In this document: piece by piece, positions 1 to 64,000 of the stretch
Layout: each line of letters begins with the position of its first letter
Position numbering within the stretch: position 1 is the first letter of the stretch
Assembly (NCBI GenBank): GCA_021904315.1
Contig: CM038917.1
Coordinates: 17,716,041-17,780,040, forward strand
Direction of reading: 5' to 3'
From: Sphagnum magellanicum
Taxonomy: Eukaryota > Streptophyta > Sphagnopsida > Sphagnales > Sphagnaceae
Length of the DNA stretch: 64,000 bases
Program-made: the position numbers and the translations under genes
The notes under the pieces: generated by a model
What the model was told of the DNA's origin: nothing
Databases searched by the model: none
What the model saw: only the letters and a program-made list of their open reading frames with translations

Positions 1-666
1 AATTACATCATTTGCTGTGGTTGACTGTTTCTGCTCTCATCTCTTTCCCTGAAAGCTTTGCTGCTGTTATATCATGAAAATAATTTGAGAAGATTGAACC
101 CAGAGAAAGCAGAGGAAATTTTGAAACTCCTCAGAATTTGGCTCTGGGAAAAGGCACAACACCTGTTTGGGGTGGAGGTGGCACATGATGAGAGCCAGGA
201 AGTCAGGAGAGACAATGAATCTTTCTTCAGCATTGCAATAGGAATCAAGCTTGAAGCTGGGGCAAAACGAGGAGTTGGGTGGTGAGGAGAAAACCCAGAG
301 ATGCTACATTTCTGTTAGAGTCAGTGGAGTCTGGGAACAGTTGAGATGGTCTGTGAATGGCTCCTTGCTGCTGTTGCAGGACTTGTGAGACCTGCACTTT
401 GTCAAGGTTTCACGCACATAAGTGAAGAATAGGATCATAGTCATGGAGAATTGGCTGAAAGAAGTTGCAGGAGACAGCAGGTAGAATTTCTCAAATCTAA
501 GAGGACCCATGTCTTTTTTTCCTTTCAGTTGGATCTGTCTGTGAAAATGAAGACTAGATCTTGAGCTTAAGTCATGGCTGAAAGGGACTCTGACTTCTAA
601 AAAAAATCCAGACTCATGCCATAGCTACAAAAGGGTTCAAGCAGCAATCAAATTTTCTTTCTACAA
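1..666. other. 5' flank of the fucosyltransferase gene; possible terminal exon of an upstream gene
   Basis: No gene is recognised here. A plus-strand open frame at 58-285 ends in TGA. It has no ATG at its start and reads as a moderately polar, Leu/Glu-rich stretch (EKAEEILKLLRIWLWEKAQ). It could be the last exon of a gene lying left of the window, or chance. The remainder is probably promoter and 5' UTR of the gene starting at 775. Confidence 0.3.
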
Positions 667-774
667 TTGTTGCTGCTTGGAAGAATTTTAATCAGTGGTG
701 GCTGCTGCATTGAATGTTTCATTTGTCGTTACTGTGCTTGTGTCATATACAGAGGTAAGGCAGTTGGAGGCAGC

Positions 775-2655
775 ATGGAATTGGGCATGACAAGAGGGGT
801 AGTAGTAACAATGGATCCACAGAACAACAATAAGAATAGTATCATGATCTCTAGATCACTGAGCCAAGAGGTGAAATTCAAGCCTCTTCGAAATGGACAA
901 ACTGCTAGATTTGTGCTGGCATTGGTGATGAGCGCACTTGTCACGATGGTGGCACTGTCACGGTTGACATTGTTGATGGTTCCATGGTCGTCATCATCAC
1001 CCACTGAGCAGCCATTGCACCATGTGTTGTCAAACCACCTGAATCCACCTGTTCTCAAACAAACTACTGTGGCATCAACTGGTAATGACACAGTGAAGAA
1101 CCACTTATCATCGTCAACTGAGCTCAAGCTGATTCCTAAATTGCCTGTCTCAAGTGAGCCGGCACAACTTAAGCTCAAGCTGATTCCTAAATTGCCAGTC
1201 ACAACCGGGCCTGCACAACTTGCTGAATCTTCTTCATCAGTTGACAAGGCATGTATGAGTAGAAGCCAGCAGCAGATGTACAGAGATTCTGCCCATCAGT
1301 TTCCAAGGTCGGTGCTGTTAGATCATGCACTGGAGAAGTACACCAAGATGCATTCTCAATGTGCATTATTATTAGATGATGGCAATGACACTTCTGTTCA
1401 AGTGAAAAAGGGATGTCAGTATGTGGTGTACCTAGAAGGCTATGAAGGACTTGGCAACCGACTGTTGTCACTAGTTTCAGCATTTGCCTATGCAATGGTA
1501 ACACATCGGGCTTTAGTGATAGATGCAAGAAGAGGTCATCTAGCCCAACTCTTATGTGAACCTTTTCACAATTCCTCCTGGTTGCTTCCACCCCAATTTG
1601 CAGATGCAGTTTGGGGGGCATCAACCCTTGAGGATGCAATGCGCTGGAACTTCCAAAATGTGACTTCTGTGCGGATCAACCTCAGGCACAAGCAAACTGA
1701 GGCAGATCAGACATTCTTTTGCCCTGCAACTCAGAAAGGTGTGCGGAACATGACCTGGATTTGGTGGGAGAGTAATCAGTACTATGTGCCTCGCCTCTTT
1801 ATGATACCAGATTTTTGGTCCCTGCTCTCTTCATGGTTCCCAGATCCCTCTCGAGTTTTCACCCAACTCACCCGATTCTTGTTTCTACCTCAAAATCACA
1901 TCTGGGCACAGATCAAAAGGATCCGGGCAGCATATCTTGCATCCTCAATGACTCAAGTTGGGTTGCAGGTGCGGCGACATGCGAATGCTGATAATGCCAC
2001 ATTGGTTCTATTAGTTCATGAGCTGATTATGAATTGCTCACTGAAGTATCATGTCCTTCCTAAGCCGGTGCTGCCAGTGATGCAGCAGCTGAAAGAGCAA
2101 CAATTAGCATTGAGAAACCAACCTGTGGCTGAGGTGAGTGTAGGCAACAGCAGCAGCAGCAGCTGGACGACAACTCAAAGTGTAGCAGTGCTGGTAACAT
2201 CACTGCACATTCAGTACTACGAGAAATTGCGAAACCTGTATGTGGAGCATGGCACTGAAGATGGCACGGTTGTGAGTGTTCACATGATGAGCCATGAAGG
2301 TGTGGAAAATGAGTCTTATGAGCAAGCTGTGAAAGCACTGACCGAGATTTGGCTTCTCAGTTTCAGCAACAAGCTGGCAACCACGAGCTGGTCCACATTT
2401 GGCTATGTTGCACAAGGTCTGGGAGGCTTACAACCCATCATTCTCAATTTTTTCACCATCGATTCACAGCATGAGACAAGGCCGGCGTGTTCTTTGGGTC
2501 AATCTAGTGAACCATGTCTGCATTACCCATTTGTCAAGCCTTCCAAGTGTGCAAAAGTGAAGATGAGCCGAAAACATTCCAAGTGGATCAAAATGCACAT
2601 CAGACCATGTCAGGATGAAGTAAATGGACTTCAACTCTGTTCAGGAGGAAATTAA
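775..2655 (+). CDS. FUT: Xyloglucan-type fucosyltransferase (GT37 family), Golgi type II membrane protein
   Basis: Predicted GDP-fucose-dependent fucosyltransferase of plant family GT37, which adds fucose to cell-wall polysaccharides or arabinogalactan proteins in the Golgi lumen. The protein has 626 residues from ATG 775 and no intron is evident. Layout: cytosolic tail 1-43, one membrane anchor about 44-69, a stem rich in Ser/Thr/Pro (70-155), then the catalytic domain. Seen motifs are the LGNR element (226-229) in EGYEGLGNRLLSLVSAFAYA, the VGLQVR motif (395-400), and WSTFGYVAQGLGG (539-551), all hallmarks of the family. Many N-x-S/T sites lie in the lumenal part. The frame stays open upstream to 667, but that stretch has no ATG and is Cys-rich, so 775 is preferred; ATG 787 is an alternative. 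The protein is longer than the usual 500-560 residues because of the long stem, which holds a 17-residue duplication, and a low-complexity Ser insert near 459-463. The acceptor polymer (xyloglucan, arabinogalactan or other) cannot be told from sequence. Confidence 0.93.
   Translation: MELGMTRGVVVTMDPQNNNKNSIMISRSLSQEVKFKPLRNGQTARFVLALVMSALVTMVALSRLTLLMVPWSSSSPTEQPLHHVLSNHLNPPVLKQTTVASTGNDTVKNHLSSSTELKLIPKLPVSSEPAQLKLKLIPKLPVTTGPAQLAESSSSVDKACMSRSQQQMYRDSAHQFPRSVLLDHALEKYTKMHSQCALLLDDGNDTSVQVKKGCQYVVYLEGYEGLGNRLLSLVSAFAYAMVTHRALVIDARRGHLAQLLCEPFHNSSWLLPPQFADAVWGASTLEDAMRWNFQNVTSVRINLRHKQTEADQTFFCPATQKGVRNMTWIWWESNQYYVPRLFMIPDFWSLLSSWFPDPSRVFTQLTRFLFLPQNHIWAQIKRIRAAYLASSMTQVGLQVRRHANADNATLVLLVHELIMNCSLKYHVLPKPVLPVMQQLKEQQLALRNQPVAEVSVGNSSSSSWTTTQSVAVLVTSLHIQYYEKLRNLYVEHGTEDGTVVSVHMMSHEGVENESYEQAVKALTEIWLLSFSNKLATTSWSTFGYVAQGLGGLQPIILNFFTIDSQHETRPACSLGQSSEPCLHYPFVKPSKCAKVKMSRKHSKWIKMHIRPCQDEVNGLQLCSGGN
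1120..1221 (+). repeat. 51-bp tandem duplication inside the fucosyltransferase stem
   Basis: Two nearly identical 51-bp units follow each other in frame. Each encodes a 17-residue unit with the core LKLIPKLPV, starting at residues 117 and 134. The high identity suggests a recent duplication. It lengthens the stem, not the catalytic domain. Confidence 0.9.
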
Positions 2656-2687
2656 TATTCTGAGTGAGTAAGTGAAGTGAGTGGATT

Positions 2688-2720
2688 CCTCCTCCTCCTC
2701 CTCCTCCTCCCTCCTCCTCT
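2688..2720 (+). repeat. CTC microsatellite in the fucosyltransferase 3' UTR
   Basis: Imperfect (CTC)n tract starting 33 bases after the stop codon. A purine version, (GGA)n, lies at 3066-3099. Confidence 0.9.
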
Positions 2721-2978
2721 CTAATGTAAAATGAATCCTGGACTCTGAAAATCCAACATGGACATTCAACCACGAAGATCTAGTATTTTTCTGTGCCGTG
2801 TAAAAGCCTATCTCCTTTCTAATGTGGTTGGTGTCAACCACAATTTGACATTTTAGTATAATAATATGCCATTTAACAACATTTGAGTGTTGAGTTCCCT
2901 ACTAGTGTGGGGAAGAAAAAAACCAAGAGCCCCCCATTTTCTGTTGTAGTCCAGTTACCTACCAAGTTTTGTGGAACA

Positions 2979-2984
2979 AATAAA
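2979..2984 (+). promoter_or_regulatory. Candidate poly(A) signal AATAAA
   Basis: A perfect AATAAA lies 324 bases after the fucosyltransferase stop in an A/T-rich context. It is a plausible near-upstream polyadenylation element. Plant signals are loose, so this is a suggestion only. Confidence 0.4.
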
Positions 2985-3806
2985 ATGCCGCACTTGTTTC
3001 CATGTGTGATACATATTGTTGTATTGGGTTTGTAGAAGACTATATATTAGTGCACTTCTTGCCAAGAGGAGGAGGAGGAGGAGGAGGAGGAGGAGGAGAA
3101 GTCCTTTTCCTTTCCCATCGATTAATCAGATGGTCATCTACGGGTGGGATTTCATTCTAACCCTGAGGTGATCATAATTCCTACCCAATTTTTTTGTGTT
3201 TTTACAAAAGCAACCAATTTTGAGAATTTTAATGAAGTACTTAAGTGATCAAGTCATTTGTGGAGCTTGGCTTGCCTCTGATGCTGCTATCTGACATGTT
3301 GAGTCTGTGAGGAGCTCTGAGTAAGTAAGTAGTGGTTTGTATGGGTTGCTAATGTTTGCTTTGAGAGTATGCTACAAAAGAGTGTTGGTGTACAAAAGCT
3401 TTGAAATGGCGTGTTTATTTTAGTAGTAGATATTGCCATAACAATATCACCATTTTCATTGTAAAGTCAGGACTTGTGGATTCAGCCCCCCCCCCCCTTT
3501 TTTTTGACTCTTTATTCATTGCGGCAGAATTGGTTGGGATTGCCAATCTTGTGGCTGGTGCATTCTGCAGCATTCCTCTTGCAGTCTCCAGCATTCCAAT
3601 GGCATTCCCTGCCATCAATCCCAATGATGGTGCATTTTGCCAGGCTTGGCCTTATGGGCTCAGCCAGGGCATGCTTGCCTTGCAGAATCTGCCTTCTACA
3701 GCACACTTTCTAGTACAAAATCAGCTAATCAAAGAACCTAATAACGTGGAATCTCTAGTGTTGGTGGTTCTTCAATTTTGAAAATAACCTCCGGATTTGA
3801 ATTTTT

Positions 3807-3897
3807 TGAAAATTCTCAGAATCAAAGAACCTCTTCTGGTATTGGTGTTTTGAAAATTCACAGAATCAAAGAACCTCTTCTGGTATTATTGGGTTTT
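3807..3897. repeat. 44-bp tandem duplication
   Basis: The core CAGAATCAAAGAACCTCTTC occurs at 3817 and again at 3861 with matching flanks, giving about two 44-bp copies. Related pieces with GAACC and TTTTGAAAA continue to about 4040. Confidence 0.85.
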
Positions 3898-4264
3898 TGA
3901 AAAACTTCAAGGAACCAGCAGAACTGGGTTTTTCATGAGAGAACTGGAAAAGAACCAACCAGCAGTTCGGGGTTGGTTCTTTGAATTTTTGAAGATTGCT
4001 GATTAGGGAAGGAGGCAAACCCAGTTCTTCGATTCTTTGAAAACCACTAGTCAAGGATCCATCCATATACCTGACCCATTACTCTTGGGTTTCCTATCTA
4101 GGCCAGCACAGGTAGTACGAGGGACAAGCTTGATAACACTAAAGAGTGTTTCAGTTGTAGGGGAGGTTCCCATATGAGTGTGTTCTCCTGAGGGAAGGGC
4201 ACCTGAGAGGGTGTGTGAGGAGGAGATTTTGGTGGGGGATTGATTGGGTGGGGGAGAGACAAGA

Positions 4265-4405
4265 GCTTTCTTTCAATTCATCCATGGAAACATCTTCCAT
4301 TCCTTCATTCTCTCCTTCATGAATGTTTTTCTTTAGGATAACACTTGGCCACTTCAATGAATGAATGGAGATGTTTCCATGGATGGATTGAAAGCTTCTC
4401 TTCAC
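4265..4405. repeat. Inverted repeat with arms around 45 bp
   Basis: The left arm near 4265-4310 is the near-perfect reverse complement of the right arm near 4357-4405, centred on the shared core TCCATGGAAACATC and its complement. The arms are separated by about 50 bases, so the segment could fold into a hairpin. The right arm is also the start of the adjoining tandem repeat. Confidence 0.75.
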
Positions 4406-4664
4406 TTAGATTGGATTCTCTTCACTTCAAACATCATTCATTCATTCATTCATTCATTCATGTATGTGTTTGTTTTTCTTTAGGATAACACTTGGCCACT
4501 TCAATGAATGAATGGAGATGTTTCCATGGATGGATTGAAAGCTCTCTTCACTTAGATTGGATTCTCTTCACTTCAAACATCATTCATTCATTCATTCATT
4601 CATTCATTCATTCATGTATGTGTTTGTTTTTCTTTAGGATAACACTTGGCCACTTCAATGGCCC
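4324..4664. repeat. About 150-bp tandem repeat, 2.2 copies, with internal ATTC microsatellite
   Basis: The string CTTTAGGATAACACTTGGCC occurs at 4331, 4478 and 4632, so unit spacings are 147 and 154 bases. The two full units differ mainly in the length of an internal (CATT)n tract. The third copy is cut after CACTTCAATG. Confidence 0.92.
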
Positions 4665-5586
4665 CACTTTTCCCTTTTAGAAATTGCTATGTTCAGACTT
4701 GAGAGAGAGGGGGCACCATTTTGCCTCTCCAAACCTTAGGAGGGGCAGGACCAATTGTGGCCAATTTTGGGCAGCATTAAAGGGGAGGGTGGGCCTTTCT
4801 TAGACACAAGCACTAAAATTGGGTTTGTGCCTTTCTCAACTGAATTCCTCAACTTTTTAGCAGTAAAGGTTCCTTTATTTGGCGGTGGAGGAGGGGCCAC
4901 TGACACAAGTGGCTATTTGGGAGGCATTTTTTTCTGGAGCAAACTTCCAAAGATGTAAAGTTATTTTTGTATCATGAAAATCTTGGATCCCAAAATATCA
5001 ATGAGGAAAAAAAAAAGTTCCTTTACTCATTTTAGGGTTTTAGGCTAATTCTGGGGATACCCCCCAAAAAAAAGCTAGAGAAAAATATGCCCAAAGAGGA
5101 ACCCAATTAATGCAATTTCTCCAAATAAAGGAACCTCTATTTTGGCAAAAACATTTAGGGTTTAAAAAAGAGAATGTACTAGCTAGTGTTATGCATATAG
5201 ATGATTTTTTGATATACACATTAGGTCAATGAGTGTATATTAAAAATATATACATTACAAGTGTAAGTATAAACCATGTAAAATTATTTCTCCCCCATGT
5301 AAAATAATGTAAGTGCAATTTACAAAAAAATAAAATAAAATACACTTATATAGTTTTACACACCTTATGAAACAATGTAAGCAAATAAAATCATGTAAAA
5401 TTTTATTAGAATTTTTTTTGGTAAAATTGTGTTAGAAATTTTTGTGTTAAAACTTTTAGTGTAAAATTGGGCTTAAAATTTTCTGCTTGTGCTTTAAGTG
5501 GTATTATTAGTCAAGGTTCCTTCCTACCTACCTACCTACCTACCTCTTTAGCTATTTTTTTTTTGTTACTGGCCTACTTTGCTTCA

Positions 5587-6330
5587 TCAGGTTGATGAGA
5601 ACAGCCATGCTGCAAACAAGTGTCTGGTTTCATTCATGGAGATGGCAAGAAGAAGAAGAAGAAGAAATTGGGTACCCATTATCCTCATCATAAATTTCCA
5701 AATGTACACACAATCATGTAGCTGCTGCTGAAATGAGAAGGAAAAAAAATTGATGAAGAACAACACCCTGGTAGCTACAAACAAGCAAACAATTGCAAAA
5801 ACAAGAAGAAGAAGAAGAAGAAGAAGAAGAAGAAAGAAGGGTCCTTCCTTACTTTCTTCATTAAAAATTTCAATGTACACAAACAACATTGATGAAATGT
5901 ATTTGCTGAAATTGACACTGGCAATTTAAATCCTCAAGATCAACACCATAGTCAAGCTATGAACAACATCATGAGGAGGAGGTCTGGCTGCTGCATTCAT
6001 GGCACTTGCAAGAAGAAGGAGGAGAAGAAGAAAGGTTGTACACATAGTTCTCTCATTATAACATTTGAATGTACACAAATGATGTACCTGATGAAACCGA
6101 AACCAGAAAAAAACAATCCTTTCCTGAAGACGCATCCAACAAAATGTTCACCATAGTACTAGTACAGCAGCTATGAACATCATGCAGAGATCCAGGACTG
6201 GATACATCATGGCAATTGCAAGAAGAAGAAGAAGAAGAAGAAGAAGAAGAAGCAGCTGGTACTATTCAGTTTCTTCATCATATATACCCATTGATCTACA
6301 CAAATGTGAAGTACCCAACAGGAAATAGAT
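5587..6330. repeat. Four diverged tandem units, each carrying an AAG microsatellite
   Basis: AAG tracts at about 5647, 5804, 6010 and 6220 lie in the same relative context. Upstream of each is a GGCAATTGCAAGAAG-like or CAAACAAG-like stretch. Downstream of each is a TTCATCAT-like stretch and then an AATGTACACAAA-like motif. Spacings are roughly 157, 206 and 210 bases. The units are heavily diverged but collinear, which suggests an old tandem duplication and not four independent microsatellites. Confidence 0.75.
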
Positions 6331-6430
6331 CAACTAAATTCATGAAGTTACAAATCTCTCTCTCTCTCTCTCTCTCTCTTTCCCTCTCTCCCTCACACAC
6401 CACACACTCTAAATCCTAATCCCTAAACCC

Positions 6431-6612
6431 TAGTCATATGCTACATTGCAGAGAAAAGTTTTGAACTGCAAAACTGGTATGAAGAAATTGGTGAAACTTG
6501 CTGTTCCTACATAATGTCCTAGTCATGCTACATTGCAGAGAAAAAGCTAGGTTTTGTTGCAAAACTAGCTGTATGAAGAAATTGGTGAAGCAGCCGCATC
6601 TGCTGCCACTGC
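6431..6612. repeat. 88-bp tandem duplication
   Basis: The motif GCTACATTGCAGAGAAAA begins near 6439 and again near 6525. Each is followed by a GCAAAACT stretch and then TATGAAGAAATTGGTGAA. The block lies just 3' of the C2H2 gene, which is read on the other strand. Confidence 0.88.
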
Positions 6613-6649
6613 CTACATAGGGTTTGGTTAGACTTGTGAAAACCGGCAC

Positions 6650-6650
<1 letters not shown>

Positions 6651-6711
<61 letters not shown>
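6651..6711. repeat. GA microsatellite just past the C2H2 gene stop codon
   Basis: An almost perfect (GA)n tract, read as (CT)n on the gene strand. It starts 18 bases after the stop codon, so it is probably in the 3' UTR. Confidence 0.95.
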
Positions 6712-6715
<4 letters not shown>

Positions 6716-6728
6716 GTGATGGTGGTGA

Positions 6729-8444
6729 TCAGATTGTGTATATGACTACAAAACATGGGAGCACAGCTTTAGGATCAAACACTGTGACCTCATCCAGATT
6801 GGCAGTGGGTCCACAATCTGTTGCCACGGAATCGTAGCCTAGAGGTAGCAGAGACATGAAAGGTGGCATTTTGTCTCCAGCTGCAAGCTTTTGGATGCGC
6901 CCAGCTATGACTCTGCAGACAAGCATGGCATGCTTCTTGCCATGTCTAAGACTTGCTGCTACAGGTGTTCTGTTTTCTTTTTCTTCCAGCTGAGAAATCT
7001 GCAACTGGTGCGCCTTGCCACTTGTTGCAGTGGTGTAAATCCCCAGCTGCTGCTGCTGGTTTCCTGATCCTCCTCCTGCTTGTTTTTTGTTGCTGTTGCC
7101 AAATCCCCACCTGATTACATTGCACACATTGCAGGTTTTCATGCTGCAAAGACTGGAGGAACTGCTGTTAGCTCCTAAAGAGCAGCTGAGCGAAGTGGCG
7201 AAGAATCGGAGCAGCTCATTCCCATCTGCCAGACATCGCTCATCATGCAGGATATCACGTGACGTTGTAGTAGACGTAGAGGTCTTGTTTTTCAGCAGAA
7301 GATCACTAGTAGTAGAAGTTCCTGCTCCATGCCTCTCTTTCACCTTGTTGCGGTACTTCTCAAACTCGCTGATTGCTCTCTGCGTGTTGTCGATCTTCAG
7401 TATCCGCTCAATCTTCCCACACGGCGTTTCCTTGGTTAGCCAGCTCGTCCTGAAGATGATCTCTACCACATTGAGCGAAGAGTTTCCACTTCCCAGCTGC
7501 GATACTGCAATCATCACCAGACACTCAAAACGAGAACGCAAAAGAAGAAAAGAAAAAACAAAGATTAGAACGTCGACGTCTAGGCAATCTCCGATTAGCA
7601 GCTTCATGCAGTACGCGAGGAGCTAGCTAGCCAGCTGCAGCAACCTGGATCCGCGATGATCTCTTGTGGGTCACGAAGCTCATGGGCAGGTTGCAGAGAT
7701 CTGAGACTCACCAGCATGGCGTGAGATTTGATGAAGTTCAAGTGCTTCAGGTTTGTAGAAAGCTTCTCCACATTTGGTGCACACACATTTGGGAGATGTA
7801 GAGCCATGCAAAGCTCCGACGCTATGGATCAAAGATGTCGCAGATCCGCGGATCGTGGGGAAGCTTTGATCCGCGACTAATTCCGGCGAGATCTGGCTGC
7901 AGCTGGCCTGCATGCTGCATTCACAACATCCTCTCACAAGGCACATGTTGTTGCCGCTTCCGAATCCTTTGCTACTCCCGGCGCCCTCGACGAGCTGACG
8001 CAGCTGCAGCTTGTGGTTGTTGTTGTTTCCGGCGGCGTGCTTAGATTTCAGAGGAGCTCTGTAGTAGTACTCGCCGGTCTGGCTTTGGTGAATGTAGCTG
8101 TCGCTCTTCCTGGGGCTGCTAGACGAAGAGGCAGTCGAAACTGCTGATTGCGCCTTGCTTGACTGTAGGAGCAGCAGCTTTGAGCTGCCATGGATGATCA
8201 CGTCCCGAAGGTTGGGTATCATGGGTGGCGAGCAGCGACTGACCATGGACGCGGTGCACCCACAAGAGCTAGTCCTTGATCTCTTGGTCGACGAGGAGCT
8301 GTCGCCGCCTTTCAACGCGATAGAGGAAAAAGAACCAGACTGCGAATCATCCCGACATATGTTTGCAGAATCTGAAGATTTTGAGTTGCTGGAAAGCGCT
8401 TTGAACGACAAGGATTTTGTCCACGAGAAGCAGCGACCCGGCAT
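6729..8444 (-). CDS. C2H2 zinc-finger protein with C-terminal ADP-ribosylation-fold domain
   Basis: A plant-specific family in which one C2H2 finger precedes a domain with the PARP-like ADP-ribosylation fold. Its biochemical role is not established. Two exons: 8444-7712 and 7504-6729, with a 207-base GT-AG intron (donor GTGAGT). Product 502 residues. The N terminus MPGRCFSWTKSLSFK fits the family's conserved start. The finger is C222-x2-C225-x12-H238-x4-H243 (CTKCGEAFYKPEALELHQ). The fold domain begins with NSSLNVVEIIFRTSWL (252-267), continues with CLADGNELLRF (335-345) and CNVCNVIRWGFG (369-380), then GIYTTATSGKAH (399-410), AMLVCRVIAGRI (437-448) and FDPKAVLPCFVVIY (487-500). The intron falls directly after the finger, within RHA|VSQLG. 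Ser-rich and Gln/Gly-rich linkers fill the rest. I cannot confirm PARP catalytic residues, so activity is open. Nuclear location is inferred only from the finger. Confidence 0.93.
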
Positions 8445-8949
8445 CGTGTGAGAATTTCACACACTTGAAGCTGCTGCTGCTGCTGCTGATCTTCCAGACA
8501 ATAGTTTGAGCAAGTAGAGTAGTCTCTTGGCTAGCTGCTCTTGAAAAAATCACTGATCAGACTTGCGCAGTTCTGGACAATCAATCAATCATGGACCCAT
8601 GGACATCAATCATTCTTCTCAATAATTCACAACAAAATCCCACAGGCCTCTGGACCCATTCCGTCCATCCATCGATCCAGCCTCATGCTACTGCTGCTAG
8701 CTGCATGAATTTGCCCCAACGAGAAATCTTGCGCATTTGAAATTAAGAAAGTACCGAAGACGAATTATCCACAGCTCTAGTACAATTACAACTGACTAGG
8801 GGAGCAAGCAAAAGACTGTCTACTACTGAAAAACACACAATCACACGAGGGTTGAAGCAAGAATTCTGGAAAACCCCGTCAACTGTTTCATGAAAGACAC
8901 ACCAAATGGAAATCTGCACAACAAAGACACCCAAACCCCAAATGAGCAC

Positions 8950-9010
8950 GAGAGAGAGAGAACCAGAGAGAGAGAGAGAGAGACCCAGCGAGAGAGAGAG
9001 AGAGAAAGAG
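8950..9010. repeat. GA-rich microsatellite upstream of the C2H2 gene
   Basis: Interrupted (GA)n tract about 510-570 bases before the C2H2 start codon. Tracts of this type in plants are often promoter or 5' UTR elements that bind GAGA-binding BPC proteins. That role is inferred here. A palindromic telo-box-like AAACCCTGTTTAGGGTTT lies at about 9150-9167. Confidence 0.7.
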
Positions 9011-9199
9011 CGAGAATGAGAGAAGGGGGTGCGGGGCAGATCCACAGCCAAAATTGGGGCGAAGAGATGGGATTGCTGCAACTGCGGAGTGCAACTGGCA
9101 CAAGCTCCACCTTTGTCCGCTTCTTAGTTTCCAAGGGAATCTCCATAAACCCTGTTTAGGGTTTGGACCCTATGAACAAATGGAGAAATCCATTGCACA

Positions 9200-12100
9200 C
9201 AAGAAAAGAAAAGAAATAACAATCTAATTTTTTCATTATTAATTGTATTGTCTCGTATTTTTGAAACTGAGAACTTGGACTAAGCATTTTGTTTGTTTGT
9301 TTTTTATTTAATTAAATTTTTTTCCTTCTATTATTTTCATTCATAAACACATCATATCTTTCATCTAAGAAAATGGGTTTTATTTTCATGATCTTTTAAT
9401 AGATTAGAGTTGAAAAAAAAATCAAATAATTATAGTCATTTCAATTTTATAAAATGTTTTGGGACTGGTTCTAGTTTTGGATTTTTTTTTTTTAAACTTT
9501 TTTTTTTTGCAAAATTTAAAGGCGGGCAGTCCAGGACAATTCTTGATATACCAAAGGATCATACATGAATGAGAAGAAGAAGAAAACTTTTAAAAGGGCA
9601 GCCTTGAAAAAACAAAGTGGGGCAGCCTCGAAAACAAAGTCAATAAAATGGTGGCACTAGGTGATTGCTGACTACTTACTTCTTCCTAAAACCCTAAAAT
9701 TGGTAGGGTTTAGTGTGTTCAACAACAATAGGCTGGCTCTCAGTACATGGGGAACATGTGCTTGCCATTTTGGGACCACTCAGGCCACACAAAATTAAAA
9801 GCCCTATTTCCAAAATAAAATAGTGTGGAGCTTAATTAATGCTTAGAATCAACCCAAAAAATTAAAAATAATTTTAAAAAAAATATTTAAAAAAAGGGTA
9901 AGAAAAAGTAGGCTCCCAAATAACAATTCCTTCTTCTAATTAACAAAAGTGTGCCATTAAAGGAAATTATTTTTCCAAGTTGGTAATCAATGCCTAAGCC
10001 TTTTTTTCTTCTTACAATGAATGAGACTACTACAAAGGACCATTTTTAGGTACTTACAACATTATTTAAAAAGGAATGATGCCATTTCTTTTTAAAACTC
10101 TTGGATAATTTTTTAGCTAGGCTACCACTTTATGGCATCACACAAAAAAGAAGGCATTTATTTGGGGAAAATCATGTAAGGTTGAACTCTAGATCAATGC
10201 AATAATCCCAATGTCCAAAAAATTCAAAGTAAAAAAAATTAAAAAACCAAAAATAAAATAAAAATTTCAAGTCTCATTTTTGAGATTATAAAATTTAGGT
10301 GACATCAATGCTTGGACTATGTAGTGGTACAATAATTCAAGTTGCTTCCTAATCCCAAAATTGATGACACATTAATAAAATACAAATGAAGGGTTCAAGG
10401 CTCAATCCATGGGTTGTTAGTGTTCTTAGCCAATTGGGTAGTGAATTCATGGATCCTTAGTAGATTGTGTTAGATTGTAAGTACATGTGTGATTGTGTGT
10501 AGCCTTCCGTGTTATAAGCAAATTCACCAAATCTTTGGTTACAACTATCTAGCAAAAATCCAATTGTCTATGTTTAAAAGATAGAACACAAATGGAAATA
10601 CCTAGTTTATATGGGTGAAACCCCAAACTTGGAGTATGGAAATATTATTGTGTAGTTCCATTTTATTGGGGTGCATATTAAGTATGTATCTAGTTGGAAG
10701 GTGGCCCAAGTATATAATCATGTCAAACATTTGGTAAGCAAAAATGTGGGAAGAAAGAATAAGATGTAACTTGCATTAGATCCCATTTTAAAGGGTTTAA
10801 GGTTATGATTTGCTTAATATTTTTGGAATACTAAGTAAAGAGACAAATAGGTACTTCTTCTCATATTAGCAATGTGTTGCTCAATTCTAGATTAGGAAAG
10901 ATGCTTTTGATGAAATGGGAATTGACCAAGTATCTTTAAAGTTAAGTTAAAATTTGATTGATTTTGGACTAATTCAATCAATCTCTTTTTCAAACTTTGC
11001 TTTTGAATTGGCCATAAAAGTTAAGTTAATCTTTTGGTGGAGTGCTTTTTGACTAGGTGATTATCATCAACATGGGATTCCATGGAGTGCAAGTTTTGGA
11101 ATATAAATGCATGTGTGTCCATGATATTCTTTTGAAAGAATTCCTATTTTAGATCTCTCCTGCGATCCATCACTTATATACCACCATTGGATTGTGTGCT
11201 ATATACCCATTGTGCCATTTCTTGTCTCCATGTGTACAAATATAGGGTTAAATTTTTTTTTTGGGGGATATTTAATTTCCAATAAATTAGAAAAAATAGT
11301 TGAACTTACATGACTAAAAAAATTTGCAAAAATTCCCAATTTTTGGGTTGAAAATGGTTGTCACTAATTGCCCCAGTAGTGCTAGGGATTGAACTAGTTG
11401 TGTTTGTCCCATACATGTAATATAGCAAATTAGGTCTTTCATTTATGATGAAATTGGTTTGGGTTAATAGGACTTTCATCATATTGACGGTTCTATTGTT
11501 GTAACAATAAAAAGATGGAGGCTTTTATTTCAATGATATGGATTCGGGATTGAACAAAAATGTTGGAATCTAATGTAGTGTTCAGCTAGAGAGCAATTGC
11601 CCCAAAAGCAATCTCCCAACTCAAATACGCCTGATGTAAGTAAGAAGAAGGCAACCATTTCATAGCACAACAAAGGAACCATGACCCATCACCCTCGTTT
11701 GGATTGAATGGGAAAAGATGGGTGGAGGCCATAAACAGATTGGGAGATAGCCCCAAAAAAATAAATAGAAGGGAGTGAGTCATGACAACTTACGGTAATT
11801 CACAGCAATGGAAATCCTAGTTCTTAACATGTAAACCCATGAGTGATGGGACTTGCACCACTGAAGTTGCCAACCAAAAATCAATATCTAAGCTCTCAAA
11901 CAATGCAAACAATCTAGAATAAAGGAGAAGGAAACCAGTAATGTACCAAGTGTGAAAATGGGAGTTCTTAGAATGTAAGATGGTTGTGTGTCTTTTCGTA
12001 ATGTCAAATTTACTTCAAAGCTTTGGTTCTTGGCTTCTAAACATGAGGTTTCCTAACTTCTGGAGGTTTCCTCACTTCTAGGCAACAAGCTTGTACACTG

Positions 12101-12201
12101 GAGCTTATGTTGGGCAACATCTCACACGTAGAAGACTCCTTACCTGAAATGCATGGTTTCTAAGAGGCATCATCCTTCAGCTACATGCTAAGTGTAGACC
12201 A
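9200..12201. other. AT-rich intergenic region, no gene seen
   Basis: Long homopolymeric A/T runs, no open frame above 65 codons and no family I recognise. The right end (about 12.0-12.2 kb) is probably 3' UTR of ZMYND10. A slightly GC-richer patch at 11586-11783 has a short minus-strand frame with no visible domain. Confidence 0.6.
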
Positions 12202-15200
12202 TCATTTCTCAAGATTGCCGGTCAGAATGTCACATGCTTTTTTGTGTGTCTTCCATACAGAGACTTGACAGTCTCGTCCACAGTACCTGTAAAGATAAGA
12301 AAAGCTCTCTATATGAATGGAGCAGTTTGACAACAATGTGGCGACTAACTGTGCACAGATACAATTTCAGGAAGAAGATCCTATGCATCTGATTCCTAGG
12401 CGATCTTTGATACTGTTGCATATATTGCCAATCTGACTGTTTGGGTCTTGTTGTAACATTGAATGATGAAGTTACACCTTGTTACTGTCTTTTGCAGGAT
12501 TATGTGGGAAGAGGAGAAGTGGTGCATTTAGACCACAGTTCAAGGGTGCAAAGGCGGGGGGGGTGGAACAGGGAAATGGAAGATGGAACTGACTGGCCTG
12601 AGAAGTCTGAGCCAAGGTGAATAATCTATTGCAACAAATTGGCCAGGCAGGGAGGGGGATTCCAAACCATTCAGTCTTGCAGCGTGAGCATCGTTGCATT
12701 GCCACTTTCCCACAAACGGCACAAGTAGGTTGCTCCATCATTTCCTGCCACCATGCACCATTCTAAGCTGCATTTAAATCAAATGGAAGAAACAGTCCCC
12801 ACATTAACTCTTTCTGTTCATGTACCTACCTTTGGATCTTTGGTGCCTAGATGCCAAACAAACTTTGTTGCTGCTTCTTTGTGTACGAATGCTGTTTTCA
12901 TGGATAGCTGTGAAACCAGAATTGTGGTCAAGTTGGCTATGTAATAGAAAAATAATTTTGTCTTCCTCATAATTTTTTATCTCTAATGTTGTTGTATGAA
13001 GTGGGAACACAGATCTGATGCTGAAGACTAACCCCAAATTGGAACATCTGCAGCAACTCTTGAGCTTGCTGTTGTTGTGCTGTTGGATCCATTTCTCTTG
13101 AAAAGACTGTCTCCAGCTGCATATGCGCAATGTTTTCTGCATGCAATAAATGGGTTTTTGCAATCACAAAATACTAAACACTCCCACACTTTGGAAAATT
13201 GTCACTACTACTAGTGTACCATTGAACTCACAGAAATTCCTTACTCTGTACATGCCTTTCACAGTTTGTGCATGAATCTACCATGTGTTCTGATGAAAAG
13301 CAAATTGAGGTGAAGAGTTTAGCTGTTCCTACTCCAATTCCTGTGACTTGCAAGCTTCTCCCTTAACTCAGGAACCTGCCAAAACCATATTTTGTGCTTC
13401 TTTAACCAGAGAAACACAGCACACAGCAGTGGAAAATCGAAGTTGATAAGCTCTGAATCTGCAATGGAATAGAGAGTGGAAAGCTGTGTGCCCAAAAAGA
13501 GGGAGGGATTGAGGGAGCCTAAACCCTAGGCTGACCTGCTCAATAATGAGACGACCTGCTTTTGTTTCTGCATTTGAAGGTGCAACCTGTAGAACAAGTT
13601 CCTCCACTGCCTGCCAGGTGCATCAATCAACTTCTGTGCTAAAAGTTTAACTTGCTGCTTCTGAACCTACAGTCTCGTCTTGTCTCCCCCCTCCCTCCCC
13701 AAAATGGATGAATTCCTTCATGACTTGAAACTGGCACCAATAAAGATAGGTGCAGGGAGTTTTATGGGACCCAATTGGAGAAGGATGGTGGCCAGGAGGA
13801 AGCCTGATGAAAGCCTTACCCACTTCAGATCTTTGAGAATGTGCAGCTGATCAAGAAGGACGTCATTCAAGTGCCTTCTCAGCTGCACTTGGTACCATGG
13901 AGCCGAGGTATTCAGCAAAGAGTTCACCACTCAAAAAAATATTGCAGTAAGTTCAGAAAAGCAGATGCAGCTAAAAGGGAACTAGAATGTTGAGACCCAA
14001 AATTGGAATCAACTGTCATGCTCAATGACCCTTACACCAACAATTTGAAGAAGGGGAAGAAGAGACAGAGTTCAGGACCTTAAGAACTTGGTCCCGTCGG
14101 AAGCTATCATACGTGTATTTGGTACGGCATCGTGTGTCCACAATGAGGTTATAAAGAGCCAACCAGAGCTGCATGACAAAAATGTGCAGTGCCACATTAT
14201 GTAAGAAAGAGCAATGTTAGTATCTCCCTCCATGCTAGTGTATGACTATGTCCTTTCAGTTGCTTTGTCAAGAGCATTAAAAAATTGCAATTGTATATAC
14301 CACTATGGTTTGAAAGAACAGTCTGAGAGTGAAGCTGGGGGTGAAGTACCTGAGCATCAGGCTTGTTCAATTTGAAGCGATCTTGTGGTTGCACTTGTGT
14401 CCACTTACCTTCCACATACGTCTCCATCTACATCAAGAAGATTGTAAAACAGTTACATACTGTGGGGTTTTTTTTTCATAAAAACAGTTTGGAATTTTTT
14501 TGCAGGTCCAGGAGTAGTCTAGAGCTTGCTTGTTACCACAATCTTGTTGGAGCGCATACATTTCCTCTGCCAAGGAGGATCCTCCACAAGAGGAACCAGT
14601 GCCATGATGACATCATGACTGTCCAACATTCTGGCCTGCACCACCCATGGTCATAACCCATAACCCAGCCCATACCAAGTTTTCATATGCTGTACTTCTT
14701 TGTCTGGAGAAACGGTTTCAGAATACACAACTGTGACTCAGAAACTGCCGCATAACTTGCATGTCATGTTTATCAATTTTGTGAGCAAAACAGCAGCTGG
14801 ACGTAGTGAGACAGGTGAGGAACATGAAGGAATTAGAGTAGAGTTCGATGTGGACATACCATGACTGAGAGAGGCAGGTCACTCATGTAGTCTGTAAGGT
14901 ATCTGCAGCATCATCATGTACTTAGGCAAAGTATACCAAACTTTCAAAAGACAGGCAGTGAGAGAGTGGCAAAGAGCAAAGTAGATGGTGTACTGTGCAG
15001 TAGTGAAGTAGTACCTGAGAATTGTGAGAGAGCAAATTGCAATAGCAAACTGCATGTTGGCTGCCTGCATTTATATATTTAAATACAAAGAGAAACTGAA
15101 TTGGAAATAGAAAACTGTTGAACCACATCTTGTGACATGCACATGTAAAGCACACAAGCAGTCTATTTTATGTTGAGTCAAATAGATTCAGCTGTGCACA

Positions 15201-17655
15201 CATCATCACAACCACCTGTGTTATCCCTAGATCACATTCTTCTTTGGAGCTTCATGAGAACTGTACCACCTTTTCATGGAGATCCTCTTCAGGCTTCATG
15301 TCTAGGAGCTCAGCTGCCGTTCTTTCTGTTCCATGCATTTTACAGTCAATTGCAAAAAAATTAAGAAACTACTAGTCCCTGCCTCTAGCTGCTCTTACAA
15401 CTCAGAGCTGGGCTTTTCTGTTGTCTGGTGAGTTATCTAGCACTGGCTCAATAGCACTCACCTATAATTTGCTCATGTGATGATCCTATTTCAATACCCA
15501 ATCTTTCCTTTTCTTGCTATCACTATCTCAATCTTACTCAGGGATACCCATTCCTTTGAAACTTGTGATTCTCAACTGCCAAAACAATTTTGTGTTCAAA
15601 GTTCAAACCTGATTTTATTTTGTTGCTACAATCAACAATTACACCCACCTTTGTAAGCTGCATCCTCAGAGGCTTGTGTGTTGAGGTACACCAGTTTTCG
15701 ATAGCAGTAATCTGTAAGCTGAAAACAATTTGCCCCCCCGCAAAAAACCAACAACAATTTCACTGCTTGCGGGATTAGGACTTGCCACAATATTATAGTG
15801 GGCTGACAAAGATTATAGTCTACCTGAGTGTGTTGCCCACAATCATAAATATCATTACCTCAAGAAGACAATCTGAACCAATAGCCTCACACGCTTCACG
15901 GTGAAACAGGATGACCTGCAAAAAATATTTTTGCCACACCAACCAGAATCTCTTTGAGAAGGAGAGTTCCCTGAACTGGCTAAGAACAAAAGAATTTTTT
16001 TAACAGGTTTTTTATGGGATTATTATTGTCTGAGAATTAACAAACTTGTTTCCCCCCCTCTCACAGCCCATTGCCATGCATAAGGAGAATAACTACATTG
16101 AAAGAGAATCTGATTTGAGGAGCTTTCCACAACCAGGACAGAACCTCAAGCAAGTTGACAATGGTTGTTTCCTGATAGAGTATAAGCTGAAGAGTAATTG
16201 TGGAGGCCTCAGCTGCAAGTTGCTTTATTATATGTGGAAACACTTTCTCCTTCCACAACTGCAGAGGCAAAACAGATTATCTTCATGAGTTTGTACTGAC
16301 AACTTCTCCACACTCAGGATATTTATTACTTAGTCAGCCTGAATAGAAACTATGAGAGATGACCCATTAAGAAGGTCATAGAGATTTCAGATCTGACATC
16401 ATAACAGCAACATATCAGTGATCATGAAAAGAGTGAAACCCAACCAGAACAAAGAGAGAAAAATGAAAGCAAAAATTGATGGTCATACACATACAGTGTG
16501 CTACATGAGGCAATTTGGAGCAGATGAGTTCAGTGCAAATGGTGGTTCAGATTGCTTTTCCACTCATGAGCAGAAAATGGGTAGGCAGGCAGTTGGGTGT
16601 ACCACACATGATTGATGTCTTGCTACAGCCATCAATGGGAGAAGTTCAAAAAGAATTGCTTTGCTTTTGCAAAACTAACCTCCACTACAAGGAGTTCATG
16701 CATGAGAACCTCCATCTTGCCATGTGAGATGAGAGCCTGCAGTGAGAGCCATACTATCTATCAGATAACCTAAAGTTTTCATGTCATCGTAACATGTGAA
16801 AAATGGTCAGACAATCCATTCTTATGCTCATGATATGGGCAAAGTTCTTCAGAAGCTGTTTGTCAAGGAAGAAGAAGCGACAATCACAACATTCAGCACA
16901 GTTCACTAGCTACCCATAATATAAAAGGTCAAGGAAGCACTTACAGACATCACAAACTCATCACAGTGAGCCATTGTGTTGTAATGTGCCTGGCCACCCA
17001 ACACAGCAGGCTTACTTAAGTAGCACTTAGGTAGTCAAATTGCACTTGGACGTATGCAAATGATGATGTTGCAGCTACTATGATTGGGTAGGCAGGTTGC
17101 CACCAGCAAGGACACAAGTGATCGCTGAGGACAAGAAATCGCTGTTGTGCTCTTTGAAGTGATTGCATTCAATGGTCCCACGGGAGAGACACACAGACCT
17201 GCAAGTTGAGCTTCTCCAGATTCCCATGTTGTGTCAACCATTTCTGACTTCCCACCTGGAGGAGCCATGTCATTTTTTTCCCCCCCTTCAGACCACCATA
17301 TTCAGAGCCCTGACAAAACCTAAAAACTGCAAAATAAGCAAGATTTTACAATTTTACATGATTTGTGCCACATTGAATGAGTTCATTGAGCTAATGGAAC
17401 ACTTCCACTGGTGGCAGTCAAACCTGCTCAACTGGGAATGACATGATTCGTTCAACCATGAAATCAGCCTCTTGGGATGTAAGCAATACCTGCTTCCATA
17501 CAACACAAAATTCCATAATGAAGGTCCCAGTTTTAAATCCAGCAAAAATCAGAAAATGGGGTGTTACAGGAAATAGAGAAAAGATCCAAGACATATACCC
17601 CATCTTCATATTTCAAGAATGCAGGTCGTGTAGGAGCTATTGCTGGAATTTCCAT
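12202..17655 (-). CDS. ZMYND10: ZMYND10, ciliary dynein-arm assembly factor with MYND finger
   Basis: Orthologue of animal and algal ZMYND10, a cytoplasmic co-chaperone factor needed to assemble axonemal dynein arms. In a plant it implies motile sperm. Twenty exons, all with GT-AG borders and continuous frame, give 467 residues: 17655-17599, 17489-17424, 17255-17199, 16989-16945, 16736-16680, 16258-16145, 15915-15859, 15718-15649, 15060-15015, 14902-14860, 14635-14537, 14427-14350, 14168-14079, 13882-13820, 13610-13536, 13375-13333, 13136-13033, 12907-12830, 12744-12668, 12286-12202. Family features, in order: LTQHGNLEKLNLQ, ISHGKMEVLMHELLVVE, LWKEKVFP, ILRYLTDYMSDLPLSVMARML, LWLALYNLIVD, LNDVLLDQLHILKDL, and a C-terminal MYND finger with every ligand: C422, C425, C433, C436, C442, C446, H454, C458. 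Human ZMYND10 has 440 residues. The first exon (MEIPAIAPTRPAFLKYEDG) and the exon at 12907-12830 rest on frame and splice sites only, so they are the weakest parts. Confidence 0.94.
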
Positions 17656-18706
17656 CTCTCGTGCCCTGTTGTTAACTCAAACATGTGAAAGTACCAGAGA
17701 ACCCCATTGAGCATATGGCTCAATTGTTACCAGTTGTTTTAGCACCAGCAGCAATCAGCACACATCTACAGTGATCAGTCTATCATCCTAAGTAAAAACA
17801 GACCACTGAATGCCCTAGACAAAAGGAAAGGAAAAAAAAAAAACAGAAGAAACCTAAATTGCTGTGTTTTCAAACACTTTAACTGCCAATAACTGCCATC
17901 AACACTATCCAGTGGAGAGCTTCATCACTTTGAACTGCTCATGGACTCACAGCTAGTAGTAGAGATCATAGCTATTGCTCTCAAGAAAGGTCATTCTTTT
18001 GAGAGTGAAATTTCAATTCAAACAACTGGGTACATCAGTACTACAATTCTCATTAGAGGGCTGCCACCTGACCCAGCTCTGTTCCAAAGGACTTATCAGT
18101 AGCACACCCAAAAAAACAGATCTTGGCATACGATTTTATGCAGTCCTGAATCTTGAGTTTCAAATCTTCATGCACATTTTTCTACAGAGCTCCGCTGACC
18201 ACAAAGTTGCACATTGGAAGGAGGCATTAATATGATGAACTATTCTTAAGCTTCAGTATGCAAATCTTCATTCCTGGACAGCTCCAGAAACTGTCTTGCA
18301 GACTACAGAAATGAAGTGTCTGTTACACCAGTATGCCTTTCATTGCATAGTCCTATGTACGAGGTAGGCATTGCCATTCACTGCTCAACAACTGGAAATT
18401 GTGTGAGTCAAGTCCTGTCTCCTTTCACAGGTTGAGATTGAGCCTGGGATTGGAAGACAAGACAGATGGTCTTCTCATACATGTGGAAGGCAAATTGGGT
18501 ACATGTGTTTTAACAAAATATTGCTTTCAAAGTGTTGGAGAGGCCTTTAGAAATTGAGAAAAACCATCATCAACTGCAAGAGCCTCCTCTCAGTATCTCC
18601 ACTATGATTACAAAGTGATGTCACAACCAAGCATCCTATCTTGCTGTCCGTGTGAACATATGCAATATAGCATGTCAAACTCTTCTGTCCTACAGACCAA
18701 GCATCT
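17656..18706. other. Intergenic spacer between ZMYND10 and the DUF3119 gene
   Basis: About 1.05 kb between two minus-strand genes arranged head-to-tail. It must hold the ZMYND10 promoter and the DUF3119 3' UTR. I see no further gene and no clear regulatory element. Confidence 0.6.
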
Positions 18707-21391
18707 CTACTTGGGGCCACTTGTCTTGGAAGGGCCAGCTCGCTCCACCAATACATCATAGAGCTGCTTTCCATTCTGTTCATATCCCAAGCCCTGCAAA
18801 TGTTAGCATTGTGCAGCATGTGAATTGTTACAGAGGAAACAAGTACTACTATGTAACCTAGAGGCTAGCTTTCTACTTTGGACAATGGGGAAAGTGCAAA
18901 TGAGAGGAAAGATTACTAGATATAGAGCTTACAGATGTGATAAGGAAGAAGTGGACTTGGCCTTCAGGCTTTGTCTGTGTCTCCTTAAAGTATACCACCA
19001 CAGGAAAGGCTGGCCACCAGAACTCCCAGTTTGTGAATGCAGAATAGCTGTAGTTCCCAATACCCATCATGACTTTCAGAGTTTAATGGTATAGTTGAAA
19101 TCTATGGTCTCACAGATTCCAGAATTTGAATACAGAGATGCTCCTAAATTATGAACCCCGACAGGAGGAAACTTTCAACACAATTCACCACAGAGGTTCC
19201 AAACCTGAGAAATGTCCCCATAGCAAAGTAGGTTTCAAACTTTTACCTCCAGCGATTCCTGCCACCCACAAAGATATTCTCCCCAGATTCTTGTAGCTGC
19301 TTTCCAGTCCTTATTTCCTGCATGGATTATAGCAATACCACACTTACTCATTTAGGGCATGCAACCTCTATAATATTCCTAGAACAAATTCCACATCCCA
19401 ACAGTTTCCACATCATGGAACTTCTTCCCTTGAGCACTCTACTGTTTTGCAACTCCTACATCTCACCTGCAGTCTAATTGTTCTTCTTCCCTTCTCTCTC
19501 TAGGTGCTACTTCTCTCTTATATACTTAATATAAGTATTTTCATTATAAGAAAACAACTTCAACAGTAATCACTAAAACGTACCATGCCTTCATCATCAA
19601 AGACTAAACGAGCAGTGGTGGCCTGTCAACACAGCACAAATGTCATCACCGTAACCCAAATCAGTACCCTCCCTGTTCCAAATTCATTCCAGATCTCTAG
19701 ATTCCCAAACTGGATGCACAACAACATTCTAGCCACCCGCAAATGCAAATTCTTACTCCCTAAACCCTAGGAGTTTTATGGAGACCTTTGAATAGGTACC
19801 ACATTTGGAGCACACAATTATTGTCAGAATTGGAACCTGGTAAAAGAGGAGCAAACCGAGAAGTCCAATGGGTGCAGCAGGCAGAAAATTATTGCCGTAA
19901 AACAATGTCCCGGCAGTGCCTGATCACAAGTTGGAGAAGTTTAGGGTTTAGGGTTTGATGAAAGGTGAGGTGGGTGCAGGGGTATCATTTGTTCCAACTT
20001 GGTAATAAATATAAGAGATTTATGGCTTGAATAGACTGTAAGACTCTAATTCAATAAAAAATTCAAAGAAAGAAAATGCAAAATGGACTGCAAGCAAGAC
20101 GAGTTCCAAACACAAAAATATGCAGAAATGAAACTGCAGATGAACTGCTTCTCAGACAACACACACAATCCTACAGAAAGAAAGAGTGGGGAGGAGATTA
20201 GTACCTAGCAAAACAAGGGAAAACCGGTAATCAGGTTCTGGAATGACTGTTTCCCTAATTACCTTTGGAGCCGCTTTCTTCTTCCCAAACTGAAACTGTA
20301 GTCAGGCATAACCCATTTATCCCCACAATATTTAATACCACCTTCTTCCTTAATCAAAAGTTCTTAGGTTCATTTTGCAGTGTCCAGATTCTTGGGGAAC
20401 ATCATGCTCATGGTTCCTTGTCATTCTCATTTTCAAACATTCAATTTTCTCCTGGATAATTCTCAGTTTTTTCATTCACAGCCAACACAGATATTGGAAT
20501 TGCCAACCAAATTTGCATAGAAAACCAAGGTAAAATAATGATGCAAACACTCACCAATGCCTACAACACAGATAAAATTGCAATTGCTTGAATTGGCTTA
20601 AAACAAGTCTAGGTTTCAAAAAAAAGATGCAAACCCACTCACTCACTCACTCACTCACCAGTGCCTCCACAGTTTGCAATTTGTTTGCACGCACTGGCTT
20701 CGGATGCGTCAAAACAGGATGATGACCTAATGAGAAATTTCCCCAGAAAACTCTGTCGACAATGGGTGGATTGCATCTCCTGGTCCTGGTACCCCAAGCT
20801 GCCTTTGTTCTTCTTCCCACTGCACCTGCATTCAACCTCAAGTTTCCTTCAGTACCCCTAGTTAATGAAACCAACCCAAAAAACACACAAAAACCAGAAA
20901 AAGACAAAACAGTTGTGGTTTTGGTAGTCCTTTATAACTTAAAAGATAAATGCAAATCAAACTACTCATCATCAAGCTACTCTTCTCTTCTCTTCTTTCC
21001 TAAGTCCTCAAAATCAAAAGTTTGAGGAGAGATACAAGCTGATTTAGGGTACAACCAAAAAAGGTGAGGGGGGGGAAAAAAACCCAATGATTTTTTTTTT
21101 CTATCTCCAAAGAACTTGAGATGGGGAGGAGCAAGTCTTGCAGCTAGTACTAACTAATTCTCTCTTACTGCTGCTTGCTACACACCCAATGATAATAAGG
21201 TAATGATACATACATACATACATATATATATATTACACCCTAAATTTGTAATGTGTACATGAAATCAATACCATAAAATCAGGTCACAGAAGTGATAACA
21301 AAAGTTTGGGGAGAGTTTTGGAGGAGATCTTACAAGTGGGTCGTTGTTGGAGGATGCATTGCAGAGGAGGAGATGCTACTTGAGTGGCCAT
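18707..21391 (-). CDS. DUF3119-family protein, probably plastid membrane
   Basis: A protein family shared by cyanobacteria and plants, without a function I can name. Eight exons: 21391-21334, 20825-20659, 20289-20205, 19919-19837, 19622-19584, 19317-19247, 19047-18933, 18793-18707. All borders are GT-AG and the frame is continuous, giving 234 residues. Residues 1-75 are Arg/Ser/Pro-rich with few acidic residues and look like a chloroplast transit peptide (MATQVASPPLQCILQQRPT). The conserved part starts at VIPEPDYRFSLVLLG, with two likely membrane segments around 97-110 and 115-130 (FLPAAPIGLLGLLLFYQ). It continues with ATTARLVFDDEGM, ESGENIFVGGRNRW, FTNWEFWWPAFPVVVYFKET and the invariant-looking C terminus NGKQLYDVLVERAGPSKTSG. 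The last exon could also start at 18775, removing six residues (GLGYEQ); that version fits the family better. Plastid targeting is inferred. DUF3119 is named from memory of the family's features. Confidence 0.9.
20637..20658 (-). repeat. TCAC microsatellite forming a run of splice donors
   Basis: On the gene strand this reads GTGAGTGAGTGAG and onward, directly after exon 2 of the DUF3119 gene. The first GTGAGT is a strong donor that gives the right frame. Four-base copies follow at once, so several overlapping donors exist. Confidence 0.9.
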
Positions 21392-21825
21392 ATTAGAAGC
21401 TAACTTAGCTGCTTTTTGTTGCAATTTTCAATACTAGGTTAGGTTACTCCACACAGTGAGAAATGAGAGGACAATGAGAAGGGAGGTTGCTGTTGTTGCT
21501 TCTTGCATCACCCACTCACTCACTCAATCACTCACCCACCCATTCACCCACCTGGAGTTTTCTGGCTGGCCCACTTCTTCTACTTCCTGTTTGTGCTAAG
21601 CTTCTCCTCTTCTCTTCTCTTCTCTCTCTCTCTCTCTCTGTGTCTGTCTCTCCCTCTCTCAAAAGAGATTTTAGCTCAGATTTCTTCTTGTCATTTTTAT
21701 TAAGAAAAAAGTTTCTTGTTTTTTGTGGGTGTTGATTTGAGGGGGTTTTTATTTATTTTTCTTTTTTTTTCCAAATTATGTTTTTGATTTTCTGATGTAC
21801 CCACACCAGTGTTTTTTTTTTTTTT

Positions 21826-22160
21826 CTTTTCTTTTTTCCAATTTTGTGATGTAGCTGAAGTGGTAATCATCCATAAGAAGATTTAGCCAGATTTGGCTAT
21901 ATACTACATATGAAAGAAGGGAAAACAAAAGAATCTTTCTATATTCTTGGCTACCAACTGGAACTTGTCATGAAAATCTGGTGAATTTGGGCCATTCTTT
22001 TCATGGGAAATCCTTTGTATAGGTCGACCTCATATTTTTCAGGTTGAAATTTGGCTAAATCCCCCCCCCCCCCCCCCCCCAAAAAAAAACATTGAGCCAC
22101 ACTGGTTATCCTCTACAAGAGGAATTAGCCAAATTTGGCTATAGCTCATACTTCAGAGTG
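21826..22160 (+). repeat. Two copies of a dispersed short repeat with AGCCAAATTTGGCT core
   Basis: The copy near 21836-21905 has GATGTAGCTGAAGTGG, a CATCCATAAGAAG stretch and then TTAGCCAGATTTGGCTATA. A second, poorer copy at about 22095-22150 ends in the perfect palindrome AGCCAAATTTGGCT. Related copies occur at 40400, 40735 and 57640, with an inverted one at 57165. Confidence 0.75.
22061..22080 (+). repeat. C20 homopolymer
   Basis: An uninterrupted run of 20 cytosines followed by nine adenines. It lies between the two copies of the AGCCAAATTTGGCT repeat. Homopolymer length in assemblies is often inexact. Confidence 0.85.
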
Positions 22161-24390
22161 GAAAGTAGAAAACAATTAAGGAATCCTGCTCTATTTTGAG
22201 CCTGCTGGAACCTATTGCCTAATTATGGCGATTTCAGAAAAAAAATCCCTTCAAATCAGGCAACTTTTGCACTTTTTTGTTCCACAAAATCCTTTAAATT
22301 GGTCACATTGCCAATTCTTGCCAAGTGATGAAAATTGGCAAAACAAAGAAAGCTACTAGGTAGTATAAATTCGGGTTAATCCCCATCAAAATTGATAAAT
22401 TGGTAAATAATTCAAGGTTTCTCAAAGCTGATAAGATAATAATTCTCCAAATTTAGGGCTTCAAGTCAACCCAAGTAAATTCTTAGCCTTCCATCAACAA
22501 TTTGCTTCATCAAAAACTTAGTTTTTGAATCTTGAATTAATTGGGCAATAAGCAAATGTGTTTGGGTTTGTTTTAATACTTGAAATCATCCTTAACTCTT
22601 TCAAACATGACATAATTTATGGGATTTTTTGCGGATTTTTTTTCAAGTCTAAATGATAATATGACACAAATTATTTTGTGAAGTTAAAAGGGAGCTTGCT
22701 AGAGAAGCTCAAGATAAAAAGAAAACATTTCATTTGATTTGGGATGTTAGAAGAAGGTTGTATGTTTTTAAAATGATTTTTTTTGAAAATTTAGAAGTAA
22801 AAGACAAGGGTAAAAATATGTGCAATTTATCTTGATTGCGCTCATTTAACTTATGAAACAAACTATAACATAATTAGTAGATTTGAAGTTCATATATTAT
22901 CAAAAAGGCATTGTGTCTAATGGTCATCATGTGTTTTTCCTTTATGTTTGGTTTAAATACATACATACATATACATAAACATTTCAAAACATAATACATA
23001 CATGTTTACTAACATATCCTATTGCATTGCATGTGTGATCATGTTCAAGAATAGAAATATAATAGGAAAAAGAATTAAATGATAAAAAAAAATTGACAGG
23101 TCATGAATATTGTATCGAAATTATCAACATATTTCATAAATTATTTGATGCATTGGTGGCATCAAGATTGATTTTAGTTACTAGTAATAATATTTTTATT
23201 TTTGTTAGTTATATTTTTTCAAGCAAGAAACAAAAAAAATAGTTGAGATGTCAATCCATTGTTCTAGATCCGCTAAATTACATTTGCACTTGCCACTCTA
23301 TCAATCTTCATATAAATTTTATTCATTAATGTTTGATTTTTTTTTCATTGGAACCCACCATCGAACCTTAGACATTTTGAAAAATACATTTTGGTTATAC
23401 TTGACAACATCACTTTATGTTCTTCCCATCCACATAGAAACAAGATCAACCTCATGTGACCTCACGACAACAAAATCTTGTATGTTGAGATCTATAAATA
23501 GGGTGTATGTTTCTTTAGAAAAGGCTTCAAATTTTTAGGCTCACAATAAGGAATAGGGAGTTTTTGTGATTGTTAACCAAATTTTTTAGTTATGTACATA
23601 GTAATTAGTTGTTACCAACTAGTAACTAGTGAGGCAATGTTATTTTGAAAATTTGTTTAGTTATTATTGGATAACATGTCCTTAAGTTAACCGCTTTGTT
23701 AAGTTAACCATAATAGGTGTTAAAGTAATCGATAAAGTATGTGAACCAATAACTAGTCTGTTACAGTAACTGGTTGTTGACGGTAATAGGTTGTTCATAA
23801 ACATGTGGCCAATAGTTGTTGTAGTTTAAGTTTGAGTTTTCTAATTGTTAGACCGGCTAATTTATTGTTTAATTCAAAATAGAATTATGTTTGGTATAAA
23901 TGGGAGGATTGGACGATGATGAAAAACTTTTGAACTTTTTGAACTTCTTTCTTACTTCTTCATTTTTTTGGAGATCACCTCTTGGTTTTTGCTTTTGATT
24001 TTATGAACAAGTTCATTTTTGGACTTTGAGGTTTTATTTTTCAAATTGAATTGAAAGATTGATTTCAATTTCGTCTTTGTAGTTGTGAACAATCATCTAT
24101 GCCTTTGTGTCTGTGTTTTTCATAATAGACAAATCTAAAGCAACTCACTTGTTAATGTTATTTAAACCCAGAAATAGAAATTTAAAAAATGAAAATCCTT
24201 AATTTAAGAGAATAGAAAACACCTTTAATAGTGATGAATCATGATTAGCTTGCCACAATTTGATTAAAAGGCCACCCTTGGGATTTCAAAGAACATATGT
24301 GAGGGCAACTTTGTACTTTGTCACAAGCCAACTCAACAATTCAACAAAAAATCTGAAAAAATGCATATTAATATATTCTACCAAAGTTTC

Positions 24391-26124
24391 AAGGCCATCC
24401 TTCAAACAACATACAACCCATGATTTGAAATTAGGAATCTTTTGAATCAATTGAAGAATGAAACCTGGTCACTTTTATGACACATGAAAGCCTTCATCAA
24501 ATTTGCCAAAATGTAGTTGTTTTGATCTTTCAAGTTTTTTTGACAAATACCTAAAGCAACCATAATGTCCTAATGTGTATGACCAATCACAAGGAATCTC
24601 AATTGAACCTTTTCAAACACTTCACTTATAGTCAACAAGGAAAGAAATGCTAAGAAATGTTGATTTTTATTTTCCTTCAGGTAATTATCCATTTGAAACA
24701 ACAAATTTCTTGGCATAGGCTTGGGACTAACAACTTATTTTGGCATCTTCAATTCACATATGCAACATGAACTCCCTTGCATGAGATTTGCAAAGAATGC
24801 ATTATATGTGAAGTGTTGAAATAAAATCTATGACTTAACAAATTGAGCTTTTTCCAAAGCTTGAAAAAGTCACAACAAGGACCCAATTATGAAATTGGGA
24901 TCATTAAACCATAATCCATTAGAGTATTAGGCATATTTCTCATCCCCATGACCATGTGTGATCATCCCAATGAGGGTGACATTGGACAATTGGCCAAACC
25001 TACAAATCATTTTGTTGGTCATTTGAAGCTTTGGGAATGCAATTTTTGCATAATCCATTTTGTTGTGGATTACATATAATAATGAATCTTTAGATGGCAT
25101 TAATTCAAATCTTCAAGTCTGGTACAAGGTTTTACATTACTTTTGATGTAAATTGTAATTTTTCAACTTTAGTTCATATTCTTTTGCATTATTGTTGTTT
25201 TTTTTCAATTTGGAAATTAAATCCTTTACAGATTCACATATAATACATTTTGCAAAAACCAACCTTCATTTTCACACATTTACATTAAGATGGTGTTTTT
25301 TCCTCAAATTGTAGATTGAGAAATACCTCCAATGCTTAACTCTTTGCTTATTTCTAAATTGTAATCACAAAAGTGAGAAAAATGAAATTTCAACAATAAG
25401 AAATCAACAATGTTTCAAATCGACGACTAAACAAAGATAATTAGAATAATTCTTTGAAAAATATTCAAAGAAAAAAAATTAATCATCCCCACTTGTCAAT
25501 TAAATATTATTTCATCACTTCACTTTCAAAGACTTTTCTCAAAATGATTGTTCACTGACATGAAGATGAAACTTTTGCTTAGTACTCCAACAAATTGTGA
25601 CCAAATGAGCATATTAATTTCACCTTTGGATTTTTTTGCATTTGTTAAGAGCTTTGGAAAAGGAACCAATTCAAGAGTTACAACATATATTTGATCATGA
25701 GCTACACAATGAATTTTTTGAACATATAATGCAAAGGAATTCTCAATGTGTGAAGACATTGAAAGCATTTGAACAATTTTTTGGTGCAAAACCATTTCCT
25801 ACTTGAAATTGTTGTTCCAAATGGACAATTATGTTTCAAGGACAATAAAATTGGCCATTGTTTTTTTTGTTGTTATCATTGATAGCCAAGGAGTTGTTTG
25901 AAGAAATGTAGTTGGGCTTCCTTGTTGTTGGTCATAGACATGAGGAAATTGATGGAAGTTTTGGCTATTTGTCAAAAAAATTGAAAGAACAAAATGAATT
26001 ACTATGCATGTTGGCAAACTTGATGAAAATTTTAATGATTTCGTAGGAACTATTCATCCCCCAATTGATACAAGAAACTCCTAATTTCAAATCCTAGGTC
26101 AAGGTTCTTTGAAGGATGGCCTTA
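24391..26124. repeat. Degenerate long inverted repeat, about 1.7 kb across
   Basis: The segment 24391-24453 matches the reverse complement of about 26061-26124 (shared pieces AAGGCCATCCTTCAAA, GATTTGAAATTAGGA and CAATTG). Weaker mirrored matches occur inward, for example 24495-24515 with 26000-26025 and near 24795 with 25735. The centre is near 25.26 kb. It may be a foldback element or two inverted copies of one decayed transposon. Confidence 0.55.
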
Positions 26125-29100
26125 AAGTATTAATTGGACCTACATGTATGGATCTTTTTCAATTTTTTGTGGATTGTTCTGGGTGGCCAATGATGTAGTT
26201 ACTAATTAATTTTATGTGTAGTCCCAAAAACAACCTTGCAATTTGATTGTGGAAGTTTAATAATCAAGTGGAGTTCCAAAGCCTATTCCATTTCATCCAA
26301 TTTGGCGTAATGATGTTTCAAAGTCAATAAAGAAAAAAAAAAATTCAAAGTATTTGGAATTTGGAAGTTGAACATTGTGAAAGATGAAATGTTATATGCA
26401 AAGGCCATAGAACCTTACATTGAGTATTGGGAAGGTATTTTAGAATGCTTGTCAAAACCATTTTCAAAGAAAAGTCCCATATTGTTGGAGGATTTTTTTT
26501 GATCATTTAGTAATTGGAAAGCTAATCATGTGCAATCCTTTTTTTCAATTCCATCTATCCTTGAGGATAAGGATGATCCAATTAATAATTACTTAAAAAG
26601 GAAGGAAAAAAATTGCAATTTTATCCAAAACTTGTGAAAATTTAAAAATATGTGGTGGCCACCCAACAAGTTGAATTGGGTCCAAACATAACATTGAAAT
26701 CTATAGTTAATTAAATGAAATTTTTTTCTAAATAATTTTCTGAAAAAAATTATAACTGCTACCAAAATAAAATTAAAATCCAAATGTGGCAAAAAGGATT
26801 CAATTTTTCTTTAGAAAAAGGAATATTATATATATATATATATATATTCATTTTGGTGAAATTTCACACAAAAAAAATGTATATTACAAAATCTACATGT
26901 TCCAAATTTGTAGCAAAAATGTAAGTGTTTTCTTAAGAATTTGGAGGTGCTAGATAAATCAAATATGATCATTCATCCATGAACTATATGAAACTGCAAT
27001 TGATCAAAACCATTGATGGATTTTAGGCATCCAAGAAATTCATTTGAAATCATTGCCATGTCAAATTTGTATCTTTAAAAAGTTGGATAGGAAAATGAGG
27101 ATTTAACTCCTTTACATTAAGTCAAGATTTTTGGTTGCACTCAAATGATAATGAAAATGTCAAATCATAAGTTACATTATTGTTGAGAAATAAATGTTAA
27201 TACATTTTTAAAATGGGAACAATAATGATGCCCCAAATACAAGTAAGATGAGGTGGTCAATATCAATTAAATTTAGGTTACTAGGTCATTTTGACATTTG
27301 ATCTTAAAGTTTTAAAGGTTTGACAATCGGGTTTTCAAATATTTTTATTCTTTTTTTTAATATATGTCTTTTGTCCTTTACTTTCTCATCATTGTAATTG
27401 TTACATAAGATAGTGTGAGATTATCATTCAAGAGGGAATCTATAATCCTAGATTTGGATTACATTTTGTCTTAATTGTTTTTTAGTTACAAATATTCTCT
27501 TCTCCTCCTATGAAATATGAGCCATGAGCTCACATTAAGCAACATGGATCACTTTTCACATTTTCATCATTGCTTCACTTTGAAAATTTTAGATATTCAT
27601 TGGTTTGGATTACAAATTTTTATACAATGCATCGAAATTCCCATGAAATTTCTTTTTTCCAAAATTGCAATTAACTTCCACCAAATCTAACAAGAAGGTA
27701 GGGTGAGTCATGTGGGTAGTTTCGATGGTGCTATGAAAATGTAGTACAAGTCATGTTTTAGACAAATTGTCTAATGCAATTTTGTAAGGTAGAGTAGCAA
27801 GTGTTGTGGATTTGAATGGTTCCATTTTGGGAATTTTAGGTTTTGATTCAATACGGAAACATAAGTCTATCTTAGAGTAGTCAAAATAACATTTGTTGAA
27901 ATGAGTGGAGGGAATAGGGAAAATGCTAAGGAAGGTGGAATAAATTGGGTGTTATAGAGACGTATATGTTATGAGCTTCATGAGTCAAATGCAATCTTCA
28001 TGCAAAGTTAGTAATGATAGTGTTAAGGATGAGTAATATTTTTATTTCATGTAATTTGGTCTAATAACATAAACCTTTTCCCATACAAGCCATAGGAGAA
28101 TCAAGCTACACATTCTAGTTGAAGAGCATATATACAACACATAATATGATCAATAGATGACTTGAAAAGTGTCAAAACGTCTCTCGACCACACTTCAAAC
28201 ATAATTGGGAGGAGAATCCTGAAAGATGCAATGCGGGTATTCAAAGTTTTTCTTCTTTTGATTTCACATGAGTGGTTGTTTGGAGATTAGTGTTGATTCG
28301 AATCAGTGTTGAAGTTGGAAGATAAATGGAGGTTTAAAGCCCCCCCCAACGTACAACAACTGAAATTTCAAGGATTGTTGGACATAGTCAAATTAGGTCA
28401 AGAGCCCGCCTTTTTGATGATATTCTAACAAAACACATGAAGAGCTTTCAATGCATGTTTGTTGTAAACATACTATAACATGCTAAGTTTATGCTATTTC
28501 AGAAAACATAAACTATTATAACCATGTTCAAGCTCGATGTGGATGATGTCCTAATTTCCATCAAAGTTCCCAACACAAAGTTTTGTCCAACCTCTACAGT
28601 ACTAAAGGTACTAGGATGCACATCTCTAAGAGTTTTTGTAGGCTTCAACAATCCTGAATCAAATTGCATAAAATTTTAATGAAGTTACAAGCATAATCAA
28701 TATCACCCAACACCATCTTGTGAGGATGTCAGTAGTACAGAGAGACTTACAAAATATTTTTGTCAAGAGTGATATAATAATCTACCACTGGTTGCAAATG
28801 GATCCATTTCCAGATCCAGATGGCAATTGTCCAAAGCATGAAAGAATTTAAAGTAGTTTAACTCAACTTCTATTGAGCACCAGGAATGACAGATGATTCA
28901 ATGGTGGAAGCGAAGTCTGTGATCTAATTTGCTAACTAATTAGCTTGCCAATAAGAAGATCATGAGCTAGGTTTGAAGCTCATAATTCCTCCTTCAAAAA
29001 AACTCCTTCCTGGACCTTTCATCTGTTAATTTAGACAAGCTCCAGAAAATACCTGTAATCAAAAGTCTAGCCTTGACTATGTGGTTCCAAGGTATAACAT

Positions 29101-29590
29101 TTGAGCTCTATGGGCTGTTGAAGGGTTGAGCTCAGCTTCAAATCTGTGCAGTTCTTATGAAAGGGAAGAACGGGGTTGTGGTCTGCTAGAGAGGTAAATA
29201 TATACAATCCAGGTATAATAATTCCCATCATGTCCCCATGAGCTTGATCCAGAAGCTCAGTGGAAATTTTGTCAGGAAGAAATTTGTTTGTCCCTGTGCA
29301 GCAATTATTTACTTATGAGTTCTGAGAGTTACTGTGAGAATGATGGTGGTGTACAACCTCTAGAGCTTTAGAATTGTGTATACATCATGATCACCTGTTT
29401 TGACTGTTGGGTGTGTCTAGGATCTGCTGTCCCCTGGTGATAAATCCAAGCTCTCTGAGGAGTGTTCGGGGGCAATCTTACAGAGAAACAAATCAATCTT
29501 GGGAGCAGCTTGATGATCAACACATTCATGTGAAGAAGCTGCCCAGGTGCACATAGGATTTGTGCCTGCATGATGAATACTCCACTGTTG

Positions 29591-32265
<2,675 letters not shown>

Positions 32266-33154
32266 GATGCAGCAGCGGCCTGGTGGTTCGAAGCTTGAGA
32301 TCACTTCCCGGGTGATTCTTCTTCCTGAGGCGAAGCTCGCAAATCAGTCGAGTTTTCTAAACGTCAGCCAAATGGGTGCAGAGACAGCTTCTTCCAGCTT
32401 CCCACAGCTCACAAGTAGTGCTGTTGCAGGTTCAACACAAAGATGAATACATGCTCCTCAGTCAGCAGTCCTGTGATGAATCTGGTTCGACGTTTTCCTA
32501 ATAATCTAACGCCTAGCTGCTGCTATACAAGCTCTGAAATTGCGCGCACCCACTTCATAAAATTTCTCCACAAAAGTCAAGAGCAAAAATACTAGATGAT
32601 TAGCAGCCAACTGATTAGCAGGCTTCGGCTTCTTCTTTGGACACTTCTCTTTGACTACTTGATCCAGAACTTCATCAGGAATTCTATCTTCTTCTTCTTC
32701 TTCTTCTGCTACTAGTGGTGTTGACCTCAACACTAAGATGATTGCCTCTTTAGAAGATTCATGCAATTACATATGAAGTCAAAAACTCGTGCAAGGATTG
32801 AGCAGAGCTGATGATCCGGAAATGGTTTTTTTACAGCTCTACACTCAATCTATTAATATAGCTACTGGTTTCATGAAGAGCTAGACTATTGGTGATTGGA
32901 GTTGGGTGGGGGACTAGGCGGCCGGCGGCCGGAGCTGGGGGCGTCAACACTTTGACTCTCTGCATGCGAAACCAAATCTGTACAGGGAATATAAGAATCC
33001 CTAGTTGTTATGGCAACAAGTTCCATTCCTTTGTCTTTTTCTCCTCCTCCAAGACAAAACGGCGGACCGCCTCGGCTCGGCTCGGCTCGGCTGGCTGGCT
33101 GGCTGGCGGACTAGCTAGCTAGCTGCAGCAGCACTTCCTACCCTACACCATCCA
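32266..33154. other. CKX upstream region with an unassigned minus-strand open frame
   Basis: This region should hold the CKX promoter and 5' UTR. A minus-strand frame at 32766-32506, about 240 bases upstream of the CKX start, runs 86 codons with no ATG at its beginning. It has a Glu run from a TTC microsatellite and a basic stretch (KEKCPKKKPKPANQL). I do not recognise it. It could be a 5' UTR exon, a small gene exon or chance. Around 33061-33124 there are GGCTC, GGCT and CTAG simple repeats. Confidence 0.4.
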
Positions 33155-33970
33155 AGGTCGTCCTGCGAACCTTTGTGGGTGTCAGTGCTGCGTCCTGCGT
33201 GCACCCACATATTAGTTCTGTCACAGGATGCTAGAAAAAGCCCTATGAGCTTTGCTGGTGTGATCAGTGCTGTGTCCTGCGTGAATCCACAATATGGTTC
33301 TGTCATTCATTCATTCTATAGCATGACGCCCAAAAAACCCCTATGAAAGATCAACTTTGCTGGTGTCAATGATGTGTCCTGCACGGCACCCACATAGTTC
33401 TCTCATAGGACAACATCAAAAAACCACTATCAGTGTTGTGTCCTGCATAGCACCTGCCTAGTTCTGTCGTAGGGCAATGAGAAAACAGGCCTATTAAAGA
33501 ACTTTGTCGGTGTCAGTGCTCTGTACTGCATGGCACCCACGTAGTTTTGTCATTGCTGGACGACACCAAAAAACCCCTATGAAAGAACTTCGCTGGTGTT
33601 AGTGCTGTGTCCTGCATGGCACTCACATAATTTGAACATAGGATGACGCTAAAAAGCACCTATGAAAGAACTTTGCTGGTCTCAAAGTTTTGTCCTGCAT
33701 GGCACCTGCATAGTTCTGTCATAGCACAATGCTAAAAAACCACTGTTAAAGAACTTTGCTATTGTCAATGCCATGTACTGCAGGGAATAGTTTTATCATA
33801 GGACGACACTAAAAATACCCCTATTAAAGAACCATTTCTGGTGTAAGTGTTTCGTCCTGTGCAGCACCCACATAAATTTGCTGCAGGACGTTAAAAAGCC
33901 CCTCCAAAGTTTGCTAGTGTCAGTGCTGCATCCTGCACAGCGACTGCATAGTTCTGCTGCAGGATTTGGA
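33155..33970 (+). repeat. Minisatellite of about 80-bp units, roughly ten copies
   Basis: The core TG(T/C)(G/A)TCCTGC recurs near 33158, 33191, 33273, 33374, 33439, 33531, 33608, 33691, 33774, 33853 and 33930. Most steps are about 77-83 bases, with some of 65-101. A typical unit contains AAAGAACTTTGCTGGTGTCA, GTGCTGTGTCCTGCATGGCA, CCCACATAGTTCTGTCATAG and a GACACTAAAAA-like piece. Units are diverged by substitutions and small indels. Confidence 0.9.
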
Positions 33971-34204
33971 CCGAGTAAGTAAATAGGTTGAATAAAATAG
34001 AAACACCAGTAGCTGGCTGTCTGGCCAGGCTGCTGGTATTTTCTTGCAGGTCGACCTCTTGATCATAGGTCGTGGGTTTCTAAGATGGTGACAAAAGCAG
34101 TACTAGCAGAACAAGTAGGATGGATGGTCCTGTGTACAGGACATGACGACGACAAAGTGTGTGAAATCAAGTTTTTGGAGAAGGACAAGTATGAACACTC
34201 CTTC

Positions 34205-34280
34205 CTCTTCCCCAAGGCAGAACCATTTGGGTACAGAGCGCAATGAAGATCATCAGCACTGACACCCACAAAGCTAAAAG
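34205..34280 (-). repeat. Inverted outlying copy of the 80-bp minisatellite unit
   Basis: On the minus strand this reads CTTTGTGGGTGTCAGTGCTG, a 20-base string also present on the plus strand near 33171. A diverged version of the CACCCACATAGTTCTGT part follows. It lies about 240 bases beyond the end of the array, in opposite orientation. Confidence 0.7.
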
Positions 34281-37200
34281 AGCTTAGAGGGGGTGTTTAA
34301 CATCCTGATCCGGCTGGATCCGGCTACTACCGATAGCTGCTGATTTCCACAAACACACACACACGAACATCTCCATCAATTCATTGCACGTGACCCTGAC
34401 ACCACGCCTCGTGAACATGGTGGCTATTTTTGTAGCTGCTGCTTCTGCTGCTGAAGCTGGCAACAACAACAAAAACAACTACAGTGGAAAACTAAAAAGA
34501 AAAAACCGCAACTACCAGCCTACTCAAAACTGTACTCCAAATTCATTCCCAGATGGACAACGACACCAGCGCAAAGCTCAAGGCCCATCGTGGTGTCGCC
34601 ACGCACTCCCGTGAGCCATGCAAAGTTTCCTTGCCAGGCTGAAGAAGAGACGCAGCACAAGCTACACAGAAATTACACACTGCTGCTGGTAGCTGCTGCA
34701 CCTTCTTGACTGAAAGAAAGCCTCTCTCAATGAAGCAGTCAGTGACAGTTTTCTTTTACTGGTAGGAACTTTCTTTTCGCCAAAATTTGGGAATTTCGCC
34801 AAAATGGTGATTTCAACCATTCATTCACCCAAATTCGCCAGATTTCCAAGATTTTTTTCTTTCAAAACCACCAGATTTGTTAGATTTCCATGATAAGTTC
34901 CATTTCTTGTTTATTTACTTTCAAAATTATTTTTTTGATGATTATCCACTTTGGTAAACCTACATCATAAAATCCTTAAAAAAGAAACCCTGCTCTCAAA
35001 TGGCTATACCTAATTAACCTAGGGTTTAATGTTACATTTGAACTCCCACCCTGAAAATAGTCTAGACCCTATGGTAATAGGTTAAGGGTGTTCTTAGGAA
35101 GGGGCTATTAGTCCAGGCCAAAAATAGTGGCAGCCAATATTAGGAATAGAATTTCCATGCAACCAATGAGAAGTCATGTTTCATGAATGATGGGGCCTCC
35201 CTTTGTTTTACTTACAAACTACAAGTGATGTTTGGCACAAAATAATTTGCAAAAGGTTTAGCCGAAAAAAAGAATTAAAAAAAACTTATCACTATATGTT
35301 GAAAATGTGCGAAGATCAAAGTCCATTGGGTGATTATTGCAAATACAAGGTGTACTTTGCAAATCTATTCCTCAACTATTGCAAATTTGAAAGATTAAAT
35401 TTGAATTTGTTGAACCTTGGTTTTTTTTTTTTTTCAATCTCAATATTTGGCAAAGAAGTGCCAATTATTACTCGTAGGTATGATATTAACATGTGGGCTA
35501 GAGTGAAACACCCCCACGAGTGACACAGTCCCAAAGAAAGAAGCGCCTCCTTGACGCAAACTGGAGGGCCAATTATGTTAGGAGTGCCTCATTCACTCCA
35601 AGGGAACTCACCTAGAAAAGTTATCCGTATAGTGAGGCGAATAGTGGGCGAGACCGGTCAGTTTTGGCATAATAGGGCATCAAACCCATAACTGGGAATG
35701 AAAACAAACAACTGGGACCAAAACTAGTTTTTCCACCAATTTTGGTGGTAAACTGAGTTTCATCCCCCTCTTTCCTTTTTACTGAGCGCCTCCACTGCTG
35801 CTACATATATTTTCACTGCTCCCACCTGTACAACTACTATAATTACTCTCGAACCTTGTGCATTAAATGCTGAGTTTCAGCATTTCATTTTGAGATGTAA
35901 TAAAAAGTTCTTACTTGGCAGAGAGACCACTGAAAAAGGGCATAGAGGGTGAAAGAGAGGGTGACTTTACCGATAACTTTAACGTAAAGCACTGGCAGAA
36001 ATTTCAGCCCCTCTTATACCCTGCTGAGATCTGCTGGATATCATGGCAAAAAAAAGTCACATGTTTTGACTATTGTTGGTCAGTTATTGAGGAAAACACC
36101 CAATTATCAATCCTAGCATTGATGACCTAGTAGCTGGTTATTGATGTTTTCCAAAGCCAGAAGATAACCTACATATCATTCCAAGAACCAGAAATATCAT
36201 ATTGAGCTTTCAAATTTTAATAACCCATATTAAATTTATTTTCCATCATTTCAATTTTAAAACACTAAACATGTTCATTTGATGGATTTTTTATTTTATT
36301 TTTAAAGCCCTACAACCTACCCTAGCTAAGCAATGTATTTCTCAATAAGTAGATTTAGATTTTCAAAAAAATTGGTTTTAATACCATATGTGGTCCCCCC
36401 CCTCCCCCCCAAAAAGCCAAAGAAACACTTACCAAACCACTTATATAAAATAAGTAATGGTTTTTACCATGATGGGTACCAATGTAGGTCTTGCTTCAAT
36501 CAAGCCCAATTTCTTTCCCCTCTTTTTTTTTGGTCTGGAACAACATGGGAAGAAAAAGAATTTGGAGAGAATGGTCATCCAATGGAGCTTCATTCTAGGG
36601 TTTACCTATTTTACTTATAGCCAATTTTCCTTCTTATGAGATGCAACCTTGAACCCAGGGGAGTTTTTTTTAATTCATTTTTAGTTAGCTCTATCTGTAA
36701 GGGAGAGACTATGGATCAGTGTTACACAAGCACCTACTTTGGTTTTGACATGTGTAAAAATATAGAGGGATGAATTTGCAAAAACAATTAAGCATTTTAT
36801 GCAATTGATACACAACTACTTGAGATTTATCTTGTTTTTTTTTATCACATTGTAGCAAAATTGAGTTGTTGGACATAGCTCCTACCCCTCATGACACTAG
36901 ACTAAGATAAAGATGATTTTTGTGCATAACATATATATGGAAAAAAAATCCAATTTAAATTACAAGGCAATAATTGAAATATTTTATACACAAACCACCA
37001 ATTATACACACATAGAACTTCACACTTGAACACTTGTTTTTCATTGTGTTGTTGTTGAGCTTTGCAAAAAACATGATTGGTGACTCTCTCCTTCCCCTTG
37101 TGTATCTCTAGCTACAATGTAACTAGTGTTAAAAATAGTGACCTCTTGAGATTCTCATCACAAGTACAATAATCACACTAGTCAAGGTCCCCCCCATTGT

Positions 37201-39015
37201 CAATAGTAGTATGTATTATGTACCTTGAAATCAGTGTGTTTCATTGCTCTTGTGCCATTTAGCTCATCTGTTGTGTAAGGTTCGAGTGAGTAACCGAAAG
37301 GAAAGAACAAGCCTCCTTCCAAACATAGTCAGCATGGTAGCACCATTTTTAATTAATTATATTGTGATATGGTGCCAAACCAACTGTGCAAGCACAATAT
37401 TGATTCTTGTCATTGAAAGATGATTGTAAAAAATAAAATTCAATGAAGGTCTTTTCATTTGTGCCAAACTTCAAATTTCCTAGGGTTTGAGTGAGTTTGG
37501 TAAAGCCCTTGGCACATGGCCTTTACGGGAAATAGACCCACTTTACCCTTACATACGTAGATGCAATCCTTTTTTAGAGTTCACAAATAGTGGTTCCAAA
37601 TTGTTTTTCAATGGGTTTGTGAAGGGTTTAGGGTGAATGTCTAATGGGGCTAAACATCCAAACACAAATGACATTCATTAGCCCCACAATTCGGAATTGA
37701 AATCGTTTCCTTTCCCAAAAACAAAAGCCCGACAAAATTGAGTACTCCCAAGGAAAGGATATCTAATAAGGAAGGTATTGAAGTCATTCACATTATGAAG
37801 GTGATGATCCCGCTCTATCATTCTACTACAATATTGTTCCACACTATTGGCACATGATGTGTATGGCAAGGCCTCAAGGTGTGGGCCATTCTTGTAAAAT
37901 GGGTCCTACGGTAAGGTGGTAGCTGAATCAAGCCCCACAACCCAAGAATGTCCCCACCCGTAGACCTTGCCCATCATGATGCACAAGTGACATTTGTCGT
38001 AATCGTAATAGAGTTAGATCATAGATAGGTATCTACGTAGGCTAGATCACTAGGAGCAAGAGGTGCCTTACAAGTTACACCTACTATAACGTAAGGTGCC
38101 CTTTGGTTGTGTTTTTTGAAGGAACCATTCATTCATTATTCATGTGTTTGGAAGTGCTCTCCACATACATACACTTGCAAATTACTCCAAGTGCTTCATG
38201 TCCAAGTGTTGACATTGTTCCCTTTAGCTGAATAGAGTAAAGTTGAGTAGGCTAGGGATGGCTAAACCCTGGGTTTGGCTGATATATATACACTTGCCGA
38301 TAAGTCTAAAGTGCAATATATAACACTTGGCAAGTGTATATATATAAGCAATTGCTTGCCGAGTGTATTTGGAAAGTGCAATATATCTATGAATATATAT
38401 ATGTCCCTTCCAAAATTAAGGAGAGATATTATGCTTTCTCCTTAAAAGTGAGAGAGAAATTATACCAAACTTATAGGTGAAGATCTTGTGCCCATACATA
38501 GGGTGGAGGTGGTAAGAATCCTCCCGCTCCTATCCCTCATAATCTACACATGTTTAGGTTCATGATGATAAATAATAACCCTCAGCTCTAGAGTTATGTT
38601 GGCTAAAACCCGTTGGCTAAAGCCCACGAGTGAGAGTATTCACAAATTGATGGGTCACATTGGGCTATCACCTTGTCTCGATCCCTTGTTTTAAGAATAC
38701 CCCACCCACACTTTAATGTTGACCTTGATGAGCCTTGGGCCCCATTGTGCAAAGAGTAAATTCTTGTATGAGAAGTAGTTCCTTGAAGTGAAAAAGAGTG
38801 TTATTGGACTGGGGAGAAAGAGCAATCAATTTAGGGGGACCTCTTCTAACCCTATTTTTTTTTTGGTCCCCTTGTTAACCTATTCATTTCAGGGTACAAA
38901 GAGCTTTTCCAAAGAAAAGAACCTTTATTTTCACTATGTACTAGTGTAGCCTATGCTATTGGCCCCCAAGTGTGAACACATTGAGAAAAATCAACTGATT
39001 TTTCCTTCCAAAGCA
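34281..39015. other. Intergenic region, mostly AT-rich, no recognisable gene
   Basis: The part at 34290-34730 is GC-richer and includes a plus-strand frame with ATG 34417 beginning MVAIFVAAASAAEAG, which looks like a short signal peptide. No domain follows, so I do not call a gene. From 34.8 to 39 kb the DNA is AT-rich. A stretch of about 80 bases at 34820-34905 resembles 43665-43755 (both have a CACCCAAATT(C/T)GCCAGATTT-like core and ATGATAAGTTCCA). Confidence 0.5.
38282..38345. repeat. Perfect hairpin, 17-bp arms and 30-base loop
   Basis: The arm 38282-38298 (ATATATATACACTTGCC) is the exact reverse complement of 38329-38345. A further partial copy (GCTTGCCGAGTGTAT with AAAGTGCAATATAT) follows at 38354-38395 and matches the loop region, so the hairpin lies in a small repeated unit. 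It may be a remnant of a miniature inverted-repeat element. Confidence 0.75.
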
Positions 39016-39020
39016 AAGAG

Positions 39021-39155
39021 TTCCCAAGTTCCAACATGTTCCCCCCAAAGAGTTCCCAAGTTCCTGACATGTTCCCCCAAAGAGTTCCCAAGTTTCTGAC
39101 AGGTTCCCCAAAAGAGTTCCCAAGTTCGTGACATGTTCCCCAAAAGAGTTCCCAA
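39021..39155. repeat. 32-bp tandem repeat, five copies
   Basis: AGAGTTCCCAAGTT recurs every 32 bases (TTCCCAAG at about 39021, 39053, 39085, 39117 and 39149), with CTGACATGTTCCCC-like spacer. Because 32 is not a multiple of three, the repeat is not a protein repeat. Confidence 0.9.
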
Positions 39156-39250
39156 GAGCACCTTAGGAGAGAGAGGATAAATTGATCAATTATTATTATG
39201 AGGTTATGGGAAGAAGTAGAGAAGGTGACTTTCATCAAAAGAGGCAGGCT

Positions 39251-39505
39251 GCTCCTCCTCCTCCTCCTCCTTCTCCTTGTGGGACCCTTATTACTATTGT
39301 TATTATTGCATCAAATTAGTCATAAACGCTGGGGACAATGAGAACAGGATTTCTGACAATATTCTCCAACTAAATCAGCCAGGCAATCTACTCACCAACA
39401 AATCCTCCCACACAAAAGACCATCTTCTTCTTCTTCTTCATCTTCTTCTTCCTCCTCCTGCTCTCCTCACCCCACCATAGCATAGACTATCTCTCTCTCT
39501 CTCTC
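39251..39505. repeat. Cluster of pyrimidine microsatellites
   Basis: (CTC)n at about 39251-39270, (CTT)n with CTC at 39423-39460, and (CT)n at 39489-39506. The composition resembles plant 5' leader DNA, but no gene follows that I can recognise. Confidence 0.7.
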
Positions 39506-39829
39506 TTATTGTTGTTATTGTTAGTTATTAGTAGCTAGCCTAGCTGCTATTCTTCTTCTTGTTGTTGTTGATGCTATTATTAGTTCTGTGCAGAGGACAC
39601 ATGTAAGGTTTCAGGAGGTGGGGTTTTCAGATTTCTGCAGGCGGTAGCAGGTCCACTCTTGTACATGATGAGCAAGCATCCTGGAGGAGCTTGAGCCAGA
39701 TGCTGCAATATCTAGCAGTTTAGTGCACTTTGATATTCAATATATTTTGTCCTAAAATTACTATATTTTTTCATTAAAATAATTAATATGTTTTCTCTTA
39801 AAATTCTCACATCTATCTATGAAGGAAGG

Positions 39830-40250
39830 TAGTTTGTTTTGTTTTTGTCTTGTACTTATGAGATCCACTGAATCGGGATGCTTCAGATTGTGTTCTTGGT
39901 GTCTTTGGAAAGCTCTCAGCAAGGACAGGTGCATGGGCTTGGTTCCATGATGTTTGGACTTGTGTGGTGCAGCAAAAGTTCTTGAAAGTTGAATGATTTT
40001 TTCACTGAAAACTAAATTAAATCATTAGCTGAAAATTTGGGAGGAATTGGAATGTGCCTTTGATGTTGTTGGAAAGATCTTGATGAGCAGGATTTAATGG
40101 AATTTGTTTGGCAAGATTTGGATTCAGAGTGTGAGGGAGATATTGAATTTTAAGTGATTTCTGCTGCTGAAAATTCAAATAATTTTTTTAAAAAAACCAG
40201 GTTTTGGAAGGAAAAATCAGTTGAGGACGTGGTAACACTTGGGCCAACGG
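39830..40250 (+). repeat. First copy of a dispersed segment of about 400 bp
   Basis: Matches 48385-48965 in direct orientation with many long shared strings (GTTCTTGGTGTCTTTGGAAA, GGTGCATGGGCTTGGTTCCA, GTTGTTGGAAAGATCTTGAT, GGAAGGAAAAATCAGTTGAG). Neither copy keeps a long open frame. Probably two members of one transposable-element family. Confidence 0.9.
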
Positions 40251-40394
40251 CACACGCCACACTATTAAACCATTAAGAAACTATTAAGCTGTGATTTTAC
40301 TTCTTATGTGTACACCTTAATAATCTCTCAAAAGTCTTTTTCTCATCATTATTTAGTGCCAAACCTCATTGCCAGTGTCTTTTTTTTTTTTTTA

Positions 40395-40950
40395 AATTTG
40401 TCTTTGTAGCTAAAGTGGTGATCATCCATACGTATTAGGAAGATGTAAATTAAAATGGCTATCATTCCAAGGAAGACTTAGCCAAATCTGGCTATAAACC
40501 AAATATGAAGTACAAATCTTTCATCATCCTTTTCTCTCTTTTTTTTTCCGTTGCACACTGAAAACCATTCGTCTAAAAATGTGACAATCTTTACTATTTC
40601 TTTTCTCATTTCTAGGGATTGAAAACCCCCAAAAACACTTCATTTCTGAAATTTTAAATTGTGAAAATTTTGCCAATCAAAAAAAAGGTTACTCATCTCC
40701 AATGCGTTTCTTTTTTTTTGGGCCAAATTTTGTGATGTAGCCAAAACTTCAAAGTGGTCATAACTTAACATCAAAAAAAATTAAGTAATTAATTAATAAA
40801 AAGTAAAATCCAAATTTGACTATTAACCAGAATACGAACTTGTTTTTTTTTTTTTTTTTTAATAAAAATATTAATAAATAAAAAAAGCATCCTTGTACAT
40901 ACATTCTTGGCTCTGTTGTACTAGAACTTATCATAAAAAATCTGATGATT
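40395..40950 (+). repeat. Further copies of the AGCCAAATTTGGCT dispersed repeat
   Basis: At 40405-40500 the copy reads GTAGCTAAAGTGGTGATCAT, then CTTAGCCAAATCTGGCTATA. A more decayed one starts at about 40730 (TTTTGTGATGTAGCC). Both follow T-rich runs, as at 21.8 kb and 57.6 kb. Confidence 0.65.
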
Positions 40951-41041
40951 CGGAAATAAAATATCTCCGAATCTGTGAATTTGGAGCCATTATTTCCATG
41001 AAAGATCTTGTGAGAGCTTTCATTTTGTTGTGAATGAAATT

Positions 41042-41067
41042 GGGGGGGGGGGGGGGGGGGGGGGGGG
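41042..41067 (+). repeat. G26 homopolymer
   Basis: An uninterrupted run of 26 guanines. It marks an abrupt change from very AT-rich DNA on the left to a GC-richer patch of about 450 bases on the right (41070-41520), in which I recognise no gene. Confidence 0.85.
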
Positions 41068-44000
41068 CAGATAGATGGATGGGGCCGGCGATAGAGAGGC
41101 TGTAACAACATGCTCCCTGCCATGCTCAGGGGAGCTTTTCTCAGTCCCAGAGAGGATCCTTAAAGTGGAGATGACGAGGACTCGGAAAGGGCCGACAACT
41201 CACACAAACAGCCCCCTCTGCCCTTTTCACTGTCATTGCAGGGAAAGGCCAGACCCAACTGGAGATTTGCGGGGTTGGTTGGTAGGTACGTACTCTCGGG
41301 ACCTATGGAACACTTTGTGTACTCTCTGTGTAGGGGTGGGACCATTCCCAAAATAGGCGGGCCTACGTTAATCCCACATTTTGGGAGTGTCTCACGGCAC
41401 CCATAGGCTTTTACCCATGGGTAATGTAAAGCGCATGAGGTTACCGTTATCATGAACCTACTACATATGATGAAGAGTAAGATCGTTATGAATTGGAGGG
41501 GGCGAGGAGTTCTTACCAATCTTAACAAGTTCCAATTTTTTTATAATAAAAAAATTTGAAAAATTAAAGGAAAAACACCCAACAAGAAGGGAACAAGAGA
41601 AGAAAAAAGAAAGGATGGAAGTCCAAACAAAAATCCATAATCACAAATGCAAAACGCACAATGAATGAATGGGGGAGCACTAAGATGAGAAAACACGAAA
41701 CCGAGGACCTAAACCCATCACCAATAACATGAAGAAAAAGCAAGTTGTACAAGGAGATGAGTGAAAAACCTAAAAAGGACACTAAGCTTAGAAAAGGCCT
41801 CTCTTGTTACTACCTTAACAACGCAAGATAGTGATGGCCTGAACTCTTCTTCGAAGAGCAGCCACTGACATTCTCTACCTATAAAATGAAAACGTAGAAT
41901 CAAAAGAATCAAAAGAGAACGACCTCTGAAGAAAAGAACCTCTCTGAACGTACAATCAAAAGAGGAGGAAGACCCTCGAAAGAGGAGGAGGACCTCCAGA
42001 GTCTTTCGCTGACCATGCCATGTTCATGCATCGGTAAACAAAAGCTTTTCCTCTATTGATGATGTAAATATCCAAATATCTCTACTGTTCGAAGCATCAT
42101 CAATTGGTCATGTTAAACTCTCTCAAAAGTTCATGTTCTCATTGTCTGAATCATGCGCCCTTTTGATGAACAAACTGGCACAACAATTGAACCACTAAAT
42201 TACCTCAACATTATTATGTGCACAAACTATTTTCTGCCATTCCAAGGATTTTTTTCGCCAGAAAATAACCATTTGTGACAATGTTAGTATGGGCCAAAAA
42301 TGATGATGTAAAACAAACAACCAACAAAGAATTTATGTTGTTCCCGTAGTTCCCATGTGTAACAAAGAAAGTGTTGTTATTTATGTTGTTCCCATAGTTC
42401 CCATGTGTAACAAAGAAAGTGTTGTTATTTATGTTGTTCCCATAGTTCCCCTTGTGTCCCTATTATGTCGTTCCCCCAATTCCCATACATCCCCAATTTT
42501 GTTCATAATGGTCCCACTTTCCTTCCCATACGTTTCTTCTATCCAAAGTCTTACTCTTTTCATTTTACAGAAGTTGGCCAAACAAAGACTATATAAACTC
42601 TATCTTTGTGAGTGTCCAAAGTTTTGAAAATCATTTTTCAACGATTGCCAAAGAAACGCATCATGGTGGCCATCACCAAAAAACACAAGCAATTTTGAAC
42701 ATTGGATGCACCCCACAACAACCAAGTGATAGAAATCACACACAAAGTTTCCATGGAAAAAAAGCTTATATAAGTATTAGTGAAAATCAATGGAGAAAAA
42801 ATCCTCACAAGTGACAACGGCGGAACCTTTTCAATCACACTTACTTAGTTGAAAAAATACACATTCCAAAAGAGAGAGAGAGAATACTAGTTGTTTATAA
42901 CAAATGTGTGCAATCCAAGATTTCACAAATGATTCGATGACAAATTGTGTTGATCATCATTTTTGGCCTAGTTTAATGGCAAGGGGCATGAATTGTGGGT
43001 GGGGGAAGGGGGAGGAGACATAGGACACGGAGAGTACAAATTAGCGAGATGACAAATGGAAGAAAGTGAGTGATCAAATAAGGTGAGTGATCAAGCATTT
43101 GTGATCTTACTTAATAGAAAAGCTACATCATCAACTCCTTCACTTTATTGCACACACTTTATATAAAAGTCAATTTTGGCTTCACCTTCATAGCTATGGA
43201 ATCAATCCTTGTTGTTGCTTTTAAGTATTCAATCTATATTGCCTCTCATAGTTGCACAACAAAGGCAAAGCAATACGGATCAAATCTTTGAAATTTTTTG
43301 GCCCTTATCGCATGATGGTTGGTAAGCTTCCATCATTGTGTGGCATAAGGACGACAATGGACAAAGCCTTTGATCTTCGGGTCCCTCATACATCAACTTG
43401 GCAAGCTCCCATTGGATTATCGAAAATTCGGCGCAAGAAAATCCCTCATGCTCAACTTGGGAGTCCAACACACTTATAAGTGTATCATGTGTGGTCTATT
43501 GGTCATCAACTAGTTGTTGTTTTTACATGATGTTAACCCTCTCTCTCTCTTTTGTACACCAAGATTTTAGTTGGATTGGCATGGTAAAATTCGAGAGAAC
43601 AAGGATAAATTCACCAAATTTCAACCTGAAAAATATGGTTTCGAGGATCTATATATAAAAGATTTTTCACCAAACAAATCACCCAAATTTGCCAGATTTT
43701 GAAACCAAAAAATTCCAAATTGTCAAACTTTTATGATAAGTTCCAATAGGAAACCAAGAATATATATATATATATATATAAAGATTAAATTCCTTTTTTT
43801 TCTTTTTTTTTCTTTTTCCTAGGTAATATAAAGTGGTAATTAAATAGTGGGGAATTTTTTTAAAAATTTAAAAACTACTAAGCTAACCACTTGCCCCTAC
43901 TTACCAATTCACCACCGTTACAAAATATGCATGAAACACGTGGTGATGATGTTTTTGAATTCGTCCATGATGATGAAGGTATTCATTATCACCAAACAAA

Positions 44001-47000
44001 AGTTTGGCACCTTGGGGGAAGGATCTCAAATCCGGAAGGTTCTAAAAAACCTAGTCGCTTCTTCCTTCCTTCACGTATACATAATCATCGTTCTAGAGAT
44101 GCTTGAAGAAAGGCAACGATGATGATTTCGAGTGTCTTTTGATTACTTATAACAACAACAATGATGTTATTGGTCACACAAAACTTGTACCCAAATTCCT
44201 AGTGTACAAGGAAGAGACTTTTACAAAATGTGAATTTTTTTTTTCCACTATGTTTGGCCCGGAAAATTTCACACTATGGAAATTCTATAAAGAAATTCTA
44301 GTTATAAAGAAATTTGGGCCCCTTTTTTCTAATTTTAAATTTTTTTATATTTATATATTTTTATTTATTTATTTTAAACGCTGGGTAAAGCCTTCTAATG
44401 AGAGCATCAAAAAATTCGGGGCACGCCCCTTGGTTACCACCTTGGGCGGGCTCCTTATTTTGGTAATGCCCTCATCCTAGGGCTTTACCCTGATTTCAGA
44501 AGCAAAAAAAATTTCCTTGAAATTTGGTGACTTTGGCATATTTTTTCACAAAAATCCTTTGTATGAGTTGCAATGGATTTTATTTTTTTGGGTAATCAAT
44601 TGGAAGAAATTTGGCTAAGCAAAAATGCTAATGGCAACCCTCAATTACCTAATATACTTATTTAATTAGTCACTCGCGGTAAGGTTTCAAAATTAAGAAA
44701 AAAAAATTATCAACGTGCATAAAATAACACATAATTCTTATTTCAAATGATTAAAATTAATACACAATTGATTTTTACTAAAAATAGAGTGGCAATAATG
44801 CAATAGATACCTCGGATTTGAGGTGGGTAAAAGATCACAAAATAACAAAATAAATTTCCATTATCTTTTGCTTTTGGGAAAGAATTAAAGACTATTGTCA
44901 TAAGTTCATAGGGGAAGGAATAAATATTCCCACTTGTTTGATTTGTTTTGGCAATGAATATTTATGATGATTATGTTTGTCAATAGTTTCATTTGAGTAT
45001 GGCACAATATTTTCAATTATAGATAATGAAAGTTAATATTGGGTAAATGTGGATATTACACAATGAGATGAAGGAAGGTGTTGCACATTTTAACTACATT
45101 TGATAGCAACGTTTGTGTTAAAAAAATGTAATATCTTATTGTTTCAATGCATCTTACTCTAAAATTCTTCATTTGATGGTGGCTTACTTTTTTTCTCTTT
45201 TTTTTGACATTTTTATGACATGATTTTTGAATCCATAATTTCCATTCTATATGCATGACAAACATGGCATCGTGATTTCAAAAGTCCATTATGAGTTCAT
45301 TTTTCTCTTAGAATTCATCCTTATTTCTAAATTGATTCCCATTAAAATGTATTGTAAAATGAACAATTTAAAATTTGACAATATTAATGTTGAATATGGC
45401 TTCACATTTTAAGTTCATATGTAATTTAGAAAAAATGTGATTTTGATAATCTAAATAATCTTTTAACTATGCTTTCACCTTAATATGTCTTCCACACTAA
45501 TTTCCACACTAATTTTCATTAACTAAAATGCCATTAATTTGTCATATTAAATAAACTTTAGGTCATTATGTTATTCCACTTAATTGGTATTGTCTTTTAT
45601 GATCAAAATTACTAAAAATTCAAATGATGTACCATTCAAATTACTTATGTCTTTTGTTGGCAAACTCCTTTGTTACGCTATTGTGAGAAAATGTACATCA
45701 ATTGTTAACTTAAAACATCAATTCCTCTAAGAGGTTTTTTGTAGATCAATGGGTGAAAGCAAAAATAGAAAGACTATTTGAATTATCATAATTACTTTTT
45801 TTTCTAGGTTGAAGATGAAGGTACAAATATGTTAATAGGAGCCACACCCACCACATTAAGTAAAAATTATTTGGGCATATTTCCCAAATGTTTTTTAAAT
45901 CATTAAAAATATTTTTTCACCTCAAAAAATGCTACATTATACAATTATTTAAATATGTTTAATGATTCTAATTTCTCCCCAAAATATGTCATGTTTAAAG
46001 AATCTCACTAAAAAAAAAGAGTTCTTATAATGTTGAAAAATAAACATTATAGTGGTTAATGAATGTTTTTGAACATGTTATCATCATTAAATTCATTCCA
46101 AATCATACCTCATGTTTTCATATACTAAAGGAACAACATATTTGTGTTAAAACATTGACCACTTTCCACATTCAAATTGATTTTTTGACTCAAAATGTGA
46201 AACACAAACCTCTTGTTACACTTACAATGGTTCCTATTAACTTGCTTGCACGCATGAAACTAAAATCTAAAATCATATTCAACATTAATATTGTCAATTT
46301 TTTAGTTATCCATGTTGCAAGAAATTTTCATGGACATCATATTTTTTTAAAATCAATGAATTATAGGAAACGAATGAACTCATAATGAAATTTTTAAATA
46401 ATGACATTGCCTTTGTCACACAAATAAAATGAAAAATGTGAATTAAAAAATTATGTCATAGTAATGTCAAAATAAAATTAAAAATAAGCCACCAATAAAT
46501 GAAAAATTTAAGAGTGAAATGCATTGAAATTTTCCCAATGTGAGATTTTTTATTTTTAAATTTTTTAAATGTCATGATTTTGATCATTTATAATCATTTA
46601 TAATCCATTTCACATTGAAATACTCAAGCTTTCACATGGATTTTTGGACCAATTTCATGTTTAATTATATTTTTAAGGTGATGTACCAATACTTTTGACC
46701 AAAAGCATGAAGGATAATTGTAATATTTATAGTTTGATCATTATTATAATTGTAAGAATGTTAAAGCTAGTGTAAGATGTGGACCTTTCAAAATGTCATA
46801 AGTGAATCACTTAATCATGCATTTACACATTGCCTTACACAATTAAACAATGATGATGAACTAGCTCAAATTCAATACCATTCATCATCATGATCCAATT
46901 GTGCAAAACAATGTTTAATCACAATGGTAAATGTAGATCCAATGAATATATTACCCATCTAATTTGTGTTTTGTTAAACACCTCCAATTTCCTTGTGTGA

Positions 47001-48384
47001 CTACATCACCAACCATTTTACTCAATTCACTTTCCCATTATTTGTTGCATGAACCAAGTTATTAACATCATCCATGGCACGTCACAAACCAATCACGTAA
47101 GTCGGTGTGTGCACATAACATTACTTCACATCGGTTTATGGTCAACCTAAGTAAAAATTATGTTTTGAAAATGATAAGGGTGATGATATGTCAATATGCA
47201 TGATTGTTGTGGTTAAAACATGTTACTAATGGGTGTCTTCATACTAACGAATACCGCTTAAGATGTCACAAGTGCAATTTTATTACACATAGCAAACAAA
47301 AGAACTTTAGATTTCGAGCATTTATCAAAATATTATGAAAATGAAGTGTTATGTCATTTAGGTACATACCAATGGTTAATAATTGATAAAATTTGTACTA
47401 TTACATGTCATAAATTGATAGTCACAAAGTCATTTGTAAGTAAAAAGACTTTTGTTATAGCCAAAAAAAAATTCCACAAGAACTCCCATTGTGACAAAAA
47501 TGTGCTATTTCCTTTGTCTAATGTGACATAATGTATGTGATGCCTTTAACTTATTAATTAGATGTAATTATGAATTTTAAAACCTATGAAAATTTATAAT
47601 AAAAATATAATTATGTATTGCACATGTGCAACGAAATTAATTTCAAGATGAAATTGAATCATTAGTTGATCAAATGATCAATTAACACATTATAGAATTA
47701 AATTGAGTGATGTGCTTTTTTTTTTCTTAAATCAGGTGTAATTTATATGAATATTTTTCAGATTATAACCCAAATTCAAATTTTTATATTGGAAATTTTT
47801 CATTTTTTTCATTTTTAATTATTATTTTAAAATAATTTATTAAATTTTAAATGAACTAAAAATTTGATCTAATTATGAGAATATAAATAATTTAATTTAA
47901 TAATAATAAATTAAAATTATTTGGTGTCCATTTTGATTGAATTTTGAATTTTAAAATGCAAGGAAAAGGACACAATCTATTGTAGTTTAAAACACAAACA
48001 AGGGATGATGAAGAGGTGAAAGCAAAGGAACTTGAAAGGAATATAAACTAGTTTGTGACTAGGTGAAATAGAATATTGGTAACAAGGTGGTGAAGGTGGA
48101 AATCTCCAAAAGTATTAACTATTCTCCATGTGAAATTGCTTCTAGCAAGTTTGAGAGGTTAGTTAATATGGAAAGGTGATTTAATCCATTGTCTTTGAAA
48201 CATCTCCATTTATATCATTAAAAGAATAACCAAATTAATTTCCCAAGTTTTCAAAAAAATCAAATTCAAATATTTGTATTATTTTTTTAATCTATTTTTC
48301 TATTGGGAGAAAATTTTCAATTCACATGTTGTGCTTATATTGTTTTCCTCTCCTGTTTATTTGATTGTGTAGGATAATCTATCT
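41068..48384. other. Intergenic region, no recognisable gene
   Basis: A GC-richer patch at 41070-41520 has open frames on both strands without recognisable domains or a good start. At 43891-44106 a plus-strand frame without ATG reads GDDVFEFVHDDEGIHYHQTK; it may be transposon-derived. From 44.5 to 48.4 kb the DNA is extremely AT-rich with scarce CG dinucleotides. I see no gene in it. Confidence 0.5.
42332..42445. repeat. 48-bp tandem repeat, about 2.4 copies
   Basis: TTTATGTTGTTCCC begins at 42332, 42380 and 42428. The unit ends in CATGTGTAACAAAGAAAGTG. The length is a multiple of three and the plus frame stays open across it, but start and surroundings give no sign of a gene. Confidence 0.92.
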
Positions 48385-48965
48385 GTGAAGGATGATAATT
48401 TGTTTTATTTTGTTTTGTTTTGTAATTATGAGATCCACTGAACTGGGATGCTTCAAATCATGTTCTTGGTGTCTTTGGAAAGCTCTTGATGAGGAGGGGT
48501 GCATGGGCTTGGTTCCATGACATTTGGACTTGTGGTGCAAAAGTTCTTGAATATTGAATGATTTCTTCACTTAAAATCAAATTAAATTGTAACTGAAAAT
48601 TTTGGAAGAATTGAAATGTGCCTTTGGTGTTGTTGGAAAGATCTTGATGAGAAGATTTAATGGAATTTATTTGGTAAGATTTGGATTTAAAATATGGAGA
48701 CATTGATTTTTAAGCGATTTCTACAGCTGAAAATTCAAATAAAGTCCAAAAAACCAAGTTTTGGAAGGAAAAATCAGTTGAGAATGTGGTAACACTTGAA
48801 GGCTTACCATTCAATTCAAACATGATTTCCTTTCATATTTGGTTGTTCAAAAAATCCATACATACATTGCAAAACAATGTTCACATATTGAGTTTCCCTA
48901 TTTGGTAATGGGCTCACACATGGGCTAATGGCATAGGCCACACTAGTGAAGGCCTAAACACTAAG
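48385..48965 (+). repeat. Second copy of the dispersed segment, with about 135 extra bases
   Basis: Direct-orientation partner of 39830-40250, about 8.6 kb away. Between TGGTAACACTTG (near 48790) and GGGCTAATGGC (near 48927) it carries about 135 bases absent from the first copy. Confidence 0.88.
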
Positions 48966-51267
48966 AAACAACCCTAGCCATGTTATTAAATTGAACATTT
49001 AATCATAAAGAAGATTCTTTGCATCTCCTTTTTCTTGTGAGGAAAAAAGTAACATGGTGTGTGTAGACAAACCATCACAAGATGCTTTTTGATTCATGTG
49101 GAGCTTTGTTTATAATTCAATACCTTCATTTTTGGATTCAGAGCTTGCATGCAAAGATAGACAAACAAGTTCAAAATTGAAGCTAATGGTGGAATTTCTT
49201 TTTGAAACTCATGGGCAAGCAAATAGTCTATTGTGGCTATACACTCATGTATGGTAATTTCATAATGAATTTTAACTTTCAATGACCTCTCTTTCTTTTT
49301 CAAATTTTGTTCATGTAATGCTAATGTTCACTTGGAACATCATATTCACAAGGAAATGACTTGTGAGAACATTTATGAGTGGAAATTCATCCCTATTCTT
49401 GGTTTGAATTATGAAGCATGTGCAATCCACCAAACTTGGAACAAGAGTGTACCAAGATCATGGTGTTAGATCTTGCTACATGAAAGGTTGCAAATGAAAA
49501 TCTCAATAAGGATTACAAAATCTCCCCCTTTGCAACAAAAGGACAAAAGAAGAGACAAATCCCCACCCATCTACTTTAGATTTATAGATTTTTGGAGGAT
49601 CCGAAAGTTATTCCACCTACATGATCCATGGAAAATTGAAATGGTCAAGTATATCTTTCAAAATCCAATAACAAATGGCAAACAAGTCAAAGACTTTGAT
49701 TTGTCTAAAATATTCAACCAAAAAGTAGTACATTATATGTTGCAATTTGTATGAAAGTTAGAATCTTACATTGGCATCGTTTGATCAATCACCAATTGAT
49801 CCTTGTGATGCAGAACGACAAATAATAGCATGCTTTTGAAGTAGTTGGCTACATTTTCTTTGAAATTCATTGATTAGTGCAATTGCATCAACCAAATAGT
49901 TGTCAAATTCCAAGACTTCTGTGATCACTACTAACCTTGGCAATGACAAACCAAGTGCTTTCGAAACCCCTAAAGTGAACAAGCCTACAACAAAAGACTT
50001 GCCACTATCTGAGAGAATCACATTGGCAACTCATGTGAACAAGAGATTATTGCAATGTTATGGGATCAGCAAGACAATATCCATTAACTTAGAGTAACGA
50101 GCTTCAATAAAGCATATTCAAATGGATTTGAATGTTGAGTACTACAATATAACAAGTTAGGGTACTACAAGCATCAAGAAAAGATGGTACCTATTTAAAA
50201 GCCTTGACACATGATGTCTATTGACATTGTGAATTCAAGCTGGAATAGAATAGCCAACACTACAACTTACCATTGCAAGGGCGTTTAAAGCCAACAATGG
50301 AGATGCTCTAAAGGCATGGCATGGCCCAATTCTACCATGTTTGATGTAGGTACTCGTTTGTGTGTCTTTTACTAATACCAATAGAGAAAGAAGAGGGCAA
50401 CCACACAACAACAAAACAAAAACAACAACAACATGCTTCTTGAACAATAGCTACAATCATCAAAGTCATCCAAATGGCATGGTTTTGATGATTTACATCA
50501 ATGGGATGGATAAGCAAACAATGGGTGTCCATACCTAAAAAACCCTAAGCAAGCCTACCCATTCCTCCTACAAGACCAATAAGATGGATGAAACCCTAGC
50601 CATTGCAACTTTCTAGATTTCCCTATCATCCATAAATGAAATCTACACATTTGTAATGTTTTCACAAATTGTAAATTTAAGGCATAAATTTTCCAAGATC
50701 CTTAAAAGCATTATTTCAAGGTTATTTTCTTTGACATTCAGCTACTTTTTTTAGGGTTTTCCCTAAGTGAGAGAGGTGGGTTGTCTGCTAATTCCACTTT
50801 TGGTTATGCCAATTCCCATTTGCCAAGTGAACCAACCATGGGAACGCAATAGTGATGTGAATCAATGGTGGGGAACGTTGCGTATGCTGGGAACAGGCCC
50901 CAGTAGAATAATTGGTGCATTTTTATTTCTTTTTAATTATTTTTCTATGATACCCAACAGATAGAAAGGGGAGCTCACCCAGTTTTTCATCCTCCATTTT
51001 GTTGAATAAAAACTCTAGCGAATTTTCCTCCCAAAAAATTAGCAAAAGTAGTCTAATAATTTAATTTACAGTAGAAAAAACACATTAGTTTCTCCCCAAA
51101 AAAACTCCCAATTTTTTTTTTGTCCCCAAAAAATCACTTGAGCTCACTAATGAGTTTAAGAATAGAAGCCAAGCCATATGAAATTCCTGCACATTCATTA
51201 GGTTGATTTTGCTTGCAAAATTTGGTTAATTGTTGGTTTTGGGGGGCCAATTTTTTATAAAAAAATC
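48966..51267. other. Intergenic region, no recognisable gene
   Basis: Moderately AT-rich DNA. Open frames up to 93 codons occur on both strands and overlap, for example 49473-49754 (+) and 49785-50021 (-). None shows a domain I know, and they may be transposon remnants. Confidence 0.45.
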
Positions 51268-51715
51268 ATCCAAATGGTAATTAAATTACCTACCTATTTA
51301 AAATTAAATAATTCATTTAATTAATGCTAATTGCATCCAAATGGTAATTAAATTACCTACCTATTTAAAATTAAATAATTCATTTGATTAATGTTAATTG
51401 CTTCCAAATGATAAATAAATTACCTACCTATAAATAATTCACTTAATTAAATGTTAATTGCATCCAAATGATAATTAAATTACCTACCTATTTAAAATTA
51501 AATAATTCATTTAGTTAATGTTAATTACATCCAAATGATAATGGTATTACCTACCTAATTTAAAATTAAATAATTCATTTAATTAATGCTAATTGCATCC
51601 AAATGATAATTAAATTAACTACCTATTTAAAATTAAATAATTCATTTAATTAATGCTAATTACATCCAAATAATAATTATATTACCCACCTATTTAATTT
51701 GGTAATTAATTCATG
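51268..51715. repeat. AT-rich tandem repeat of about 66 bp, seven copies
   Basis: ATCCAAAT or a one-base variant recurs at about 51268, 51334, 51401, 51460, 51528, 51597 and 51663. Each is followed by a TAATTAAATTACCTACCTA-like stretch, TTTAAAATTAAATAATTCAT and TTAATGCTAATTGC. Copies are closely similar. Confidence 0.93.
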
Positions 51716-51749
51716 CAAAAGTTTGAAATTCAAAGTTGGGAAAACAGAC

Positions 51750-51920
51750 ACACACACACACACACACACAAACAGAAGTGGCGCTTTCCAACCGAGGCCA
51801 ACAAGTTTGACCGACCCAAGCAAGAAGAAGAAGAAGAAGAAGAAGTCTGGATTGCCCTGCCCTCTTCCCCTGGCAGAGTCCATGTGGTATTGGAGGATGA
51901 TGAGTTGCTTCAAGCAATGC

Positions 51921-51951
<31 letters not shown>

Positions 51952-52258
51952 GATCATGATGATGATGGTTCCAGCAAACTAGTAATTGGGCTCATCAGAT
52001 CACCTTAGATGATGGATTGCAGTGTCAGGAAAATTTTGCAATTGAAGAGTTGAGTAGTGGATTGAGAGCTTGCCCAATGAATAATTAAAAAAATTTGTTG
52101 GAGTTCAAATTCTAGCAAATGCTGAAAATCCTGGTAATCAAATTCTTGGTGGAAATCATCAACAGTGTGAAGAAGATGATCATAACTTGCCAACAAAAGA
52201 GACCCATTTCAAAGTGATTAGCAAAATTGTTTCATCAAGCTGTTGAGAAGAATTGTGA

Positions 52259-52290
<32 letters not shown>
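51750..52290. repeat. Microsatellite cluster upstream of the 52.4-kb gene
   Basis: (AC)n at about 51750-51770, (AAG)n at 51823-51845, (TTG)n at 51921-51952 and (GA)n at 52263-52290. The GA tract ends 82 bases before the ATG of the next gene and may lie in its leader. Confidence 0.85.
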
Positions 52291-52293
<3 letters not shown>

Positions 52294-52371
52294 TCAGGTA
52301 ATTGGCCACAACAAATCCCACTACTTAGTTTGATCAGAAAGAATTTTGTAGAATTTTAGCTTTCTTGAGGT

Positions 52372-54244
52372 ATGAGAGCACCGGACATTGTAGTAGTGAT
52401 AGATAGCATAAGATCCATCATCAACGTTGAGCTTAAGAATTTTGTGTGTGACGGCATTTCCACTTCATCCATGAGGCTGATTGCGGGAATAATTGCATTC
52501 TGGAAGCAGCAATGCGGTCAGTACTACATGAATTGCAGCAACCATGGACGACAGATCGACCGTTGTAATGCTCCAGGCGTACTGTTCTTGGGGATGTCCA
52601 GAACTTCTGCCGGAGTACAGAAGCTGCTGCTGCTGCGACAGCCGGATCATGTTCGCTTCCAGCCGCTGCCAGGAGCAGGGATCATGCTGCAATTACCCCT
52701 GCTACTGGAGGAACTCAAGGACTCAGTGCGAACAATTCAAGAGGACACTGTCTTCCACAGATGGAGATCTTCTTCTCACTGCTCTATAGCAATTCGTGTT
52801 TTATTTGCAGCACCAAGGCATGATGATCGCGGAACTGGGTTCAATGGTGGACCAATTCTACGCCCGGGTTTCGAAGCGATTCGATCAAGTACTACTACTG
52901 CTCTTCGGAAACCGGAAGAATCCGATGCGACTCCTGCAGTCTTGAAGAATTGTAAAACAAACGCCACAAACTGCATGATTCCAGAGATCAATATCGCAGA
53001 GTCGATCAACGATCATACTCATCTAGAGCTCTTATATGGGGAAAAAACTGCTGATGAGACCTGCATCCGAATGGTCATGTTGCAGCCCACAACTATGGAG
53101 ATCCTGGAGAAATTGCAAACAGATGGAGAATTTGGGAATTATGATAAGCTGCAGCAGGATGAAGAGAGGCTTAAAGCTGAGTGCAAGTCTAAGTACTTCT
53201 CTGATCACTACATTCCGTCTCTCATGAGCAACGACAACCCAACAAACACAGTTGCTGCAGCCTTCAGATCACAGAGACAGCAGTGCAACAACTCCTTCAT
53301 TTGGATGCAAGCAAGAAACTGTACAGATATTCAGATCAATCCACCCCCACGTGTACTTATTGACTGTTGTCAGGTTTCCTCGCAATCCAAGCAGCAGCAG
53401 CAGCAGCAGCTCCCAATTGTGAGCTTTGACATCGTTCTTTACCACAAACCTACATTGCATATTGTGAGTAATCATGAGGAACTGGAGCCCATTATGCGGA
53501 GTGTGGGATGGATGCCTTGGGATCCTTTTGAAGGCTTCAAGGAGTATGTGAAGTTACCTCCTCAAGGGAAGCCTTTTCAGAGTCCGGTTGAGATTGTCAA
53601 ACTACCATCTCCACTCCAATTCAAGTCTCTTCAAGATTTCCACATGGTTCAAAGCCTTGTCCTTGCCCACAGTTCCATTTTCGACATTTACATTGCATTT
53701 CATTTTGCCCACTAATTGATTTTTCTGCTTTTCTTTCTGTTAGGTTGTTCCACACCATTGCAGCAAGTGCTTGCACTTTCCCCCTAGAGAGTTTGTTGGT
53801 CCTGTCCTAAAGTGTAAAGGTGTCATGAGAAGCCTTACTACTCTTCTGGTGTCACATTTGCACTATTATCCCCTCTGTAGCACCTGCTCTTCATTTTCTG
53901 CTCCAGCAATTACCAGAAGCATACAGAAGTTGAAGGCACTGGTACTACATGAGCTCACTGCCAAGGGTTTGTTAGCACCTTATTGTATAATTTCCATTCA
54001 GTTTTTGTACATAAAAGCATACTGTCAGGTGCACAATCAACTCTCTGGGAAGGTGAGGGTAATAGGTGAAAAGATTCACAATTCAGGCCAATTGAAGTCT
54101 AGATCATTATCAGAATCCATGTGGTTGTTCAGGCATAACAAGTGGGTCTTCCATGGTTTTTCCCCGGCAGAATTACTACACTTTCTCAGTACCATGAGAT
54201 CTGCCATCAAACCCATTGCACTGCTATGTCTAGAGCTGCCTTGA
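52372..54244 (+). CDS. Unidentified gene with a long open frame; exon structure uncertain
   Basis: I do not recognise this gene. From ATG 52372 the frame stays open for 447 codons to 53715, far beyond chance, in DNA GC-richer than its surroundings. A second frame, open from about 53744 to 54244, follows a good acceptor (CTGTTAG before 53744). A possible donor at 53647 (ATG|GTTCAA) would join the two in phase and give about 591 residues. The joined protein would read KSLQDFHM then VVPHHCSKCLHFPP. Visible features are a Gln run near residues 344-350, a helical-looking charged stretch (MEILEKLQTDGEFGNYDKLQ), LPIVSFDIVLYHKPTLHI, and a Cys pair HCSKC plus STCSSF in the second part. There is no signal peptide and no clear membrane segment. 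Between 52544 and 52790 another frame is also open, with a strong Kozak ATG, so the true first exon may differ. Confidence 0.55.
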
Positions 54245-55150
54245 CAGCCAGACCAGATTTCTTCTTACTTGCTCTCCAGGTTAGATAGATACATGGCCTC
54301 CGTAGGTATGAAGGGGATGTGGAAGCCAATTGAAGACTTTAACATGTTAGTGTAAGTTTCACAAGTGATTGCACCCTAGATAAGATTTGCAGCCCAAGAG
54401 GGATGGTCTGTCAGAAACTTGGGAGAAAGAAATGCACATGAGCTAACATGAAAATTCCAGACGGAGAGCAGCAATATTGCTTTACACTTTATATCTCAAT
54501 TCCTCTCACAAGATTTTACCAGATGGAACAACTGGGATTTTGTCGATGAAGTAAACTGCATGAAGCCTTTTGTAAAACACAACCTGCATTATCACAGCAT
54601 GGAATCAGGGTTTGTCATGCTCCAGCTAGTGTATGCCACACATCACAATTCCCCAGCACAAGATATCACATATTTCTCTGTACCAAGGTAGCATTTTCTG
54701 GAGGAAACTCTGCATCTCATGAAATTTGACCCACTAAACAGGGGAAGCCAATGCAATGTAGTGTCAAAGATCCCTCAATTCTTATCAGAGGATTTACCCA
54801 GTCCTCATGGGGACCCATGTCAAAGGGTTTTTTGGATTCTGCAAGTGGTAGAATCAAATGGAGAATGGAGAAACAATCTAGCCTTCATCATCCAACTTGC
54901 TGTTCACTGGAATACTTCCAACAATATTTACTGTATTGTCTGACACTAGACCATAGAGGGCTATGTGCTGAGAACACTTACAGTGTTGCCCATGAATGTA
55001 ATCCAAACCCTAAAGCAGCAGGATCTCTTATTATCGCCAAATTTTCTTTCTCAGTGACAGATTGCCATTAATGAATGCTTTTGTAACCATCAATGAATGA
55101 TTACAAGAACCTGTTGGGGTTCCACTTGGTGATCAGAAAGTGAAATCTAC
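54245..55150. other. Spacer between the unidentified gene and the 4CL pseudogene
   Basis: No intact gene. A plus-strand stretch near 54815-54885 has TTTTTTGGATTCT and GCAAGTGGTAGAATC. These loosely resemble the codons of the conserved end of 4CL-type ligases (the VDSIPKSASGKI region) but lie in the opposite orientation to the neighbouring pseudogene. Confidence 0.35.
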
Positions 55151-57060
55151 CTGCTTTGCAATGAAGGTCTTCACCTCGTCTTCACTGAGATGAAAGCCTG
55201 GAGCCTGCACTACAAATGCAACTGGGAGTTCTCCTGAATTTTCATCCTTATGGCATCACAAAATTGCATAACTTTAATATAACCACCCATCTCCAATCAG
55301 TCGCATGTAACTCCTGATATTATGACTGCACATGACCAGGCATGCCTTAACCCTTGTGGATATTAACAGAAGGCTTTTCCCAACCTCTTCAGTACAAGTA
55401 TGACTTGCTTAAGTCACACCTCTTATCCCAAAGGAACTGTAATAGACAGCCCAAAAAGAAAGGATCAATGTTTGTGGTCGGGCACTTACAGAACTACTGC
55501 TGCATTAAGGATTCCATCATATGATATAAGAAGTGCTTAAGGTTCTGCCGGTGGTACCTGCAAATACCCACGAAAGAGGGTCACATAGCCAATCTCCAAA
55601 CAATGAGCAAGAGTTTCTTAAAGAACAATAGACATCAGATTGTTTAATCCATTGATTTCCTTGAGGCCAGAACAAACCTTTTCTGGTATACTAGGCAATA
55701 TTCCATATTTTAGTATCCTGTTAGGTATAGCCAACTCTTACCAGGAAGCCTTTCACTTTGATGATTTCCTTGACAAGATCTACAATCAACACCTCCTCAC
55801 CTTCATCAGTGAAGCCAATGTTGCCTGTATGTAGCCACCCATCTTTGTCTATAGTGTGAGCTGTTGCTTCAGGATTGTTAAAATACCCTGCACATTGATA
55901 GCCATCAAAACCCTAAACCCACAACCTCAAATACTTTGTTTATCTTAACTTGCTTCCAGCTTCACCTAATCTAATTGGGTAAAGTTCGACAAAATTGCAG
56001 TTCCACATGTCCACAGAATGGCTGCCATAATAAATTTGCTCCCACTTGAAGAAAGTGGTCACATGTTCATGGCAAACAAGGCTAGAATAGATGGAACCTT
56101 TCATTCAGGTCTACAGATACAAATCTCGCCAATTTGGTTGTATGTCAAAGAAAGACCAGTCTCATTGCCCACAATCTTCACCTCAGTATTGCAGACCACT
56201 GTCCTACACGAGCCTGATTTAACTGGGAATGGTGTCTTTGCAATGCCAAAGACTTGGCAAGAACAGGACCAGCCTCTGTCATTCCATATCCCTGCCACCA
56301 AACAAACAAACAACTCGCACAAAGATTTCACACTAAATATGAAGTCGCAGGAGCATGTTAATAATTACCTCTGCACTACTCAGAAGGAACATTTGGAGAG
56401 GTTGAGCCAAAAGACAGTAGCTACACTAGCAAAATTTTGAAGATAGAGAGAATGATCTTCCAGCATCATTGATCACACAAAAGACATGCATTGAGATAGC
56501 CGGTTTACAAAGCGGTGGACATTGGGTTTGTACTTTTACCTGTCCAATGACTGCATCTGGTAATTGCAGATCCTGGAGTTCATCTTCCAGATCCTTTACC
56601 CAGAGGAGCTGCACCCAACATCACCATCCTCACACTGGAGAGATCAATAGTGCAGCACAATTGGGTTCTTGGCCATGGCCAAAACTATGCTATGGGTGGG
56701 CACCACTGGCAACATTGTGACCAGAGCACACATGAGATTGTACAAGCAATATGAGATTGTTCGAGCAATTGTGAGATTGTACAAGTACTCCCAGTGGGTT
56801 GTCCAGTGGATGTAATTCTTCTAGTCATGACACAAGATCACTGAATGGTAGGAATGGAGGAGCTCTGCAGCTTTGAGAAGAACTCGAACAACAATGGAAA
56901 CTTTTGGTTGAAAGGGTTAATGTTACCTGGTCTTTCTGAATGAGCTTTCCAACATGAACTGGAGATTGAACTTGGCCATGGTGACAAGAGTGTGGCTCCT
57001 AGTCTTTAAGTCCACAAAGCATGATGGAGTTGAGGGAATAGAATAGATATGGTACATAGG
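55151..57060 (-). pseudogene. 4-coumarate:CoA ligase family pseudogene, 5'-truncated and frameshifted
   Basis: Remains of an acyl-CoA ligase of the 4CL type (phenylpropanoid or fatty-acyl adenylate-forming enzyme). Recognisable pieces, in gene order: HIYS and TLVTMAKFNLQFMLE (57060-56925); IVLAMAKNPIV, then LSSVRMVM and AAPLGK, then DLEDEL and LPDAVIGQ (about 56720-56540); [16 protein letters not shown], then FPVKSGSC and GEICI (56291-56098); [18 protein letters not shown] and [10 protein letters not shown] (55887-55742); VPPAEP-stop-ALLIS (55557-55490); GELPVAFVV and [12 protein letters not shown] (about 55246-55151). Splice borders are still visible. Lesions: an in-frame TAA at 55539-55537; frameshifts near AAPLGK, after AKSLA, after GEICIC and in the first block; and conserved residues changed (TGD to TGN, VDR to VDL). 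The AMP-binding N-terminal half (SSGTTGLPKG region) is missing, and no intact 3' exon was found. It cannot encode a full enzyme. Confidence 0.92.
56732..56790. repeat. Triplicated 20-22-bp motif inside the pseudogene
   Basis: GAGATTGTACAAGCAAT and close variants occur three times in a row, in a segment that was probably an intron of the former ligase gene. Confidence 0.85.
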
Positions 57061-57067
57061 GAGAGAG

Positions 57068-57092
57068 GATGATGATGATGATGATGATGATG
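57068..57092. repeat. GAT microsatellite at the pseudogene's broken 5' end
   Basis: (GAT)n, read as (ATC)n on the pseudogene strand, directly adjoins the first recognisable ligase codons. It is close to the truncation point. Confidence 0.85.
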
Positions 57093-57159
57093 CACATGCA
57101 CATAAGCAAGTCTTCATAAGTGATACCCAGAATTTTAAATGTTGTTTTTTTTTTTTTTC

Positions 57160-57718
57160 AGATTTAGTTTGTAGCCAAATCTGGCTAAATCATTCTGTGG
57201 ATCATCTCCATTTTGGCTATAACAAAACCAAAATAAAATAAAATTTGACAAAATAAAACACCACCGGTAATAATAATGATACTAATAATAATAATAAAAG
57301 ATAATCCATCTTAAAGGTGCACTCCGAAACCACAACTTGTGTAGCTTAATGGATTTTGGCCCCTCAGTAACAATAATAGGTCTATTTATTTTTTATATGA
57401 GCATTATATTGAAAGATGGTATTTTGGCTTGTGTTGAAACTTGAGATTAATTAGAGAGTCATAATATCTTGAAGGATTTTTGGGTTTCTTTTAGAGGATA
57501 TTTTTTATGAAGATTATATATATTATTTTTGGCATGGTGAAATATTTGAGTTTCCATAATTCTTCTTCTTTTTTGCATTAAGATACCCTTTTTAATGTAA
57601 ATGGCAAGGCCACGGTGTGTGACACACCCCCTTGTTTTCAATTTTGTGATGTAGCTGAAGTGACTGACTGACGGTCGTCCATAAGACAATTTAGCCAGAT
57701 TTGGCGATTACAAAACAT
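57160..57718. mobile_element. Non-coding element of about 560 bp with terminal inverted repeats (MITE-like)
   Basis: The left end has TGTAGCCAAATCTGGCTAAA (about 57170-57189). The right end has the reverse complement of the same core (ATTTAGCCAGATTTGGC, about 57689-57705). Similarity continues inward for about 30 further bases (GTGGATCATC against the complement of GTCGTCCAT). The interior is AT-rich and has no open frame of note. The right end belongs to the dispersed family seen at 21.8 and 40.4 kb. I could not define a target-site duplication. Confidence 0.6.
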
Positions 57719-58165
57719 GAAAAGGAAAAAAAAAAGACTAGTATGCTTCTATATTTTTGGCTACCTGATACAACTTGGGATAGAATCTTGGTGGCTTTCT
57801 CTAATAAATTAGATTTTTTTGGAAATTTGGCAACTAAAAAATTCAAAAAGCACTAAATTTTCACCAATTTGTGCCATTTTGGCAAATGTTGGCCAAAAAT
57901 CAACTGTCCTTCGAGGATATTTAATTAGCTATGGGGTGAAAGGTGTTTGAAAAACTTCTTTTTTTCATTTGTACTAACAAATTATATTTACAAATTCAAA
58001 CTTAATTCCACAATACTTAAGGGCATTCATGTTCATCCCCTTTCCTTCAACCTCACAAATGAATGTAAACATCTAAAGAACCATATTATGTAAGAATAAA
58101 TTCGAGTTTTTTTTCTTTTTTGCATGTGTAGGCACTTTCCTTAAAATGGTCTCACATTATGCACA

Positions 58166-58285
58166 CATAACACTAGATACATAGATGCTTTGAATGAACC
58201 ATAGCAATGGATGGGACAAATTTTGCATAACACTAGATACTTAGATGCTTTGAATAAACTGTAGCAATGGATGGACAAATTTTGG
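58166..58285. repeat. About 62-bp tandem duplication
   Basis: CATAACACTAGATAC, then TAGATGCTTTGAAT and TAGCAATGGATG, occur twice in succession with few differences. Confidence 0.9.
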
Positions 58286-58492
58286 ATTAAAAAAGTTGAG
58301 AAAACTTCCCTCCTAATTCTTACACTCGCTTTTGCTTCAATTGATTTGACAATTGTTAGGTAATAGGGAAAAAAAAAATTGTTACATTTTGGGTTTAAGG
58401 ATCTCAATGAAGGGATCATCGCTAGATATGTTAACTTGACAAGGTGCATTAATCTCGATGGCTATTAATCCTTGCTTCTTCCACCCCCCCCA

Positions 58493-58514
58493 CCCCCCCC
58501 CCCCCCCCCCCCCC
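58493..58514 (+). repeat. C22 homopolymer within a C-rich tract
   Basis: A run of 22 cytosines, preceded by two shorter C runs broken by single adenines (58481-58492). This is the third long C/G homopolymer in the window. Confidence 0.85.
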
Positions 58515-60104
58515 TATCACAACACATGGAAAAGGCCTTAAATATACATGTGATATCATGTAATGGTTTTTTGTAGTTTTATATGTAGTTTGTAAGGGAA
58601 ATTTGATTATATCACACCAATAAGCAAATACACGTTAACAAATATCATTGTTAGTGTGATCAAAGGACATGGTTCATATGGCCTTGTCATACATGAAATT
58701 TGTATTTGGCCAAATGTTCACACAATTGGGCCATAGACCAACGATTCAACTTTGAGTATAAAATGGGTGAAAGTATGATTGGGTGGTACCAATAAGAATT
58801 TCACATCATCATTTATTTTAGACTCATCAAACTTTGGAAATATATATTAAACATTTAAAGAAAGGTTTTCAATAGATTTTTTTTAAAATCACTAATTAGG
58901 CTATATAAATTGTGAAATTTTAATGATATAAAAAATATTTTGAATTTTGATGCTCTTATTAATTACATTCACAAACAAATTTAAGGTTCACAATATTTTT
59001 TTAATGTCATTAAATTTTCAAAGTATTACTTTCAATCAAATCACCATATTTATGTTTTATTACCAAATAGTACCAATGTAAAATAATTTGTACATAATGT
59101 TTTTCTTCAACAAAACCTAGTGGGTTTATGGAGGTCATGATAGTATGGCAACTATTAATCCTCAACTAATGAACAATCATAGCAATAAAGTTCTCATGGT
59201 AGGTCAAAAGGCAAATCTTCACAAATTTAAATCTTCATGTATCTTATTTTATATCTATTAATTGTGCATGTTTTTTTAATGAAACTTGAAGCCTTAACAT
59301 AAGAAGACATGTGTAGAGGGTATGTAAGGGATGTATTCATTAGCGAGCAATGTTTATGAAGTTCTTTGAAAAGCTCAAAAGACATAATTGTGAATTGTTG
59401 AATTTCCTACATGGTTCAAAGTACCCCATCATCTCCATGGAAAAAAACAATTCCAAGACGAAAGGATAAATTAACATCTTTTCTAAAAAATAAGAAATAA
59501 AGAAACATATTTTCCCAAAAAAATAACTTCTTCTCCAAAGAGAAGAACTTCTAAAAAAATAATTTTCCAAAACATGAATAGTTCCCAAAAAAAAATTCCC
59601 AAAAAAAGCTCAAAAAAACATTTTTCAAAAATAATTTTTGAGGAGAAGGCCTTGTGTTAGGAAAAGATATTAATTGAATTTAGTACATATTCAAGAGAGA
59701 ACTAAACAATGGATTAGTCAAAATTAGAAGACAATCAAATTCTTCCCATAACAAATTTAATAACTAGTCAAACTTTGATTACCAAATGCTATGGATAGCC
59801 GAATGTAATAGCTATCAATAAAAATAAATAGCCTAGAACAATTATAATTGATTACAAAATGATATATGAAGGTAGAATTGGAAAACAAAATAGATCTTGA
59901 TCTTTTGTAAGCTTAAGATTATGATGAATTAATTCTTATTCTATGTTTTAGGGTACATGTGTGTGTAATGCATAGAACATTGCATGTGTGTGTAAAATGT
60001 GTTCATTAGTTCTAAATGGTTGTGAAAATTATCATATTAGGTAAGGTGTAAGGAATGTTTTATAAATTGGGATGTTGTTTTTAAAGTGATGGTAATTAAA
60101 AGCA

Positions 60105-60300
60105 ATAAAGTTAGTTCTACAATAAGAATTTAATTGGGAGTTCCAAGATGATCTTGATTATGTTATATGAATAGTTGTACAATAGTATAAGAGGTAATAA
60201 AATCATCCCTAGAGTTAAACTTGCCTTTAGTTATTTTGGCGCATGATGTTTGGAATAATAGAATGGGCAAGAACCCAATGGCGATAAATAATTAAGAAAT
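60105..60300 (+). repeat. Left member of a direct-repeat pair 3.07 kb apart
   Basis: Shares with 63180-63355 the strings CAAGATGATCTTGATTA, GTGTTTGGAATAATA or its one-base variant, and AATGGGCAA(G/A)AACCCAATGG, in the same order and spacing. It could be the remains of a long terminal repeat or of an old duplication. Confidence 0.75.
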
Positions 60301-63179
60301 TTTATACATTTTATCATTATTGTTTAGTGAACTTATTGGGGGATGATTTTGTATAATCAATCAACTCCATGGTAGAAGTTTTGGTGAGTGTGTTAAGTTT
60401 GGGTTAGGGTATACAAATATAAGTGTAAACCTTGTATGAAATTTTCTAGAATTGTTGAGAATATTTTGTTGCAAAATGGTTTAAGCAAAGGGAGAATCAA
60501 AATGCATGGGATTAAATAGTTATTCTAAACATGTGTTGTTTCTTTTTGGGATCAACTAAACATTTCATTTTATGAAACTAATGAATTACTACAAAAACAT
60601 TGTATGTAGGGTTGGACATTTAAAGGAGAAATTGACCTAAACATGACTATTGGAATCATTTTGGTGATTGAATTAAGGAACTTTCCATAAGCATTCAAGA
60701 AAATATATTTTTAAAACTCCATGATAATACAATAGTGTGTATTTTGACAAATCATACTTTGACAATAGATGTATCACAATTAACAAATATTAGGAAATGG
60801 CTTTTGATACTTGTGTGTGTGTGTTGGCCCTCACTAAAATTGATTGAATATTAACAATACATCATTTTGTTTGCATAAATGATTGGGATGAGTGTGAAAA
60901 AACCAATCTAAATGCACTTGTCAAATGGTGAACGTTAAGTGACTTACTTTAATTAAAGAATGATTGGAATGAAAAAATATGATTTTCTTGCAACTAAGGT
61001 AATGTGATATATCAACCAACCAAAAATTCTTTGAAGAGAATTTTTCATCATTAAACTTGTGATGAGAAAATTGACATGTCTAATTTATATTCAATGATGG
61101 ATGGGATTATACAAGTATGATTTAGGATTTCATTGGTTACGCTTATTGATTTAAAAACCCCAACAAAAGGGAATTGGGAAAAGGGGTTTTTGTATGGGAG
61201 GTTATAAGTTAGAAAAATCCAATTTGATAATAACACCATTACAAGTACAAGGAGCATAATGGTTGTTAACTTTTGTGAATTTATTCAAATATGAAAAATG
61301 ATTTAAAGTAGCACAAATAATATGTCATCAAAAAATTAATGGTGATCCCAACATAAAACATTTGAAAGAAATTATAATAATAGAACAAGTTGAGGACTTG
61401 TTAAGACAACATTGCCACTATGGTTGAGCATGGGTTGATTTCATACATGTTCCAAAAAACTACCCAAAAATTTATAAGTGGAATTTTTTGTATATGAAGT
61501 CCATGAACTACCATAAGTTGTGCAAGAATTCATTCTTATCAAACTTCACGGTGAAACCAAAGTTTGGACAATAAAAAAAGGGCACTATAACAATCAACAT
61601 TCAAGAACTAACAAAATATAAAAGATGGTTACTAATTCTTATATGCCTATTATTAACATTTACCAATATTATTAATATTAATGTTATGCCAAATCATTAT
61701 GTCCTTGAGGATGTATACTACATCCTTAGATTAAACATATTAAACTTTTAATAAAATAAATTTGATTTGGTATGTTATTAGGATAAACATAAACAACAAT
61801 ATAGGTATAATACTCGTGGAAAAAAAAATACTATCCACTTGCTAAATACTTTTTAAATGAACTATTACAACTAACCCTTAAAATTGAGGGAAAAGATGAA
61901 AAAGGAAGCAAGGGTGGAAATAGATGAAATCTATGTGAGATTTTTTTTCCTTCATGTATCTATAATTTACGTTATATGTGTGTGTGGATCCATTGATTGA
62001 TTGGGAATGTACAAATTAAAAAAGAGTAGTGGAAAGACTAACAAAATGTCAATGTTAGGGAGTAAGCATGTAACTATTCATTCAAATTTGTTCACACACT
62101 ATGAATAGGAAATAGATAAGTCCATTTTGTTCATTGCTTACTATGGTAGTGTATAATAGGGATGGTATGAATATTGGTAGAATATGTCAATAATAAGAAG
62201 AGAGAATGAGTGGTTGAAAGAAACCATAATTGGTGAAGAAACTAAAAGAAGATAAAAAACTAATAATCAATATTGATGGACTTTTATTGAATGTTTACAT
62301 AAACCAAAAAGCTCATTAAAAAAGACATTGAAATAATCTAGTTGGAGATTCAAACAATTCGTAGTCAGTATACAAGAATTGACTTTGAAGAAATTACATG
62401 GGGGCACCCAAAGTGTGGTGTATACAACAAAAAAAACTTTGACAATTGATACAATTGAACTTACATATGATCATTCTAGTAATATAGTGTGTATTCACTC
62501 TACTACCAATTAAAAAGGTGTTTACCACATATCATAAAATTGTTCTTCTCAACAAACAAAAAATTTGTAAATCAAATATTAATGCTTTGGTTGAAAAAAA
62601 TGGATTCTAGTAACTTATTATGGGTAGTTCGAGCCATTAATAATAGTAATGTTTTGAAAACAAGAGGAAATGAAAAATACGTTTGATTTGTGCATCACAA
62701 ATAGGGTTGGTGTCATTAACTCTACTTAATCCATATGAGTAGGGTAAAAGTTTAACAATTAAATACAAAGGTTAATAAGGATAATTGAAAAAGTTCTACC
62801 AAAAGCTTATGTTAAACAAAAATAAACTTAGAAAAAAGCTAATACTTAGAAAGATTTGTGAAATCAAGTGAGGAATGATATTAAAGATACAAAATTCTTT
62901 GTAAAGAATGCCAAGTATTATCATAAATGAAGGGGATTAGGATTAATAAATAAGGAGTTTAAATATCGCCATCTTGAGCCATTATTGGAAGAAACAATGT
63001 TATTGGTAGCCCAAGCAACAATTGAAAAAATAAAACAACCAAAGTTTCTGAATTAAGGTGAAAAAAAACCAACAAATTCTACACCATTTAATGAATAGGA
63101 TGAACTAGGATAATTTACAAGTGGCCAAAAACCAATAAAATAATTCAAAGAAAAAAGGGATATGAGGTGGGATTTGAAA

Positions 63180-63355
63180 CATTATAAGTAAATCTATAGT
63201 AGGAATTCAATTGGGAGATTCAAGATGATCTTGATTAAGTTATACAAGTAGTTGTAGCATAACATCCTTAGAATTAAAGGTTGCTCATTAAAAGTTCTAA
63301 CATGTGGTGTTTGGAATAATAAAATGGGCAAAAACCCAATGGTGATAAATAATTT
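63180..63355 (+). repeat. Right member of the direct-repeat pair
   Basis: Partner of 60105-60300 in direct orientation. The DNA between the two shows no recognisable gag, pol or integrase frame. Confidence 0.75.
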
Positions 63356-64000
63356 AAAATCTTACAAAATTCTATTGTTAACACCTTGAACTTTGACCAT
63401 TATCCAAAAATACTACCATGTGATGACACCACATCATAGCAATTGCCCCTAACCATACCTTAAATGGTTATCATGGGACTTACTAATTTGTGTTGAATCC
63501 AAAGCTCAATTGTTCCGAAATCACATGTGTGACCTCACTTGCCCTTCATGTTGTTTGGGCACAAGTTTTAGTGGTTTTATCTAGAAGCACACCTAATTGT
63601 CTAATTACATGGACAAGCTTACGACCATCGACATTTTAAATGGAATGTTTTTGTTGTGGTTTTTTTTGAGACCCTTGATTTTCAACATTGCTATAATTCC
63701 ATGAGATAAGTCTTAAAGTATCAAGTTTTATAGATTACATATGAAATTGTTTTTTGAGGTGCAAAACAATGTTGGTAGGTTTTTGGTAAGGTTTAGGTTT
63801 AAATATGAATATGTCTTAAGAAATGGACTTAGTGGGTCTAAATGGATTTAAACTTGGTCAAAAATCACAATGGATGGGTTTACATGGACCTTGACACAAC
63901 CAATAACTAGATCCAACAAGTCTATATGGACACAAACCCAACCAAGAACCAAATTCAACATGTTTTGAATGGTTTTTCCAAGGTTTGGGTCTTTAAGGTT

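What the first reader, a model, noticed from the sequence alone, without database searches (positions are those of the whole stretch)
12202..17655. Intact ZMYND10 dynein-arm assembly gene in a land plant
All 20 exons join in frame. The eight MYND ligands (C422, C425, C433, C436, C442, C446, H454, C458) and the LALYNL, LLDQL and WKEKVFP regions are present. The gene is expected only where cilia with dynein arms are built, so it predicts flagellated sperm. It also narrows the organism to a bryophyte, lycophyte, fern, cycad or Ginkgo. The exon map with many 43-114-base exons can be used to correct automated models, which tend to miss such short exons.
Basis: partly seen in the sequence, partly recalled or inferred. 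Interest (0 to 1): 0.75.

Follow-up and report, generated by a model that had tools for sequence, protein, structure and literature searches.

The report
Moss gene for sperm motor assembly
This is an ordinary, intact moss copy of ZMYND10, a protein that helps build the motors of swimming sperm, in a genome where only the inner set of those motors was found.

Summary
The gene is real. On the minus strand, 17655 to 12202, 20 exons with GT-AG introns join into a 461-residue protein. A doubtful in-frame 78-base exon would make it 487 residues. The MYND finger matches human ZMYND10 best (E 1.2e-10; next family 2e-4), and residues 18-386 align at 37% identity to the human protein as I recall it. One locus was found in the genome. 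Assembly size and contig lengths fit the peat moss Sphagnum divinum. The genome also holds p28, RSP3, PIH1 and CFAP298 matches. Of 8 dynein heavy-chain genes found and classified, 8 match inner-arm types best. One relative of the outer-arm docking protein DC2 is present, against a clean loss. Moss ZMYND10 thus most likely serves inner-arm dyneins, which bears on which proposed client is universal. New member of a known family, modest extra value.

The parts
17599..17655 (-). exon 1, start codon at 17655
17424..17489 (-). exon 2
17199..17255 (-). exon 3
16945..16989 (-). exon 4
16680..16736 (-). exon 5
16145..16258 (-). exon 6 (WKEKVFP)
15859..15915 (-). exon 7
15649..15718 (-). exon 8
15270..15325 (-). 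exon 9
15015..15064 (-). exon 10
14860..14902 (-). exon 11
14537..14635 (-). exon 12
14350..14427 (-). exon 13
14079..14168 (-). exon 14 (LALYNL)
13820..13882 (-). exon 15 (LLDQL)
13536..13610 (-). exon 16
13333..13375 (-). exon 17
13033..13136 (-). exon 18
12830..12907 (-). doubtful optional exon, 26 residues in frame; more likely not used
   Evidence: against: weakest acceptor of 20 and lowest coding score of 21 exons, gap in the alignment to recalled human ZMYND10; for: with a longer form it ranks top of 22 candidate exons inside the introns
12668..12744 (-). exon 19 of the 20-exon model (first MYND ligands)
12202..12286 (-). last exon (remaining MYND ligands and stop codon)

Best explanation
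This is the moss orthologue of ZMYND10/DNAAF7, a cytoplasmic co-chaperone of axonemal dynein assembly, at one locus. In developing sperm cells it most likely uses its C-terminal MYND zinc finger and its N-terminal part to bring dynein heavy chains to the HSP90 machinery, as proposed in mouse. Its clients here would be the inner-arm dyneins (I1 and the single-headed types), because no outer-arm heavy chain was found in the genome. Shown here: the intact frame, the family match, the single locus, and the inner-arm heavy-chain set with p28, PIH1, CFAP298 and RSP3 matches. Inferred: expression in sperm cells, the HSP90 step, and the client restriction.
For: Intact 20-exon frame with GT-AG introns. 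Best PDB match is the human ZMYND10 MYND domain, 2d8q, E 1.2e-10; the next family is CBFA2T1, E 2e-4. Pfam zf-MYND at 41.6 bits. Residues 18-386 of the 487-residue model align to recalled human ZMYND10 at 36.8% identity, 241 bits, against at most 24.6 bits in 200 shuffles. Of 20 genome matches to the protein, 19 lie at this locus and one is a weak MYND match elsewhere. Eight of 8 classified heavy-chain genes are best matched by inner-arm chains; a second census with AAA_9 (39 of 39 candidates scored) falls at the same 8 places, plus near-identical partial copies of one of them. p28, PIH1 (two places), CFAP298 (one exon, 28 of 97 positions) and RSP3 (two places) match over their cut-offs. ZMYND10-FKBP8-HSP90 and the loss of heavy chains in the mouse mutant: PMC6044906, passages seen.
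Against: No RNA, no expression data and no plant or algal ZMYND10 was available for comparison. A DC2-like docking-complex relative is present, so some outer-arm-related part survives. Outer-arm intermediate chains (DNAI1, DNAI2), LRRC6/DNAAF11 and FKBP8 were not searched. The DNAAF3 search did not complete. PIH1 and MYND domains also occur in proteins unrelated to cilia (recalled). Genome searches score only the best candidates, so a very diverged chain could be missed.
Confidence: 0.9

Rival explanations
1. The gene is a different MYND protein, such as a SMYD methyltransferase or a transcription co-regulator, and only the zinc finger resembles ZMYND10.
For: MYND fingers occur in many proteins; five other places in this genome pass the Pfam MYND cut-off (the window gene is not among them, its finger being split by an intron).
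Against: The finger fits ZMYND10 (E 1.2e-10) far better than the next family (2e-4); the N-terminal part aligns to recalled human ZMYND10, and Pfam shows no further domain over its cut-off.
Confidence: 0.02
2. The locus is a decaying relic in a moss and is not used.
For: One locus left although two whole-genome duplications are reported for Sphagnum; no RNA seen.
Against: All 20 exons are open with GT-AG sites and all eight zinc ligands are kept; dynein and assembly-factor genes are present.
Confidence: 0.03
3. ZMYND10 still serves outer-arm dyneins here, because the moss keeps an outer arm that the searches missed.
For: A DC2/ODAD1-family gene is present.
Against: Two heavy-chain censuses with different domains gave the same 8 places, and 8 of 8 classified genes are inner-arm types. 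Papers state that moss and fern sperm lack outer arms (passages).
Confidence: 0.05

Closest known systems
ZMYND10 / DNAAF7 (human, mouse, Drosophila CG11253)
   Same: C-terminal MYND finger that aligns without gaps to human ZMYND10; N-terminal part conserved over about 370 residues (recalled sequence); similar length (440 in human; 461 here)
   Different: Found in a moss with no outer-arm heavy chain detected; a possible 26-residue insertion before the MYND finger
HEATR2 / DNAAF5 in Physcomitrella (PMC4168999, passages)
   Same: A dynein assembly factor kept in a moss described as having inner arms only
   Different: A different protein (HEAT repeats)
ODA8/LRRC56 and ODA16 (PMC4361367, passages)
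   Same: Outer-arm assembly factors whose gain and loss were followed across eukaryotes
   Different: ODA8 is reported absent from Physcomitrella and Selaginella, with a similar pattern for ODA16 but not for DC2; ZMYND10 is kept in this moss

Membership tests
ZMYND10 / DNAAF7 | C-terminal MYND finger of the ZMYND10 type | tested here: met
   2d8q best PDB match, E 1.2e-10, next family 2e-4; Pfam zf-MYND
ZMYND10 / DNAAF7 | Conserved N-terminal part outside the finger | tested here: met
Its length equals the 440 given in PMC12633730 and its finger matches the 2d8q residues shown
ZMYND10 / DNAAF7 | Reciprocal best hit in a full protein set, and a tree with algal and animal orthologues | not testable with these tools
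   No eukaryotic protein collection is held apart from PDB chains
ZMYND10 / DNAAF7 | Occurs with axonemal dyneins and other assembly factors | tested here: met
   Heavy chains, p28, PIH1, CFAP298, RSP3; DNAAF3 search not answered (last try)
ZMYND10 / DNAAF7 | Binding to FKBP8, HSP90 and LRRC6 and need for dynein arms | not testable with these tools
   Needs experiments
Inner-arm-only axoneme (genome level) | No outer-arm heavy chain | tested here: met
   8 of 8 classified heavy chains are inner-arm types; same places with AAA_9; one degenerate fragment not classified against PDB
Inner-arm-only axoneme (genome level) | No outer-arm docking complex | tested here: not met
   One DC2/ODAD1-family gene: 35.6 bits in the genome search, 40.4 bits for two joined exons in Pfam, DC2 best PDB match E 1.3e-9
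Inner-arm-only axoneme (genome level) | No outer-arm intermediate chains (DNAI1, DNAI2) | not tested
   No query held that is specific to them

The most novel reading that the evidence does not exclude
Mosses are a natural experiment that separates the proposed clients of ZMYND10. If outer-arm heavy chains and DNAI1 are gone but ZMYND10 is kept, its universal job is inner-arm (heavy-chain) folding, and its stabilising of DNAI1 is a lineage extra. A DC2-like docking protein that outlived the arms would have a second role on the doublet.
Probability: 0.45. Interest if true: 0.5.

Novelty: new member of a known kind. Interest (0 to 1): 0.3.

Why it matters
The gene itself is expected in any plant with swimming sperm. 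Its value is comparative. Two published views make ZMYND10 a helper of heavy chains or a stabiliser of the outer-arm chain DNAI1. A moss with inner-arm heavy chains only, but an intact ZMYND10, speaks for the first as the general role and gives a simple knockout test.

Tried and rejected
The 21-exon, 487-residue model is kept only as an alternative. The first joining attempt broke the frame at exon 6 and was corrected. A degenerate heavy-chain fragment at C8:11.355M (two stops inside) was left out of the 8 classified genes and not searched against PDB; it resembles the pair on C6. Paper searches: ZMYND10 + bryophyte found none; ZMYND10 + Physcomitr found two papers, whose Physcomitrella passages concern HEATR2 and ODA8; axonemal dynein + Physcomitr + antheridia found none; one search was too broad (5,193 papers, none of the 20 listed holding ZMYND10); one search listed two papers on dynein heavy chain + V chromosome + moss, not opened. 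Passages of PMC5406480 and PMC3268115 gave nothing on plant dynein arms. The Hodges 2012 paper on land plant cilia is not held. The Rfam scan of the window found nothing.

Full report
The observation. Reading the minus strand of 18600-11800 in three frames and checking splice sites gave a chain of exons from an ATG at 17655 to a stop ending at 12202. A first join failed at exon 6; with the donor at 16145 the whole chain is open. The model with every candidate exon has 21 exons and 487 residues; without the 78-base candidate at 12907-12830 it has 20 exons and 461 residues. The introns are GT-AG. The eight zinc ligands are at 416, 419, 427, 430, 436, 440, 448 and 452 in the 461-residue model.

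The doubtful exon. Scored with splice-site tables from the other introns, its acceptor is the weakest of 20 (1.8 bits; others 4.9-13.4), its donor is good (8.8 bits), and its coding score is the lowest of 21 exons (-0.03; others 0.10 to 0.90). The other sites and exons were scored with tables that contain them, which favours them. The recalled human protein has a gap there. On the other side, among 22 in-frame candidate exons inside 4,068 intron bases it and a longer form with the same donor rank first (10.6 and 10.7 bits; next 8.6). I prefer the 20-exon model but an optional exon is not excluded.

What it is. In PDB sequences the best matches are the two human ZMYND10 MYND entries (E 1.2e-10 and 2.6e-10); the next family is CBFA2T1 at 2e-4. 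Pfam gives only zf-MYND over its cut-off. The recalled sequence agrees with 2d8q over the aligned finger and has the 440 residues listed for DNAAF7 in PMC12633730 (passages seen). A whole-genome protein search gave 20 matches: 19 at this locus and one weak MYND match on C18. Five other places in the genome pass the Pfam MYND cut-off.

Which organism. The genome has 438,994,042 bases in 31 contigs. The lengths I saw are 17.5-32.4 Mb for nine of C1-C19, 4.72 Mb for C20, and 0.23 and 0.04 Mb for C21 and C31. PMC9946827 (passages seen) describes a 439-Mb Sphagnum divinum assembly with 19 autosomes and a small chromosome 20, the male V chromosome, and two whole-genome duplications. The fit is good but not proof: that paper gives 4.7 Mb for chromosome 20 in one place and 5.4 Mb for S. 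divinum in another.

Its setting: heavy chains. With AAA_6 as a probe the genome has 8 dynein heavy-chain places and one degenerate fragment (35 matches from 36 candidates, all scored; 3 of 14 control genomes gave matches, 0 over the cut-off). I searched the 8, not the fragment, against PDB. Best matches: C12:13.6M to the I1 beta chain; C8:2.0M to 8glv_Cn, next DNAH10; C6:11.4M to 8glv_Fm, next DNAH6; C14:2.5M to DHC2, next DNAH12; C6:2.7M and C6:2.2M to 8glv_JG, nearest named DNAH7; C8:7.5M and C20:1.6M to 8glv_Mm, nearest named DNAH3 (one DNAH3 chain bears another label in the listing). That the 8glv chains without a descriptive name are inner-arm dyneins rests on these relatives; DNAH6 and DNAH7 are called inner-arm in PMC5895051, the others are recalled as such. 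DNAH9 and DNAH17, recalled as outer-arm, are the best outer-arm scores where listed: 321.4 against 506.7 bits, 368.9 against 567.4, 307.9 against 505.0, 362.5 against 521.1. In some searches no outer-arm chain lies within the E-value limit I set. A second census with AAA_9 (39 of 39 candidates scored) falls at the same 8 places, roughly 10-25 kb along the same strand, plus extra partial copies on C14.

Its setting: other parts. p28 matches at one gene (4 exons), PIH1 at two places, CFAP298 at one exon covering 28 of 97 positions and RSP3 at two places; the 14 control genomes gave 0 matches in each of these four. An ODAD1/DC2-family gene is present (one exon over the cut-off, two further weak matches below it; 6 of 14 controls gave matches, 0 over the cut-off). 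Two of its exons joined score 40.4 bits in Pfam and match DC2 best in PDB at E 1.3e-9. That counts against a clean absence of outer-arm parts. DNAAF3 could not be searched because the tool stayed busy; intermediate chains and LRRC6 were not searched.

How it most likely works. In mouse, ZMYND10 works with FKBP8 and HSP90 on heavy chains, and almost all outer and inner heavy chains detected fall in the mutant (PMC6044906, passages). Another study finds that both arm types are absent without it and that it stabilises the outer-arm chain DNAI1 (PMC5895051, passages). Moss and fern sperm are described as lacking outer arms (PMC4415241; Marsilea in PMC2239267; Physcomitrella in PMC4168999; Physcomitrella and Selaginella in PMC4361367; passages seen). 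An intact ZMYND10 beside inner-arm heavy chains only therefore points to heavy-chain or inner-arm work as its general role. HEATR2 shows the same pattern in Physcomitrella, whereas ODA8 is reported absent there. PMC4361367 adds that DC2 does not follow the ODA8 pattern, which may fit the DC2 relative seen here.

Verdict. It is an ordinary orthologue, with a modest comparative point about its clients.

Noticed in passing
G000:C20:1585648-1600171 (L014, L034, L039, L070, L071, L086): A single-headed-type inner-arm dynein heavy-chain gene lies on the 4.7-Mb contig that fits the male V sex chromosome of Sphagnum. The Sphagnum genome paper's main text has 0 occurrences of dynein, flagell- or sperm.
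   Followed up: partly
G000:C14:2510497-2696053 (L062-L065, L072-L075, L085): Three further partial copies (aligned DNA about 94-97% identical, apart from one short 98% piece) of the AAA_9 part of a DHC2-type dynein gene, plus one more diverged piece, lie within 190 kb; none of them gave an AAA_6 match in the first census.
   Followed up: partly
G000:C7:3161009-3161194 (L048, L051): A DC2/ODAD1-like docking-complex gene in a genome without detected outer-arm heavy chains.
   Followed up: partly
window 667-2655: Xyloglucan fucosyltransferase reading frame (Pfam XG_FTase).
   Followed up: no
window 29591-31795: Pieces of a cytokinin dehydrogenase gene on the minus strand (FAD_binding_4 and Cytokin-bind).
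   Followed up: no
window 51229-51760: Tandem array with units of about 67 bases.
   Followed up: no
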